From Prevotella sp. (GTDB taxonomy: Bacteria; Bacteroidota; Bacteroidia; Bacteroidales; Bacteroidaceae): DNA of 62,544 bases. The stretch's first letter is position 1. The number at the start of each line of letters is the position of its first letter. The position numbers and the translations under genes are program-made. The notes beneath the pieces were generated by a model, which did not search any database, was not told where the DNA came from, and saw only the letters and a list, made by a program, of their open reading frames with translations. This document shows, piece after piece, positions 1 to 62,544 of the stretch. The stretch covers positions 1-62,544 of the forward strand of contig JAIKZG010000010.1 of assembly GCA_024682415.1 (NCBI GenBank), read 5' to 3'.

Positions 1-40
1 TATTATCTTTCAATCTGGGCATAATATTTCTGTAAAATTA
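1..40 (+). repeat. Recombination site A (silent-cassette type)
   Basis: The core GGGCATAATATTTCTGT is at 17-33, preceded by the silent-type left flank TATTATCTTTCAATCT. All 40 bases are identical to 9643-9682. The core is in inverted orientation to site D (1815-1831), and both are read in the same frame as Gly-His-Asn-Ile-Ser-Val. Confidence 0.85.
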
Positions 41-727
41 ACCGCAACTTTACCTGTAGCAGATATGCTTGATGTAGTCTTTGCACAAAATGGTACAGCA
101 AGTGATAACTCAACATCTAATTGGACATTGACATATAATAATCCACAAGTAGAATGGAACCCCACTTTCAAACGATACGAAGCGGTTTTTAATAATATTT
201 CAACAGTAGGATCTTATTGCTATTTTACTTATACTTCATATGAAACTTTTCAAGATAAGATGAAAGATGGCTTTTCTATAGAATGCGTGATAAAAGCTGT
301 TGCTCAACAAAATGGGCAAGATCAGAAGTTTTTTGGAGGAATAGAAAATGGTGGCGCTTGCTTAAGAGTTAGTGGTGCAAAAGCTCATGCCGTATTTTTT
401 ATAAATGATCAATATCGTATTGCAGGTTCAACATCTTCTTTGAGTCCAGATAAATATTATCATATTGTTGGTGTCTGGGATAAACCTAACGGAAAACTTT
501 TGCTTTATTTAAATGGAGTATTAGAAGGTACTAATAATAATTGCTCTGGCAATTTTCGTTTTCCCAATGCTTCTGAATATTTAATTGGTATAGGCGCAGA
601 TCAAGCTGGAGGTATAACTCCTGAAAGCGATAATGGTTTTGCAGGAAGATTTGTTATAGGAAGAATTTATGACAAGATACTAACAGCAAATGAAGTGTTA
701 AAATTATATAGTAGTGTAATGAGATAA
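2..727 (+). CDS. Promoterless C-terminal cassette with LamG-like domain (partial at left edge)
   Basis: The frame is open from the window edge and has no credible start. The first ATG (position 65) lies inside the domain, and the frame upstream reads IIFQSGHNISV across recombination site A. The body looks like a concanavalin/LamG-like beta-sandwich: a hydrophobic strand pattern, a W-D pair near nt 475-483, and the segment LLLYLNGVLEG, typical of LamG_3 domains. No signal peptide, RBS or TAnnTTTG box is visible. Read from the shared GHNIS codons it is in frame with the lipoprotein at 1037-2686, so I infer a silent alternative 3' end brought into use by inversion. It ends at a strong terminator. 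An independently expressed gene starting left of the window cannot be excluded. Confidence 0.75.
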   Translation: MIFQSGHNISVKLTATLPVADMLDVVFAQNGTASDNSTSNWTLTYNNPQVEWNPTFKRYEAVFNNISTVGSYCYFTYTSYETFQDKMKDGFSIECVIKAVAQQNGQDQKFFGGIENGGACLRVSGAKAHAVFFINDQYRIAGSTSSLSPDKYYHIVGVWDKPNGKLLLYLNGVLEGTNNNCSGNFRFPNASEYLIGIGADQAGGITPESDNGFAGRFVIGRIYDKILTANEVLKLYSSVMR

Positions 728-738
728 TACATTATAGT

Positions 739-773
739 TATCCCCGAAAGATGTCCCAAAACTTTCGGGGATA
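739..773 (+). terminator. Terminator after LamG-like cassette
   Basis: A 12-bp perfect stem (739-750 with 762-773, GC-rich half CCCCGAAAG) has an 11-nt loop and is followed by a short T-rich stretch. It starts 12 nt after the cassette stop codon and so travels with the cassette. Confidence 0.75.
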
Positions 774-798
774 TTACTTTAATATCATCTGTTTTTTA

Positions 799-870
799 CT
801 AAAAACTAATTACAGCTCTCGCAGGTCCTCGTGTGTATTTTCCGTTATCAGGACCTAGCAATGAATGCTG
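799..870 (-). pseudogene. Decayed 3' end of a further C-terminal cassette
   Basis: On the minus strand this stretch reads, up to a stop at 799-801, a peptide ending KYTRGPARAVISF. The other cassettes end in the same style (IRCAVAF, RPFISF, RSSIAF). The frame is closed upstream by a stop at 871-873. It lies between the terminator of the LamG cassette and the stop of the expressed gene, inside invertible segment 1. The match is short, so this is tentative. The remaining bases to 1036 hold nothing I recognise. Confidence 0.4.
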
Positions 871-1036
871 TCAATTGGGAGAAAACAAACTTATCTATGA
901 ACATACGTAGCCTTGCTTTTGGGCCGCAAAGTTACAAATTCAAGTCCGTTGCCTCCGAGAACTGCTCATAAAAGACTCTATTTCAGCGATTTCAAAGAAC
1001 GATTAGCTCACTTTAACGGGACAGTAGTGTTTTATA

Positions 1037-2686
1037 TTAAAAAGCGACGGCACAACGTATTGCATATTTGTCTGTTTTTGTGTTAGGATTTGTTCCCAAT
1101 ACACATACATGTTGGTGATTGTATAAATGTATATGAATTGGACTAGAATCATAAGCCTCTGTGCTTGACCAATAGTATTGATCACGTCCCCCTATTTCTT
1201 GATAGTCGTCCGTCTTCGACAGATAACTATTTATATTCTCATCAATTGTTTTTTCATTGGAAGTGCTATTTAAGAATATATCTTGTCCATATACATTAAA
1301 TTCATATGGTTCAATTCCTTTTCCTAACACAGTAATTAAATGATGCCATTGTCCGACAGACATTAAAAACCATCCAGAAGAAGCCTTTGGTACAGGAACA
1401 GCATATGCGACTGCTGCAAAAAAGGCAGGACAATTGTCTGGTGTGTACGTACTATAATCAGTTACTCTATGCGTTTCAGAATAGCCATCATAATCAGTAA
1501 AGGCACTTTCGTATTCAGAATATGGGTATTGTATAGACATTATCAATGTTGAACCTAATGTACTCCATTGTTCTCCCTCACTTGCATTCTTTAATGCAAC
1601 AGCGTATCCATGATTCCATCCTTTTTGTTTATCTTTTGTAGAGGTATTCGTAGAAAATACTAAAGCTACAGGAGTTATTCCCTTGGATTTTGCTAATGAC
1701 AAATCATTGGGTTTTACAACAACTGCTTGTCCGTTATTTGCTAAAGAATAAAAATCACCAATAGAAATATTTGTTCCACCTCCATATACATTGACATTAT
1801 CTCCATTTATTCTTACAGAAATATTATGCCCATAACCTGCTCTTAAATTCTTGCCTCCAGAGAGAGTTCCAGTGTAGTTTGTTCCACCTACATTTACTGT
1901 TACGGTAATATCTCCTGTTGATGACTTTGGAGCAACACACGCCTCGAAAGTTGCAGCGGCTGTAGTACCTGTTACGGTACTAGCTGAAGAATTGTACATC
2001 TGTACCGTACCTGTAGTGTTTGTTGCGGTCAGTGTACCATTGCTAAAACTTCCAGTAAGATTTACGCCAGAAAGTGTAACACTATTGATTGTGCTATTGA
2101 GGAGGTAATTAGCATTCTCTACAGTTACGTTTACAATGATTTTGGCTGTCTTGTGCGCAAACGTCAAATCGTTCCCCGTACTGTTCTGATTAACAGTGCA
2201 AGTAGCATACAACAAATCACTTGCATTATAGTTAGCAAGTGTGCGCTGATCGCCTTTTACAGAAAACTGTGAGAAAGCTGCACTGTATGGAAACCATGCA
2301 GCAACAGTTTGATCGCTCAAAGACGTGAAATAATAGGTAGAAGAAGAACTTAATACACCATTATTATCAACAGTGTATTTATAAACATTGCCTCCACCTA
2401 TCTGCACAGCAACGTCTGAAGTGCTACGCGCACTCCACGAATCAGTACGAGTAAGAATTTGATTTTCAGGGAGAATAGTGTCCTTCTCTGCAAGAGTCAT
2501 AGCCTCAATGTCGGGACTGGTAGCAAGAACAGATGCTCTTGTTTCCATTTTTACCGGGGTTATGGCACTGATGTCACTAGTAAATTTTAGCTCCTTTCCG
2601 CTTTGACCTTCGAGGTCGTCTGTCGAAGAGCACCCAGCAAAGGCCATAGCAGTGGCTGCCAGGATAATAATTCTATTATGTTTCAT
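1037..2686 (-). CDS. Fimbrillin-family surface lipoprotein with switchable C-terminal domain
   Basis: 549 residues. A lipoprotein signal peptide ends AFAG-Cys19, so the protein is probably lipidated and carried to the outer membrane. Residues about 45-285 are a fimbrillin-like (Mfa-like) beta domain with the family's YYFTSL, AAWFPY and DLLYA...FAHKTAK patterns. Residue 286 begins GHNISVRI, encoded by recombination site D. From about 300 to the end is a FISUMP/DUF1566-like domain (SSGWFLMSVGQW, YYWSSTE, IRCAVAF), a C-type-lectin-like fold common on Bacteroidetes surface proteins. It is the only gene of the cassette family here with both a start and a complete N-terminal half attached to the site, so I infer it is the expression locus. 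Its likely role is a fimbrial tip or accessory adhesin; the ligand is unknown. Confidence 0.85.
   Translation of the reverse strand: MKHNRIIILAATAMAFAGCSSTDDLEGQSGKELKFTSDISAITPVKMETRASVLATSPDIEAMTLAEKDTILPENQILTRTDSWSARSTSDVAVQIGGGNVYKYTVDNNGVLSSSSTYYFTSLSDQTVAAWFPYSAAFSQFSVKGDQRTLANYNASDLLYATCTVNQNSTGNDLTFAHKTAKIIVNVTVENANYLLNSTINSVTLSGVNLTGSFSNGTLTATNTTGTVQMYNSSASTVTGTTAAATFEACVAPKSSTGDITVTVNVGGTNYTGTLSGGKNLRAGYGHNISVRINGDNVNVYGGGTNISIGDFYSLANNGQAVVVKPNDLSLAKSKGITPVALVFSTNTSTKDKQKGWNHGYAVALKNASEGEQWSTLGSTLIMSIQYPYSEYESAFTDYDGYSETHRVTDYSTYTPDNCPAFFAAVAYAVPVPKASSGWFLMSVGQWHHLITVLGKGIEPYEFNVYGQDIFLNSTSNEKTIDENINSYLSKTDDYQEIGGRDQYYWSSTEAYDSSPIHIHLYNHQHVCVLGTNPNTKTDKYAIRCAVAF
1815..1831 (-). 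repeat. Recombination site D (expression-locus type)
   Basis: The 17-bp core is preceded on the minus strand by GGTTAT rather than the silent flank. It is followed by AGAATAAATGG and about 30 more bases shared almost exactly with cassette C. It encodes G286-H-N-I-S-V. Confidence 0.85.
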
Positions 2687-2815
2687 AACTTCACAAAATT
2701 TTATAGTTTATAGCCAAATTGTAGTTTTTAAAACGGCGCAACCTGTTTGTTCATACTCCTCTGCCAGCCGATTTTCACAAAGCGCGCAGGCTATGTAATT
2801 GCACCAACTACGCCA

Positions 2816-2823
2816 CAAATATA
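2816..2823 (-). promoter_or_regulatory. Putative -7 box of the switchable lipoprotein gene
   Basis: TATATTTG on the minus strand matches the Bacteroidetes consensus TAnnTTTG. It lies 130 nt upstream of the ATG. A TTGG at 2847-2850 could be the -33 element, but the spacing (23 nt) is long. Confidence 0.4.
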
Positions 2824-2987
2824 AGCACATCACACAGAATAAATTGCCAAGATTTCAGAAAATTTTCATCATTTTGTTTTTCTTTGTGTCATGGCGGCTC
2901 TGTTTTCAAATCGCGTTTGGGCACGGAATGGCAAGGGCGTTTTACGTTAAATTTTGATTAAAAAGTAAATAGTAACTCATATTTTAT

Positions 2988-2995
2988 TATTTTTG
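2988..2995 (+). promoter_or_regulatory. Putative -7 box upstream of DUF4468 gene
   Basis: TATTTTTG fits TAnnTTTG and lies 54 nt before the start codon. No clear -33 TTG is present at 19-20 nt. Confidence 0.4.
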
Positions 2996-3049
2996 CGTGG
3001 AGAAAACGTTTATACAGATTTTAAACCATAAAGATATACTCTATAAATA

Positions 3050-3712
3050 ATGAAAAAGATACTGATTGCAGCGATAGCTTTGCTGCCAATGGCTTCATAC
3101 GCCCAAAGCGAATGGGAACTCCCCACACAGAAGCAGCAACAGGAGGAAGTGAAGGTTGTTGAAAACAAGAAGATAGCTGAAACTTATAAACCGGATCTTA
3201 GCCCTTATCTTGCGGGAGCTGTGCCTGAAGTGGACGGCAAAATTGTGTTCACCCGTGATATTGACCTTTCGGGAATGACGGCTCAGCAGATATATGATGG
3301 GGCGTATCAGTATCTTGATACATTGACTCAGGGCAGCCGACAGAAGCCGAATGGGGAAAGCCACATCGCGCTCGTAAACAAGAAGGAGCATTCTATCATT
3401 GCCGTGTGCAACGAGTGGATGGAGTTTAAGCACAATGTGATAACGCTCGACAGATCGGAGTTCCGCTATGTGATGATAGTAAACTGCAAGGACGGGCATT
3501 TAAATGCTACAGTGGGCAGAATAAACTATCTCTACGATGAGGGCCGCGCCACGGAGCTGAAGATTACTGCGGAAGACTGGATAAGCGATAGGAATGCGCT
3601 CAACAAGAAAAAGAATAAGCTCGTGAAATTGTCGGCAAAGTTTAGAATCGGCACTATTGACAGAGTGAAGCAGATATTCGGCGACTTGGAGAAGGCGTTG
3701 AAGAAAGCATAA
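3050..3712 (+). CDS. DUF4468 domain-containing secreted protein
   Basis: 220 residues with a clear signal peptide (MKKILIAAIALLPMASYAQ). The body matches the DUF4468 family, common in Bacteroidetes periplasmic or outer-membrane proteins of unknown function: a pattern of the type FTRDIDLSGMTAQQIYDGAY, then MEFKHNVITLDRSEFRYVM, then YLYDEGRA. A lysine-rich stretch follows around residues 185-195, before the C-terminus. It is 26 nt upstream of a small membrane-protein gene and probably co-transcribed with it and the porin. No enzymatic motif is visible. Confidence 0.8.
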   Translation: MKKILIAAIALLPMASYAQSEWELPTQKQQQEEVKVVENKKIAETYKPDLSPYLAGAVPEVDGKIVFTRDIDLSGMTAQQIYDGAYQYLDTLTQGSRQKPNGESHIALVNKKEHSIIAVCNEWMEFKHNVITLDRSEFRYVMIVNCKDGHLNATVGRINYLYDEGRATELKITAEDWISDRNALNKKKNKLVKLSAKFRIGTIDRVKQIFGDLEKALKKA

Positions 3713-3738
3713 TTTCCCACATATATTTTATTTTTTAT

Positions 3739-4029
3739 ATGAAAGAGAAGGACAATAGCCCGATGGAGTTGCCAAAGATGCAGAGAGAGGGCAATAATTA
3801 CGCGAAAGACGTGAAGGAAATTCGTGAGGCAAGAGAAAAGATGGAGGAAGTGGTGTATGGCTCTAATCGCTTCTTGGTGATAAGAAATGTGCTCAATCTC
3901 GTTTTTATCGTCTTGGCGGTGATAGGCGTGGCGGTGTATCTGCTGCAAAGCGAAACGGTTGGCACGGTGATTCTTATCTTCGCTATCATTCTCAAGTTTG
4001 CGGAAACGATTTTGAGAATTATGCACTAA
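3739..4029 (+). CDS. Small two-helix membrane protein
   Basis: 96 residues. A charged amphipathic N-terminal half (about residues 1-48, coiled-coil-like EIREAREKMEEV) is followed by two hydrophobic helices (about 50-70 and 74-90) with a very short turn. I do not recognise a family. It lies between the DUF4468 and porin genes on the same strand, so it may belong to that envelope operon. Confidence 0.7.
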   Translation: MKEKDNSPMELPKMQREGNNYAKDVKEIREAREKMEEVVYGSNRFLVIRNVLNLVFIVLAVIGVAVYLLQSETVGTVILIFAIILKFAETILRIMH

Positions 4030-4077
4030 AAAAATCGTGCATAAAAAAGAAAAAATTCATAGGAAACTTTTAAGAAA

Positions 4078-6432
4078 TTGAAACAGATATTTTTTTTTCT
4101 GATGTTGCTGTGTGCTCCTTTCGTGGCGGCAACAGCTCAAAACACTATTCAAAGCCAGGACTCATTCAACCAAATGGATGAGGAGGGCAACATATCAAAA
4201 AGAAATAAAAAGACGCTTGCCGACTCGTTAGGCTCTGACAAGGAGATACCTATCGGAATAAAGGTGTGGACGATAGACCCACGCTTCGGCGACCGCATAA
4301 TGGCAGCGCCCGACACTTTGTCGCACGGCTTTATGAACACGATTTTCACCACAGGAAAGTATGGAGAATATAATGCTACGGGAAACCTCGGCGCGCCACG
4401 CATAAGCAGAATATTCATTGACCGACCTACATCGACCGATCAGTTTATATTCACGCAGCCATATGAGGGATTTTTTATCACTCCTGTGGAGAAATTCCAT
4501 TTCACAAACACGCTTTCTCCTTTCACCAACCTCACTTACCACACGGCAGGCGACAAGACTAATGGTGAAGACAGATTGAAAGCTCTGTTCGGAGTGAATG
4601 CCGGCAAGAGAATTGGTCTCGGCTTCAAGTTCGACTATATGTATGGCAGGGGTTATTACAGCAATCAGAACACGTCGCTTTTTGATTACACGATGTATGG
4701 CTCTTATCTCGGCGAACGCTATCAGGCGCATCTGCTGATGTCTACCAATCATCAGAAAGTTGCGGAGAACGGCGGTATCACCAACGACCTCTACATCACA
4801 AATCCTGAGCATTTTGATGATGATTTCAATACGGATGAAATTCCTACTGTATTGGAAAAGAACTGGAATAGAAATGATAATCAGCACATTTATTTCAACC
4901 ATAGATATAGCCTTGGTTTCCGTCGCAAGGTGAAGATGACCGAGGAGGAAATAAAGGCGCGCAAATTTGCCATGGCTTCCGAAAAGGAAAATGCTGAGAA
5001 GAAAGCTCACCAGGAGGCTGCCAACAAGGCAAGGCAACAAGGCAGAGATACTGACGCGAAAGGCAAGAAAAAGGAAGTCGTGACTTATGGTGGACGACCT
5101 AAAGACGCTAAGATAGCAGGCGTAGAGCCTACTGCCGACGGAAAGAAGAATGAGCGCATCGCCATTAGCGATAACGCCATGGCTGACAGCTTGTTGGCAA
5201 AGGAAGAGAAAGCAAAGGAGGACACTTCGTGGCTGAAAACGGAGTATGTGCCTGTAACGAGTTTTATCCACACCGTAAGATTTGACAACTACAGACGCAT
5301 ATATCAGGCTTACGAAACTCCTGAGAATTACTATGCCGACACTTACAATACATTTAGCAAGTTTGGCGGAGATTCTATATACGATAAGACTCGCCACTAT
5401 CGTCTGCAAAACACATTCGCAATATCTCTGCTTGAGGGTTTCAACAAATGGGCAAAGGCTGGATTGAAAGGCTTTATCACTCATGAGCTGCGCAATTTCA
5501 ATTTGCCCGACTCTGTAGGCGGCACGGCTTCATATAAAGAAAACAATATCAGCATAGGAGCGCAGATTTCAAAGACGCAAGGCTCTATGCTTCATTTCAA
5601 TGCCACTGCCGAGACATGGCTCACAGGCGAGGACGCTGGTCAATTCCGCATTGACGCTACGGCAGACCTCAATTTCCGATTGTTTGGCGACACTGTTACG
5701 CTCGCTGCCAATGGATTTATCCACAGAGATAACCCATCATTCTATTATCGTCATTTCCACGCAAAACATTATTGGTGGGACAACAGTAGTATGGACGCCA
5801 TATATCACACTCGCTTAGAGGGGCTTTTCCTTTATCAGAAGACGAAGACCACTCTTCGCTTCGCGTTCGACGAGCTAAAGAATTACGCATATTTCTCTAA
5901 TTCTTACGACATCACCAATTCGGGCGACTCTTATGGCAGATCTAACAACAGGGTGAACGTAAATCAGAGCAGCAGCGCGATAACATTGCTCACCGCCTCA
6001 ATAAGTCAGGACGTGAAGCTCGGTCCGTTAAACTGGGAAACTATTCTCACTTATCAGAAAAGCACGAAGCAGGATGTTATCCCTGTGCCAGATTTTAATG
6101 TGTACACCAATCTGTATCTCAGATTTAAGATTGCCCATGTGCTCAAATGTGAGTTTGGTGGTGATATGCGTTATTTCACCAAATATGCTGCGCCTGATTA
6201 TGTGCCTGGCATTGGAATGTATGCCGTGCAGGGAAATGAGACGAAGACAGAGGTGGGCAATTATCCGCTCATCAATGTGTATGCTAACTTCCATTTGAAG
6301 CACACTCGTTTCTTCATCATGATGAGCCATGTAAATTCTGGCATGGGCGACAAGAACTATTTCTTCACCCCTCATTATGTGTTGAATGACCGCATACTAA
6401 GATTCGGATTGAGTTGGAATTTCTTTAACTAA
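4078..6432 (+). CDS. Putative outer-membrane porin (Porin_10 family)
   Basis: 784 residues, consistent with the Bacteroidetes putative porin family (PF14121). It has a signal peptide (about 21 residues, ending ATAQ), many amphipathic strands with aromatic girdles, and a terminal Phe-Asn pair. TTG at 4078 is the earliest possible start: an in-frame stop lies at 4060-4062 and no ATG or GTG intervenes. A run of nine T (4090-4098) lies in the signal-peptide codons directly after the start. Residues about 285-390 form a Lys/Glu/Ala-rich hydrophilic insertion between beta-strands, probably an extracellular or periplasmic loop. Substrate unknown. Confidence 0.8.
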   Translation: MKQIFFFLMLLCAPFVAATAQNTIQSQDSFNQMDEEGNISKRNKKTLADSLGSDKEIPIGIKVWTIDPRFGDRIMAAPDTLSHGFMNTIFTTGKYGEYNATGNLGAPRISRIFIDRPTSTDQFIFTQPYEGFFITPVEKFHFTNTLSPFTNLTYHTAGDKTNGEDRLKALFGVNAGKRIGLGFKFDYMYGRGYYSNQNTSLFDYTMYGSYLGERYQAHLLMSTNHQKVAENGGITNDLYITNPEHFDDDFNTDEIPTVLEKNWNRNDNQHIYFNHRYSLGFRRKVKMTEEEIKARKFAMASEKENAEKKAHQEAANKARQQGRDTDAKGKKKEVVTYGGRPKDAKIAGVEPTADGKKNERIAISDNAMADSLLAKEEKAKEDTSWLKTEYVPVTSFIHTVRFDNYRRIYQAYETPENYYADTYNTFSKFGGDSIYDKTRHYRLQNTFAISLLEGFNKWAKAGLKGFITHELRNFNLPDSVGGTASYKENNISIGAQISKTQGSMLHFNATAETWLTGEDAGQFRIDATADLNFRLFGDTVTLAANGFIHRDNPSFYYRHFHAKHYWWDNSSMDAIYHTRLEGLFLYQKTKTTLRFAFDELKNYAYFSNSYDITNSGDSYGRSNNRVNVNQSSSAITLLTASISQDVKLGPLNWETILTYQKSTKQDVIPVPDFNVYTNLYLRFKIAHVLKCEFGGDMRYFTKYAAPDYVPGIGMYAVQGNETKTEVGNYPLINVYANFHLKHTRFFIMMSHVNSGMGDKNYFFTPHYVLNDRILRFGLSWNFFN
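4090..4098 (+). repeat. Nine-base poly-T tract in porin signal-peptide codons
   Basis: A homopolymer of nine T lies four codons after the TTG start. Slippage by one base would abolish expression, making it a possible contingency tract. Length is near the lower limit for known slippage loci. Confidence 0.5.
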
Positions 6433-6626
6433 AATTCTGCATCATTCCGCATTTGTAATGGTGATAAGTAAGCACCTTTTATGATAGAATTTGGCGATTT
6501 CTTGCATTGTTAGCTTGCTAAGGCTCTTGCTTTGGGGTTAAGTTATTTATTTCTTGCTTGATATTGTAAGCTTGGCAATATTTATGGCACTTCTACGATA
6601 AGACTAAAAACATAGCATAAATTTTA

Positions 6627-6672
6627 AAACTGCATCAAGGATTAACATCGTTTTTCTTGATGCAGTTTTTTG
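6627..6672. terminator. Strong terminator after porin
   Basis: A 13-bp perfect stem (AAACTGCATCAAG, 6627-6639, with 6656-6668) is followed by a T-run. It would also work in the other direction through the A-run preceding it. Confidence 0.8.
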
Positions 6673-6726
6673 TATATAGAGCGACCGATAAGTGCTTATT
6701 TTATTATCCTATTTTAGTCCGATTAT

Positions 6727-6743
6727 GGGCATAATATTTCTGT
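6727..6743 (+). repeat. Orphan recombination site E
   Basis: The exact 17-bp core has an expression-type left flank (GATTAT). In the family frame it reads DYGHNISVRNKSEV and stops within 20 codons; upstream the frame closes with TAG at 6715-6717. It belongs to no gene, and is inverted relative to site D and direct relative to A and B. Confidence 0.8.
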
Positions 6744-6879
6744 TAGAAATAAATCGGAGGTAATAAAGATTTTCCTTACTTGATTTTATCATTTATATTT
6801 CTAAATGGTTTCTTCAAAGAATAAATTTAGAAATACAAGTGGCTGTTTCTTTTTCTATAAAATTTAAAGAACAAATAGT

Positions 6880-8313
6880 ATGAGATACAATCCATTTTTT
6901 TATAAGTTTTTGAAGACTATTACAGTCTTCATGTTCTTTGTTTTTATTTCATGTAATAATGATGATAATAACGAAGGAAATATCTATGTAGAGTCTCAAT
7001 TCAAAGCTTCAATTGGAAGTATGCCTGAGACTAGAATTTCAAAAGACCAATATTCAAAGGACAATGTTATCATAAGCATTGATTCTTTGACGACAAATAA
7101 CACTAGAGCGTCTGTTGATAATACATGGGATGGTAATGAACAAATTTCCGTATATATCGACAACATGTTATATGATTATAACATAACGAATATAAATGGA
7201 AGTATGTCTTCTTCTAATCCATATTATTTCACAGATGTGAGAACTCATTCAATACAAGCATGGTACCCCAAAACGACTTCTGCTTTAACTTCATTTTCTG
7301 TAAAATCAGATCAATCAATACTTAACAACTACCAAGCAAGTGATTTGTTATTTTCTTCAAGAAAAAACGTAACTGCAGATCAGCAAGAATTAAATTCGTT
7401 TTCACACAAGACTGCAAAGCTGACAATTCAACTTACGATGCCAAATTATTTGAGTGATGCAAATACGATAAAAGTAAAATGCGGAACAACAAATTTCTGT
7501 CTGAATGGTATCTTCTCTATTAATAATGAAACTTTGACAGCAAATACAGCAGGACAAAAAGGACAAATAACAATGTATAAGTCTGGAGCAAATACTTATG
7601 TCGCAAGTCTTATACCTGGCCAAAAACTTGAACAAATACAAGTTCTATTAAATCAAGCAATTTTTACAGCAAAAGTAAATTGCAATATTGAAAGCGGGAA
7701 AAGTTATAGCTGCAATGTTTCTGTAAGAGATGGCGTTGTTACTTCTGGTACGTATCGTGGGCATGCTTATACAGATATGGGATTAAGCGTAAAATGGGCC
7801 ACAATGAATGACGGAGCTACAAGCTATTTGGAATATGGAGATATGCTTAATCGAGATACTCCGACTGAGTCTTGGCCTGGTTGGACGTTGCCGACACCAG
7901 CACAAATGAGAGAACTGATTGATAACTGTGTATGTACATGGATTACGATATACAATAAAGATGGAATAACATTTAATACGTCAAACAATGGAAATACTCT
8001 AATTCCTGGCGGTACGAATCTAATTAATGGATTTTTGTTTACAAGTAAGATAAATGGCAATGCTTTGTTCTTACCTGCCGCAGGAATAGGAAACTGGAAT
8101 ATGAACATACATAATAAGTGGAATACACTTGGATGGTATGCAAATACTAATACATACCAAGAGGCATTAGCATATGGTCATAATACTAAAGTGGATTTGG
8201 CAGGAATGCTCTTCACTCAAGACTACTTACAATGCCCGACTCAAGCGGCGGCAACATTTGACGGACGAACGTGGCATGATAATGGCTTTTCAATAAGAGC
8301 GGTTACAAATTAA
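6880..8313 (+). CDS. Fimbrillin-like lipoprotein with FISUMP-type C-terminal domain
   Basis: 477 residues. The signal peptide ends FIS-Cys25 and is followed by Asn/Asp-rich residues, a typical surface-lipoprotein start. Residues about 60-290 are a fimbrillin-like domain paralogous to the gene at 1037-2686 (shared PYYF, QAWYP, SFSVKSDQ, ASDLLF, FSHKTAK). Residues about 300-477 are a FISUMP-like domain (MGLSVKWATMNDGA, GWTLPTPAQMRELID, FTSKINGNALFLPAAG). At the domain joint the DNA (7713-7727) still resembles the recombination core but with several changes, so this copy is probably locked. Strongly AT-rich. A likely surface adhesin or fimbrial subunit. Confidence 0.8.
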   Translation: MRYNPFFYKFLKTITVFMFFVFISCNNDDNNEGNIYVESQFKASIGSMPETRISKDQYSKDNVIISIDSLTTNNTRASVDNTWDGNEQISVYIDNMLYDYNITNINGSMSSSNPYYFTDVRTHSIQAWYPKTTSALTSFSVKSDQSILNNYQASDLLFSSRKNVTADQQELNSFSHKTAKLTIQLTMPNYLSDANTIKVKCGTTNFCLNGIFSINNETLTANTAGQKGQITMYKSGANTYVASLIPGQKLEQIQVLLNQAIFTAKVNCNIESGKSYSCNVSVRDGVVTSGTYRGHAYTDMGLSVKWATMNDGATSYLEYGDMLNRDTPTESWPGWTLPTPAQMRELIDNCVCTWITIYNKDGITFNTSNNGNTLIPGGTNLINGFLFTSKINGNALFLPAAGIGNWNMNIHNKWNTLGWYANTNTYQEALAYGHNTKVDLAGMLFTQDYLQCPTQAAATFDGRTWHDNGFSIRAVTN

Positions 8314-8354
8314 AATATAACGAATCTATAGTAGTATACTTTTATAAAATATTA

Positions 8355-8389
8355 TGTGGCTCTGAAATGATATAACTTTCAGAGCTACA
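8355..8389 (+). terminator. Terminator after fimbrillin-like lipoprotein
   Basis: A 13-bp stem with one G-T wobble (8355-8367 with 8377-8389) lies 41 nt after the stop codon. Confidence 0.65.
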
Positions 8390-8452
8390 TATATAAAAAA
8401 GTGATATATGATTGTTTTTTCTTTCAAACACATAATGCATTAATAATGGATA

Positions 8453-8674
8453 TTATTCTTTGAATTTAGATGGTTTATCTTGTAAGGTTTGAATAGCAAT
8501 ACCAAATTCCATTAAGATATTTACAAAATTTGGATTATCCTTTCCTACAATATAGTTAACGACACTATCTATGCTAAAAGTATAAAATACTTCGCGATGT
8601 TTCGCTTTATAAACAAAATATGATGTTTTACTGTAATTTTCGTTAAGGATTACGCAATCAAAACACGAATACAT
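8453..8674 (-). CDS. Small hypothetical protein, last gene of DUF3990 module
   Basis: 73 residues, not recognised. It is rich in Tyr and Phe, with no signal peptide or membrane helix. It starts 16 nt after the DUF3791-like gene and is read in the same direction, so it is probably translated from the same transcript. Third small genes of this kind are common in DUF3990 loci, but I cannot assign a family. Confidence 0.55.
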   Translation of the reverse strand: MYSCFDCVILNENYSKTSYFVYKAKHREVFYTFSIDSVVNYIVGKDNPNFVNILMEFGIAIQTLQDKPSKFKE

Positions 8675-8690
8675 AATAAAAGCGTTTCTC

Positions 8691-8906
8691 TTATTTAATC
8701 TCTTCTTTCAGATAATCATAAATATAATCGGGACTTTGTAAATAAAGTCCTGTGTTTGTATCGGTTAGCTTTTGATATATTTCTGAATTATATATACAAC
8801 CGAAAGCATCAATAATTGAATAGCCATAATCTTGTCGCAGATATAATACTATCTGCTCAACGTCATTGTTGATTATGAATTGCAATTGATTCTTTGTTAG
8901 TTTCAT
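8691..8906 (-). CDS. DUF3791-like small protein
   Basis: 71 residues. The pattern of the second half (IYNSEIYQKLTDTNTGLY, QSPDYIYDYL) is the one found in small proteins encoded beside DUF3990 genes. The start codon overlaps the DUF3990 stop by 4 nt (ATGA), which indicates translational coupling. Function unproven; a partner or antidote role for the neighbouring ADP-ribosyltransferase-like protein is inference from operon structure. Confidence 0.7.
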   Translation of the reverse strand: MKLTKNQLQFIINNDVEQIVLYLRQDYGYSIIDAFGCIYNSEIYQKLTDTNTGLYLQSPDYIYDYLKEEIK

Positions 8907-9376
8907 ATCCTTTTCAAATATTTAATGGCACGCTCCGTTCCGAAAAAGAATTGACGATTAAGTTTCTTGTAAGTCAGTTCTTTCACAAGACTTTCCATTG
9001 TTATAATATGCTGCATATATAGGTTTAATTGGTAAACCACGCCATCATCGGCAACAGGACCGATAACAATATCATAACCATGCATCTTTTTGCCACGCGC
9101 CTTTCTGTTCTTTAGTATAAATTCCGCCCACTCAACAGATACTTCATTGAATATCTTTACGTTGAATTTTTCAGAAGAAAACAATGTATCGTCGAATTCA
9201 TACTTTAATACAATTGGCGTGCCCTCTTTGGCAAACTCGCATCGTCTAATTGCCATTTCCTGAGCCTGCTTTCTAATATCCGTCAAATAGAAGCCTTGTC
9301 CAAAATCTTTGTTTGGACGGCATTTCTTCAAATCTATCTTACGGAAATCAACGTTTGTACCGTGATATAAAATCAT
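8903..9376 (-). CDS. DUF3990 protein, predicted ADP-ribosyltransferase fold
   Basis: 157 residues. The start LYHGTN (His5), the block DFGQGFYLT (Tyr30) and the later SVEWAEFI (Glu82/Glu85) fit the H-Y-E pattern of the ART superfamily to which DUF3990 (PF13151) has been related. No signal peptide; probably cytoplasmic. It is flanked by two DUF3791-like genes with overlaps of 1 nt (upstream) and 4 nt (downstream), an arrangement suggesting a toxin-antitoxin or regulatory cassette. The target of modification, if any, is unknown. The module lies between recombination sites E and B and would be flipped by the larger predicted inversions. Confidence 0.75.
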   Translation of the reverse strand: MILYHGTNVDFRKIDLKKCRPNKDFGQGFYLTDIRKQAQEMAIRRCEFAKEGTPIVLKYEFDDTLFSSEKFNVKIFNEVSVEWAEFILKNRKARGKKMHGYDIVIGPVADDGVVYQLNLYMQHIITMESLVKELTYKKLNRQFFFGTERAIKYLKRI

Positions 9377-9582
9377 TATATAGACCCTCCGTTACGTCTG
9401 CAATAAACTTTAAGATCGCTTAAGGCTTCACTCAAAGACAATTGATGTTCTGCTTCATAGCATTTATCTAAGAATTCAAGTCCTTTATACTGTCTTAGAT
9501 AATTATATGCCATTTGTGCCGACATTCGGAATTTCTTTCCAAACTCAACGATACACAGATTTATATATCTTACTTTGTTCAT
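9376..9582 (-). CDS. DUF3791 family protein
   Basis: 68 residues. FRMSAQMAYNYLRQYKGL followed by FLDKCYEAEHQLS and a C-terminal CRRNGG matches the DUF3791 pattern. First gene of the DUF3990 operon, its stop overlapping the next start by one base. A good promoter sits just upstream. A DNA-binding or antitoxin role is possible, but only by analogy with operon layout. Confidence 0.75.
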   Translation of the reverse strand: MNKVRYINLCIVEFGKKFRMSAQMAYNYLRQYKGLEFLDKCYEAEHQLSLSEALSDLKVYCRRNGGSI

Positions 9583-10462
9583 CTTGTTTTATATAGTGTT
9601 ACACAAAGATACTAATATTTTTTTAATACACAATATTTGCTTTATTATCTTTCAATCTGGGCATAATATTTCTGTAAAATTATCTGCGAGTAAATTGAGT
9701 ATATTCACAGGGTCAAGTATTGCAGTAGGTGACTATTATTCAATGGCAGCAAATGGTCAAGCGTATGTCGTTAATGCCGCAAACTTGACTACAGCAAAAG
9801 GAAAAGGAATAAATCCAATTGCTGTAATTTTTTGTACTACAACTTCAAGCATAGACAAAGCACTCGGTTTCAAAAATGGTTATGCTTTGGCATTAAAAGA
9901 GGCAGCAGGAAAAGGTAATAGATTTGCATATAGAACCACAGGATCTGGCAATGATCATCAACACCAATATCCACCATATAGTGAGGTTTCTATCTATAAT
10001 TTATATCTACAAAACATGGACGGATATACCGAAACACTTGATATTTATGGAAAATCGACAAGAGCAAATTACCCTGCATTTATAAAATGCGTAGAATACC
10101 CAGTTATATACCCCAAAACAAGTAGTGGGTGGTTTATGGCATCAAGTGGGCAATGGTATCAAATCTTTATAACTTTGGGAGGTATGGAACCTAATGGCTT
10201 ATCTATTGTTAATGAAACACAATTGATATGGAATGGAATGGCCAAAACAGCGGCAGACAATATTAATAGCTATTTCAAAAAGACAGGAGATGGAAATTAT
10301 GATCTTATTGAAATTGGCTGTCATTATTGGATTTCATCTGAGTGGAATGATGAAAATGCTACTTCTGTAGATTTTGATTCAGATACACATTTATATATGT
10401 ATGATAATTGGCCGGCTAAGAAGACAGCGGCAATTTGGGTGCGATCTTCAATTGCATTTTGA
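9575..10462 (+). CDS. Silent C-terminal cassette B (FISUMP-like domain)
   Basis: The meaningful part starts at the site B codons (9641, FIIFQSGHNISV). The formal ATG at 9575 overlaps the opposite-strand DUF3791 start and is preceded by no promoter, so I regard it as spurious. The body (AVGDYYSMAANGQAYVV, SSGWFMASSGQW, YWISSEW, final RSSIAF) is a paralogue of the C-terminal half of the lipoprotein at 1037-2686. It lacks any N-terminal fimbrillin domain or signal peptide. Inference: a storage copy brought into use by inversion between B and D, which would place the constant N-terminal half directly in front of it and in frame. Confidence 0.75.
   Translation: MFILFYIVLHKDTNIFLIHNICFIIFQSGHNISVKLSASKLSIFTGSSIAVGDYYSMAANGQAYVVNAANLTTAKGKGINPIAVIFCTTTSSIDKALGFKNGYALALKEAAGKGNRFAYRTTGSGNDHQHQYPPYSEVSIYNLYLQNMDGYTETLDIYGKSTRANYPAFIKCVEYPVIYPKTSSGWFMASSGQWYQIFITLGGMEPNGLSIVNETQLIWNGMAKTAADNINSYFKKTGDGNYDLIEIGCHYWISSEWNDENATSVDFDSDTHLYMYDNWPAKKTAAIWVRSSIAF
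9604..9633 (-). promoter_or_regulatory. Promoter of the DUF3791/DUF3990 operon
   Basis: On the minus strand: TTG (9631-9633), 19-nt spacer, TATCTTTG (9604-9611). Both match the Bacteroidetes -33/-7 consensus, and it predicts a leader of about 15 nt before the ATG at 9582. It ends 10 nt from recombination site B. Confidence 0.7.
9643..9682 (+). repeat. Recombination site B (silent-cassette type)
   Basis: Identical over 40 bases to window positions 1-40; core at 9659-9675. Inverted relative to site C (11340-11372) and site D. Confidence 0.85.
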
Positions 10463-11356
10463 GGATGCAAGCAAATAAAAGAATAGCGATATTATATTAT
10501 TAACATACAAGAGAGGGTGTGTTCAAATGGCACACCCTCATGTATTTATTCAAACTTAGAACGAAATAAATGGGCGCGTATAGAATGTGTTTGACAGTGT
10601 TTTTGAGTCGTCTGCATTCCAAAACCATATCTGAGCACCATAAGTTTCAAAACCGATAGATTTTGCTTCGTTTTTTTCAACACATGTCCATGTTCTAACA
10701 GTACGATCTTCTGGCCATGCTGTATAATAGCCTTCTCCTGCAGAACTTAAAAATGTACCCATGTTTCTATAGAAAGCTTGTGCATATGTATTATTTTGCC
10801 AACCATAATCACCTGCTTCATTTTTATAAGAAGCTGTTGTATAATCACCTGTACCACATGCTAGCAACATTTGATAGGTTTGTCCTGGTGCAGGTAAATA
10901 CCATCCTGAAGATGTAGTAGGTGCAGGTACGTCAAAATTAATTGCTGCAAAAAATGCAGGATGTGTAGCTGCAGAATAAACATTATTATCTGTAATATAA
11001 TGCGTACCTTCGTATCCATCTACATCTTTAAAACCATCTTCAGGAAGAGTAAACCTATGTGAAGATGATTGATATAATTTTTCTTCAACAGCCCATGCCT
11101 TGTTATCAAAAACTGCTTTCAAACTTACTCCATAACCATGTTTCCAACCATGATTCTTATCATTTTGACTTGGATTTAAAGAAATGACAACTGCTATAGG
11201 GGTAATTCCTTCAGCTTTTGCTGCTGCAAGGTTAGCAGCGCTAACGACATATGCTTGTCCTGTTGTTGAATAACAATAATAATCCCCAACTGCCATATTG
11301 CCTCCTCCATATACATTGACATTATCTCCATTTATTCTTACAAAAATATTATGCCC
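9659..11356. other. Predicted invertible segment 2 (sites B and C)
   Basis: Inverted cores bound two convergent silent cassettes that meet at the terminator at 10513-10539. Flipping it alone would not change expression. It would change which cassette faces site D for the next inversion. Confidence 0.7.
10513..10539. terminator. Bidirectional terminator between convergent cassettes
   Basis: Stem GAGGGTGTG (10513-10521) pairs with CACACCCTC (10531-10539). The same stem, with a nearly identical loop, recurs at 54982-55009. Confidence 0.75.
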
Positions 11357-11389
11357 AGATTGAAAGATAATAAGATAGATGTTGCTCAT
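10556..11389 (-). CDS. Silent C-terminal cassette C (FISUMP-like domain)
   Basis: From the site C codons (IIFQSGHNIFV) onward it reads a paralogue of the expressed C-terminal half (AVGDYYCYSTTGQAYVV, SSGWYLPAPGQTYQM, final RPFISF). No N-terminal fimbrillin domain or signal sequence is attached. The formal ATG 13 codons upstream of the site lies under the promoter of the opposite gene. The first 40-50 bases after the core are nearly identical to the expressed gene (both NVNVYGGG), whereas the left flank is of the silent type. This mixed flank pattern is what past recombination would leave. Site C is direct to D, so expression of C needs two inversion steps. Confidence 0.75.
   Translation of the reverse strand: MSNIYLIIFQSGHNIFVRINGDNVNVYGGGNMAVGDYYCYSTTGQAYVVSAANLAAAKAEGITPIAVVISLNPSQNDKNHGWKHGYGVSLKAVFDNKAWAVEEKLYQSSSHRFTLPEDGFKDVDGYEGTHYITDNNVYSAATHPAFFAAINFDVPAPTTSSGWYLPAPGQTYQMLLACGTGDYTTASYKNEAGDYGWQNNTYAQAFYRNMGTFLSSAGEGYYTAWPEDRTVRTWTCVEKNEAKSIGFETYGAQIWFWNADDSKTLSNTFYTRPFISF
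11340..11372 (-). repeat. Recombination site C (silent-cassette type)
   Basis: The core at 11340-11356 differs by one base (ATTTTTG for ATTTCTG). The silent left flank TATTATCTTTCAATCT lies at 11357-11372. Confidence 0.85.
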
Positions 11390-11411
11390 TCAAAAAATAG
11401 TATTAACTTTG
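11382..11411 (+). promoter_or_regulatory. Promoter of AAA/PD-(D/E)XK gene
   Basis: TTG (11382-11384), 19-nt spacer, TAACTTTG (11404-11411). It places the transcript start near 11418 and so selects the ATG at 11433 over the upstream ATG at 11379. It begins 10 nt beyond recombination site C. Confidence 0.7.
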
Positions 11412-11432
11412 TGGCAATTAAATGTAGCAAAG

Positions 11433-12992
11433 ATGGGAAATACAAGATATCCAATTGGAATACAGACTTTTTCAAATATAATTGAAGGACAATACATATA
11501 TATAGACAAAACAAAATATGTATATGAATTGGCTAAAGATTATAAATACATTTTTCTGAGTCGCCCAAGACGATTCGGAAAATCTTTACTCACATCTACT
11601 TTTGAAAGTTATTTTGAAGGTAAGAAAGACTTGTTCAAAGGATTGGAGATAGACAATCTGGAAAAGGACTGGACAGAATACCCTGTGCTGCATTTTGATA
11701 TGAGCGTCGCGAAATACAAGAAAGAGGAAGAATTGCACTCTGCGCTTTCATATCAATTGGCGAATTTGGAGAATAAATTTGGGGTAGAAAAGAATGCAGA
11801 TGACGAGAATTTACGCTTAACAAATATCATCAATTCATGCTATACGAAATATGGCAAAAAAGTTGTAGTCCTCATTGATGAATATGACGCTCCGCTGCTT
11901 GATGTGCTCGACGACGCTGAGCAATTAAAAACACTACGCCAGATTATGCGTAACTTTTACAGTCCGCTAAAGGCTTGCGACCAATATCTGCGTTTCGTTT
12001 TTCTTACTGGTATAACAAAGTTTTCTCAGTTGAGTATATTCTCGGAACTCAACAATCTGAAAAATATAAGTATGATGCCTGAATATGCCGCTATCTGCGG
12101 TATATCAGAAGAGGAAATAACCTCTCAGCTTTCAGAGCCTATCTCGGAATTCGCTAAGGAGAACGGCATAACGAATGAGGAAGTAAGGCAAATATTAAAG
12201 GAGAATTATGACGGCTATCATTTCACATGGCCATCATCAGACATTTATAATCCTTTCAGCTTGCTTCAGGCACTACAAGACAAAAGTATAAATCCATATT
12301 GGTTCGGTTCTGGAACTCCTACATTTTTAATTAAGGAGCTACGAAAATTCAAAATTGACGTAGAGAATATTGATAACAACCGTGCGCTATCTTCTGCTTT
12401 TGACGCGCCTACGGAAACAATGACATCAATATTGCCATTGCTCTATCAAAGCGGATATATCACAATCGAGGATTATGACAAGATATTAAGATTGTATACT
12501 TTGCGCATTCCAAACAAAGAAGTGCGTATAGGGCTGATGGAATCGTTGTTGCCAAATTATGTAAAACCTCAGCGAAAGGATGAAACAATGACAACGGTCG
12601 CATATATGTATGACGCCATTCGTCATGATGATTTGGATAAGGCACTTACGCTGATACAGACATTTCTCGGCACTATTCCATACACAGATAACACTGATTA
12701 TGAAGGACATTATCAGTCTTTGTTCTATGTAATCTTCTCGCTTCTTGGCATGTATGTAGACGTGGAAGTACGCACGCCTAAAGGTCGTGTAGACATGGTG
12801 ATGAAAGCCAACGGCAGATTATACATTTGGGAATTAAAGATAGACAAAAGCGCTGACGGAGCAATGACACAGATTGATTTAAAACAATATCATGAGCGTT
12901 TCGTCATGGAAAATCTACCTATTACTAAAGTGGGAATAAACTTCTCTTCAAAGACTCGCAATATCACAGACTGGAAAATAATGGACATCTAA
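11433..12992 (+). CDS. AAA-ATPase-like / PD-(D/E)XK nuclease superfamily protein
   Basis: 519 residues from the ATG chosen by the promoter. The N-terminal AAA-ATPase_like region (PF09820) shows PIGIQTFSNII, YIDKT, then the P-loop-like SRPRRFGKSLL (about residues 43-53) and a Walker-B-like VVVLIDEYDAPLL. The C-terminal part carries a PDDEXK_9 (DUF1703) domain with GRVDMVMKANGRLYIWELK, whose Asp and Glu-x-Lys are the expected nuclease residues. The family is widespread and often multicopy in Bacteroidetes, with no established role; defence or mobile-element function is only suspected. It directly abuts the cassette array, but the family is too common to link it to the switching. Confidence 0.85.
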   Translation: MGNTRYPIGIQTFSNIIEGQYIYIDKTKYVYELAKDYKYIFLSRPRRFGKSLLTSTFESYFEGKKDLFKGLEIDNLEKDWTEYPVLHFDMSVAKYKKEEELHSALSYQLANLENKFGVEKNADDENLRLTNIINSCYTKYGKKVVVLIDEYDAPLLDVLDDAEQLKTLRQIMRNFYSPLKACDQYLRFVFLTGITKFSQLSIFSELNNLKNISMMPEYAAICGISEEEITSQLSEPISEFAKENGITNEEVRQILKENYDGYHFTWPSSDIYNPFSLLQALQDKSINPYWFGSGTPTFLIKELRKFKIDVENIDNNRALSSAFDAPTETMTSILPLLYQSGYITIEDYDKILRLYTLRIPNKEVRIGLMESLLPNYVKPQRKDETMTTVAYMYDAIRHDDLDKALTLIQTFLGTIPYTDNTDYEGHYQSLFYVIFSLLGMYVDVEVRTPKGRVDMVMKANGRLYIWELKIDKSADGAMTQIDLKQYHERFVMENLPITKVGINFSSKTRNITDWKIMDI

Positions 12993-12996
12993 AAAA

Positions 12997-13027
12997 TTGT
13001 TTGTTTCGCATTTTTGTAGTACCTTCG
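12997..13027 (+). promoter_or_regulatory. Promoter of cardiolipin synthase gene
   Basis: TTG (12997-12999), 20-nt spacer, TACCTTCG (13020-13027; one mismatch to TAnnTTTG). It favours the start at 13061 over the ATG at 13001. Confidence 0.5.
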
Positions 13028-13060
13028 CAGACTGAAATAAAAACGCGGAGCAACATATTA

Positions 13061-14326
13061 ATGAAAAAACTCATATTATACACATTACTGATAATCAACT
13101 GCTTCTCACTGAAAGCACAGACTGCGGACTCATTGGTAGTGAGCAGTCTGAAAAAGCAAGGAGTAAAATTCTCAAGCAATAACTCCGTGACGCTGTTGAT
13201 GAGCGGTCAGGAAAAATTCGACGATTTATTCAAAGCCATAAAACAGGCAAAGAGTAGCGTGCATCTGGAATATTTCAATTTTAGAAACGACTCCATAGCA
13301 CGCGAACTTTTCGCCATTCTGGAGGAAAAAGCTGCCGAAGGCGTGGAAGTGAGAGCGCTGTTCGACGCTTTTGGAAACGCATCAAACAACCGTCCGCTCA
13401 AACTGAAACACTTGAAAAAGATAAGAAGCAGAGGAATAGAAATATATAAATTCGACCCGATACGCTTTCCATGGGTGAATCATGTGTTCGCAAGAGATCA
13501 TCGCAAGATTGTTATAATTGACGGACAGATAGCTTATACTGGCGGAATGAACGTGGCAGACTATTATATAAAAGGTAATGAACTCGTGGGCTCTTGGCAC
13601 GATATGCACTGCCGAATAGATGGCGACGAAGTAAATACGCTACAAAACATATTCATAAAGGCATGGAAAAAGGTGACTGGGCAGGAGCTGCACGGAGCGA
13701 AATATTTCAGAGGACATAAGCCTGCCGACTATTTCCACGGACTAAAGCCCGACACTACAGCCACAGCCTACAAAAAGACGGTGGGAATAATCAACAGAGA
13801 GCCACGTACATCAAACAAAATAATAAGACAATTCTATATTGACGCGATAAACAGCGCAAAAGACAGCATAAACCTCATAACGCCTTATTTCGTGCCAACT
13901 CACGGCATAATAAAAGCTCTGAAAAATGCTGTAAAAAGAGGCGTAAAAGTAAATATTCTGCTGTCTATAAAAAATGATATTCCACTTACACCAGATTGTG
14001 GATTTTACAACGCCCACAGGCTGATGAAATCGGGATGCAACATCTGGCTTTACACGAAAGGATTTCACCACACAAAGATAATAATGGTGGACGGCAAGCT
14101 ATGCACTGTAGGTTCTGCCAATCTCAACGCGCGAAGCCTAAGATGGGACTATGAGGAGAACGCCGTGATAATAGACAAATGCACGACAAGACAACTTGAT
14201 GAACTTTTTGCCAGACAGAAAAATGACAGCTATTTACTGACAGAAGAAACATGGGACAAGAATCGCTCTACATGGAAAAAGTTCATAGGATGGTTTTCAC
14301 ATTTGCTTCTCGCGAAATTCATTTAA
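13061..14326 (+). CDS. Phospholipase D-family protein, cardiolipin synthase-like
   Basis: 421 residues from the ATG at 13061, which gives a proper signal-like N-terminus (MKKLILYTLLIINCFSLKAQ). Two HKD motifs are intact: H147-x-K149-x4-D154 (HRKIVIID, followed by GGMN) and H337-x-K339-x4-D344 (HTKIIMVD, followed by GSANLN). This is the pattern of bacterial cardiolipin synthases and related phosphatidyltransferases. Unlike ClsA it has no pair of N-terminal membrane helices but a cleavable-looking signal, so a periplasmic phospholipase or phosphatidyltransferase role is possible. Monocistronic by spacing. Confidence 0.8.
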   Translation: MKKLILYTLLIINCFSLKAQTADSLVVSSLKKQGVKFSSNNSVTLLMSGQEKFDDLFKAIKQAKSSVHLEYFNFRNDSIARELFAILEEKAAEGVEVRALFDAFGNASNNRPLKLKHLKKIRSRGIEIYKFDPIRFPWVNHVFARDHRKIVIIDGQIAYTGGMNVADYYIKGNELVGSWHDMHCRIDGDEVNTLQNIFIKAWKKVTGQELHGAKYFRGHKPADYFHGLKPDTTATAYKKTVGIINREPRTSNKIIRQFYIDAINSAKDSINLITPYFVPTHGIIKALKNAVKRGVKVNILLSIKNDIPLTPDCGFYNAHRLMKSGCNIWLYTKGFHHTKIIMVDGKLCTVGSANLNARSLRWDYEENAVIIDKCTTRQLDELFARQKNDSYLLTEETWDKNRSTWKKFIGWFSHLLLAKFI

Positions 14327-14382
14327 GCAATTATAAATCAAATTTTCTACACATTCGGGATATACACAATAACTATTTTTGC

Positions 14383-14390
14383 TAAATTTG
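14383..14390 (+). promoter_or_regulatory. -7 box of MATE gene overlapping the coding start region
   Basis: TAAATTTG is a perfect TAnnTTTG match only 6 nt before the ATG at 14397. The transcript would be leaderless or nearly so. No -33 TTG is seen at the usual distance. Confidence 0.5.
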
Positions 14391-14396
14391 CAATTG

Positions 14397-15767
14397 ATGG
14401 ACAATAAACAAGCTACATTAGAATTAGGAACAAAACCAGTAGGGGCGTTGCTTATGCAATATGCCTTGCCTGCTATTGTGGCGATGATGGCATCGTCGCT
14501 CTACAACATGGTAGACTCTATATTTATAGGTCAGGGCGTTGGCCCTCTGGCCATATCGGGTCTTGCCATTACATTCCCTTTCATGAACCTCTCAGCGGCA
14601 TTCGGCGCTGCCATAGGAGTGGGAGCCTCGACATTCATTTCCGTGAAGTTGGGACAAAAAGACTATAAAACAGCACAAAACATACTTGGCAACTCCGTGA
14701 CGCTCAACATTATTGTGGGCGTAATGATAACCGTGGTAGGAATTCTTTTCCTTGACGACATTTTGCGCTTCTTCGGAGCAAGCGACTCTACCCTGCCCTA
14801 CGCACGCGACTACATGGAGGTAATCTTATGGGGTAACGTGTTTACTCATCTGTATTTCGGCATGAATGCCATACTAAGGGCTGCAAGCAAACCACGGATA
14901 GCCATGTATGCCACGATATTCACAGTGGTGCTCAACACCATTCTCGACCCACTGTTTATCTACACTTTTCATTTCGGAATAAGAGGCGCAGCATACGCGA
15001 CTATACTCTCACAGATGACAGCATTGGTGTGGCAGTTTAAGATAATGAGCAACAAAAAAGAATTGCTGCACCTTAAAAAAGGAATATACCGCCTAAAGAA
15101 AGTTTTGGTGGAAAACATTTTGGGAATAGGCGTTTCACCTTTTGCCATGAATGCCTGCGCCTGTGTGGTTGTGATATTCATCAACCAGGGATTTGTAACC
15201 TACGGCGGCGACCTCGCGGTAGGTGCATACGGCATTGCCAACAAAGTGGCAACGATATTCGCGATGTTTGTGATGGGTATAAACCAAGGTATGCAACCTA
15301 TCGCCGGCTACAACTATGGAGCGACAAAATATGACAGACTTATGCAAGTGATGAAACTTAGCGTGATTTTCGCTACGGTAATAATGACGATAGGATGGCT
15401 TATAGCACAGTTCCTACCCTACTATTGCGCACGCCTTTTCACCACCGACCCTACATTGATAAAGATGTCGATAAGAGGTATCCGTCTGGATATGCTTGTA
15501 TTCCCTATCATTGGTTATCAGATGGTGGTTTCCAACTTCTTCCAGAGCATAGGAAAGGCAAAAATCAGTATATTCCTTTCACTCTCCCGACAGCTCACTT
15601 TCTTGCTTCCGCTGCTTATAATACTGCCTCCGATAATGGGCGTAGACGGCGTGTGGTATGCAATGCCTATATCCGACTCCATAGCTGCCATAGTGGCTGC
15701 ATGGATGATGATAAAATATATGAGAAAATTTAAACGACATATAGCAGAACATGAGACTAATAATTAA
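14397..15767 (+). CDS. MATE family multidrug/sodium efflux transporter
   Basis: 456 residues with twelve predicted hydrophobic helices in two homologous halves. The N-terminal LGTKPVGALLMQYALPAIVAMM...SIFIGQGVGPLAISG is typical of the bacterial DinF/NorM-like MATE branch. It acts at the inner membrane, exporting cationic compounds by Na+ or H+ antiport; the substrate cannot be told. I chose ATG 14397 over TTG 14379 because the -7 box lies between them and homologues start at this methionine. The 3' end overlaps the kinase-like gene by 17 nt, so the two are co-transcribed. Confidence 0.85.
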   Translation: MDNKQATLELGTKPVGALLMQYALPAIVAMMASSLYNMVDSIFIGQGVGPLAISGLAITFPFMNLSAAFGAAIGVGASTFISVKLGQKDYKTAQNILGNSVTLNIIVGVMITVVGILFLDDILRFFGASDSTLPYARDYMEVILWGNVFTHLYFGMNAILRAASKPRIAMYATIFTVVLNTILDPLFIYTFHFGIRGAAYATILSQMTALVWQFKIMSNKKELLHLKKGIYRLKKVLVENILGIGVSPFAMNACACVVVIFINQGFVTYGGDLAVGAYGIANKVATIFAMFVMGINQGMQPIAGYNYGATKYDRLMQVMKLSVIFATVIMTIGWLIAQFLPYYCARLFTTDPTLIKMSIRGIRLDMLVFPIIGYQMVVSNFFQSIGKAKISIFLSLSRQLTFLLPLLIILPPIMGVDGVWYAMPISDSIAAIVAAWMMIKYMRKFKRHIAEHETNN

Positions 15768-16371
15768 CATAGGTCGCCAGATAGGTAGCGGCGGACTGAT
15801 TATAGCTAAGAAACTTGCCGAAGACTTCGGATGCAAGTTCTACGACAGAGAACTGCTCAACCTTGCAGCAAAGGAGAGTGGATTCAGCGAGAAATTCTTT
15901 GAGCAGAACGATGAGCAGAAGGGATTTTTCAAGCAGATGTTTCATCTGCACATGCCTTTTGTGAGCGACAATAATTTCTATAACAACAAATTTTCTCAGG
16001 AGAGTCTGTTTCAGTTTCAGAGCGACGCCATACGCAAGGCTGCCGAGGAAAACGAAGCATGCGTATTTGTGGGAAGATGTGCCGACTACATTCTGCGCGA
16101 CGAGAAAAACATGGTGAGCGTATTCATAACCGCCGACATGGATCAGCGCATACAGAGAATGTGTGAGCGACACAACTGCGACCGCGCCACAGCTCGCAAA
16201 CTGATAAACAACGGCGAGGAACAGCGCGCCACATACTACAACTACTACACAGGAAAAAAATGGGGACACGCTTCGTCTTACGACTTATGCGTAAACTCGT
16301 CAATCCTCGGAATGGAAGAAACGGAAAAATATATCGCTGAATTTATAAGAAAGAAATTCAATATGCAGTAA
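15751..16371 (+). CDS. Cytidylate kinase-like protein
   Basis: 206 residues of the cytidylate-kinase-like family (PF13189). It has a P-loop-like start (INIGRQIGSGG), then FYDRELL and the Arg-rich lid-like region (FVGRCADYIL, RIQRMCERHNCDRATARKLI). The family is distinct from true Cmk, and its nucleotide substrate is not firmly known. It overlaps the MATE gene by 17 nt and ends inside a strong terminator. Confidence 0.8.
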   Translation: MRLIINIGRQIGSGGLIIAKKLAEDFGCKFYDRELLNLAAKESGFSEKFFEQNDEQKGFFKQMFHLHMPFVSDNNFYNNKFSQESLFQFQSDAIRKAAEENEACVFVGRCADYILRDEKNMVSVFITADMDQRIQRMCERHNCDRATARKLINNGEEQRATYYNYYTGKKWGHASSYDLCVNSSILGMEETEKYIAEFIRKKFNMQ

Positions 16372-16409
16372 ACAAATAGGGGCGCATTTTTGCGCCCCTA
16401 TTTGTTTAC
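16368..16409. terminator. Bidirectional terminator between kinase-like gene and lpxB
   Basis: A 19-bp perfect stem (16368-16386 with 16391-16409) has a 4-nt T loop, a GC-rich centre GGGGCGCA, and an A-rich/T-rich base. It includes the stop codon of the kinase-like gene and serves the convergent lpxB operon as well. Confidence 0.85.
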
Positions 16410-16431
16410 TAACACTTTAAGACACGCAATA

Positions 16432-17586
16432 TCAGCCACGCGTTCCCTTATCTTTCAATGACTCAACAATAAGGCTTGCAGCCTTGTCGGGCGCACCTGT
16501 CTCGCCTATACGACGATGCACTTCGGCATATCCTTCAAGCATTTTGTCGCGCTCGCTTCCTCCCGGGAGAATTTTGCCAAGTTCTGCCGTGATGTTATCC
16601 ACAGAAAAACGGTCGGCAAGAAGTTCCTGCACTATTTCACCATCGGCAATAAGATTTACAAGTGAGATGTATTTCACCTTAATAATATGATTGAAAGCAA
16701 AGCGGATAAGGCTTGGCACAGGCGTTTCATAACAAACCACTTGAGGAACATCAAACAATGCCGTTTCAAGCGTAGCCGTACCGCTCGTGACGAGAGCCGC
16801 CACTGAATGAGCAAGAAGCGGATAAGTGTCGCCATGCACGATTTTCACATCTGCATCGCCCACATACTTAGCATAGTAATCATCATCTATGGAAGGCGCG
16901 CCTGCCAGCACCATCTGATAATCAGGATAGCGACTTGCAGCCTCAATCATAGCAGGCAGATTATCCTTTATCTCCTGCTTTCTGCTTCCGGCGAGAAGAG
17001 CAATTGTCTTTTTAGAAGAATCAAGACCGTTGCGCGAGCAGAAGTCATCATAATTTTCTTTATATTCCGCAAGGAAATCTGTCACCTCGTCGGCAGTAGG
17101 ATTGCCCACGTAGTTTATCTTGTAGCCATGCTTCTGCTCATAAAACGGCACCTCAAACGGAAGGATAGAAAACATCTTATCCACATCTCGGCGTATGCTC
17201 TTCACTCGCCATTCCTTCCATGCCCAAATCTTAGGAGAAATGTAATAATAAACAGGAATATCCGTGCGAGCATGAACATACTTGGCAATGTCAAGATTAA
17301 AGCCAGGATAATCAACGAGTATCACTACGTCGGGATGCCACTCCACAATGTCGTGTTTACACATCGCCATATTTCTGAATATGGTGCGCAGATGCAGCAG
17401 CACAGGCACGAAACCCATGTAAGCAAGCTCACGATAATGCTTAACGCGAGTGCCGCCCTCAGCCGACATCAAGTCGCCGCCGAAAAATCTGAATTCAGCG
17501 TCGGCATCCTCCTTCTTTAAGGAGCGCATAAGACGCGAAGCATGCAAATCGCCAGAAGCTTCGCCGACAATGAGATAATACTTCAT
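16432..17586 (-). CDS. lpxB: Lipid-A-disaccharide synthase
   Basis: 384 residues, the normal LpxB length. GEASGDLHASRLMRSL at the N-terminus, then FFGGDLM, ELAYMGFVPVLLHL, DYPGFNLDIAKY, YYISPKIWAWKEWRV and the donor-site region YVGNPTADEV are all family signatures (GT19). It joins UDP-diacylglucosamine to lipid X at the inner face of the cytoplasmic membrane in lipid A synthesis. It lies 20 nt downstream of surE on the same strand, forming a two-gene operon. Confidence 0.95.
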   Translation of the reverse strand: MKYYLIVGEASGDLHASRLMRSLKKEDADAEFRFFGGDLMSAEGGTRVKHYRELAYMGFVPVLLHLRTIFRNMAMCKHDIVEWHPDVVILVDYPGFNLDIAKYVHARTDIPVYYYISPKIWAWKEWRVKSIRRDVDKMFSILPFEVPFYEQKHGYKINYVGNPTADEVTDFLAEYKENYDDFCSRNGLDSSKKTIALLAGSRKQEIKDNLPAMIEAASRYPDYQMVLAGAPSIDDDYYAKYVGDADVKIVHGDTYPLLAHSVAALVTSGTATLETALFDVPQVVCYETPVPSLIRFAFNHIIKVKYISLVNLIADGEIVQELLADRFSVDNITAELGKILPGGSERDKMLEGYAEVHRRIGETGAPDKAASLIVESLKDKGTRG

Positions 17587-17606
17587 TGAAGTAAAAATTT
17601 TATCAA

Positions 17607-18377
17607 TTAAACATCAAAGTCTTCCGACTTCATATTTTCAAGAAATTTATAATCGGTCACATCCATCGTCGTAGGAGTGATTGCCACATATCCGTGGTTG
17701 ATTGCCCACTGGTCGGTATCCTCAGCATCAACCTCGTCGTTGCGGTAATGTCCCACCATCCAATAATATTCATATCCACGAGGATGTTGCATTGTTTCCA
17801 CTTCCTTCACCCACTGTCCGTAAGTCATTCGGCACGCACGCACCCCTTTGAAAGTCTGTGCTTTCGGGAAATTTACATTAAGACATGTGCCTTTAGGCAA
17901 ACCATTTTCAAGCACATTTTTCACAATCTTGCGCACATACCCGCGAAGAGGTTCGAAATCAGCGTTCTCAGAAGCATCGCACAAAGAAAATGCTATACTC
18001 GGAATATATTTCATGCAACCCTCCATTGCGACACCCATTGTACCGGAATAGTGAGAATTGACTGTAGAATTGTCACCGTGATTGATACCACCAATTACCA
18101 ACGAAGGCCAACGACCGTCGCACAACTTATCAAGAGCAAGTTTTACGCAATCTACAGGCGTGCCAGTACAAGACCAAACCTCGGTATCGCCCATATTATG
18201 ACGACGTTTCAAGCGAAGATAATCTACGGCTGAAAAAGCGCATGAAAAGCCAGAACGGGCTGATTCAGGCGAGCATACGATTACTTCACCTAAATCTTTC
18301 ACCATATCAACAAGGCTCTTTATTCCCTTTGCGTGATACCCATCATCATTGGATATTAATATAACTGGTTTGTTCAT
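17607..18377 (-). CDS. surE: 5'/3'-nucleotidase SurE
   Basis: 256 residues. The N-terminal ILISNDDGYHAKGI gives the metal-binding Asp-Asp pair, followed by SPESARSGFSCAFS and VIGGINHGDNS, the conserved blocks of SurE acid phosphatases. It dephosphorylates nucleoside monophosphates in the cytoplasm. First gene of the surE-lpxB pair; the pairing is common in Bacteroidetes. Confidence 0.95.
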   Translation of the reverse strand: MNKPVILISNDDGYHAKGIKSLVDMVKDLGEVIVCSPESARSGFSCAFSAVDYLRLKRRHNMGDTEVWSCTGTPVDCVKLALDKLCDGRWPSLVIGGINHGDNSTVNSHYSGTMGVAMEGCMKYIPSIAFSLCDASENADFEPLRGYVRKIVKNVLENGLPKGTCLNVNFPKAQTFKGVRACRMTYGQWVKEVETMQHPRGYEYYWMVGHYRNDEVDAEDTDQWAINHGYVAITPTTMDVTDYKFLENMKSEDFDV

Positions 18378-18409
18378 ATTTTCTTATATTTTATCTAAAT
18401 ATTTCTGTG

Positions 18410-18417
18410 CAAAAGTA
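18410..18417 (-). promoter_or_regulatory. -7 box of surE-lpxB operon
   Basis: TACTTTTG on the minus strand fits TAnnTTTG and lies 33 nt upstream of the surE ATG. Confidence 0.5.
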
Positions 18418-18458
18418 CGAAAAAAGGTTTAAAATATACATTTCTCGCATAAAATAAG

Positions 18459-18466
18459 TATCTTTG
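18459..18466 (+). promoter_or_regulatory. -7 box of parAB operon
   Basis: TATCTTTG fits TAnnTTTG, 73 nt before the parA ATG. The predicted leader contains a small hairpin (TATCGTGG near 18475 with CCATGATA near 18490). Confidence 0.55.
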
Positions 18467-18539
18467 CAATCTATTATCGTGGTTAAAATCCATGATAGGA
18501 AAAACAATAAAAGAAAAGACCGATAATTACTAAGAAGAT

Positions 18540-19304
18540 ATGGGAAAAATCATTGCCTTAGCTAATCAAAAAGGCGGAGTGGGCAAAACCACGACAACAA
18601 TCAACTTAGCAGCTTCTCTCGCTACGCTTGAGAAGACTGTGCTCGTTGTCGATGCCGACCCACAAGCAAACGCATCAAGCGGATTAGGAGTAGACATTAA
18701 GGAAGTGGACTGCTCCCTCTATGAATGCATAATCGATCACGCCGACGTGAGAGAAGCCATCTACACCACCGACATTAACGGACTCGACATTATACCGAGC
18801 CACATTGACTTGGTGGGCGCAGAGATAGAAATGCTTAATCTCGACAACAGAGAAAAAGTGATTAAGCAATTACTTGAGCCTATCCGTAATGATTATGACT
18901 ATATCTTCATTGACTGTAGCCCTTCGCTCGGACTTATCACAGTGAACGCGCTTACCGCTGCCGATTCCGTGATTATCCCTGTGCAATGCGAATATTTCGC
19001 GCTTGAAGGTATCAGCAAATTATTAAACACGATAAAGATTATCAAAAGTCGTCTCAACACAAAGTTGGAGATTGAGGGATTTCTGCTCACGATGTACGAC
19101 AGTCGTCTGCGCCTTGCCAACCAGATTTACGATGAAGTGAAAAGACACTTCCAGGAATTGGTTTTCAAGACAGTGATACAACGAAATGTCAAACTCAGCG
19201 AAAGCCCAAGTCACGGATTGCCTGTAATCCTATACGACGCAGACTCTACAGGCGCAAAAAATCATTTGGCTCTTGCCAAGGAAATAATCAACAAAAACGA
19301 ATAA
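18540..19304 (+). CDS. parA: Chromosome partitioning ATPase ParA (Soj)
   Basis: 254 residues. The deviant Walker A motif KGGVGKTTT (about 10-18) carries the signature first lysine. VDADPQANASSGLG and DYIFIDCSPSLG (Walker B region) follow. It binds nucleoid DNA as an ATP dimer and drives segregation of ParB-parS complexes. The ATG at 18540 follows the leader directly, and the gene overlaps parB by one base (TAATG). Confidence 0.93.
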   Translation: MGKIIALANQKGGVGKTTTTINLAASLATLEKTVLVVDADPQANASSGLGVDIKEVDCSLYECIIDHADVREAIYTTDINGLDIIPSHIDLVGAEIEMLNLDNREKVIKQLLEPIRNDYDYIFIDCSPSLGLITVNALTAADSVIIPVQCEYFALEGISKLLNTIKIIKSRLNTKLEIEGFLLTMYDSRLRLANQIYDEVKRHFQELVFKTVIQRNVKLSESPSHGLPVILYDADSTGAKNHLALAKEIINKNE

Positions 19305-20215
19305 TGGCAGTACATAAGAAATATAACATGTCGGGCAAAGGAAATGCCCTCGGTCGCGGTCTTGACGCGCTGATTTCAACCGAACCGGTGAGAACGCAAG
19401 GCAGCTCCAGCATAAACGAAATTTCTCTTGATGAAATCGAAGCCAATCCAAATCAGCCTCGTCACGATTTTGACCAAGAGGCGTTGCAGGAATTGGCTAA
19501 CAGCATAAAGGAAATAGGCATTATTCAGCCAATAACCTTACGTCAGCTCTCTTCCAACAGATTTGAGATTATAGCAGGTGAACGTAGGTGGAGAGCATCG
19601 AAATTAGCAGGACTACAGACCATACCTGCCTACATCAGAACAGTAGACGATGAAAACATCATGGAGATGGCTCTCGTGGAAAACATTCAGCGAGAAGACC
19701 TCAACGCCATAGAAATAGCTCTCGCATACGAACAGCTGATGGAAAAGAGCGGAATGACACAGGAAAAAGTTTCGGAACGTGTAGGCAAAAGCCGCACTGC
19801 CATAACCAACTACCTCAGACTATTGAGATTGCCAGCACAGGTGCAGATGGCATTACAAAAGAAGGAAATAGACATGGGGCATGCCCGCGCGCTTCTTGCC
19901 ATAGATAGTCCATCGCTGCAACTAAAGCTTTTCAACGAAGTGGTTAAAAATGGTTATTCTGTACGCAAAGTTGAGGAAATGGCACAGCAGCTGAAAAACG
20001 GCGAAGACATACAGACCGCCAAGAAGACCATCATGGCGAAGACTCAGTTGCCTGAGGAATTCAAGATGTTAAAGGAAAAACTCTCCAGATTTCTGAATAC
20101 AAAAGTCCAATTATCATGCTCTGCGAAAGGCAAGGGCAAGATAAGTATTCCTTTTTCAAACGAAGAGGAATTAGAACATATAATGGCGGTATTCGATAAG
20201 ATGAAAGCAGAATAA
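19304..20215 (+). CDS. parB: Chromosome partitioning protein ParB (Spo0J)
   Basis: 303 residues. The N-terminal ParB/Srx CTPase fold carries NPNQPR and the GERRWRA arginine patch (about 92-98). A helix-turn-helix region (MTQEKVSERVGKSRTAITNYLRLL) follows, then MGHARALL and a C-terminal dimerisation region. It binds parS and spreads as a CTP clamp. No consensus parS site (TGTTTCACGTGAAACA type) was noticed in this window. Confidence 0.93.
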   Translation: MAVHKKYNMSGKGNALGRGLDALISTEPVRTQGSSSINEISLDEIEANPNQPRHDFDQEALQELANSIKEIGIIQPITLRQLSSNRFEIIAGERRWRASKLAGLQTIPAYIRTVDDENIMEMALVENIQREDLNAIEIALAYEQLMEKSGMTQEKVSERVGKSRTAITNYLRLLRLPAQVQMALQKKEIDMGHARALLAIDSPSLQLKLFNEVVKNGYSVRKVEEMAQQLKNGEDIQTAKKTIMAKTQLPEEFKMLKEKLSRFLNTKVQLSCSAKGKGKISIPFSNEEELEHIMAVFDKMKAE

Positions 20216-20226
20216 GAAAAGAGATT

Positions 20227-21048
20227 GTGACAACAACAAGATACATAAACAGTAAGTTTATCGGTTTGATGCTGGCATGTATGCCTGTCGCGGTAAACGC
20301 GCAAAACGTAACACCGAAAGGCAGTGTAGAGATGCAGAAAAGGTCAAAGGTAATGCCTACTCCAAGGAAACAGCAGGAAACCAACGACACGATAAATGCC
20401 GACAGCCTGATGAAGGCGATGGGCGCGATTGCGACAGAAAAGATTTCATTCGACGCGATAAAACAACAGACCGAAGCTCAAGACTCTACGACAACAGCGA
20501 CAGACAGCATAACCGATAAGCACAAGAAACGTGACTGGAACACATGGAAACCAGAACCGAAGCGCGCATTGTGGCTTGCATTGGTTTTGCCAGGCGCTGG
20601 TCAGATATACAACAGAAAATATTGGAAACTGCCTATAATATATGGTGGAATGGTAGGCTGTGCTTACGCCATGAGATGGAACAATCAGATGTATCATGAC
20701 TATTCGCAAGCCTATATAGACATAATGGATGACGACCCCAACACGCATAGCTACGACCAATTCCTTCATCTTGGAAAGAAGATTGACAACACAAATATGG
20801 CAAGATACCAAGAATTGTTTCGCAAGCGTAAGGACAGATACCGCCGTTGGCGTGATTTAAGTTTCTTCTCGCTTGTAGCAGTCTATGCCCTATCGGTGAT
20901 TGACGCGTATGTAGATGCTTCATTGTCAGAATTTGACATTTCAAAAGACTTGAGCTTGCATGTAGCGCCAGCCGTAATCAACGACAAACAGCATCGCAAT
21001 CCCCTCGATGCAAACGCAATAGGATTACAATGCAGTTTGAACTTTTAA
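20227..21048 (+). CDS. DUF5683 domain-containing membrane protein
   Basis: 273 residues from a GTG start that gives a signal-like N-terminus (ending VNAQ). A Ser/Thr-rich linker is followed by the DUF5683 block (about 105-240: PEPKRALWLALVLPGAGQIYNRKYWKLPIIYGG, then YRRWRDLSFFSLVAVYALSVIDAYVDA) with two membrane segments. Function unknown. It is nearly always found after parAB in Bacteroidetes, 11 nt downstream of parB here, so a link to chromosome or cell-envelope organisation is suggested by context only. Confidence 0.8.
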   Translation: MTTTRYINSKFIGLMLACMPVAVNAQNVTPKGSVEMQKRSKVMPTPRKQQETNDTINADSLMKAMGAIATEKISFDAIKQQTEAQDSTTTATDSITDKHKKRDWNTWKPEPKRALWLALVLPGAGQIYNRKYWKLPIIYGGMVGCAYAMRWNNQMYHDYSQAYIDIMDDDPNTHSYDQFLHLGKKIDNTNMARYQELFRKRKDRYRRWRDLSFFSLVAVYALSVIDAYVDASLSEFDISKDLSLHVAPAVINDKQHRNPLDANAIGLQCSLNF

Positions 21049-21165
21049 GCATTGATAATATATAGAACTTTAAAATAAACAACAAATAGTATAACAAGTC
21101 GATTTAGAAAAAATATATGTGTGAACTTTTCTTTCCGCGGAAAGAGAAGATAGAGAAGACAAGAT

Positions 21166-22482
21166 ATGAAAAGAAATACGATATTAGCAGCAATGATTAT
21201 AGCCTTTGCTTATTCGGCACAGGCACAAGTAAACGAGGAAGAAATTACAGTAAAAGACTACAACGGAAAAGAGGAAACCATACAGCTGCCTTCGGGAATG
21301 GAAACAGATGTAGACAGTTTGTTGCACCTCTATCATATAAAGACATATCTGCGTCCAGACACGAGCTGCACGATGCCTGACATCAACCCTGTATATGAAC
21401 CAAGCGTATACAAGGAGCGACTAAGCAGAATGCCGACAGTAATAGAGATGCCATATAACGATGTAGTACAGAAGTTCATCGACAAATATAGCGGTCATCT
21501 GCGTCGCAAGGTAAGCGTGATGTTGGGTTCATCCAATTTCTTTATTCCTATCTTTGAGCAAGCGCTTGAAAGCTATGGTTTGCCACTCGAATTGAAGTAT
21601 CTTCCTGTAATAGAGTCAGGACTCAATCCTAATGCAGTATCAAGAGTTGGTGCGACAGGCCTGTGGCAATTTATGATTGGCACAGGAAAGAGATATGGAC
21701 TTGAGGTAAACTCTTTGCTTGATGAGCGCAGAGATCCTGTGAAATCATCTTATGCTGCCGCTCACTATCTAAGCGACTTGTATAAAATATTCGGTGACTG
21801 GAATCTCGTAATCGCGGCTTACAACTGCGGTCCTGACAAGATAAACAGAGCGATACACCGCTCAAACGGCGAGAAAGATTATTGGAAGATATACCCATAT
21901 CTGCCAAAAGAAACAAGAGGATATGTGCCTGCATTCATCGCCGCCAACTACATAATGAACTATTATTGCGAGCATAACATCTGCCCTATGCTGACGGACT
22001 TACCAGCAAAGACTGATACCGTAATGGTAAACAGAGATGTTCACTTCGCTCAGATAGCTCATGTGTTGGGCATAGATGAAAGCAGACTTGCGGAACTCAA
22101 CCCTCAGTACAGACGTTCAATAGTAAACGGCAACAACAAGCCATCGGTATTGCGTCTGCCAGCTACTTTAATCAACAAGTTCATTGATGAGGAAGACTCT
22201 ATTTATGCTTACAATACAGACGATTTGCTTAGCAAGCGCAAAGAAGTGGAAGTGAATGATGAAACGCCATCTTACACACCTTCACGCAGCAAGAAAAGCT
22301 CAAGCAAAAAGAGCAGCAAGAAGAGTAAGAAAAAAGAACGCTCAAAGAGCGTAAGCATACGTGAGGGCGACACTCTTTCTGAAATCGCGGAGCGCAACCA
22401 CACAACAGTTAAGAAACTTAAGAAACTTAACAAGATTAGCGGTTCAAGCATTCGCGCCGGAAAGAAGATACGCGTAAAATAA
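21166..22482 (+). CDS. mltD: Membrane-bound lytic transglycosylase D-like protein with LysM
   Basis: 438 residues. A signal peptide (ending AQAQ) is followed by an SLT/GH23 domain around residues 100-270 with catalytic Glu150 in VIESGLNPNAVSRVGATGLWQFM-type context, then AAYNCGP. A very Ser/Lys-rich linker (about 365-393) separates this from one C-terminal LysM peptidoglycan-binding domain (IREGDTLSEIAERNHT). It cleaves glycan strands to anhydromuropeptides in the periplasm. Part of the parA-to-rel gene run. Confidence 0.88.
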   Translation: MKRNTILAAMIIAFAYSAQAQVNEEEITVKDYNGKEETIQLPSGMETDVDSLLHLYHIKTYLRPDTSCTMPDINPVYEPSVYKERLSRMPTVIEMPYNDVVQKFIDKYSGHLRRKVSVMLGSSNFFIPIFEQALESYGLPLELKYLPVIESGLNPNAVSRVGATGLWQFMIGTGKRYGLEVNSLLDERRDPVKSSYAAAHYLSDLYKIFGDWNLVIAAYNCGPDKINRAIHRSNGEKDYWKIYPYLPKETRGYVPAFIAANYIMNYYCEHNICPMLTDLPAKTDTVMVNRDVHFAQIAHVLGIDESRLAELNPQYRRSIVNGNNKPSVLRLPATLINKFIDEEDSIYAYNTDDLLSKRKEVEVNDETPSYTPSRSKKSSSKKSSKKSKKKERSKSVSIREGDTLSEIAERNHTTVKKLKKLNKISGSSIRAGKKIRVK

Positions 22483-22511
22483 AAACAACATCCCTAAAAA
22501 TCAATAAGACT

Positions 22512-24812
22512 ATGGCTACAGAAGAGGAGATGAACAAGGAACAGGTTGAGAACAAAATGGTGGACGATGCTTTCCATCACCTACTCAACTGCTACCTCGC
22601 ATCAAGACACAGAAAGAAGGTTGATATAATAGAAAAAGCCTTCAACTTTGCAAGACAAGCCCATAAAGGCGTGAAACGTCTTTCGGGCGAGCCATATATC
22701 ATGCACCCTATTGCAGTAGCACAGATAGCGTGCGAAGAAATGGGATTAGGCTCTACGAGTATATGTTCGGCTCTTCTTCATGATGTAGTGGAAGATACTG
22801 ACTACACAGTAGAAGACATAGAAAATATCTTCGGCTCTAAGATTGCGCAGATTGTTGATGGACTGACAAAGATTTCAGGCGGTATTTTCGGAGATAAAGC
22901 ATCGGCTCAGGCAGAAAACTTCAAAAAACTACTGCTCACCATGAGCGATGACATCCGCGTAATCCTTATAAAAATATGCGACCGTCTGCACAATATGCGT
23001 ACGTTGGAATCACAGCCGGCTAACAAGCAATATAAGATTGCAGGCGAAACACTATATATCTACGCCCCTCTTGCCAACCGTCTGGGATTAAACAAGATAA
23101 AGACAGAGCTTGAAGATCTCAGCTTCAGATTTGAACATCCTGAAGAATATCGCAATATCACTCAGAAATTGTCGATGAGCAAAGAGCAACGCGACATTCT
23201 TTTTGATGAATTTACCGCTCCTATACGCGAATCTCTTGACGCGATGGGAGTGAAATATAAGATAAAGGCGCGCGTGAAGAGTCCTTATTCTATATGGAAT
23301 AAGATGCAGACAAAACACGTCACCTTTGATGAGATATACGACATCCTTGCCGTTCGCATAATCTTCAATCCACAGGAAAAAGAACAGGAGATTAACGAAT
23401 GTTTCCGCATATATGTAGCTATCAGCAAGATATATAAATCTCATCCTGATCGTCTGCGCGACTGGCTCAATCATCCTAAGGCAAATGGCTATCAGGCATT
23501 GCACGTTACACTGATGAGCAAGAAAGGCAGATGGATAGAAGTGCAGATACGCTCATCACGCATGGACGAAATCGCGGAGCAAGGATTTGCCGCTCACTGG
23601 AAATATAAAGATGGAGGTGGCGAATACAGTGAAGACGAAGGAGAACTCGGCGACTGGCTAAGAACGATAAAGGAAATCCTTGACGACCCACAGCCAGACG
23701 CGATGGACTTCCTCGACGCTATAAAGCTAAATCTTTTCGCTTCTGAAATATTCGTGTTCACTCCTAAAGGCGACATCATAACGATGCCGACAGGATGCAC
23801 AGCATTAGATTTCGCGTTTGAAATACACACATTCTTAGGCAGTCACTGCATAGGCGCGAAGGTGAACCACAAACTTGTTCCGCTAAGTCATAGACTAAAG
23901 AGCGGCGATCAGGTGGAGATTATCACCTCTAAGGCGCAGCATGTGCAGCCATCATGGATAAAGTTTGTTTCCACAGCCAAAGCCAAGAGCAAAATCATGG
24001 CTATAATCCGCAGAGACAATCGCGAGGCACAGGCAAAAGGAGAGGCTATATTGTCAGAACTTCTAAAGAAGAAAAATGCCGACATGACTACTCCACTCCT
24101 CGACCGTCTTTGCAGAAAACAAGGCTATCAAAAACACGACGAGCTATTCCTTGCGTTGGGCAATCGTTCGCTTATCATGACCGATAAGGATATTAACGAT
24201 TTGCTCACCAACAGCAATGATAAAAAGAAGCAGTCAAGCAACAACAGCTGGTTAAGATATGTGCCTTTCATAGGAAGCAACAAGAAGAAAACAGATGACG
24301 ACGAATCACAGGAAATAATCGCTCCTGCCGGTGAATTGTATGTAGTGGATAAGGGTTTCAACAAGAAGAAACCTATTATCATAACGGAAAACAACATCAA
24401 CTCATTTGTGTTCCCTTCATGCTGCCACCCAATACCTGGCGACGACATCTTAGGCTTTATAGACAACAACAACCATATTGAAATTCACAAGCGAGTATGC
24501 ACCGTTGCCAACAAGCTGAAAAGTAGCTACGGCAACAGAATTCTTGACGCGAAATGGGATATGCACAACCGCCTGTTCTTTGATGCCACGATAGAAATCA
24601 AAGGTATCGACAGAAAAGGCATGCTCATGGACGTATCAAAAGTAATCTCAGCTCAGTTGTCGCTCAACATTCATCGCATAACTATAAACAGCGATGAAGG
24701 CATATTCGACGGAACGATAGAACTGCGTGTGCACGATCAGAATGAAGTGCAAGTGGTAATCGACGCATTGAAAGAAATCAAAGGTTTGCAGGAAGTGCAA
24801 TATATAATGTAA
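22512..24812 (+). CDS. rel: Bifunctional (p)ppGpp synthetase/hydrolase, RelA/SpoT family
   Basis: 766 residues. The HD hydrolase domain has HPIAVA and SALLHDVVEDTDYT (His-Asp near 90-91), so the hydrolase site is intact. The synthetase domain lies at about 245-360, a TGS domain around 410-475 and a C-terminal ACT domain around 690-766, with a conserved CCHPIPGDDI block before it. This is the full-length Rel architecture, expected to make and degrade (p)ppGpp in the stringent response. It lies 29 nt after mltD and 7 nt before the phosphodiesterase gene. Confidence 0.93.
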   Translation: MATEEEMNKEQVENKMVDDAFHHLLNCYLASRHRKKVDIIEKAFNFARQAHKGVKRLSGEPYIMHPIAVAQIACEEMGLGSTSICSALLHDVVEDTDYTVEDIENIFGSKIAQIVDGLTKISGGIFGDKASAQAENFKKLLLTMSDDIRVILIKICDRLHNMRTLESQPANKQYKIAGETLYIYAPLANRLGLNKIKTELEDLSFRFEHPEEYRNITQKLSMSKEQRDILFDEFTAPIRESLDAMGVKYKIKARVKSPYSIWNKMQTKHVTFDEIYDILAVRIIFNPQEKEQEINECFRIYVAISKIYKSHPDRLRDWLNHPKANGYQALHVTLMSKKGRWIEVQIRSSRMDEIAEQGFAAHWKYKDGGGEYSEDEGELGDWLRTIKEILDDPQPDAMDFLDAIKLNLFASEIFVFTPKGDIITMPTGCTALDFAFEIHTFLGSHCIGAKVNHKLVPLSHRLKSGDQVEIITSKAQHVQPSWIKFVSTAKAKSKIMAIIRRDNREAQAKGEAILSELLKKKNADMTTPLLDRLCRKQGYQKHDELFLALGNRSLIMTDKDINDLLTNSNDKKKQSSNNSWLRYVPFIGSNKKKTDDDESQEIIAPAGELYVVDKGFNKKKPIIITENNINSFVFPSCCHPIPGDDILGFIDNNNHIEIHKRVCTVANKLKSSYGNRILDAKWDMHNRLFFDATIEIKGIDRKGMLMDVSKVISAQLSLNIHRITINSDEGIFDGTIELRVHDQNEVQVVIDALKEIKGLQEVQYIM

Positions 24813-24819
24813 GGCGAAA

Positions 24820-25311
24820 ATGAAGAAAATCGGCATTATAAGTGATACTCATGGCTATTGGGACAACAAATATCTGAAATACTTTGAGCCATGCGATGAG
24901 ATATGGCATGCAGGCGACATCGGCACGACAGAGATAGCCGACCGCTTTGAGGATTTTCGCCCATTCAGAGCTGTATGCGGCAATATCGATGGCGGTGATC
25001 TTCGCCTAAGATACAGAGAAATATTGCGTTTCAAATGTGAAGACGTAGACGTATTGATGAAACACATTGGCGGCTATCCAGGCAATTACGACAGAAGCAT
25101 TCAGGGCATGATTTACGCTTCACCGCCACAACTTTTCATCAGCGGTCATTCACATATTCTAAAAGTGAAATACGACAAAACGCTTAATTTGCTTCATATA
25201 AATCCAGGCGCAGCAGGACAATCGGGATGGCAAAAGGAAAGAACCATCGTAAGATTGACAATAGAAGGCAATAAATTCACCGACTGCGACGTTATTACTT
25301 TGAAAGATTAA
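24820..25311 (+). CDS. YfcE/MJ0936-family metallophosphoesterase
   Basis: 163 residues, a compact calcineurin-like phosphoesterase. Metal ligands are visible in order: ISDTHG (Asp9, His11), HAGDIG, CGNID, and SGHSH near the C-terminal third. The family hydrolyses phosphodiesters in vitro; the physiological substrate is unclear. It starts 7 nt after rel and is presumably co-expressed. Confidence 0.85.
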   Translation: MKKIGIISDTHGYWDNKYLKYFEPCDEIWHAGDIGTTEIADRFEDFRPFRAVCGNIDGGDLRLRYREILRFKCEDVDVLMKHIGGYPGNYDRSIQGMIYASPPQLFISGHSHILKVKYDKTLNLLHINPGAAGQSGWQKERTIVRLTIEGNKFTDCDVITLKD

Positions 25312-25382
25312 GCATAACATATCATTTCAAAACAAGCATTTTTCATTAAATCAGAACATAACATATAAATAATAAAATATAC

Positions 25383-26531
25383 ATGAAAACTTATCTTGTT
25401 ACCGGTGCGGCAGGCTTCATCGGCTCAAATTTCATAAAATACCTGCTCAACAAGAAATACAAGAACGAAGACATTAAGATTATTGTGCTCGACGCACTCA
25501 CCTACGCAGGCAACTTAGGCACAATAAAAGAAGATATCGACAACAAGCGTTGCTTCTTTGTAAAGGGCGACATCCGCGACAGAGAACTTGCTGACAAACT
25601 TTTTGCTGAAAACGACATCGACTATGTAGTAAACTTTGCAGCAGAAAGCCATGTAGACCGCTCTATTGAAGACCCTCAACTTTTCCTTTCGGTTAATATC
25701 CTCGGCACACAAAACCTTCTCGACGCTGCTCGCCGCGCATGGGTAAACGGCAAAGACGAGAAAGGTTATCCTACATGGAAAGAGGGAAAGCGTTATCATC
25801 AAGTAAGTACCGACGAAGTGTATGGCTCACTTGGAGCAGAAGGATTCTTCACCGAGGAAACTCCACTTTGCCCACACAGCCCATATAGCGCGTCAAAGAC
25901 AAGTGCCGATATGTTTGTAAAGGCTTATCACGACACTTACCACATGCCTATCACAATTACACGTTGCTCTAACAACTACGGCCCTTATCATTTCCCAGAA
26001 AAACTCATTCCGCTGATTATCAACAACATCTTGGAAGGCAAGAAGCTACCTGTATATGGTCAGGGCACAAATGTGCGCGACTGGCTTTATGTAGAAGACC
26101 ATTGCAAGGCTATCGACATGGTTGTGCGTGAGGGTAAGGACGGCGAAGTTTACAACGTAGGCGGACACAATGAGATGAAGAACATCGACATCGTGAAGCT
26201 TACTATCAAGACCATTCACGACATGATGGCTGCCGACAAGAATTTGCGTAAGATATTGAAGAAGCAAGAAATCGGCGCTGATGGTGAGATTGCCATTGAC
26301 TGGATAAACGAAGACCTTATCACATTCGTCACCGACCGCCTCGGACATGACCAACGCTATGCCATAGACCCTACAAAGATTAAGAACGAGCTTGGCTGGT
26401 ATCCAGAAACCAAGTTTGCCGACGGCATAGTAAAGACAATAAAGTGGAATTTGGAAAATCAAGCTTGGATTAAAGACGTAACGAGCGGTGATTACACCAA
26501 ATACTACGAGCAGATGTATGGCAACAGATAA
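25383..26531 (+). CDS. rfbB: dTDP-glucose 4,6-dehydratase
   Basis: 382 residues. The Rossmann motif GAAGFIGSNF, the catalytic STDEVYG block and Tyr168-x3-Lys172 (YSASK) mark an extended SDR, and TRCSNNYGPYHFPEKLIPL is specific to RmlB/RfbB. It converts dTDP-glucose to dTDP-4-keto-6-deoxyglucose, the precursor of the amino sugar built by the genes at 28-30 kb. No rfbA, rfbC or rfbD is in the window, so the dTDP-glucose source lies elsewhere. Confidence 0.95.
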   Translation: MKTYLVTGAAGFIGSNFIKYLLNKKYKNEDIKIIVLDALTYAGNLGTIKEDIDNKRCFFVKGDIRDRELADKLFAENDIDYVVNFAAESHVDRSIEDPQLFLSVNILGTQNLLDAARRAWVNGKDEKGYPTWKEGKRYHQVSTDEVYGSLGAEGFFTEETPLCPHSPYSASKTSADMFVKAYHDTYHMPITITRCSNNYGPYHFPEKLIPLIINNILEGKKLPVYGQGTNVRDWLYVEDHCKAIDMVVREGKDGEVYNVGGHNEMKNIDIVKLTIKTIHDMMAADKNLRKILKKQEIGADGEIAIDWINEDLITFVTDRLGHDQRYAIDPTKIKNELGWYPETKFADGIVKTIKWNLENQAWIKDVTSGDYTKYYEQMYGNR

Positions 26532-26585
26532 GCCAACATCCGCAATTAGGAATTAGAATTTTTTCTGATTTGAATTTTGCATATT

Positions 26586-26879
26586 ATGACCGATTTAGAA
26601 TCAGAACTACAAGAATATCTCATCACACTTGGGAAAAATCCCAAAAGCGTGAGCGAGCGCATGGAGCATTACACAGAGCATTTGCTCCATCTGCTCGCCT
26701 ACGACACCGAGAATGTGCTCAAACAATATTACGGTTTGTTCGACACTCCCGTCACATCATTGGAAGACCTCGCCTATAAGCGAAGAATTTCCCCCGAAGT
26801 GATGCGAAGCGTAATCGACAAAGCCCTGCGCACACTCGCCATCACTCCGGAATGGCAGATGATGAAACAGTTAATCTAA
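26586..26879 (+). CDS. Orphan sigma-70 region 4-like small protein
   Basis: 97 residues from the ATG at 26586 (an in-frame TTG at 26577 is less likely). The C-terminal half follows sigma factor region 4: VLKQYYGLF, a short turn, TSLEDLAYKRRISPEVMRSVIDKALRTL, the last part corresponding to the DNA-contacting helix-turn-helix. Regions 1-3 are absent, so it cannot be a complete sigma factor. It may bind DNA or the RNA polymerase beta flap. Located between rfbB and purT, same strand. I know of no characterised homologue. Confidence 0.65.
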   Translation: MTDLESELQEYLITLGKNPKSVSERMEHYTEHLLHLLAYDTENVLKQYYGLFDTPVTSLEDLAYKRRISPEVMRSVIDKALRTLAITPEWQMMKQLI

Positions 26880-26952
26880 AAATAGAGATTAACATAATAT
26901 TGCCCCGAAACATTAATTACTAAATTATAAATCAAAAAAATTCCCCTCAAGA

Positions 26953-28113
26953 ATGAAAAAAATCATGCTCCTCGGCTCAGGCGAATTAGGCAAAGAATTC
27001 ACTATTGCCGCTAAACGCGCGGGCCAGTATGTCATCGCATGCGATCGTTACGACAACGCGCCGGCCATGCAAGTAGCCGACGAAAGAGAAATCTTCTCAA
27101 TGCTCGATGGCGACGCTTTGGAAAAAGCAGTACGCAAACACAATCCCGACATTATCGTGCCAGAGATTGAAGCCATCCGCACAGAAAAACTGTTTGAATT
27201 TGAAAAGGAAGGCATACAGGTAGTGCCAAGCGCACGTGCCGTGAACTACACCATGAACCGCAAGGCCATTCGCGACCTCGCTGCCAAGGAATTAGGCTTG
27301 CGCACCGCTAAATATTTCTATGCCAAGACATTTGCGGAGATGCAGGAAGCTGCCAGCAAGATTGGCTTCCCATGCGTGGTAAAGCCATTGATGTCATCAT
27401 CAGGTCATGGTCAGAGCGTGGTGAAAAGTGCCGACGACCTCAAAACAGCGTTTGACGCTGCGATGGAAGGAGCACGAGGCGATGTAAAAGAAATCATCGT
27501 AGAGGAATTTATTCATTTCCAGAGCGAGTTTACCCTTCTTACCGTCACTCAGAAAAACGGCCCTACCCTTTTCTGCCCACCTATCGGACATGTGCAGAAG
27601 AGCGGCGACTATCGTGAGAGCTGGCAACCATTCCAGATGCCCGACGACGCTTTGCGCAAGGCAGAAGACATGGCAGACAAAGTAACTAAAGCGCTCACCG
27701 GTTATGGCATTTGGGGTGTAGAGTTCTTCCTTACGAAAGACAAAGAAGTAATCTTCTCTGAGTTGAGTCCACGTCCGCACGACACTGGTATGGTAACACT
27801 CGGCCACACCACCAATCTAAGCGAATTTGAGCTTCATTTCCGTGCCGTAATGGGATTGCCTATCGCCGGCATACATCTGGAACATTATGGTTGCAGCGCA
27901 GTAGTTTTAGCTAAGGAAGACGCTGACCACGAACCGGAATATAATCTCATCGACGCATTAAAGGAAGACCACACTCGCATTCGCATTTTCGGCAAGCCTG
28001 ATCAGCACGTAAACCGTCGCATGGGCGTAGTGTTATGCTATGGCGAGAACGGAAGCGACATGGATGCTCTGCGCGACAAAGCAAAGCGTCTTGCCGACAC
28101 GATTATAAAATAA
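26953..28113 (+). CDS. purT: Formate-dependent phosphoribosylglycinamide formyltransferase
   Basis: 386 residues, normal for PurT. The N-terminal [11 protein letters not shown], then an ATP-grasp core ([26 protein letters not shown]) and WGVEFFL...[19 protein letters not shown] are diagnostic. It makes formyl-GAR from GAR, formate and ATP in purine synthesis. Its position between the sugar genes, 6 nt before the ketoisomerase gene, is unusual for a purine gene and suggests co-transcription rather than shared function. Confidence 0.95.
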
Positions 28114-28119
28114 AGCACA

Positions 28120-28518
28120 ATGTTAGGAGAAATTATCGAACTACCTAAAATTGTTGATCCAAGAGGAAATCTTACAGTGGCGGAGGGCAATGACAAAGTG
28201 CCCTTCGCCATTGCTCGTGCTTACTGGGTGTATGATGTGCCGGGAGGAGAATCGCGCGGTGGTCATGCTCATAAAAAATGCAAAGAATTAATTATCGCCG
28301 TCAGTGGCAGTTTCTCCGTTAATCTTTCCAACGGACATGAGAAGAAAACTTATCTGCTCAATCATCCATGGCAAGCCCTGCTTGTAGACACAATGACATG
28401 GCGCACCCTTGACGACTATTCATCGGGCGCTGTCTGCCTTGTGCTTGCATCCGAGCCTTTTGAGGAAGAAGACTACATAAGAGATTACGATGAATTTTTA
28501 AGTCAATGTTTGAAATAA
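28120..28518 (+). CDS. fdtA: dTDP-4-keto-6-deoxyhexose 3,4-ketoisomerase (FdtA/QdtA-like cupin)
   Basis: 132 residues, a single WxcM-like cupin. GGHAHKKCKE carries His49 and His51, the catalytic pair of FdtA/TylM3-type isomerases; VDTMTWRTLDDYS and VLASEPFEEEDYIRDY complete the family pattern. It shifts the keto group from C4 to C3, preparing the sugar for transamination. It overlaps the next gene by 13 nt. Galacto versus gluco stereochemistry (FdtA versus QdtA) cannot be decided from sequence by eye. Confidence 0.85.
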   Translation: MLGEIIELPKIVDPRGNLTVAEGNDKVPFAIARAYWVYDVPGGESRGGHAHKKCKELIIAVSGSFSVNLSNGHEKKTYLLNHPWQALLVDTMTWRTLDDYSSGAVCLVLASEPFEEEDYIRDYDEFLSQCLK

Positions 28519-29447
28519 GACCTTACACCGAAGATAAAGAACAAGAATGGAATGAATTTGTAGAAAATTCAAAGAACGGCACCTTTCTTTTCAATCGTAA
28601 TTACATGGATTACCACCGAGATAGATTTAATGATTATTCATTAATGTTTTATCTTAAAGGCTCTCTTCATGCCGTTCTTCCTGCCAACAAGCAAGGCGAC
28701 ACTTTATATAGTCATCAAGGACTTACTTACGGCGGACTTATCCTAAACTCCAAGGCAAAAGCAGGAACTACGCTCACTCTATTTCAGGAAATGAACGAGT
28801 ATTTGAAAACCCGTGATTTCAAACATATCATCTACAAACCCACGCCATGGATATATCATTCCATCCCTGCCGAAGAAGATCTCTATGCGCTGACCAATAT
28901 CTGCCATGCCCGAATTATAGCGCGAGAAATATCTTCCACTATATTTCTTAAAAATAAAATCAGATTTTCCGAGCTTCGTCGCCGATGTGTTAATAAGGCA
29001 CATAAAAACGGAATTGAGATACGCCAAAGCGACGACTATACAACCTTTTGGAATATTCTCAATAATAATCTTTATTCCAAATACAACGTTCATCCTGTTC
29101 ATTCACTTGATGAAATCTATCTTCTTGCCCATAGATTTCCACGCGAGATAAAGCTATACATGGCATATAAAGACGATAAAACCATGGGAGGAAGCGTAGT
29201 TTTCGTAATGAAAAATGTAGTCCACACGCAATATATCTCTGCCTCGGAAGAGGGCAAGCGCATCGGAGCTTTAGATGCCCTATTCGATTATCTTATCAAT
29301 AGTGATATTTTTGCCGATAAAGAATATTTTGATTTCGGCAAATCCACGGAGCAAAACGGACAACTCTTAAACAACTCCCTTATTTTCCAGAAAGAAGGCT
29401 TTGGAGGCAGAGGCGTTTGCTACGACCATTATATGTGGGATTTATAA
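28506..29447 (+). CDS. FemAB/GNAT-like acyltransferase
   Basis: 313 residues. The layout is two GNAT-like halves: FLFNRNYMDYHRDRF at the N-terminus, a basic hinge (RFSELRRRCVNKAHKNGIEI), then MGGSVVFVMKNVVHTQYISAS and LIFQKEGFGGRGV. This resembles FemAB-related acetyltransferase-6 proteins. It overlaps fdtA by 13 nt and lies before the aminotransferase, so N-acylation of the new amino sugar is plausible. Note that the known FdtC enzymes are hexapeptide-fold, so this would be a different solution. Confidence 0.75.
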   Translation: MFEIRPYTEDKEQEWNEFVENSKNGTFLFNRNYMDYHRDRFNDYSLMFYLKGSLHAVLPANKQGDTLYSHQGLTYGGLILNSKAKAGTTLTLFQEMNEYLKTRDFKHIIYKPTPWIYHSIPAEEDLYALTNICHARIIAREISSTIFLKNKIRFSELRRRCVNKAHKNGIEIRQSDDYTTFWNILNNNLYSKYNVHPVHSLDEIYLLAHRFPREIKLYMAYKDDKTMGGSVVFVMKNVVHTQYISASEEGKRIGALDALFDYLINSDIFADKEYFDFGKSTEQNGQLLNNSLIFQKEGFGGRGVCYDHYMWDL

Positions 29448-29478
29448 TCCACAAACCAATCATTCCCAACATTTTAAT

Positions 29479-30621
29479 ATGATAGAATATCTCAACCTGA
29501 AAGCCATCACGGCTATGCACGCCGACGAGATAAAGGCAGCCATCAACAATGTTGTAGACAGCGGTTGGTATCTCAAAGGCAAAGCTACGGCACAATTTGA
29601 AAACGACTACGCCAATTATATCGGCTCGCGCCATTGCATCGGTGTGGGCAATGGTCTCGACGCTCTCACAATCATTCTCCGTGCCTACAAAGAGATGGGC
29701 ATACTAAATGACGGCGACGAAGTGATAGTGCCTGCCAACACATATATAGCGAGTATTCTGTCGATAACGGAAAACAATCTCAAGCCCATCCTCATTGAGC
29801 CAGACATCAACACGCTGCAAATAAACGACAGCCTTATAGAGCAAGCCATCACCCCACGCACACGCGCCATAATGATAGTACATCTGTATGGCAGATGCGC
29901 CTACACGAGCAAGATTGGCGCACTATGCAAGAAATATAACTTAAAACTCATTGAAGACAATGCACAGGCTCATGGCTGCACTTTTACTTTCACAGATAAC
30001 AGACTATCAGCCGAAGCCACGCACCATAAATCCACAAAGCACACCGGCAGCTTAGGCGATGCAGCAGCCCATAGTTTCTATCCCGGAAAGAATTTAGGTG
30101 CACTTGGCGATGCAGGCGCGATCACCACCAATGACGATCAGCTTGCAGCAATGTGCAGAGCCTTAGCCAATTATGGTTCTGACGAGAAATATGTGTTCCC
30201 ATACAAAGGCAAAAACTCACGCATCGACGAGTTGCAAGCTGCCGTGCTCAGCGTAAAGCTGCGCTATCTTGATGAGGACAACTCACGCCGCAAGGCCATC
30301 GCCCGATATTATCTGGAAAACATCACCAATCCTAATATCATTCTGCCCCATGCCGACGACACGGACAATGTGTATCACATTTTTCCTATCTTGTCGCCAC
30401 AGCGAGATTCCCTCGCCCGAATATTGCGAGAGAAAGGTATCGGCACAATGATTCACTACCCTATTCCGCCACACAAGCAGAAATGCTACAGCGAATGGCA
30501 CTCCCTCTCGCTTCCCATAACGGAGCACATCCACGCCCAAGAACTCAGCTTGCCTTGCAATCAAACCATGACCGATGATGACGTGGAAGCAGTAGTTGAA
30601 GCATTAAAAAGCGTGGACTGA
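29479..30621 (+). CDS. fdtB: PLP-dependent sugar aminotransferase (DegT/DnrJ/EryC1/StrS family, FdtB-like)
   Basis: 380 residues from ATG 29479; the longer frame from 29401 overlaps the upstream gene and adds no homologous residues. The start IEYLNLKAITAMHADEI, CIGVGNGLDAL, VPANTYIASIL, EDNAQAHG and the Schiff-base Lys204 in FYPGKNLGALGDAG are family signatures. It aminates the 3-keto sugar to a dTDP-3-amino-3,6-dideoxyhexose with glutamate. A small insertion near residues 165-190 separates the EDNAQAHG block from the PLP-lysine block. Likely feeds O-antigen, capsule or surface-glycan synthesis. Confidence 0.88.
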   Translation: MIEYLNLKAITAMHADEIKAAINNVVDSGWYLKGKATAQFENDYANYIGSRHCIGVGNGLDALTIILRAYKEMGILNDGDEVIVPANTYIASILSITENNLKPILIEPDINTLQINDSLIEQAITPRTRAIMIVHLYGRCAYTSKIGALCKKYNLKLIEDNAQAHGCTFTFTDNRLSAEATHHKSTKHTGSLGDAAAHSFYPGKNLGALGDAGAITTNDDQLAAMCRALANYGSDEKYVFPYKGKNSRIDELQAAVLSVKLRYLDEDNSRRKAIARYYLENITNPNIILPHADDTDNVYHIFPILSPQRDSLARILREKGIGTMIHYPIPPHKQKCYSEWHSLSLPITEHIHAQELSLPCNQTMTDDDVEAVVEALKSVD

Positions 30622-30642
30622 CATCAACGTCAATCCACGCTT
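30609..30642 (+). terminator. Terminator of sugar gene cluster
   Basis: Stem AAGCGTGGA (30609-30617) pairs with TCCACGCTT (30634-30642) and spans the fdtB stop codon; a T/A-rich tail follows. Confidence 0.65.
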
Positions 30643-30679
30643 CATTAATTATAAATGCTTGTTGCAATCTTAAAGCCGA

Positions 30680-31654
30680 TTACAGAGCAGGAGTCAGCTC
30701 AGTTTTCCCTTCATCTGAGCCTTTGCCGTTGTCTGCCACAGTGTCACCACCCTTCTGAGGATTTTCCCTTTGATTATTCTCCTCCTTCTCAGGCGATTCA
30801 TTCTGCGTATCCGAAGGCTGCTTCTGCTGTGGTTCAGAAGGCTGTTGCTGATTAGCTTCCGGCTCATTCTTCTTGTCATCCTTATTATCAGGAACAAGCT
30901 TATCAGCCTTATTCTTATCATCAGCGTTAGTCTTCTCGCCCTTGTGCCACTCATTGCTGCGACGCAACACCACTGTTCTCTTTGCGTCGTCAGCCACCTT
31001 TCCAAGCGTTCTGGCAACCTCATTCACACTCTTGTCGTCGTTCATATCCTGATATGAATTCACGCGACGATACAAATTTCTAAGAGCCTCAATAGCCTCA
31101 TCTCTCATCTTATCCACATGCTTCAACTTATTGAGCTTATCATTGGTGCGCTCAACATTCAAAGCATATAGTTCCTGCGTCTTGACATTAAAGGCATTAG
31201 CTTCCTCCGTCAAGCCGAGAGCCTCTATGTCGGCGGCATTCACTCCGGTAAACGCCGTTGCCAAAGTATTATACTTAGAACGACGCTGACTATCGTTATC
31301 TCCCGAAACCGACGGCTTATTGTTTTTCACCACAAGCGCAAGATTCTTTGCCGCAAGCTTCTTAGTGGTCACCACCGACTTTGCTGAACCAGCTATGATG
31401 TCTCTGCAACAAGCGAAGAGACTATAGCAGACGTCGTCGGTCTCATTATACTTCCTTGCCTGTTCCGGATCTACTCTATTGGTAAAAGCGTCGCCCAAAT
31501 TGGCTTCGCTCTTAAGAAGAGCATCCAAAACTGTCTTAAACTCTGGCTTTTCAGCCAATCCATTTGCTGCATTTACTGAATTTGCGAGCAAATCTTTCAA
31601 ACAATTGTTATCAAGAGCATCAAAGCTCTGTTCTGAATTAATGAAATGCTTCAT
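30680..31654 (-). CDS. DUF6261 family protein with low-complexity tail
   Basis: 324 residues from ATG 31654; a longer frame to 31702 adds 16 unlikely residues. The N-terminal two thirds is a helical DUF6261-type domain (FINSEQSFDALDN, DALLKSEANLGDAFTNR, YNTLATAFTGVN). The last roughly 100 residues are an Asn/Gln/Glu/Lys/Pro-rich disordered tail. No signal peptide. Function unknown; the family is abundant and variable in Bacteroidales. Confidence 0.7.
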   Translation of the reverse strand: MKHFINSEQSFDALDNNCLKDLLANSVNAANGLAEKPEFKTVLDALLKSEANLGDAFTNRVDPEQARKYNETDDVCYSLFACCRDIIAGSAKSVVTTKKLAAKNLALVVKNNKPSVSGDNDSQRRSKYNTLATAFTGVNAADIEALGLTEEANAFNVKTQELYALNVERTNDKLNKLKHVDKMRDEAIEALRNLYRRVNSYQDMNDDKSVNEVARTLGKVADDAKRTVVLRRSNEWHKGEKTNADDKNKADKLVPDNKDDKKNEPEANQQQPSEPQQKQPSDTQNESPEKEENNQRENPQKGGDTVADNGKGSDEGKTELTPAL

Positions 31655-31702
31655 ATGAATCAACTTTAAATTTTTATATTGAGTCAAGCCACAAAGATGC
31701 AA

Positions 31703-32253
31703 GTTATTCTTTTTTGCGCATCTTAAATTGCAGCTGACTTTGTTTCTCTGTCTTGATTTCCCCTAAAGGCTACGAATTCCTCAAAATATCACTTCCGCCG
31801 TGCACTGCTTATGTGTCCTTATCCCTTGGATAATCGTTACCTTTTTCATAGAACTAAAATACCGACCAAGACATAATCGGAATTTTCTCGCCACGAGCAC
31901 ATTTCTCCGTATTTTTCCTTATGCTCACAGTATCGTTCTCTCTATACAATCTTTTTTTTATAGCGGTTCCTTACTCCGCTTTCTTATAATTAATCAAGTA
32001 AAAGATCTCTATGCAAAACGCTCATAATATTAAGAAATATAATCTCTCTTAAGTTTTGCGTTACAAAGGTATATAATTTCTTTTAAAATAAAAATATTTG
32101 GATAACTTTTAATAGTGTTAAAAAGTCTAACCATTTGTTTTTTAACGATTTACAAAATATTTTGGAAAACTTTTCTATAAAATAGACAAAGTTTATTTGT
32201 CATTCGTTTATAAAATTTCTCTGAAATATCATCATTTTATTCGCAGAATAATT
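31703..32253. other. Gene-free AT-rich region
   Basis: No convincing frame on either strand. There are small hairpins at 31862-31880 (CCGA/TCGG) and 31971-31989 (AGCGG/CCGCT), and a minus-strand TACCTTTG at 32064-32071 that could start a short transcript towards the DUF6261 gene. I recognise no RNA family. Confidence 0.5.
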
Positions 32254-32314
32254 ATACCTTTCATAAAAGGTATGAAAAAAAATCTCAATAGACATTATTA
32301 TGACTATCGAGATT
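32254..32314 (-). terminator. Terminator of type ISP gene
   Basis: On the minus strand an 11-bp stem with one mismatch (32304-32314 with 32281-32291) is followed by a U-run (32280-32274). A second 8-bp hairpin (32254-32273, ATACCTTT/AAAGGTAT) comes next. Confidence 0.7.
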
Positions 32315-32379
32315 AACATTATAAGCCTATTGATTTGCTCATCTCATTCATAAGGTGAGCAAAATCTTCAATCACAAGA

Positions 32380-35300
32380 TTAGCGATTTTTTATCTTTAC
32401 TATGTCGCCTAAGTGATATTCTATCACCCAATCAGCAAAACCATCTCTGATATTTTCTGCCCTCACCACAATATCCTTCACATTAACGAGCAGTTCATCA
32501 CGATTCTTGGCATAACCCACAACCAAACGCAGCTGCTTATATCGCAAAGGAATAAATGGGAAATTACCATTATTATAATCGTTAAGATAATAAAGTTCGC
32601 CTTGAAGCGTATTCTCAGGATTAAGCAAAGGATTGCCAGATGGTGTAGAGGCAAGATATTTTCCTGCCGTGCTCTCCTTTATCTCTCTATGCTCCACTAT
32701 CTTCTTGCCACTAAGAATGGCATTAAAGTTTTGCTGAGTAACAGGCAAATAGAGTATTTCATTTTCTTTTGCTTCTTCCGTATTCTCTGCAATAGGAACG
32801 TTTCCTTTATCCATCGGCTCTGCTGAAGAACACTGCGCACGCACCACCGTAACATCGCTGCCTTTGAAACTTAGTTTTGGCAGTTTGCCTACGATTTTCA
32901 TTGTCTGAATACTCACATTTATAAGGCGAAGCACAAGATCAAAAATATAGCTTGGATTATTATGCTCACGACACCAATCATTAGGATCGTTTTTGATAAG
33001 GCTCTTCTTATCCACCGTAACCGCATAACGCTCCATAATCCATTCGATGGCACTTTGCCCGTTTACTACATATTTATATGCTTCTTCCGGAATATTGCGA
33101 ATCGTGATATATGGATTATAAATGATAGTATCCTTCTGCCCTTTCTTTGGAAATTTCATCTTATCCACATGATAGTGGGCGAATTCATCATTGCCTGTGT
33201 AGGTATCTTCTATTTCGCAGCCATCGAAAGGCTCTGCCGTTTCATAATTCAAATGCAATTTAGCAAGCCTGCGCCCTGCCAAGCTGAAATCTAAGAAAGC
33301 ATCTCTATCTGTAATGATTGGCAGACGAGGCAAGGACTTCTTCAAATCCACCGCAAACGTTTCTCTGTAATCAGGAGAATGCAGCAAGCCATAGACATAA
33401 TAGAATATAGTTTCCTTATCTATAGTCCTATCGCCCAAGCGACTGCGCACTTCATTCATTATCCAGTCGCTCACGCCATCATGACGTTTATAATTTGCCT
33501 TTTTATCTGCTTCTGTATCAAAAAGAGAAAGCTGTGTTTTCTTCACTTCTTCATACCAATATAGAGGGAATAACTGTGTATCTCCTATGCAATGATAATC
33601 AGCTAATATATCAGACAAGCCAACACTTAATCCTTTAGTTGAACCATAACATGAAACGCATAATTGAAGATTACCGCTATACGCCTCTGAAAAGAAATAT
33701 CTTTGCAGGCCAGGACTCTCTACAAAATCATCTGAATAATATATATTTTGCTTAACATAAGGACGATAAACAATTTCTCTTGTTTCCTCGCATTTCAAAT
33801 CAATTGATTTATTCTTTTTAACCGCATTCCTTAAAGCTCTTGTCCAACTTATCTTTGTAGGATTACCATCAACGAAATCAGCAACATCTTTATTACCACC
33901 ATTCTTTAAATATTCTGCATAAGACTTACGCTGTTGATTATAATTATTAATCATGTTGCCTACATTTTCAACCAATGACGTATTTGAGTAATTATATACC
34001 CAAGAATCACGACCTGTAGCTATAGCCGGACCATTAACAACAAAGAAAGCATTATCGCCCTTTTCAAATTTCTTTTCAGGAGCAAGAGGTATCAAATCAG
34101 AAAATCCTTCATTACGAAGATTAATCCAATCGCCATGCTCATTAGGATGCAAAACCTCCCATTCAAAAGCATTTGTATCAATGCTTTTGAATTGCTTAAC
34201 CAAATCAAGCTTTTGTTCACGGCTAAGGTAGTCGCCAATGTCATGATAATAAATCTTTGCCTTATTATCTTTTGGCATATCTGGTTTTGCCACGAGCAAT
34301 GTTATTGCAATAGGAGTACGCGAACCACTACCAAATATTTTTCCTCCTTCTTTTCGACTTAATTCGCCACGAGAACGTTGATCACCACGAAGATTCAATA
34401 CATATATTGAAGAAAATTCTCTTTCAAGACATTTTCTGAAACCATCTTGAGCATTACCGTCAATCCATCCACCATTACTAATAAAACCAATAATACCTCC
34501 TTCCTTATTTTTATGCAGTCTATCTGAAGCCCAACGGAAAGCCTTTATATAAGTATCAAATGTAGATTTATTAAGACCAGCTTCTGAATCAGCCACATAA
34601 GTAGAACCGATATGAGCATCTAATTTAGGATAACTCATATTTTGAGCATTATCATTAGCCGACTTTTGCCCACCAGAATATGGAGGATTACTACAAATAA
34701 CACGAATAGGAGCTTTCAACTGCTTTTCCACTCCTTTGGCATTTTCCGGAAACCAAGTTTTATCTATCACTTGCTCGTCAATCTCTGTAGTTTGGAATGT
34801 ATCGGTAAGGCAGATTCCATCATAAGGAGTGTATGATTGAGGGCTCATTAGAGAATGGAAAACACTCTCAATATTCACATCTGCAATATAATAAGCAAGC
34901 AATATGAGTTCATTGCAATGTATCTCATGAAGATATTTGCGCATCATATCTTCTTTCTTGATTATGCCGCTCTGCAAAAGTCGGGTGACAAAAGTGCCTG
35001 TACCCGTAAAGGGGTCAAGGAAGTGAACATTCTCATCAGTAAGACTGCAATTAAACTCTTTATTCAAAAGTGATTCCACTGAATGAAGAATGAAATCCAC
35101 ACACTCCACGGGAGTATAGACAATACCCAGTTTCTCCACAGTGAGCGGGAACGCGCCTTTAAAGAATTTCTCGTAAAGGGTTTTAATAATCTGCTGCTTG
35201 CCAGCCAAATTATCAATATCGCCGATATAGGCACGGATATTTTCATAAAAATCAGCCAATGCCTCTGTGTCTTTCTCAACGTCTTTCTCGTCGATTATGT

Positions 35301-37794
35301 CAAGCATGCGCTGCATGGAGCGAGAAACGGCATTATTGTTGATGAAATGATAATCTTGGAAAAGTGCATCAAAGACAGGACGAGTAATCATGTGCTGAGC
35401 AAGCATTTCTACAGCTTGCCCCTCGCTTATGCTTGGATTAAGATTCTGGCGCAGTCCTTTCAGAAATTCCGAAAATTCCTCACTGCCTTTTTCTTCCTTA
35501 GTAAGCACAGAAATACGATATATGAATTTCTTCGCAATATCACCGACTTTCTTTGCCCAATTTTCCCAATACAGGCGGTCGCCGACTTTATCCACAAGCT
35601 TGGCATAAATCTGCTTCTGCTCTGTCTTAAACTGAAATTCCAATTGTCGCTGTAGTTCCTCATGATTTTGCTTATCAATGTCAGCCTGCTTAGCTACATC
35701 AACGCCAGGATCACCCTGACGCATACCAAACGAGCCAGCCATAGGAACGCCACCGACAACTATCTGTGTAGGCTTCTTATTATTAAGATTTATCTTGTTT
35801 ACCGTAGCTTCAAATCTATCATCATGTGCGCGCAAGGCATTAAGCACACTCCAGACCACTTTGAAACGGTCGTTTTTATCCATTACCTTATCAGCCTCTG
35901 CTAATGGAGGAACAACCACTGGGATAATGATGTAGCCATATTTCTTTTCGTCGGTCTGTCCTTTGTGGAAAGTGCGCATAACGCGTCCCACCGACTGAAC
36001 AACATCTACCTCGCTTCCTTTTGCCGTAACAAAAATAACGGCATCAAGAGCAGGCACATCTACGCCCTCAGATAGACAACGCACATTACTCAGCACACGA
36101 CAGCAATTAGGATTATCAGAATCATCTTTCAGCCATTGCAAAAGTTCAGCTCTGTTGTCGGCATTCATTCCGCCATCCACATGGCGACATTCCACATCTA
36201 CGACTTCTTTTCTTATTTCAGCATCTATTATTTCATGCTTCTTATAATAATCTGAAATTTCGGGGAAAGAATCGGCAAAATCCATAGACGCAATGCCATT
36301 GCTCTTTTTAGAATGTCGGATTGTAGAACAAAAAGCTACAGCACGACGCATCATGCCAGGATCTTCTGCCTTGGTTGCTCCATCATCGCCTATAATTCTT
36401 TTGCTGAGTCCATTAATACATCCGATAAGTTTGGCAAGATCATCTGTATCAATTTCATCATTATCTTTTATGTGCGCTTTCAAATCTGATGAAAGTTTAT
36501 CCTCACTTACGGTAAGCACCAAAACTTTATAATCAGTAAGCAATCCACGCTTTACAGCTTCGCCGAAGCCTATATGATAAAACTCTTCACCATAGATATT
36601 AGGGTCGTCCATCGACCAAAGAGTAATATCTTTAGCCTTTACCTCCTGCTTTGTGTTCTCGCTATAATAACGAGGAGTAGCGGTCATATACAAGCGCTTG
36701 CGCCCTGAGATATACTCATCGTTGTGTATTTTGGTGAAATTGCTCTCGTTCTTATTTTTGCTTTTAGCACCAGTAGTGCGATGGGCTTCATCACAAACTA
36801 TAAAGTCAAACTGCCCAAATTCTCCATTCGTTTCCTTTAATAACTGCTTTTGAGCCTGTGCAACGACATCAATACTTTGATATGTACTGAACACAATAAC
36901 AAGATCTTTGAAATTACGATAAAACTTCAAATTTCTTACTATAGATTTTACATCCGTGGATGCAGGGAAAGGAGAATAATCACGACTTACATTGTCATCA
37001 TCGAATTTTGAAGCACTTGCGTCAGAACAAATACAGACAGCTTTTATCTTTTCGTTTGCATCACTACACCAATTATTTAAGCCCTGACCAAGCAAAGCAA
37101 TACTTGGCACCATATAGAGCACAAGTCCATGACCTTTAGTTTCTTGCTCGATTATACGCAGAGAAGTAAAGGTTTTACCTGTGCCACAAGCCATTATCAA
37201 TTTGCCTCTGTCGTGGTTTTTATAATAGCGATGGGCTTTATCAAGCGCGATACGCTGATGTTCGCGAAGTTGCTTTTTAGAAATCTGTGCGTCAGCACCA
37301 TTTTTGCCACTAAGCAATTTGTCCCAATCAACAGCTGATTCACGAAGCGTCTGCATACTTATCACCGTAACAGGTAAATCCTGATTACGAAGTGTTTCCT
37401 CTGCATTACTTCCCCAACGGCTACACGTACTTACCCATATCATGCGACTAAAAGAAGCCGTTTTGCATTGGTCGTCACGAAATTGCCGATGAGCGGTACT
37501 TATAAATGAATCTACCTTTGATTTGTCTATGGTTGCTTTTGCGTCATAACATTTACATTGTATTGCCCAAAATTCGCCCTGCTCTGTCTGCGCTACTAAA
37601 TCTATTCCGAGGTCTTTGCCTCCCAAATCCTTTCTATATGGGAAATCATTCCATAGCCATATTTGATTTATAACAGAGCTATAAGCTGCATCGGTAAGAA
37701 ACCAATGAAGCATAAGTTTTTCAAACTTTGCGCCTTTTTCTCTTTCTGTAAAAGATTCTCTGCGAAAACTGCTTAATACGTCGTCAAATGTCAT
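32380..37794 (-). CDS. Type ISP restriction-modification enzyme with C-terminal ASCH-like domain
   Basis: 1804 residues. The domains in order are: an Mrr-like PD-(D/E)XK nuclease (GGKDLGIDLVA...WAIQCKC, about 58-80); a superfamily 2 helicase with MACGTGKT (about 200-207), CDEAH (about 332-336), TATPRYY and a VQSVGRVMR arginine-finger block; a coupler; a gamma-class N6-adenine methylase with LDPFTGTGTF (about 922-931) and SNPPY (about 1033-1037); and a target-recognition region up to about 1650. Type ISP proteins usually stop near 1600 residues. Here about 1675-1802 form an extra ASCH/PUA-like module (LPVTQQNFNAILSGKKIVEHREIK, ending WVIEYHLGDIVKI). It cuts DNA lacking methylation at its asymmetric site by head-on translocation. 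All catalytic motifs are intact. Confidence 0.9.
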   Translation of the reverse strand: MTFDDVLSSFRRESFTEREKGAKFEKLMLHWFLTDAAYSSVINQIWLWNDFPYRKDLGGKDLGIDLVAQTEQGEFWAIQCKCYDAKATIDKSKVDSFISTAHRQFRDDQCKTASFSRMIWVSTCSRWGSNAEETLRNQDLPVTVISMQTLRESAVDWDKLLSGKNGADAQISKKQLREHQRIALDKAHRYYKNHDRGKLIMACGTGKTFTSLRIIEQETKGHGLVLYMVPSIALLGQGLNNWCSDANEKIKAVCICSDASASKFDDDNVSRDYSPFPASTDVKSIVRNLKFYRNFKDLVIVFSTYQSIDVVAQAQKQLLKETNGEFGQFDFIVCDEAHRTTGAKSKNKNESNFTKIHNDEYISGRKRLYMTATPRYYSENTKQEVKAKDITLWSMDDPNIYGEEFYHIGFGEAVKRGLLTDYKVLVLTVSEDKLSSDLKAHIKDNDEIDTDDLAKLIGCINGLSKRIIGDDGATKAEDPGMMRRAVAFCSTIRHSKKSNGIASMDFADSFPEISDYYKKHEIIDAEIRKEVVDVECRHVDGGMNADNRAELLQWLKDDSDNPNCCRVLSNVRCLSEGVDVPALDAVIFVTAKGSEVDVVQSVGRVMRTFHKGQTDEKKYGYIIIPVVVPPLAEADKVMDKNDRFKVVWSVLNALRAHDDRFEATVNKINLNNKKPTQIVVGGVPMAGSFGMRQGDPGVDVAKQADIDKQNHEELQRQLEFQFKTEQKQIYAKLVDKVGDRLYWENWAKKVGDIAKKFIYRISVLTKEEKGSEEFSEFLKGLRQNLNPSISEGQAVEMLAQHMITRPVFDALFQDYHFINNNAVSRSMQRMLDIIDEKDVEKDTEALADFYENIRAYIGDIDNLAGKQQIIKTLYEKFFKGAFPLTVEKLGIVYTPVECVDFILHSVESLLNKEFNCSLTDENVHFLDPFTGTGTFVTRLLQSGIIKKEDMMRKYLHEIHCNELILLAYYIADVNIESVFHSLMSPQSYTPYDGICLTDTFQTTEIDEQVIDKTWFPENAKGVEKQLKAPIRVICSNPPYSGGQKSANDNAQNMSYPKLDAHIGSTYVADSEAGLNKSTFDTYIKAFRWASDRLHKNKEGGIIGFISNGGWIDGNAQDGFRKCLEREFSSIYVLNLRGDQRSRGELSRKEGGKIFGSGSRTPIAITLLVAKPDMPKDNKAKIYYHDIGDYLSREQKLDLVKQFKSIDTNAFEWEVLHPNEHGDWINLRNEGFSDLIPLAPEKKFEKGDNAFFVVNGPAIATGRDSWVYNYSNTSLVENVGNMINNYNQQRKSYAEYLKNGGNKDVADFVDGNPTKISWTRALRNAVKKNKSIDLKCEETREIVYRPYVKQNIYYSDDFVESPGLQRYFFSEAYSGNLQLCVSCYGSTKGLSVGLSDILADYHCIGDTQLFPLYWYEEVKKTQLSLFDTEADKKANYKRHDGVSDWIMNEVRSRLGDRTIDKETIFYYVYGLLHSPDYRETFAVDLKKSLPRLPIITDRDAFLDFSLAGRRLAKLHLNYETAEPFDGCEIEDTYTGNDEFAHYHVDKMKFPKKGQKDTIIYNPYITIRNIPEEAYKYVVNGQSAIEWIMERYAVTVDKKSLIKNDPNDWCREHNNPSYIFDLVLRLINVSIQTMKIVGKLPKLSFKGSDVTVVRAQCSSAEPMDKGNVPIAENTEEAKENEILYLPVTQQNFNAILSGKKIVEHREIKESTAGKYLASTPSGNPLLNPENTLQGELYYLNDYNNGNFPFIPLRYKQLRLVVGYAKNRDELLVNVKDIVVRAENIRDGFADWVIEYHLGDIVKIKNR

Positions 37795-37819
37795 TTATGT
37801 GTTTTCTTTTCGACAAATG

Positions 37820-38000
37820 GCAAAAAGAAAGGTGTGGACTCCCTTCGCTTATTTCCAGGTATCGCCAAACACCCATACAGCTACGAAGGAAACGCCCACA
37901 CCAATACTTATATCGGCGCAGACGTTTACCTTCCTTAGAGCTGTATTCTTTGAAATTTGGCGATTTCGGAAATAACTCTTGGAAAGTAAACGCTTTCTTT
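37820..38000 (-). ncRNA. ssrS: Rod-shaped structured RNA, 6S RNA candidate
   Basis: The minus strand folds into one long hairpin with bulges, about 175 nt. Plus-strand paired blocks are 37993-38000/37824-37831 (8 bp perfect), 37981-37987/37838-37843, 37968-37973/37851-37856, 37956-37963/37862-37869 (8 bp perfect), 37939-37946/37875-37882 (8 bp perfect), 37929-37938/37881-37889 and 37923-37927/37890-37894. The apical loop is near 37901-37912 and a U-run follows the 3' end. Length, rod shape and internal bubbles fit 6S RNA, which traps RNA polymerase. Identity is by shape only. It ends 26 nt before the type ISP start codon, so a 5'-leader element of that gene is the alternative. A minus-strand TAACTTTG at 38150-38157 might drive it. 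Confidence 0.5.
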
Positions 38001-38004
38001 TATT

Positions 38005-38239
38005 TATGTCTTGTTAGTTTTTTCTTTTTATTCTGCACCACCCTCTACATTATTATATATAGTGGGCAGTTTGCTTAATTATGTCGTTTTTACGGTTATC
38101 GGCAGAGGAAGATGTTAATAATCTGCTTCTCCACCTTTAATTTTAAAGGCAAAGTTACGAATAAATCTTCATTCAAGGCGAAGTAAATCAGGAAAAATTT
38201 AAGACGAATGGCAATTATAGCCGTAGAAATAGCTTCTTA
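38005..38239. other. Gene-free stretch between RNA candidate and tandem repeats
   Basis: Only a minus-strand -7-like TAACTTTG (38150-38157) was noticed; its nearest TTG is at 16 nt, shorter than usual. No reading frame looks real. Confidence 0.5.
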
Positions 38240-38404
38240 TTAACATTCTGTTACAACTATAACCATAGTTTCACTATCTATTAACAATCTGCTACGACTA
38301 TATACATAGTTTCACTTTCCGTTAACAATCCGCTACAACTATAAACATAGTTTCACTTTCTTATTAACAATCTGCTACAACTATAAACATAGTTTCACCT
38401 CGTT
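38240..38404. repeat. Four 41-42 bp tandem repeats, each with a small hairpin
   Basis: Copies start at 38240, 38281, 38322 and 38364. The shared text is TTAACAATCTGCTACAACTA followed by TAAACATAGTTTCAC, with few changes. Each unit contains the palindrome ACTAT-n4-ATAGT. No gene is associated; not CRISPR because there are no unique spacers. Confidence 0.85.
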
Positions 38405-38488
38405 GTTAAAAAGGATTAATGGCCACATTTGCGTTTTTCGCTTCTTTCGGCAAGATTATAAAAGTATGGAAGTGGCAGCTGTTTCTAT

Positions 38489-38552
38489 TTTTGTTTAATA
38501 TACCAAACAAAAACTGTTAAAACATGGATTTTGTTTGGTATATTAAACAAAA
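38489..38552. repeat. Perfect 24-bp inverted repeat with 16-bp spacer
   Basis: 38489-38512 is the exact reverse complement of 38529-38552. Each arm is itself a partial palindrome, TTTTGTTT-n8-AAACAAAA, with centres 41 bp or about four helical turns apart. It resembles a paired operator, a cruciform or a tiny mobile element end pair. No adjacent gene uses it visibly. Confidence 0.8.
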
Positions 38553-38617
38553 TCCTTGTTTTAGGACATAATTAAAAGGAAGTTATGGGAAAATCATAGT
38601 TTTTTGAAATAAAAAAA

Positions 38618-38644
38618 TAGCCCCAATCAAAATGATTGAGGCTA
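38618..38644 (-). terminator. Terminator of DUF3078 gene
   Basis: A 12-bp stem with one mismatch (38618-38629 with 38633-38644) is followed, on the minus strand, by a U7 run (38611-38617). Confidence 0.75.
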
Positions 38645-38709
38645 AATGTATTCATTATTTATCAGCATCGGGCATAAAAGGGATTATGCCGAGCTATATA
38701 TTTATCACG

Positions 38710-40014
38710 TTACAATGAATAAGAAAGACCGAAAGAGGCGTATTCCTTAAACTCCCAGTAGCCATGATGGAAATCGCGCTCACGGCTGTCGTCGAAACGA
38801 GGATAGATGAATATCTTTGTGGCAAGATAACGGTTGAGCTGGAATGTAAATGTGTTTTCAAACTCCATTTCCGAACGCTTATAAGTGGTGTAAGCATAGA
38901 TGCGACCGTCCCATTTTACGTAATCATTGAATGTCCATGAAAGGTCGGCAGAGAGAGCGGAACCCACATCGTGAAGGAAATGCTCGTTCTCATCAAGACC
39001 GAAGCTCTTGGCAAGGTCGCGACGCTCCACATATTTGAAGTTGTAAGCCAAAGGAGCGAAATGTACCGTTCCCTTCAGGCGCTTCTTAAACCACTCAAGA
39101 TTGTAATCCATACCGACAGAGAGATTGACGGTGAGCGGAGAAAGGAAATCGGAATAAACATAGCTGTCGTTGGTCTTATAGCCATGGGTGAACTGCGTAG
39201 AAGCAATCATCTGAATGGTGTAATACCATTTCTTTGAAGCCTGCAAACCGAGCTTTGTGGTGTAGCGAAGAAGGTCTTCGGAAGCCTTGAAGCGATGAAC
39301 GGTGTCGCCGCGCGAGGTCTGATAGCCGAGCTTCATCTCAAGCTTGTTGTCCCACTTCACTTTCTGCTTATTATTATAATTGTATTGCATGGTGATGTTG
39401 CCCACCATTGAATAGTTGCTTTCACCGCCCTTATACCAGTTGCTGGAAACATAATTTTGCAGGAACTGTAAATAATAATCGCCTGAGAAGGTCCAGAAAT
39501 TAGGACGCTCCACCATGATGTTGGCAGGGATATATTCAGGCTCTTCCGCCTTAGGAGCGGCATATTCCACGATGTCGGGATTTACTTTTATCGCCTTTGG
39601 CTCTTTGGTAAGCTTCTTGTCGGAGAGATTAAGCTGCGACTCGCCATAGCGCACGAGGTCGGGGCGATGTAGATACACATGGAGCAAGGCGTTGTTGATG
39701 CGCGAGCTGAGGGAAAGGCTGTCGGCAGAATAGCCAGAGCCTATATTGAATACGCTACGCGAAATATCATTATAAAAGGTGGTAGGCACAAAGAGGCGGG
39801 AGTAAGCGCCGTCTACCATTACGAAATCATGATTTGCGGAATCCTGAAGCGCACGGAAACGCGCGAGGGAATCAGCGTAAGCAGCTACGAAAGACTGCTC
39901 ACGACGTGACGACTTGTGATTTCTGCTTCGCTGCGCAATGCCGAACGACGGTATTGACAAAACGACAGCAAAAAGTAGTATCTTAGAGATTTTTGTAACG
40001 TTAATTTCTTTCAT
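38710..40014 (-). CDS. DUF3078 domain-containing outer-membrane protein
   Basis: 434 residues with a signal peptide (ending GIAQ). The DUF3078 block is clear (PNFWTFSGDYYLQFLQNYVSSNWYKGGESNYS, about residue 170 onwards), followed by regular amphipathic strands with aromatic ends and a C-terminal FGLSYSL, consistent with a beta-barrel. Function unknown; probably outer membrane. It is divergent from pyrG, and its -7 box lies almost at the start codon. Confidence 0.82.
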   Translation of the reverse strand: MKEINVTKISKILLFAVVLSIPSFGIAQRSRNHKSSRREQSFVAAYADSLARFRALQDSANHDFVMVDGAYSRLFVPTTFYNDISRSVFNIGSGYSADSLSLSSRINNALLHVYLHRPDLVRYGESQLNLSDKKLTKEPKAIKVNPDIVEYAAPKAEEPEYIPANIMVERPNFWTFSGDYYLQFLQNYVSSNWYKGGESNYSMVGNITMQYNYNNKQKVKWDNKLEMKLGYQTSRGDTVHRFKASEDLLRYTTKLGLQASKKWYYTIQMIASTQFTHGYKTNDSYVYSDFLSPLTVNLSVGMDYNLEWFKKRLKGTVHFAPLAYNFKYVERRDLAKSFGLDENEHFLHDVGSALSADLSWTFNDYVKWDGRIYAYTTYKRSEMEFENTFTFQLNRYLATKIFIYPRFDDSRERDFHHGYWEFKEYASFGLSYSL

Positions 40015-40019
40015 GTCGG

Positions 40020-40027
40020 CAAAGGTA
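40020..40027 (-). promoter_or_regulatory. -7 box of DUF3078 gene
   Basis: TACCTTTG on the minus strand lies 5 nt from the ATG (40014-40012). If used, the mRNA would be practically leaderless. Confidence 0.45.
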
Positions 40028-40048
40028 ACAATAAAAAATGGAAGTTGC

Positions 40049-40079
40049 TTGCTTGTTTCGCTTTTTTATGCTATCTTTG
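40049..40079 (+). promoter_or_regulatory. Promoter of pyrG
   Basis: TTG (40049-40051), 20-nt spacer, TATCTTTG (40072-40079). The leader to the GTG start is about 140 nt. Confidence 0.6.
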
Positions 40080-40211
40080 CACGATGTATTTTTGGATGCA
40101 CATTATATAATAATGTAGGACGACATTATCATATAATTAAAAACGCAACAAAAATTCCATTCACGTTTTTTGCGAAAACAGGAAAAGAAATAAATAAAAA
40201 ATAAACATTAA

Positions 40212-41831
<1,620 letters not shown>

Positions 41832-41840
41832 ACTTATTTT

Positions 41841-43733
41841 ATGGATAAAAACACTATTACCGGCTTTGTCCTGATAGCGCTTGTATTGATAGGGTTCAGC
41901 GTCTACACCCAGCCTTCTGCGGAAGAAAAGGCTGCCATGGCGAAACAGGACTCTATAGCTGCCGTGGCTCGACAGAATATTGCCGAAAACCAGAAGAAGG
42001 CAGCAGTGGCAAAGCAGGAAGCAGCCAAAGCGAAGGTATTAGCCGACACTACAGCCTTGTTTCACGACGCTCTTACGGGCAAAGCTGAGAACATCGTGCT
42101 GAGAAACAACAAGGTGGAACTTACATTGTCTACCAAGGGCGCGACTGTAGAGAAAGCCGTTATCAAAGGCTATAAGAGCAACAACACTGGCAAGGACGGT
42201 ATCATTCTTTTTGAAGGTAACGACCAGCAGCTCAACTATACATTCGCTGCCAAAGAAGCTAACATCGCGACACAAGACCTTTACTTTAGCCCGACTAACG
42301 TAACTGACTCTACAGCAACGTTTACAGCCGACGCAGGTAACGGCAAGAATATCGTGATAAGCTATACTCTCGGCAAGGACTATATGCTCCACACCAAGAT
42401 GCAGATGAACGGAATGGCAGGACTTTTCGCGCCTAACACTACTACAATGAATGTAGACTGGAGCGACAAGTGCAAGCAGCAGGAGAAAGGTTACTCTTTT
42501 GAAAACCGCTATGCCACCCTCACCTATCATTACACCGACGGTGGAACAGATCAGCTAAGCGAGACTTCTGACAAGACAGAGACTATAGACGAGAAAACAG
42601 ACTGGGTTGCGTTCAAAAATCAGTTCTTCTCTGCCGTGATGATAGCAAAGAACGACTTCGCAGAGAATGCCATTCTAAGCTCTACCCCACAGGAAAAGGG
42701 AAGCGGCTACTTGAAGCAATACAATGCTCAGCTGAAAGCTTTCTTCGACCCTACAGGAAGGACTCCTACAGAGCTGGATTTCTATTATGGCCCTAACGAC
42801 TTCCGCCTTTTGCAGAAAGCCGACGCTGCAAGCAATTTCGGCAAAGACCTTGAAATGCAGCGCCTTGTTTACTTAGGCTGGCCTTTGTTTCGCATCATCA
42901 ACCGCTGGTTTACTCTGTATGTATTCGACTTCCTCACACAGATGAACATCAATATGGGTCTTGTGCTTATCCTTATCACAATGCTCATGAAGCTCATCAC
43001 TTATCCAATGGTGAAGAAGAGCTATATGAGTTCAGCTAAGATGCGCGTGCTGAAACCGAAACTCGAAGAGGCTACAAAGCAATATAACAAGCCTGAAGAC
43101 CAGATGCAGAAGCAACAAGCAATGATGGCAGAGTACGCTAAATATGGAGTAAGCCCGCTGTCGGGATGTCTGCCAATGCTTATTCAAATGCCTATCTGGA
43201 TCGCCATGTTCAACTTCGTGCCTAACGCTATTCAGCTGCGTGGCGAGAGCTTCCTCTGGATTAACGACCTCAGCACATACGACCCTCTCTTTGAGTGGAG
43301 CAATAACTTATGGCTTATCGGCGACCACTTGTCATTGACATGTATCTTGTTCGTTGCGGCACAGTTGCTCTACTCTTGGATCACGATGCGTCAGCAACAA
43401 GATCAGATGGTAGGTCAGCAGGCTGAGCAGATGAAGATGATGAAATGGATGATGCTGTTGATGCCTCTCATGTTCTTCTTTATCTTCAACGACTACTCTG
43501 CCGGACTTAACTTCTATTATTTCGTCAGCCTGTTCTTCAGCGCAGCCATCATGTGGACGCTTCGCAAGACTACCGACGACGAGAAGTTGCTTTCTATTCT
43601 TGAGGCTCGCTACGAAGAGAACAAGAAGAACCCTAACAAGATGAGCGGACTTGCGGCACGCATGCAGGCCATGCAGCAACAGGCAGCGGAGATGCAGCGT
43701 CGCCAACAGGAAATGAACAATAGAAAGAGATGA
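41841..43733 (+). CDS. yidC: Membrane protein insertase YidC
   Basis: 630 residues. One N-terminal helix is followed by an Ala/Lys-rich stretch, the periplasmic beta domain (about 75-340) and the 60KD_IMP insertase core (about 365-600), which includes KKSYMSSAKMRVLKPKLEEATKQY, the conserved helix hairpin, and GCLPMLIQMPIWIAMF. It inserts and folds inner-membrane proteins with or without SecYEG. The tail is Gln/Met/Arg-rich. It overlaps the peptidase gene by 4 nt. Confidence 0.96.
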   Translation: MDKNTITGFVLIALVLIGFSVYTQPSAEEKAAMAKQDSIAAVARQNIAENQKKAAVAKQEAAKAKVLADTTALFHDALTGKAENIVLRNNKVELTLSTKGATVEKAVIKGYKSNNTGKDGIILFEGNDQQLNYTFAAKEANIATQDLYFSPTNVTDSTATFTADAGNGKNIVISYTLGKDYMLHTKMQMNGMAGLFAPNTTTMNVDWSDKCKQQEKGYSFENRYATLTYHYTDGGTDQLSETSDKTETIDEKTDWVAFKNQFFSAVMIAKNDFAENAILSSTPQEKGSGYLKQYNAQLKAFFDPTGRTPTELDFYYGPNDFRLLQKADAASNFGKDLEMQRLVYLGWPLFRIINRWFTLYVFDFLTQMNINMGLVLILITMLMKLITYPMVKKSYMSSAKMRVLKPKLEEATKQYNKPEDQMQKQQAMMAEYAKYGVSPLSGCLPMLIQMPIWIAMFNFVPNAIQLRGESFLWINDLSTYDPLFEWSNNLWLIGDHLSLTCILFVAAQLLYSWITMRQQQDQMVGQQAEQMKMMKWMMLLMPLMFFFIFNDYSAGLNFYYFVSLFFSAAIMWTLRKTTDDEKLLSILEARYEENKKNPNKMSGLAARMQAMQQQAAEMQRRQQEMNNRKR

Positions 43734-45898
43734 ATAAAGCAATCCTAATAGCAGCTGCCACCCTCATGATGGGTGGCAGTTTTGCGCAAGCACAAAACGA
43801 GAAAGTGAACATAGGAAAGAATAACATCACGCTGAAAAGCAAGCTCATGACTCCGGAGGCTCTCTGGGCAATGGGACGCATCGGCGGAACTGCCGTTTCA
43901 CCCGACGGCAAAAAGGTGGTTTATCAAGTGGGTTACTACAGCGTGAGCGAAAACCGCGGTCATCAGGTGCTCTACATAATGGACATCAATGGCAAGAACA
44001 AGCAGCTGCTCACTAAAGACGCAGAAAGCGAGAGCGACGCTGCGTGGATAGACGGCGGAAAGAAAATCGCTTTCCTGCGTGAAGGTCAAGTGTGGAGCAT
44101 GAATGCCGACGGCACAGGCAGAAAGAAGCTCACAAATGATGCAATAGATATAGAGGGATTTAAGTTTTCACCTGATGAAAAACACGTAATCCTCATCAAA
44201 TCATTGCCTTATCACGGCTCAATAAAGAAGAATCCTTCTGACTTGCCAAAGGCATCGGGCATGGTAATCACCGACATGAATTATCGCCACTGGGATCACT
44301 ATGTAGAAACGATTGCTCACCCATTTGTTGCTGATGTTACTGCCGACGGAATAAATGCCGGCGAAGATATTTTGAAGGGTGAACCATACGAATGCCCTAT
44401 GGCTCCATTCGGAGGCACAGAGCAATTGAACTGGAGCAATGACTCTCAAAGCATAGCTTACACTTGCAGAAAAAAAGAGGGCGTAGAATACGCTATCTCT
44501 ACAGACGCTGATATTTATCTATATAATATAGGTACTGGCGAGACAAAGAATCTCTGCAAGCCTGCCGGATATAAAGAGCCAAAGATTGATGCTTCAAAGA
44601 GCATGAAGAATCAGGCTGTAAACCATCAGGGAGAGGATGTAAATCCTGGTTACGACGTAAATCCACAGTTCTCTCCAGACGGAAAATACATCGCTTGGCA
44701 GAGCATGGCTCGCAACGGATATGAGAGCGACAGAAACAGACTCTGCGTCTACGAGCTTGCTACAGGCAAGAAGCAATATGTAACAGAGAAGTTCGACTCA
44801 AATGTAGACGAATTTGTTTGGGGCAAAGACTCAAAGACATTCTATTTCACAGGTTGCTGGCACGCCACAGTGCAGGTTTGGAAAACCGACTTGCAGGGCA
44901 ACGTGATGCAGCTCACCGACGGATGGTATGACTACGCTGCTCCACAGCTCATAGCAGGCGGAAAGAAACTGCTTGTAAAGCGTCATTCTATCTCTCACCC
45001 TGACGACATATTCGTGCTCACTCCAAACAAGAAGGAGAAGCAGAGCGAAGTGGCTCAGATTACAGACGAGAATAAGCACATCTTCGATCAGCTTGCTGTA
45101 GGAAAGGTGCAGGAGCGTTGGGTGAAGACCACCGACGGAAAGAAGGAACAGGTATGGATTATCCTTCCTCCAAACTTCGACGCTACAAAGAAATACCCTA
45201 CTCTGCTCTACTGCGAGGGTGGCCCACAAAGCCCAGTTTCACAATTCTGGAGCTATCGCTGGAACTTCCAGATTATGGCAGCCCACGGATATGTAATCGT
45301 TGCTCCTAACCGCCACGGATTGCCAGGCTATGGTCAGGAATGGAACGAGGAAATTTCTGGCGACTGGACAGGTCAGTGCATGGACGATTATCTTGCAGCT
45401 ATCGACGACGCTACCAACAACTTGCCTTTTGTAGACAAAGACCGTCTTGGCTGCGTAGGAGCTTCTTTCGGCGGATTCAGCGTTTACTATCTCGCCGGAC
45501 ATCACAACAAGCGTTTCAAGGCTTTCATCGCTCATGATGGTGCTTTCAATCTGGAGTCAATGTACACCGACACAGAGGAAGCATGGTTCTCTAACTGGGA
45601 ATATGAAGACGCTTATTGGAACAAAGACCGCTCTGCCAACGCTAAGAAGACATACGAGAACTCTCCTCACCGCTTCATCGACAAATGGGATACTCCTATC
45701 CTCTGCATACATGGCGAGAAAGACTATCGTATCAATGCCAACCAAGGCTTCGGCGCATTCAACGCCGCACGCATGAAAGGCATTCCTGCCGAGTTGCTTC
45801 TCTTCCCTGATGAAAATCACTGGGTGTTGAAGCCACAGAATGGTATCCTCTGGCAGCGCACATTCTTTGAGTGGCTCGACAAATGGCTCAAGAAATAA
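43730..45898 (+). CDS. S9 family prolyl oligopeptidase-type serine peptidase
   Basis: 722 residues. A signal peptide (ending AQAQ) is followed by a WD40-like/DPP-IV-type propeller (about 45-440) and an alpha/beta hydrolase domain with catalytic Ser579 (GASFGGF), Asp665 (HGEKDYR) and His697 (DENHWV). It resembles the Bacteroidetes secreted dipeptidyl- or acylaminoacyl-peptidases that trim peptides in the periplasm or outside. Its ATG overlaps the yidC stop (ATGA), which implies coupling. Confidence 0.9.
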   Translation: MNKAILIAAATLMMGGSFAQAQNEKVNIGKNNITLKSKLMTPEALWAMGRIGGTAVSPDGKKVVYQVGYYSVSENRGHQVLYIMDINGKNKQLLTKDAESESDAAWIDGGKKIAFLREGQVWSMNADGTGRKKLTNDAIDIEGFKFSPDEKHVILIKSLPYHGSIKKNPSDLPKASGMVITDMNYRHWDHYVETIAHPFVADVTADGINAGEDILKGEPYECPMAPFGGTEQLNWSNDSQSIAYTCRKKEGVEYAISTDADIYLYNIGTGETKNLCKPAGYKEPKIDASKSMKNQAVNHQGEDVNPGYDVNPQFSPDGKYIAWQSMARNGYESDRNRLCVYELATGKKQYVTEKFDSNVDEFVWGKDSKTFYFTGCWHATVQVWKTDLQGNVMQLTDGWYDYAAPQLIAGGKKLLVKRHSISHPDDIFVLTPNKKEKQSEVAQITDENKHIFDQLAVGKVQERWVKTTDGKKEQVWIILPPNFDATKKYPTLLYCEGGPQSPVSQFWSYRWNFQIMAAHGYVIVAPNRHGLPGYGQEWNEEISGDWTGQCMDDYLAAIDDATNNLPFVDKDRLGCVGASFGGFSVYYLAGHHNKRFKAFIAHDGAFNLESMYTDTEEAWFSNWEYEDAYWNKDRSANAKKTYENSPHRFIDKWDTPILCIHGEKDYRINANQGFGAFNAARMKGIPAELLLFPDENHWVLKPQNGILWQRTFFEWLDKWLKK

Positions 45899-45934
45899 AA
45901 CGATTAGAAAACATAAACACATATAAAAACATAT

Positions 45935-47299
45935 ATGACTGAAATTATTCAAAAGAAGCTCAGCGATTCTGCCGGAGCTCGCTGGACAGCCCTCGTGATT
46001 GTGGCATTCACAATGATGATGGGATATTTCATCACCGACGTGATGTCACCACTTGAAGTTATCCTCACCGCATCAGCCGACCAAGGCGGACTTGGCTGGA
46101 GTTCTGACGACTATGGATTCTTCTCAGGTTCTTACGGACTTATCAATGTATTCCTGCTCATGCTTTTCTTCGGTGGTATCATCCTCGACAAGATGGGCAT
46201 ACGCTTCACCGGTATCATGAGCTGCGCATTGATGGTAATCGGTGTCGTTATCAAGTTTTATGGTATCACAGCCGATTTTGCTGGCGAGGTGTTCAGCCTT
46301 CAGAGCATTGGAATAGACTTCTCTTTGCCAATGTCGGCAGCCGTAGCTTCATTCGGTTTTGCCATCTTCGGCGTAGGCTGCGAGATTACAGGTATCACCG
46401 TGAGCAAGGTCATCACAAAGTGGTTTACAGGTCATGAGCTTGCGCTGGCAATGGGATTGCAGGTTGCTCTCGCCCGTCTTGGCACAGCAGCTGCAATGGG
46501 ATTGAGCCTTCCTATCGTTAAGGCTATGGGCAACGTGAATGCCTCTGTTCTTCTCGGCTTGGTATTGCTCATCATCGGCTCAATAGCTTATCTCGTTTAC
46601 TGCGTAATGGATAAGAAGCTCGACGCGTCAGCACAGGCAGCAGAAGAGAGTTCAGAAGACGAAGGTTTCCACTTTGCCGACCTCAAACTCATCTTCACCA
46701 ATCCTGGCTTCTGGCTTATCACATTGCTTTGCCTGCTCTTCTATAGCGGAGTGTTCCCATTCCTGAAGTTCGCTACAAAGCTGATGATTGCCAACTACAA
46801 TGTGCCAGAGGGCACAGCAGGACTTTTGCCTGCTATGATTCCTTTCGGCACAATATTCCTCACCCCACTCTTCGGAAGCATTTACGACAAGATTGGTAAG
46901 GGCGCTACATTGATGCTTATCGGCTCAGTAATGCTTGCCTGCATCCACATCGTCTTCGCAATCCATATTTTGCCTTACGGATGGTTTGCCGTTATCATCA
47001 TGATTTTGCTTGGTATCGCTTTCTCACTCGTTCCATCGGCAATGTGGCCAAGCGTGCCAAAGATTATCCCGATGAAGCTGTTGGGATCTGCCTATGCCAT
47101 CATATTCTATATTCAGAATATCGGTCTTTCACTCGTTCCTATGCTTATCGGCAAGACCAATGGTGCTGATCCAAGCTACACATTAAGCATGACAATCTTC
47201 GCTGTGTTCGGCATAGCTGCAATCGTCATCTCTGTCATCCTTATTATCGTAGACAAGAAGAAAGGCTACGGCTTGCAGGATGCCAACATCAAGAAATAA
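45935..47299 (+). CDS. Major facilitator superfamily transporter
   Basis: 454 residues with about twelve hydrophobic helices. GIILDKMGIRFTG between helices 2 and 3 is the MFS loop signature, and GSIYDKIGKGATLMLIG repeats it in the second half. A large extra loop is seen after helix 2-3 (KFYGITADFAGEVFSLQSIG). Substrate unknown. It follows the S9 peptidase by 36 nt, so a role in peptide or amino-acid uptake is possible but only contextual. Confidence 0.85.
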   Translation: MTEIIQKKLSDSAGARWTALVIVAFTMMMGYFITDVMSPLEVILTASADQGGLGWSSDDYGFFSGSYGLINVFLLMLFFGGIILDKMGIRFTGIMSCALMVIGVVIKFYGITADFAGEVFSLQSIGIDFSLPMSAAVASFGFAIFGVGCEITGITVSKVITKWFTGHELALAMGLQVALARLGTAAAMGLSLPIVKAMGNVNASVLLGLVLLIIGSIAYLVYCVMDKKLDASAQAAEESSEDEGFHFADLKLIFTNPGFWLITLLCLLFYSGVFPFLKFATKLMIANYNVPEGTAGLLPAMIPFGTIFLTPLFGSIYDKIGKGATLMLIGSVMLACIHIVFAIHILPYGWFAVIIMILLGIAFSLVPSAMWPSVPKIIPMKLLGSAYAIIFYIQNIGLSLVPMLIGKTNGADPSYTLSMTIFAVFGIAAIVISVILIIVDKKKGYGLQDANIKK

Positions 47300-47334
47300 G
47301 CGGTAAGCGATTTTATTCGCTAAATAATAAAGAT

Positions 47335-47371
47335 ATAAAGGCTGCGTCACAGTTTGTGACGTGGCCTTTAT
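47335..47371 (+). terminator. Terminator after MFS gene
   Basis: ATAAAGGC and GCGTCACA pair with TGTGACG and GCCTTTAT across a 3-nt loop, with one small internal mismatch. Confidence 0.75.
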
Positions 47372-47435
47372 CATTAAGGGGCGATACCTACATATTATGA
47401 AAAGCCACGAGGGAAGAAATCAGCATTTTTAGGTA

Positions 47436-47466
47436 TTGCAGATGTTTATGATTGACCGTAAATTTG
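47436..47466 (+). promoter_or_regulatory. Promoter of flavodoxin gene
   Basis: TTG (47436-47438), 20-nt spacer, TAAATTTG (47459-47466): a full Bacteroidetes consensus promoter 39 nt before the start codon. Confidence 0.7.
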
Positions 47467-47505
47467 CATCAGGAAAAAGAACGTATTTAATCTAAAATAA
47501 AAGAA

Positions 47506-48000
47506 ATGAACACAGTTGTAATTTACGGTTCCACAACAGGAACTTGCGAGGCAATCGCACAGAAAATAGGTGAAAAATTAGGTGCTGAGGTTGTAAACGT
47601 CAGCGATATTACCGACGACACAATCAACAATGCCGACAACCTTATCCTCGGCACTTCTACATGGGGTGCTGGCGAGATGCAGGACGACTGGTATGACGGA
47701 GTAAACACATTAAAGGGCTGCGATCTCAGCGGCAAGGTGATAGCTTTGTTCGGCTGCGGTGATTCCGATTCTTATTGCGACACGTTCTGTGGCGGTATGG
47801 GTGAGCTTTACAATGAACTCAAAGACAGTGGCGCGAAATTCGTGGGTGCTGTTTCACAAGACGGCTACACATTTGATGCATCCGACGCTGTCATTGACGA
47901 CAAATTTATCGGCTTACCTCTCGACGACGTAAACGAGGAAGACCAGACCGACTCTCGCATCGACGCATGGATAGAAGCTATCAAGGGTGAACTTAAATAA
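47506..48000 (+). CDS. fldA: Flavodoxin
   Basis: 164 residues, long-chain flavodoxin type. The FMN phosphate loop is IYGSTTGTCEAIA; TSTWGAGEMQDDWY carries the isoalloxazine-stacking Trp, and FGCGDSDSYCDTFCGGM the second FMN loop with the Tyr. A low-potential electron carrier. It stands alone between two terminators and has its own promoter. Confidence 0.95.
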   Translation: MNTVVIYGSTTGTCEAIAQKIGEKLGAEVVNVSDITDDTINNADNLILGTSTWGAGEMQDDWYDGVNTLKGCDLSGKVIALFGCGDSDSYCDTFCGGMGELYNELKDSGAKFVGAVSQDGYTFDASDAVIDDKFIGLPLDDVNEEDQTDSRIDAWIEAIKGELK

Positions 48001-48025
48001 CTCTGTCTAATATCCTTCAAACACA

Positions 48026-48066
48026 AAAAAACGAGGCTTCCCCGTAATAAGGAAACCTCGTTTTTA
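48026..48066. terminator. Terminator between fldA and aroC
   Basis: An AACGAGG-type stem with CCTCGTT arms is extended by TTCC/GGAA with one mismatch. It is flanked by an A-run on the left and a T-run on the right, so it can serve both convergent genes. Confidence 0.75.
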
Positions 48067-48105
48067 TTTCTTGCATATTTTATGCTTAATACTTAACACG
48101 TGCCT

Positions 48106-49179
48106 TTACATTCGGCAGGCCTTATTGAGCAGATAGTTATCCAATATCACCATTGCAGCCATATCTTCCACGATAGGCACGGCACGAGGAACAACGCAAG
48201 GATCATGTCTGCCTTTCACTTCAAGTGTCGCACTGTTTCCATCCTTATCCACCGTAGGTTGCTCCATAAGCAATGTGGCAACAGGCTTGAAAGCCACACG
48301 GAAATAAATATCCTCGCCATTGCTTATTCCGCCCTGTATTCCCCCACTTCTGTTTGTAGCGGTATGAATACCTTTCTCGTCGCTCACAAAGACATCGTTC
48401 TGCTCACTTCCTTTGGCTGACACTCCGGCGAAACCGCAGCCATACTCAAATCCTTTCACGGCATTTATGCCAAGCATTGCCGCGCCAAGCTGCGCATGAA
48501 GTTTGCCAAACTCTGGCTCACCAAGCCCAACAGGGCAACCTTTAATCACGCAAGTAACGATTCCGCCTGTGGTATCGCCATCAGCTTTGAGTTTAAGAAT
48601 AAGTTTCTCCATCTGCTGCGCTTTCTCCAAGTCAGGACAACGCACAGCATTTGTTTCCGTCAAAGCCAAATCAAGATTCAGATAATCTTTATCCACAGCT
48701 ATATTGCCTACCTGCGAAGTATAAGCCTGAATGGAAACGCCAATCTGCCTTAAAGCCAATTTCGCCAATGCTCCACCCACGCAGCGACTTATCGTGACGC
48801 GCGCGGAAGAACGTCCGCCACCTCTATGGTCGCGAATGCCATATTTGCTGTAATAAGTGAAATCGGCATGCGAGGGACGAAACACATTTCGCAAATTATC
48901 ATAATCATTGGAATGCTGATTGGTGTTGCGCACCATAAATCCTATGGGCGCACCAGTAGATTCCCCCTCGAAAATACCGCTGAGAAACTCCACCTTATCA
49001 GGTTCTTTACGAGATGTTGTTACCTTGCTCTGTCCGGGGCGACGACGGTTAAGCTCCGCCTGAATAAAATCCATGTCGATATCTATGCCTGCCGGCATTC
49101 CATCAACAACGCCCCCTACAGCTTCACCATGGCTTTCGCCAAAAGAAGTAATCGTGAATAATTTGCCAAATGTGTTCAT
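48106..49179 (-). CDS. aroC: Chorismate synthase
   Basis: 357 residues. The three family signatures are present: [18 protein letters not shown] near the start, the Arg-rich GGRSSARVT block, and FKPVATL with [17 protein letters not shown] towards the end. It converts EPSP to chorismate with reduced FMN, the last step of the shikimate pathway. The flavodoxin gene next door (convergent) is suggestive for flavin reduction but not proof. Confidence 0.96.
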
Positions 49180-49212
49180 CCTCTCTTAAAATATTAGTTA
49201 TTCGATTATGAA

Positions 49213-49911
49213 TTAATCGTTGTCGTGGCAGTGGCAATGATGTTCACCGTCTTCGCTCTCATGGTCGTGGCAATGGCATTCATGCTCACCCTCGCCATGA
49301 TGATGTCCGCCACAGCAATGATGTTCGCCGCTTTCGCCCTCATGGTCGTGGCAATGGCATTCATGCTCGCCCTCCTCACCATGATGATGTCCGCAGCAGC
49401 AATGATGTTCACCACCCTCACCGCTCATTGCGTTGATGGCATTCTGAATTTCCTCGTTTGTAGCGTCACGAGTTTCAATGATGTGACCTGCGAAACGTAT
49501 ATCTTTACCCGACAATGGGTGATTCAAATCCATCTTCACCTTGTCGGAAGTGATTTCAAGCACCTTGCCCATGAAGCGGTTGCCGTCTTCATTCTGCAAT
49601 GGCACTACTGCGCCCACAAAGATGTTATCGCTGTCGAAATGACCGTTGATAGAGAAAATCTCTCTGTCCATATCGATAACATGCTTCTCATCGTAGTTAC
49701 CATAAGCCTGCTCAGGAGTGAGAGTGAAGTCAAACTCATCGCCATCCTTCAAGTCGATAAGATTTTTCTCAAAATCCTCAAGCGTGAGTCCGAAGCCAGT
49801 CAAAACAGTAAGAGGCTTCTCGCCTGTCATCTCCTCTATCTTTGTCTCCTTGTCGCCCTCCTCTGTATAAAGAGTGTAAGTGAGGGTAATAATCTTTTTC
49901 TTTAATTCCAT
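49213..49911 (-). CDS. slyD: SlyD-type FKBP peptidyl-prolyl isomerase with His/Cys-rich tail
   Basis: 232 residues. The FKBP core is split by an insert-in-flap domain (about 70-125): LTYTLYTEEGDKE, GFGLTLEDFEKNL, FDFTLTPEQAYGNYDE, then HPLSGKDIRFAGHI. Residues about 163-232 are a metal-binding tail made of repeated GEHHCC, GHHHGE and EHECHCHDHE units. SlyD assists folding and, through such a tail, nickel or zinc handling. The tail here is longer and more regular than the E. coli one, and cysteine-rich. A good promoter precedes it. Confidence 0.9.
   Translation of the reverse strand: MELKKKIITLTYTLYTEEGDKETKIEEMTGEKPLTVLTGFGLTLEDFEKNLIDLKDGDEFDFTLTPEQAYGNYDEKHVIDMDREIFSINGHFDSDNIFVGAVVPLQNEDGNRFMGKVLEITSDKVKMDLNHPLSGKDIRFAGHIIETRDATNEEIQNAINAMSGEGGEHHCCCGHHHGEEGEHECHCHDHEGESGEHHCCGGHHHGEGEHECHCHDHESEDGEHHCHCHDND
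49225..49410. repeat. Imperfect DNA repeats encoding the SlyD metal-binding tail
   Basis: Units of roughly 70-75 bp built on CATGGTCGTGGCAATGGCAT and a GATGATGTCCGC block recur twice in full and once in part. Unequal recombination here could change the number of metal-binding units. Confidence 0.7.
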
Positions 49912-49945
49912 TATTTTTATCTTTTCCTATATATTATTATAGGTG

Positions 49946-49976
49946 CAAATTTACAAAAACAATATCACATAGCCAA
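49946..49976 (-). promoter_or_regulatory. Promoter of slyD
   Basis: On the minus strand: TTG (49974-49976), 20-nt spacer, TAAATTTG (49946-49953). Confidence 0.65.
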
Positions 49977-50031
49977 AGATTATGACTAAACCTAAAAAAT
50001 GGCGAAGCGATATTTGGGCGTATTAACTCTT

Positions 50032-51060
50032 TCATTCTCCTAAGCTCAACGACAACCTCACAAGTCCCATCGTCTGCGCGTTGCCGTCGCTGTTGTCAAT
50101 AATCAAGACAGGCTGCACCGTGAGCGCGCCAAACCTGTGAGCATAATTTATTTCAAGCTGCGTATCGTCGTAAGCGTCTTCATATTTTGCTACGGTGCCG
50201 ACAACGCCCAATGATTTTTTCTTATCAAAATTATAAAGTGCGCCCACAGCACCGAAATATCTGCAAAGATAAGTTTCGCCATCGTCAATATTGTTGTTAT
50301 CAGCATATCCGAAATACCTTCCAAGCTCACCTATCAAGCTAAGTTTATGATTGATATGCTCAATGTCGTAGGCATAGACAGAAGTGCCATGGCGCATCTG
50401 ATTGTCGCGCCCCGTAATCTGCCCCACCTCAAAAGAGCGACTATCAGAACAATAGTTTATCGCGCTCATATATTTTAACCCTCCGCCAAGGCGAAACTCA
50501 TCTTTAAGCCTGTCGCCGCTCTCCCCGTTATACAGCGTGTTGGTCAGTCGACAATTATCATTTATCTGCCATGTTATCTGCGCTGTGAGCGCCGAAGTTG
50601 GATAAGTTGCTACGTCGAAATTCTCGGTTATCACCGGGTGAATGCCATGAGCGCTGCCTGTGAAGAAGTTTATTTCATCCTCCGTGAAATAATCCGGCAC
50701 AGTGTTTCTCACGCCTGCAAAGAAAGTAAACGCCCCTACCTTCTGAGAAAGCCCCAAAGTAGAGAAGCGAAACAATCTCGACTGCGTATCGAGATTAGAA
50801 AACACCAGCTTATCCACGCTGAGATAATCCTCATCATGCTGCATATATGTAGTAAGAGCACCGACATTTAGCTGCGCCCCCTTCCACAGATTTACGTTCA
50901 CGCCATAATCAAGCATTGTGGATAGATTCCATCTCCCATTATCAGAGTTAAACTGCTCTTCCGCCACAGCATCCACATGCCAGCTATCTATTTTCTGGGC
51001 ACGCAGATTTGCGGAAAGCGTACATATCGCAATTAATGTAAAGGAACGTAACCTTATCAT
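50032..51060 (-). CDS. Outer-membrane beta-barrel protein, carbohydrate-porin-like
   Basis: 342 residues with a signal peptide (ending LRAQ). Alternating amphipathic strands run throughout, ending LVRLSLSLG with a terminal acidic residue. The segment TYPTSALTAQITWQINDNCRLTNTLYNG resembles OprB-type carbohydrate porins and related alginate-export-like barrels. Assignment to a family is uncertain. Its substrate is unknown, and no enzyme genes are co-transcribed with it. Confidence 0.65.
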   Translation of the reverse strand: MIRLRSFTLIAICTLSANLRAQKIDSWHVDAVAEEQFNSDNGRWNLSTMLDYGVNVNLWKGAQLNVGALTTYMQHDEDYLSVDKLVFSNLDTQSRLFRFSTLGLSQKVGAFTFFAGVRNTVPDYFTEDEINFFTGSAHGIHPVITENFDVATYPTSALTAQITWQINDNCRLTNTLYNGESGDRLKDEFRLGGGLKYMSAINYCSDSRSFEVGQITGRDNQMRHGTSVYAYDIEHINHKLSLIGELGRYFGYADNNNIDDGETYLCRYFGAVGALYNFDKKKSLGVVGTVAKYEDAYDDTQLEINYAHRFGALTVQPVLIIDNSDGNAQTMGLVRLSLSLGE

Positions 51061-51170
51061 ACTACTAAATGTTTTATATGTTATTAAAAAGGTATTTTGT
51101 TTAATTATCTTTTAAGCCTTAATTATAATCATCTGTAAAAATACAAAAATCATTTGAATATAACAATTAT

Positions 51171-51503
51171 TCAGAACAAAAAAGCGGTGTACTCACTCTC
51201 ACGAGCTGCGCTTACTGCTGCGCTTGTATTGTCAATCAATACACCTTGTCCATTAGCGTAAATTCCATAGAAATTGCCAATATCCATGGTTGTGTTGCCT
51301 TGATAAAGGAATTTGCTCGTATTGATATTGATTGTGGCTGTGTAGACATTATTCGCTGCGTATGTACGCAAATCCACGGCATTAGAATTATAAGTAGTTC
51401 CGCCTACATTTACTGCAAAAGTAAGTTCCGCCGATTGAGGAATGATGCAAGCCTCATATTCTCCATTGCCCTTGGGGTTCATGGTAATTTTTCTAATCCG
51501 CAA
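51171..51503 (-). pseudogene. Fimbrillin-like lipoprotein remnant
   Basis: The frame reads only the end of a fimbrillin-like domain (GEYEACIIPQSAELTFAVNV, GTTYNSNAVDL) and the first part of a FISUMP-like domain (MDIGNFYGIYANGQGVLI). It then stops at TAFLF where paralogues continue PVALVF. No signal peptide and no N-terminal half are present, so it is truncated at both ends. At the domain joint the DNA does not contain the recombination core. Probably a decayed relative of the genes at 1-11 kb. Confidence 0.65.
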
Positions 51504-51551
51504 GCGATTTTCAAAGAAAAATGTGCTTCAAATGTTAAATGTCGATTTATT

Positions 51552-51584
51552 AAAGTCTTGTTTTTTACGTAAAAACAAGACTTT
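51552..51584. terminator. Perfect hairpin between remnant and MBL gene
   Basis: A 15-bp stem (AAAGTCTTGTTTTTT-type arms) with a 3-4 nt ACG loop. It lies between divergent reading directions, where a terminator is not expected, and just upstream of the -7 box at 51588. It could be a leftover terminator or a regulatory inverted repeat. Confidence 0.55.
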
Positions 51585-51587
51585 TAC

Positions 51588-51595
51588 TAAATTTG
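51588..51595 (+). promoter_or_regulatory. -7 box of MBL-fold hydrolase gene
   Basis: TAAATTTG fits TAnnTTTG, 53 nt before ATG 51649. It shows that the upstream in-frame ATG at 51442 is not the start. Confidence 0.55.
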
Positions 51596-51648
51596 CCGAG
51601 CAAAATAATACATTATACAAACTTTCATGCTATAACTATACTCCTACA

Positions 51649-52449
51649 ATGAAAATAACTATGCTCGGCACGGGCAATGCGCTCGTATCAGAAATATTCA
51701 ATACTTGCTTCGTAATAAGCGATGGGGATAAACATCTGCTTGTAGACTGCGGAGGCGGAAACGGCATTCTCACGCAGCTGAGACGCGCTAATCTCGACTG
51801 GAAAGATATGCGACACATCTTTATCACTCATAAGCATATCGACCACTTGCTTGGAGCGATATGGATGATGAGAATGATTACTCAGTTTATGGCTGCCGGA
51901 AAATATGATGGCGAGGCTTACATCTATTCGCATCAGGAAGTAGTAGAAATACTGAAATCACAGGCGGAGACCTTGCTTCAGGCTAAGCAAGCAGCATTTA
52001 TCGGCAAGCGCCTGCATCTTGTCAGCGTTAATGACGGCGAAACAAGAAATATCATGGGGCATGACATAACTTTCTTTGATATTCATTCCACCAAGGCATT
52101 GCAATATGGTTTTCGCATGAATATCGACAATGGGCGCACACTCGCCTGCCTTGGCGATGAACCTTACAACGAGGCATGCAGAAAATATGTGGAGAATGCC
52201 GACTGGCTAATGCACGAAGCATTCTGCCTAAATGATGACGCCGACATTTTCAAACCTTACGAGAAGCACCACTCCACTGCTCTTGATGCGGGGCGCGATG
52301 CAGAAGAATTGTGCGTGAAGAATCTCGTTCTCTATCACACGGAGGAAAAGACTCTTGCCACAAGAAAACAACGATACACGAAGGAGGCGCAAAAGGCATT
52401 CCATGGAAATGTTTTCGTGCCCGATGATTTAGACGTGATAGACTTATAA
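51649..52449 (+). CDS. MBL-fold metallo-hydrolase (RNase Z-like)
   Basis: 266 residues from ATG 51649. MLGTGNA, then LVDCGGGNGIL and the zinc motif THKHIDHLLG (His64, His66, Asp68, His69), then CLGDEP and MHEAFCL with later HHST give the RNase Z-like beta-lactamase fold. The substrate is not clear; homologues are annotated as tRNase Z-like or ribonuclease-related hydrolases. It lacks the usual exosite insert of true tRNase Z. It stands alone between a fimbrillin remnant and the GH95 gene. Confidence 0.82.
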   Translation: MKITMLGTGNALVSEIFNTCFVISDGDKHLLVDCGGGNGILTQLRRANLDWKDMRHIFITHKHIDHLLGAIWMMRMITQFMAAGKYDGEAYIYSHQEVVEILKSQAETLLQAKQAAFIGKRLHLVSVNDGETRNIMGHDITFFDIHSTKALQYGFRMNIDNGRTLACLGDEPYNEACRKYVENADWLMHEAFCLNDDADIFKPYEKHHSTALDAGRDAEELCVKNLVLYHTEEKTLATRKQRYTKEAQKAFHGNVFVPDDLDVIDL

Positions 52450-52497
52450 CATATACATACACATACCGAAACAATTCTATAAATTTAATATACACGA

Positions 52498-54972
52498 ATG
52501 AACAAGAAAAAAATTATCTTAAACTTAGTATTACTTACTATTTCCATTACAACTTATGCTCAGACAATATGGTACAACCACCCTGCGCATCAATGGCAGG
52601 AGGCTTTGCCTATAGGTAATGGTCGCATCGGCGGAATGGTTTACGGAGGCGTCAGCACCGACGAAATTCAGCTTAACGAGGAAACGGTTTGGGGCGGAGG
52701 CCCTCACAGCAATGTGCGCGCTGTGCCTGCCGACACGCTTGCAAAGGTGCGCCGACTAATCTTTGAAGGCAAGGAATATCTGGCTCACAACATGGTAAAC
52801 GCCAACTTCATGTCGGGACAGAACGGTATGCCTTTTGAAACCGTAGGCTCACTGATAATCAAAAGCGAAGGGGCGAAATTTGGTGTCAATGGCTACCGAC
52901 GCTCATTGGATTTGTCGCGCGCCGTTGCCACTACCTCTTATAATATAGATGGTGTAAACTACAAGCGCGAAATCTTCACATCGTTTGCCGACAATGTGCT
53001 AATAATGCGCATTTCGGCTGACAAACCTGGCAAGATTTCATTTTCAGCAGGATATAAATCTCCACTTCTGCACGATGTAAAGCTCGACGGAACGCAGCTC
53101 GTAATGAACGGCAAAGGTGCCGACCACGAAGGCATTAAGGGCGTAATCCGCGTGCAGACGAGAATGGCTATCAAGAACAAGGGAGGAAAGCTCACAGCTA
53201 AAGACAACTGCCTAAACCTGAAAGCAGCAGACGAAGCCATAATATATATAAGTATGGCGACGAACTTCGTGAACTATAAAGACGTAAGCGCCGATGAGAA
53301 GAGCCGTTGCTCGTCAATGCTCGCTGCTGCCATGGCTAAGCCTTTCGCTTCTGCCATCAAGACGCATTCTAAGATATTCGCTCAGCAGTATGGCAGAGTA
53401 AATCTCAACCTCATAAAGGCAGACAATGCTATTCCTACCGACTCTCTGCTCTACAAGGTTACCAGCAGCCGCGACGACTCTCCACTTAACGCCCAGTTGG
53501 CACAGACTTTGTTTCAATATGGTCGCTATATGCTCATCTGCTCTTCTCAGCCTGGTGGACAGGCAGCAAATCTGCAAGGAATATGGAACGAGAGCATGAA
53601 AGCGCCATGGGACGGCAAATACACCATCAACATCAACACGGAAATGAACTATTGGCCTGCCCAGATTACCAATCTTCAAGAAACGGAATACCCACTGCTT
53701 CAGCTCATCAAAGATTTGAGCGAGACAGGCAAGGAAGCAGCCCGAAAGATGTATGGCGCGCGTGGCTATATGGCGCATCACAACACCGACATCTGGCGCA
53801 CCACGGGAATGGTAGACGGGGCAACTTGGGGAATATGGCCTCACGGCGCGGGATGGCTCAGCACTCATGCTTTTCAGCGTTATCTTTTCAATGGCGACAA
53901 AAGTTATCTGCGCAGCGTCTACCCTCAGCTGAAAGGCGCAGCCGACTTCTATCTCACTGCTATGGTAAAAGACCATCGTAACAATTGGCTCGTAATCGTG
54001 CCGAGTATCTCTCCAGAGCATGGCCCTAAAGGCAAACCTGCCGTTACCGCTGGCTGCACAATGGACAATCAGATTGTGTTTGATGTGCTCAACGACGCTC
54101 TCACTGCCGCCCGTGTGCTTGGCGAACCTCAGAACTATATCGACAGCCTCAACAATGCCATTGCGCTGCTCCCTCCTATGCAGATAGGCAAATACGGACA
54201 ACTTCAGGAGTGGCTTTCCGACAGCGACGACCCTAAAGATCAGCACCGCCACATTTCTCATGCCTATGGTCTATTCCCAAGCGCACAGATTTCCCCACTC
54301 CGCACTCCAAAACTTGCTTCTGCCATCAAGACCACCCTTCTTCAGCGTGGCGACGAGGCTACAGGCTGGAGTATCGGTTGGAAGATAAATCTCTGGGCAC
54401 GCTTGCTCGACGGAAATCATGCCTACAAACTTGTGCGTTCGCTCATGAATGTGCTCCCTGCCGACTCCGTGCAAGGCAGATATCCTCATGGCAGAATGTA
54501 TCCTAACCTCTTCGACGCTCACCCACCATTCCAGATAGATGGCAACTTCGGCTTCACTGCCGGCATGGCGGAAATGCTTCTCCAGAGCCACGACGGAGCT
54601 GTACAGCTTTTGCCTGCCGTACCTGATGTGTGGAAACAAGGAAGCGTGAAAGGCTTGTGTGTCCGTGGCGGTTTTGTAGTAGACATGACATGGAGCGACA
54701 ACTGCCTTAATCAGGCAAAGATAACATCCAAGCTCGGTGGCAACCTCCGCATTCGTTCATATACTCCTTTGAAATGCAAAGGCTTGAAACCAGCCAAAGG
54801 CAATAACCCTAATCCGCTTTTCTATGTACCAACGATAAAGACTCCTATAGAGAACGGCACGGCAGAGGCATTGTCTGTTCGCAAAATCTACGAATACGAT
54901 TTGAACACCGTTGCCGGCAAGACCTATACGTTAGAATGTTGTCGCGCCTTCATGGTGCTTCATCATAAATAA
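52498..54972 (+). CDS. Glycoside hydrolase family 95 alpha-L-fucosidase
   Basis: 824 residues with a signal peptide (ending TYAQ). [27 protein letters not shown] and [14 protein letters not shown] are the GH95 N-terminal signature. The (alpha/alpha)6 core carries [37 protein letters not shown], and later [18 protein letters not shown] and [19 protein letters not shown]. It is expected to remove alpha-1,2-linked fucose, or sometimes galactose, from host or plant glycans in the periplasm or at the surface by inversion. No SusC/SusD pair is nearby, so it is not in an obvious polysaccharide utilisation locus. Confidence 0.92.
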
Positions 54973-54981
54973 GATCTCTTC

Positions 54982-55009
54982 GAGGGTGTGTCAAAAATGG
55001 CACACCCTC
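54982..55009. terminator. Bidirectional terminator between GH95 and PL9 genes
   Basis: GAGGGTGTG (54982-54990) pairs with CACACCCTC (55001-55009), the same stem as the terminator at 10513-10539. Confidence 0.75.
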
Positions 55010-55027
55010 TTCATTATGAAAACAAGA

Positions 55028-56482
55028 TTACTTTATTATTTTCTTTCCATTACGAATGTAAAGCTGCCCTTTGGAAGGATGTGCCACTACTCTGCCCTGC
55101 AAATCATAATACTTGTTATCGCGTTTCGCGTTTATGGCATTGGGAACAGAATTTATGTCCGTAGTCCTGCCGCCGTTTTCTGTATACTTAAACTGCCAAC
55201 CCATCTTTGCGGCATATAGCCGACTTGTAGACTTCAATGCGAGGAAAGTGATGTCGGGCAATGTGCCGTCGGCCTTGCGTGGAGCGGTAAGTTGCTCATA
55301 ATCTTTCACTTCCTCAAAATCACGACTGCTAACCGACTGCTGAACAGGGAGGAATGAGTTGTTGATGAGTTTGCAACGGCTCTGATTAATCTGCGAATAA
55401 TATCCCTTCGCGCCACGAAGCGACACATTATTAATAAGCACATGGTCGTAGCCATCAACATCATCAGCCACATCCCATGAAGACTGGTTCACCATGCAGT
55501 AATCATACTTGTTGAGGTAGGCGGTGTTGTTATACCAGTTGTTGCCGCCAAGATGATGGTTGGCATAGAAGCCGTTGGCCTTGTTGCGATAGGCTATGCA
55601 ATTCTGAATGGTGTGGCGAGGACATGCAAAAGCCTCTTTCTGCACCTGTTTGCCATATCCGCCTGCCTTGAAACCGTTGCCGTCGCCTGGAGTGCTCTCC
55701 GCAAAAGTCTTATAGCCATTGAACAATGCCCAGCAGTTGTCAAACGTGACAGGAGTGAAATCATTTATAAGGTCGAAACCGTCGTCGCTGTTGCACCACG
55801 CACGGCAGTTGCGGAAAACGATGTCGGAATCACTCTTGCGACAATGCGCGCCGAAGCCATCGCTGTTGCCGCCCTTTCCATCCTCGGAAACGGAGTCGAA
55901 GTTGTTGTAGGCATCGCAGTTGAGCACAAGCACATGGCTCGCCTTAGTGAGATAGAAGCCAATGCCCATGCCGTCGTGAGCAGCGATATTCTCCAATCGG
56001 ATGTTGCTGTTGCCACGGCGAACGGAGAAGTTCTCGCTCTGCGTGTGCGTCTTGATAGTAACCTGCAAACCCACGACATCGAAATTGCGCATATACACAT
56101 TGTCGGCATGGATATAAAATCCCGACACGCGACAGCCTTCAGGCTTCACCTGCGACAGGTCAAAGACAGGACGCTCGCCCGGATAGCCGAAATAACAGGT
56201 AGGCTTGTCGGGATTGCTGTTACGCTTGTTGATGTGGAACACCACGGCATAAATATTCTCTTGCTTGTCGCTGTAATTCGTGATAGTGTATCTGCCGCCG
56301 CGAATCATAAGAGTGTCGCCTGCCGCCATCCTGCTCTGCGCATAAGGCAGAGTAGCGAAAGGAGCGTTGATACTACCATCGTTACCATCATTTCCGTTGG
56401 TTGCCATATACCATGTCTTGGCATCTGCGCCGAAAGAGTGCAAACATAGGGCAATAACAGCCAAATAAGTTTTTAAAGTCAT
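55028..56482 (-). CDS. Secreted right-handed beta-helix lyase, PL9-like
   Basis: 484 residues with a signal peptide (ending GADA). A parallel beta-helix follows, with the order seen in polysaccharide lyase family 9: NGNDGNDGSINAPFATLPYAQ, GNSDGFGAHC, CRAWCNSDDGFDLIN, FDNCWALFNGY and DGNGFKAGGYGKQ. The catalytic-site residues of PL9 fall in these blocks. The end YDLQGRVV...GQLYIRNGKKIIK is a Bacteroidetes type IX-like sorting tail, suggesting surface or secreted location. It probably degrades pectin (polygalacturonate) or a related uronic-acid polymer. Confidence 0.85.
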   Translation of the reverse strand: MTLKTYLAVIALCLHSFGADAKTWYMATNGNDGNDGSINAPFATLPYAQSRMAAGDTLMIRGGRYTITNYSDKQENIYAVVFHINKRNSNPDKPTCYFGYPGERPVFDLSQVKPEGCRVSGFYIHADNVYMRNFDVVGLQVTIKTHTQSENFSVRRGNSNIRLENIAAHDGMGIGFYLTKASHVLVLNCDAYNNFDSVSEDGKGGNSDGFGAHCRKSDSDIVFRNCRAWCNSDDGFDLINDFTPVTFDNCWALFNGYKTFAESTPGDGNGFKAGGYGKQVQKEAFACPRHTIQNCIAYRNKANGFYANHHLGGNNWYNNTAYLNKYDYCMVNQSSWDVADDVDGYDHVLINNVSLRGAKGYYSQINQSRCKLINNSFLPVQQSVSSRDFEEVKDYEQLTAPRKADGTLPDITFLALKSTSRLYAAKMGWQFKYTENGGRTTDINSVPNAINAKRDNKYYDLQGRVVAHPSKGQLYIRNGKKIIK

Positions 56483-56543
56483 TTTTTTGTTTATTAGTTT
56501 TGTGTTAGAATAATGATTTTCTCAAAGAAAAAGTAAATCGGCG

Positions 56544-56551
56544 CAAATGTA
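56544..56551 (-). promoter_or_regulatory. -7 box of PL9-like gene
   Basis: TACATTTG on the minus strand fits TAnnTTTG and lies 61 nt before the ATG. Confidence 0.5.
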
Positions 56552-56627
56552 AACAAAATTTTTAAGACGAAGAAAGAAATGAGATGAAAAGATTTTAATC
56601 TCCTTATACAATAGCGGTTATATTATT

Positions 56628-59600
56628 CTATTTTGCCACTAAGTCGTATAACTTCTGATAAGTCTTCACCACATCGTATTTCACATCTCCAGCCTTGCTG
56701 ATAGCATTGAAATGCCTGCGAGCACACTCTATCTTGCTCTCTTCCACTCCGCGCAACTCCGATTTTATCTCGTCGTTACCCTTTGTTTCTGCCACGAAAT
56801 AGATGTGCTTCGTCGCGCCCTCATTAAACACTATCGCCCAGTCTGGATTGTAATGTCCCATAGGAGTGTTTATGTAGAATCCGCGAGGCAACTTCGTGTA
56901 AACTTTCACATCGCTCTCTTTCTCCAGCTCTTCAGCGAAATGTTTCTCTGTGCCTTGGCTGTCCACCACCACTAAATCATATAGTGATTTTGATGACTCT
57001 ATGGCATTCACGCCCAATTTTCCACGAATGGTAGCTTCGGTGAATATGTCGGTATCAAACTTCTGCGAAGTCTTCTCATATCTTATTTGCTCTATCACGG
57101 CAGAGGCCTTGCAGTCGTTTATTATCTTTGAAATCTTGATGATAAACTCCTCCGGATTTTGCCTATACATAGCAAACTTCTGCGTGCTTATGCCCTTCAG
57201 TATCGTTACAATCGTGCGCCTTGTCAAGCCTGTAGCCTCAACAATTCTTCCCACAAGGTCATATCTCACGCTGCCTCCCACGCTTTCCTTCATATCTATT
57301 CTGCGCATCTTAGCGTCGGTCATGGCAGTGCCGTTTTTCAAGCTCTCCTTATCGCGTATATTTTCCAGACTTCCGCTTCCCACCATCATTCTTATCACCG
57401 TCACGCTCAGCATATCGTCAATATCCTTTATGGCTTTCTTTATCAAGTCTTCCGACTTGAAATCCACGGTATAGACAGTTCTGACGTTTATGCGATTCCA
57501 CAAATCAATAAACTCGTTTTTAAACTTCTTTTCATCAAAATGAGCCTCTCGCGGTTTGCGTCCATTGTCGAATGGGATGCTGCCTGGATCGAACACGGTG
57601 TCGAGCACCCTCACAATATCATTCTTCATATTGTTTAGCTCGCCGAAATCAAGCCTGCCGTTTTTCTTGTCGTCGAAATACTTCTGCGTGAGCTGACCTT
57701 TCATGTCGATGTATTGATGAAACACCAGCACATTGTTTATCTCCACAGCCTTGCCCACACTTATCTTTTGCTCACTTCCATCCTCCATTACAAACACACG
57801 ATCAGCAAACAGCGTTGGCGTAACCACCACCGGGCGATCGCCACACGCATCGGCAATCTCTGTCTGCAACTTCTTTGCAAACTGGTCATAGCTTTCACTT
57901 GCGATGATAGTCAATATATTGGTATCAAACACTGCGTCGCCCAACACTTCCGCATCTTGCCTTTCTCCATCCTTGTTTACGCACAAGCGCATTCCGCGCC
58001 CCACCTCCTGACGCTTCTTCGTTTCATTGTCAGAGTTTTTAAGCGTGCATATCTGAAACACGTTAGGATTGTCCCAGCCCTCTTTCAGTGCCGAATGAGA
58101 GAAGATGAAGCGCACTGGCTCATCAAAACTCAGCAGTCGCTCCTTGTTTCTCATTATCAAGTCGTAGGCACTTTCATCATCACTTCCGCCATATTGTTTT
58201 TTCTCTTTCGAGTCGATGAAATGCCCCTTCTTGTCTTGAGAGAAATAGCCGTCGTGCACATCTTTAGCCTCAAATCTGCTCAAATATTTGGCGTATGCCG
58301 TTTCAGCGAAAGTGGGAGCAAGCTCGCCCACCACATTTTTGTATTCCTCTTCAAATATGTCAGCCCATTTGCCATTGCTCGTGCTTCCGCTCTCATATCG
58401 GCGATAGTTTTCCACATGGTCTATGAAAAACAGCGACAGCACTTTTATGCCCTTGCCATATAGCTTGCGCTCTCGCTCCAAATGGGTGCGAATAGTTTCG
58501 CGTATCTGTATGCGTCGCATCAAGTCTTCGTTCACCTGACCTATGGCATCGCCCTCATAAAGTTCAATACCATTCACAAAGCACACCTTTCCCTCAATGC
58601 CGTCAATGCGCTCCACTATGAATCCATTCTCATATTCAGCCAGCTCTCCGCTGTTATCATACAGATTATATCCCTCGCCCACCAATCTTGTGGTCTGCTT
58701 TGTGGTGCTTGCCGTCTTGATGTCAAATCCGAGTCGCGCCTGTGGGTTGCCTTTGCTTATCACTATCTCTTCCAGATACAGATAACCATTTGTGGCAGTA
58801 GTGCCCACTTGCGTAATGCCTTTCACCTCTATCTTCTTCACCAGCTTTTTGTTGTAAGCATCCATAGCGTCGAGGCGATACACCATATTATATATATCGT
58901 CCTGCCTGTGAGTGGCAGAATAAAGCAGCGAAAATAGCGGATTGAAATGTTTCAGATTCTTTCGTGTGGAGTTTTTCTTGTTAGCTCCAAGCACGCTCTG
59001 CGGCTCATCTATAATCATTATCGGATTTGTCTTGGCTATCACGTCGATAGGCTTTCTGTAGCCAAAATCCTCACACTCCGAGAAAATCTTGTTGGTGTCT
59101 TTATTCTTTTTATCCTTGTCAAACGAGTTGTTGAAAGCCTGCGTGTTGATTATCATAACGTGCATTCCCGCGTCGCTTGCGAAGTTGTCTATCTTAGTGA
59201 GCTGCTTAGAGTTGTACACGAAATACTGCATTCTCTTGCCATACATATCGGCAAAATGCTCCTGCATGGTTTCAAAACTCTTCATCACGCCCTCTCTTAT
59301 GGCAATGCTTGGCACCACCACAATAAATTTGCTCCATCCATACAGCTTGTTAAGCTCATACATCGTTTTGATGTAGGTATAGGTTTTTCCCGTGCCTGTT
59401 TCCATCTCCACGGTGAGCGTCAGCGAGTCAGCCCCTTCCAGCTGCTCTATCGGCTTCAGCCCCTGCTCCATCTGCACCTTGCGAATATTTTCTGTTATCG
59501 CCGTGCGGTCTATGTTTATCTTAGCATTGCCGAAACCAGTTCTTCCAAACAAAGCCTGCTGCGCGCCTTGCTCTCTGCCCATATCCATCATGTAGTCATA

Positions 59601-59690
59601 GGCATCGCAATATTTCTGCCCGGCAAAAGCCCTCGTCACGCATCGCGCGGCATCCGTTTGAAATCGCTGTTGCTTAAACTTCAGTTTCAT
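56628..59690 (-). CDS. res: Type III restriction enzyme, Res subunit
   Basis: 1020 residues. The superfamily 2 helicase part has Walker A METGTGKTYTY (Lys near 102), the DEPQ box IIDEPQSVLG (near 227) and LLYSATHR. Motif VI-like EVGRGMRLCVN follows the block SALKEGWDNPNVFQ typical of type III Res. The C-terminal endonuclease has NPDWA (near 950) and ETKG (near 966), the PD-(D/E)XK pair. With Mod it cuts 25-27 bp from head-to-head unmethylated sites. It starts 9 nt after mod. Confidence 0.94.
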   Translation of the reverse strand: MKLKFKQQRFQTDAARCVTRAFAGQKYCDAYDYMMDMGREQGAQQALFGRTGFGNAKINIDRTAITENIRKVQMEQGLKPIEQLEGADSLTLTVEMETGTGKTYTYIKTMYELNKLYGWSKFIVVVPSIAIREGVMKSFETMQEHFADMYGKRMQYFVYNSKQLTKIDNFASDAGMHVMIINTQAFNNSFDKDKKNKDTNKIFSECEDFGYRKPIDVIAKTNPIMIIDEPQSVLGANKKNSTRKNLKHFNPLFSLLYSATHRQDDIYNMVYRLDAMDAYNKKLVKKIEVKGITQVGTTATNGYLYLEEIVISKGNPQARLGFDIKTASTTKQTTRLVGEGYNLYDNSGELAEYENGFIVERIDGIEGKVCFVNGIELYEGDAIGQVNEDLMRRIQIRETIRTHLERERKLYGKGIKVLSLFFIDHVENYRRYESGSTSNGKWADIFEEEYKNVVGELAPTFAETAYAKYLSRFEAKDVHDGYFSQDKKGHFIDSKEKKQYGGSDDESAYDLIMRNKERLLSFDEPVRFIFSHSALKEGWDNPNVFQICTLKNSDNETKKRQEVGRGMRLCVNKDGERQDAEVLGDAVFDTNILTIIASESYDQFAKKLQTEIADACGDRPVVVTPTLFADRVFVMEDGSEQKISVGKAVEINNVLVFHQYIDMKGQLTQKYFDDKKNGRLDFGELNNMKNDIVRVLDTVFDPGSIPFDNGRKPREAHFDEKKFKNEFIDLWNRINVRTVYTVDFKSEDLIKKAIKDIDDMLSVTVIRMMVGSGSLENIRDKESLKNGTAMTDAKMRRIDMKESVGGSVRYDLVGRIVEATGLTRRTIVTILKGISTQKFAMYRQNPEEFIIKISKIINDCKASAVIEQIRYEKTSQKFDTDIFTEATIRGKLGVNAIESSKSLYDLVVVDSQGTEKHFAEELEKESDVKVYTKLPRGFYINTPMGHYNPDWAIVFNEGATKHIYFVAETKGNDEIKSELRGVEESKIECARRHFNAISKAGDVKYDVVKTYQKLYDLVAK

Positions 59691-59699
59691 CCCGTTACT

Positions 59700-61562
59700 C
59701 TAAATCACTCTTATATTGTTTATCGCCTGGTCGTCGTTCCATTCCAACGCCTGCTTAAACTTTTCAAACACATTTATCTTCTCATCATCTCTGCCGAAGC
59801 AGCTATCTCTGAAAAGCACTCTCACCGGCTCCATCTCCGCCATTCTCTCTATCACTCTTTCTGTGATGCTTTCGGCAAAGCAAGCCACGAGGTCGTTACC
59901 GTTTACAGAATAGATTTTGCATCCGTCTACTTCCTCTGTCGCCATTGGCTGCGACAGCGCGAACTCCATGCCCCAGTCTATCATGCAGCCAAAGAGCAAA
60001 TCGAGGTCATTGCGATCGGGCTTAATGTTGTCGAGGAACAAATCCAAATCCCCTTGATTCAAATCTCTTGGCGAGCGAGCCACTTCCACCTTGTTGCTAT
60101 CATCCACGCGGAACACTCTAAACCCTGTATCGCCATTCCAATCGGGATTTTCCTCCTTAATCTTTTTGCCGGCACGGCGAATACGCTCCTTGCCTATCTC
60201 GCAGATATTCTTATATCCAGCCTTGTAGGCTTCGCTCTTCTCATCGGTGAGTTCTGGCCACTGCACCATAATATATTTTCTCTTTCCTCCGTCTTCCGCA
60301 TTTAGCTGCATCACTGCATGAGCAGTTGTTGCTGAGCCAGAAAAGAAATCGAGAATAACATTACAATCCTTGATAGAATGTATTGTAACTCCTTGTATAA
60401 AATCCTTAATAAGGGATACGGGTTTGGGATAATCAAAATATTTATCTAATTCCATTTTTTTTAAATCCAAAACACCATTCTTATTCAAAGACTTTAAAAT
60501 AGTATAAAACTTAGAAGTATCATCAGCGACCTTTCTATATCTACCTATAATATGTTTATTGTCACGAGGGATTAAAACATACTTACCTTCCTTTATGCCT
60601 TCATCAATTTCATTCTTTTTCCCTTCATTATAGAATTTAAGAATGTCTTCATAATGACATGTTCCATATTTACCAAAGACTTCTCTAAACCAATCTGTTT
60701 CAATCCAATATTTTTCACCATCTTTCTCTACAATTTTTCCTCTAATATCTTTAGGGCGACCTAATGGCAAGGCATTTAATATATTTTTGGCATATACAAC
60801 CATATAATCATGACCTATTACAGCCCTTTTAGCAAGTCCACCTCCTTCTGAACGTACGATAATAAAACTTGCATAGAAATTAGACTCTCCCATTATTTCA
60901 TTCATCATTTCTATTAAATTCGTACATTCATTATCATCAATAGAAACACAGATATATCCATCCTCGCTAAGCAATGTGCGAGCCACCTGCAAGCGAGGAT
61001 ACATCATAGAGCACCAGTCAGAATGAAAACGACCATTGATATCGGTGTTCTTTCTAAAACGGTTGCCCTCTTCATCTTTGTTGCCTGCAAACAAATCATA
61101 TTCATCTTGGGTTTCAGCAAAGTCGTCATGATAAACAAAATCATTGCCTGTGTTGTAAGGTGGATCTATGTAAATCATCTTAATCTTGCCAAGATAAGAC
61201 TTCTGCAAAAGCTTCAATGCCTCAAGATTGTCGCCCTCGATATATACGTTCTCCGTATTATCCCAGTCGGAGCTATCCTCCACCACAGGGCGCAGAGTTT
61301 TGCTTATAGGCTTGGCAGCCTCGCGTCGGGCATCAAACTTGCCCGGCCATGTAAACTCATAATATTCTTTTTCGTCCTCCACGGCATCATCGCCAAGAAG
61401 CTGGCGCAATGTCTTGAAGTTTACCACACGACGCAGCTCTCCCGTCTGCTCATCCCTCACCTCAGTGAAGCACGACGGAGCCACCTTGCTAAGTTTCTCC
61501 ATCAGCAGCTGAGTGCCGTCTGCCGACTCATTCGGCAAATGATAGGGTTTATGATTTTCCAT
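59700..61562 (-). CDS. mod: Type III DNA methyltransferase, Mod subunit
   Basis: 620 residues, beta-class N6-adenine methylase. DPPYNTGND lies in the first third (near 131-139) and the AdoMet motif FFSGSATTAHAV near 404-415. Between them, DNA at about 60350-60960 is visibly more AT-rich than its surroundings; this is the target-recognition domain, the part exchanged between mod alleles. An A8 run (plus-strand T8, 60455-60462) lies in this segment. Mod sets the specificity for both methylation and cleavage. Confidence 0.93.
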   Translation of the reverse strand: MENHKPYHLPNESADGTQLLMEKLSKVAPSCFTEVRDEQTGELRRVVNFKTLRQLLGDDAVEDEKEYYEFTWPGKFDARREAAKPISKTLRPVVEDSSDWDNTENVYIEGDNLEALKLLQKSYLGKIKMIYIDPPYNTGNDFVYHDDFAETQDEYDLFAGNKDEEGNRFRKNTDINGRFHSDWCSMMYPRLQVARTLLSEDGYICVSIDDNECTNLIEMMNEIMGESNFYASFIIVRSEGGGLAKRAVIGHDYMVVYAKNILNALPLGRPKDIRGKIVEKDGEKYWIETDWFREVFGKYGTCHYEDILKFYNEGKKNEIDEGIKEGKYVLIPRDNKHIIGRYRKVADDTSKFYTILKSLNKNGVLDLKKMELDKYFDYPKPVSLIKDFIQGVTIHSIKDCNVILDFFSGSATTAHAVMQLNAEDGGKRKYIMVQWPELTDEKSEAYKAGYKNICEIGKERIRRAGKKIKEENPDWNGDTGFRVFRVDDSNKVEVARSPRDLNQGDLDLFLDNIKPDRNDLDLLFGCMIDWGMEFALSQPMATEEVDGCKIYSVNGNDLVACFAESITERVIERMAEMEPVRVLFRDSCFGRDDEKINVFEKFKQALEWNDDQAINNIRVI

Positions 61563-61588
61563 ATATAGTTTATTTTTTAGTTTTCTTG

Positions 61589-62257
61589 TTAAAGTTCGCT
61601 TATTTGGCGTTTCACCTCTTTCAACATCTTGTTTATTTCCACTTGCTTATTATATTGACGTTCAGAGCGTAACGACTTTTTCAAGCTTGCTGCCTGCGCA
61701 TTGAGTCTTTTCAGCCTGGCGCGCTTTTCTGCAGCCTCACCATAGCTCACGGCACTGCCTATGCCCAAGCCCGAAACAAGTCTCAGCAACCCTACATAAA
61801 CAGCATCCATATCATTGCCTTCGAGCCTTACATCAGTTTCGCTCAAATCTACATCACTCAGCAACTCGGTGTCGCCACATCGCCATTTTTTCTCGCCATG
61901 AGCATCAGTATAAAGCTCTTTATGATGAATGAGCAAACTCACACTCTCGCCCCGCCTTACTACAAACATAGTGTGGCGTGGCAGCAACGAGTCGATAGCC
62001 GCAAATTGGCGCAAATCTATCTGCGCACTGTCTTTACATTCTATAAGAAACACATCTATCTCATGAACTTTTGCGCCATCAGCCACATTCGCTGTTTTAT
62101 CAGTGAGTTTATATAGCCACGTTATCGCCTCCACGCTATGAGTGAGCCAGTCTTTCAGTCTTGCCCTTTGCTCGCCACGCGAATAGAAAGCCTTTTTAGC
62201 CACATTCTTATTCACCACACACGACTGCGGAAAGCCTAATATGTTTTCATCAATCAT
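61589..62257 (-). CDS. DUF4391 domain-containing protein
   Basis: 222 residues. The start ENILGFPQSCVVNKNVAKKAFY, the block IDVFLIECKDSAQIDLRQF, and a C-terminal Lys/Arg-rich coiled coil (about 170-222) match DUF4391. This family is regularly found between a helicase gene and mod-res, as here. Biochemical role unknown. The gap to mod is 26 nt, so it belongs to the same operon. Confidence 0.85.
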   Translation of the reverse strand: MIDENILGFPQSCVVNKNVAKKAFYSRGEQRARLKDWLTHSVEAITWLYKLTDKTANVADGAKVHEIDVFLIECKDSAQIDLRQFAAIDSLLPRHTMFVVRRGESVSLLIHHKELYTDAHGEKKWRCGDTELLSDVDLSETDVRLEGNDMDAVYVGLLRLVSGLGIGSAVSYGEAAEKRARLKRLNAQAASLKKSLRSERQYNKQVEINKMLKEVKRQISEL

Positions 62258-62275
62258 CGCGATACAGATTCTTTT

Positions 62276-62544
62276 TTATTTTATTACAAGGAATGTGATA
62301 AGCTCAAAATCATCAAGCCCGGATATTTCGCCCACGAGAGCCGAAGTTTCACCCTCGGAGAATAGGCTATCAATGACGCTCTCCTCCTTTACGTCGATAA
62401 TATTCTTTATGGCACTCTGCAGGAGCTGAGAATAATGCTTCATGTTGCAGCCGTCACGCGTTTCCCGATTAAAGGCGCTGCACAGCGGCATTATAGGCTC
62501 ATTTCTGCCGGCACAGGCGGCACGCATATAATCGAGAATCTGCT
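62276..62544 (-). CDS. C-terminal end of a helicase-type protein of the type III module (partial)
   Basis: Only the last 88 or so codons are in the window; the frame is open through the right edge, so the internal ATG at 62527 is not the start. The residues visible (FNRETRDGCNMKHYSQLLQSAIKNI, DDFELITFLVI) carry no catalytic motif. Assignment rests on position: in loci with DUF4391-mod-res the upstream gene is usually a SNF2/DEAD-like helicase. It ends 19 nt before the DUF4391 start. Confidence 0.5.
   Translation of the reverse strand, partial: QILDYMRAACAGRNEPIMPLCSAFNRETRDGCNMKHYSQLLQSAIKNIIDVKEESVIDSLFSEGETSALVGEISGLDDFELITFLVIK

What the first reader, a model, noticed from the sequence alone, without database searches (positions are those of the whole stretch)
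1..2686. Invertible swap of the C-terminal half of a fimbrillin-type lipoprotein
Seen: the 17-bp core GGGCATAATATTTCTGT lies at the domain joint of the lipoprotein (1815-1831, minus) and, inverted, at the head of a start-less cassette (17-33, plus). Both are read in the same frame (Gly-His-Asn-Ile-Ser-Val), and the two coding ends converge between the sites. Inversion of 17-1831 would therefore join the lipidated N-terminal 288 or so residues exactly to the LamG-like cassette and silence the present end. Known: shufflons (for example PilV of R64) exchange C-termini in this way. Inference: an analogous system on a Bacteroidetes surface lipoprotein.
Basis: partly seen in the sequence, partly recalled or inferred. 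Interest (0 to 1): 0.93.

Follow-up and report, generated by a model that had tools for sequence, protein, structure and literature searches.

The report
Shuffled rear ends of a surface protein
One front half of a bacterial surface protein is found in public sequences joined, at the same short point, to three different rear ends, and it likely switches among at least six of them by flipping DNA between matching 18-base signals, which would change what the cell surface binds.

Summary
The 18-bp sequence TGGGCATAATATTTYTGT occurs six times in this 2.52-Mb assembly: five times in the first 11.4 kb of the window and once on contig C39. Five copies open, in one frame (Gly-His-Asn-Ile-Ser/Phe-Val), a 236-267-codon C-terminal ORF; the sixth (6726) opens an 18-codon stub. 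Only one copy is joined to a lipoprotein signal and fimbrillin domain (1832-2686, minus). Cassettes form two-faced units: inverted sites outside, two convergent ORFs inside, a hairpin between.

Outside support: public protein P0001 equals, over all 303 residues, the product predicted for joining the window's head to the 6726 stub, 4.9 kb away and inverted. P0003 has the same head (residues 1-291 identical), joined at GHNISV to another end absent from this assembly. Flanks of the sites are mixed and matched, with breakpoints at the core.

Best reading: a shufflon-like switch that swaps the putative ligand-binding half of a fimbrillin lipoprotein, with cassettes dispersed among unrelated genes and a head that carries its likely promoter. 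No recombinase gene lies near, so membership of the R64/Rci family is not claimed. The LamG fusion was not found. No reads were available.

The parts
1832..2686 (-). Constant head: lipoprotein signal and fimbrillin-like domain, residues 1-285 before the GHNISV joint; the only head joined to a site in this assembly
   Evidence: ORF 1037-2686; PF13149 3.8e-24 over residues 100-300; same head in P0001 and P0003
1815..1832 (-). 18-bp recombination site inside the expressed gene, encoding the GHNISV joint
   Evidence: predicted strand 286-294 at the end of the fimbrillin domain
1037..1831 (-). C-terminal cassette now joined to the head (264 codons from the core)
   Evidence: shares a conserved scaffold with 3 silent cassettes and 10 paralogue C-termini
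16..33 (+). 18-bp site heading the LamG cassette
17..727 (+). Start-less LamG-like C-terminal cassette (236 codons)
   Evidence: PF13385 2.9e-14; no in-frame start between the site and the contig end
739..773 (.). Hairpin between the two convergent ORFs of unit 1, possible two-way terminator
   Evidence: -18.4 kcal/mol, z -4.8; the simple terminator scan of 1-3100 lists none
6726..6743 (+). 18-bp site heading the stub
6727..6783 (+). Stub end: 18 codons then stop. Head + stub equals public protein P0001 over 303 of 303 residues
9658..9675 (+). 18-bp site heading cassette A
9659..10462 (+). C-terminal cassette A (267 codons); no ATG in frame upstream, only GTG/TTG
10505..10545 (.). Hairpin between the two convergent ORFs of unit 2
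   Evidence: -20.8 kcal/mol, z -5.3
10556..11356 (-). C-terminal cassette B2 (266 codons); one in-frame ATG 11 codons upstream, no room for a signal peptide
11340..11357 (-). 18-bp site heading cassette B2 (TTTTTGT variant)
2816..2823 (-). TATATTTG, candidate -7 element of a Bacteroidales promoter (motif recalled; the strict -33/-7 pattern has no match here). If real, the promoter travels with the head
   Evidence: sequence; upstream region printed

Best explanation
This is likely a shufflon-like switch: one anchored head of a fimbrillin-type surface lipoprotein is found joined, at the same GHNISV joint, to three different C-terminal ends, and it is predicted to exchange them by site-specific inversion between six 18-bp copies of the same DNA site. 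Shown: the six sites, the common frame, the two-faced cassette units, the mixed flanks, and two public proteins that carry the same head with other ends. Inferred: a tyrosine recombinase acting in trans cuts inside the core. Pairs in opposite orientation would invert 1.8 kb (16-1832: head to LamG), 4.9 kb (1815-6743: head to stub, the P0001 state) or 7.9 kb (1815-9675: head to cassette A). Cassette B2 (11340, same orientation as the head site) would be reached after its own unit (9658-11357) flips. Because the head carries its likely promoter, each join would express one end and leave the others without signal peptide or promoter. The likely effect is a change of surface binding or antigenic face in a fraction of cells; the stub state would leave a bare fimbrillin domain.
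For: Six exact sites in the assembly, each heading an end of this system. One frame in all six; 5 of 6 open at least 236 codons. The head joined in a script to the 6726 stub is identical to P0001, 303 of 303 residues (P0001; 8 member sequences). P0003 (12 member sequences) is identical over residues 1-291, through GHNISV, then has a different end; that end is not in this assembly (the start-less cassettes match it at 33-42%). Breakpoints at the core inside this assembly: C39 and 9658 share 99 bases right of the core and 0 left; 1815 and 11340 share 36 right and 0 left; 17 and 9658 share 15 left (to the contig end) and 7 right. Two-faced units with a strong hairpin in 3 of 3 gaps. Of 21 other full-length paralogues, 20 could be examined at the joint; none carries the core, and none shares a repeat with a start-less cassette of its own within the stretches fetched.
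Against: No recombinase gene was found on the window's contig or on C39: the seven PF00589 hits (two of them under the curated cut-off) are on C3, C33 (two), C15, C7 and C42 (two); no PF00239 match is in the assembly. The best core-like match in the 5- to 6-kb neighbourhoods of five of those seven is 13 of 18 (C33:6326 and C42:40812 were not scanned). P0001 and P0003 are known here as proteins from short contigs (1162 and 1722 bases; the source of P0001 is not shown), so an assembly chimera cannot be excluded, though the 21 bp shared at the 1815/6726 pair is short for that. No fusion to LamG, 9659, 11340 or C39 was found. A search with the present C-terminal end found only the window protein and P0003 at 40%. 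No reads. One 49-contig assembly, 86.9% complete.
Confidence: 0.85

Rival explanations
1. Fixed strain alleles: the ends were exchanged in the past, by homologous recombination or gene conversion between strains, and each strain now keeps one end. There is no ongoing switch.
For: P0001 and P0003 may come from other strains; no mixed population was shown. Cassettes share longer heads (99 bp for C39/9658, 36 bp for 1815/11340), which gene conversion could also make.
Against: The 1815/6726 exchange has only 21 bp in common (3 bases left of the core, 0 right) and joins inverted loci 4.9 kb apart, poor substrates for homologous exchange. The five full ends are open and lie as two-faced inverted units, as in shufflons.
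Confidence: 0.1
2. Assembly artefact: P0001 and P0003 are chimeric short contigs and the sites are only a repeated coding motif of a protein family.
For: Short contigs (1162, 1722 bases); the contig of the window itself starts at the repeated flank of the first site.
Against: The core is absent from the joints of the 20 paralogues examined, which encode other residues there. The repeat heads start-less ORFs, a stub and inverted copies. P0001 has 8 and P0003 12 member sequences, although their independence was not checked.
Confidence: 0.04
3. Fossil cassettes: the silent ends are remnants of duplications, no longer reachable.
For: No recombinase found nearby; the head is docked to one end only here.
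Against: Intact frames, identical 18-bp cores in 5 of 6 sites, and the observed head+stub product.
Confidence: 0.05

Closest known systems
Shufflon of plasmid R64 (PilV/Rci)
   Same: Constant N-terminus joined in frame to alternative C-termini at inverted copies of a short site; a conserved block with a variable left arm (R64 sfx: 12-bp variable left arm, 7-bp core, 12-bp right arm; passages of PMC11852207); segments with convergent ORFs (segment structure of R64 recalled).
   Different: Fimbrillin-type lipoprotein instead of a type IV pilin; sites spread over 11 kb among unrelated genes and on another contig; no recombinase found beside it; the head itself lies in segments that would invert.
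Bacteroides fragilis SusC/SusD shufflon (Tsr0667)
   Same: Inversions in a Bacteroidales genome that change which outer-membrane proteins are made (PMC11852207 introduction passage; citation in PMC12632263).
   Different: According to that passage it yields alternative alleles using different promoters; here the crossover is inside the coding sequence and exchanges protein domains.
Promoter invertons of Bacteroidales surface genes (Mpi-controlled capsules; BT1927 S-layer; fimbrillin invertons)
   Same: Phase variation of surface molecules; fimbrillin genes are among those near invertons (passages of PMC12548429, PMC12632263, PMC11892184, PMC5903667).
   Different: Those described there turn promoters on or off; here the product itself would change.
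Ureaplasma mba/UU172 inversions
   Same: Inverted repeats within surface-protein genes create chimeric genes, in frame, with a distant partner (PMC3047005 abstract and passages).
   Different: Other proteins and sites, in Mollicutes.
Gene-altering programmed inversions (Milman 2023) and intragenic invertons (Chanin 2024)
   Same: General class: inversion changes coding sequence.
   Different: Both papers are not held and are known here only from citations, so whether this family is listed there was not checked.

Membership tests
R64-type shufflon | Several inverted copies of a short asymmetric site, conserved block plus variable arm | tested here: met
   Six copies, four kinds of left flank and four kinds of right flank around an 18-bp block
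R64-type shufflon | Constant N-terminus and alternative C-termini in one frame | tested here: met
   P0001, P0003
R64-type shufflon | Invertible segments with convergent ORFs | tested here: met
   Units 16-1832 and 9658-11357; on C39 one cassette faces a piece like the end of the LamG cassette, 13 of its last 18 residues identical
R64-type shufflon | Rci-type tyrosine recombinase encoded beside the segments | tested here: not met
   No PF00589 hit on C14 or C39. The assembly stops at window base 1, so one could lie beyond
R64-type shufflon | Recombination shown to depend on the recombinase | not testable with these tools
   No reads, no bench data
Fimbrillin-like (PF13149) | Pfam match over the curated cut-off | tested here: met
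   86.5 bits against 27; with a profile of 11 sequences, solved chains 3ufi and 3t2l match at E 4.3e-5 and 0.0042
Fimbrillin-like (PF13149) | Assembly into a pilus | not tested
   Assembly genes were not looked for
Laminin_G_3 (PF13385) | Pfam match over the curated cut-off | tested here: met
   53.9 bits against 27.6 for 2-724
Known family for the other cassettes | Curated model match | tested here: not met
   For the first of 14 C-termini both Pfam matches are under the cut-off, and over all 14 the best E-value is 7e-4; no NCBIfam match for the three silent non-LamG cassettes and none over cut-off for the expressed protein; no PHROG for 14 of 14

The most novel reading that the evidence does not exclude
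A dispersed shufflon: a promoter-bearing, membrane-anchored fimbrillin head travels by kilobase-scale inversions through the chromosome, flipping unrelated genes with it, and docks in turn to two-faced units that carry binding domains of different kinds (LamG-like or an unclassified conserved scaffold), or to a stub that leaves the bare head. The recombinase acts from elsewhere in the genome.
Probability: 0.5. Interest if true: 0.78.

Novelty: new variant of a known kind. Interest (0 to 1): 0.66.

Why it matters
The Bacteroidales examples in the passages read here mostly turn promoters on or off. This locus appears to change the business end of one surface lipoprotein while keeping its anchor, from a library of ends that includes at least two unrelated kinds. 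If true, it gives a directly testable case of binding-specificity switching in this group, and the public proteins with the same head and other ends show that metagenome assemblies can be mined for such states.

Tried and rejected
Recombinase search: of seven tyrosine recombinase hits in the assembly, C3 and C33:116094 look like XerD and XerC (by eye; not scanned against curated models); C15 is a 393-residue integrase near a contig end; C7 (307 residues) lies beside two fimbrillin genes; C42 (277 residues) lies beside a 721-residue ORF of phage-like look (by eye). None of the five scanned neighbourhoods has a core-like site above 13 of 18. C7 and C15 remain candidates only.

Relatives: the genome-contig scan with the head gave no relative. 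The 18-bp pattern gave 38 stretches with one match each in scattered phyla, which read as chance. Core with up to 1 mismatch: 2 of 99 other genomes (59 of the genus, 40 of the order), one copy each. Head at E<=1e-45: 0 of 199 others of the genus. Cassette A at E<=1e-10: 2 of 39 others. Nothing in phages or plasmids (near mode) or viral contigs. No Rfam match in 1-13000.

Structure: the model of the expressed protein is confident only in part of the head (mean pLDDT 42.7), and the LamG model is poor (33.3), so no fold search was run. A C-type-lectin-like fold for the cassettes was considered from memory; no call supports it.

Promoter scan of 1-3100: 13 sigma-70-like sites against 11.4 expected, no information.

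An apparent repeat at a joint on C3 proved to be same-strand similarity within a run of fimbrillin-like genes.

Full report
What is there. The window is contig C14 of a 2.52-Mb, 49-contig assembly and begins at the contig's first base. Within the window, matches with up to 3 mismatches number 6 against a shuffle mean of 0.24.

Anatomy. Every copy is read GGG-CAT-AAT. Five open 236-267 codons; the copy at 6726 opens 18 codons and stops. Only the 1815 copy is preceded by a head: lipoprotein signal (by eye) plus fimbrillin-like domain (PF13149, 3.8e-24), residues 1-285. The LamG-like cassette (PF13385, 2.9e-14) is at 17-727. Three other cassettes (9659, 11340, C39) resemble the expressed end (38, 34 and 33% identity) and ten paralogue C-termini, with 18 invariant columns. 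No curated family names this scaffold.

Two-faced units. Sites 16 and 1832 enclose two convergent ORFs; so do 9658 and 11357. On C39 the cassette faces a piece at the contig's edge that reads like the end of the LamG cassette (13 of the last 18 residues identical); a search of the assembly with the whole LamG cassette found no second copy, so its body is missing from the assembly. In each of the three gaps lies a strong hairpin (-18.4, -20.8 and -23.4 kcal/mol; z -4.8, -5.3, -7.2), although the simple terminator scan lists none in 1-3100.

Recombination. Comparing the six sites pair by pair, identity often breaks at the core: C39 and 9658 share 99 bases to the right and none to the left; 1815 and 11340 share 36 right, none left; 17, 9658 and 11340 share a left flank (15-16 bases) but lead into three different ends. 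This is what crossing over inside the core would leave.

Outside evidence. A protein search with residues 1-292 returned three proteins at E<=1e-20 among the 7991 candidates scored (only those sharing most words): the window's own, P0001 and P0003. The head joined to the 6726 stub, made in a script, equals P0001 at 303 of 303 positions. P0003 is identical over residues 1-291, through GHNISV, and then has an end that this assembly does not hold. A second search with the head alone added no other state: seven proteins at E<=1e-10, P0001 and six homologues at 38-41% identity. A third, with the present C-terminal end, returned the window protein and P0003 (40%). So two alternative joins are seen as proteins; their DNA was not seen, and the LamG join was not seen.

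Specificity of the system. The assembly gave 29 matches to the whole protein; 22 are full-length genes of this head family at over 100 bits, the window gene among them. Of the 21 others, 20 could be examined at the joint; none carries the core, and within the stretches fetched none shares a repeat with a start-less cassette of its own. The 21st (C37) did not align there. The window gene is the only shuffled one found.

Enzyme. No tyrosine recombinase was found on C14 or C39, and no PF00239 match in the assembly. Five of the seven tyrosine recombinase neighbourhoods were scanned for core-like sites, with none above 13 of 18. The enzyme may lie beyond the contig start, be missing from the 86.9% complete assembly, or act in trans, as described for the global invertase Mpi of B. 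fragilis (passages of PMC5903667 and PMC12632263).

Where the joint falls. In the partly confident model (mean pLDDT 42.7; blocks between 181 and 300 at 62-88) the core encodes a strand at 286-294, near the end of the fimbrillin domain. Each cassette would thus bring that strand and a new following domain. This is a prediction.

Comparison. It works like the R64 shufflon and differs in protein family, in dispersion over at least 11 kb and a second contig, in the head lying within invertible segments, and in the lack of a neighbouring recombinase in what is assembled. Passages (not whole texts) of PMC11852207, PMC12548429, PMC12632263, PMC10939037, PMC11892184, PMC5903667 and PMC3047005 were seen. 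Ten paper searches of the held open-licence library, judged by titles and the starts of abstracts, listed no description of a C-terminal shufflon on a fimbrillin lipoprotein; two central papers (Milman 2023, Chanin 2024) are not held, so novelty at family level is not settled.

Verdict. Observation confirmed; interpretation supported and widened. New variant of a known kind.

Noticed in passing
upstream of fimbrillin paralogues in genome G000 (for example L062:87-175, L048, L051): Many paralogues share a conserved 5' leader: the word TTTATATTTGCA is in 19 of 22 upstream regions and GTGCCTTATTGG in 14; the window gene has neither. It may be a shared promoter or leader RNA.
   Followed up: partly
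6784-8313 (+): A second fimbrillin-like lipoprotein starts 96 nt after the stub's stop, so the P0001 state would place the head's promoter upstream of it and might switch it on too.
   Followed up: no
51174-51527 (-): A headless fragment of the same fimbrillin family (118-residue open frame), probably a relic; it carries no core.
   Followed up: partly
8903-9376 (-): DUF3990 protein (8e-51) with a weak ADP-ribosyltransferase-like match, lying between shuffled units.
   Followed up: no
G000 C7:67169 and L043 (C3:44000-52473): A 307-residue tyrosine recombinase lies beside two fimbrillin genes on C7; C3 ends in a run of eight same-strand ORFs that look like fimbrillin-type lipoproteins by eye (not scanned with family models).
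   Followed up: partly
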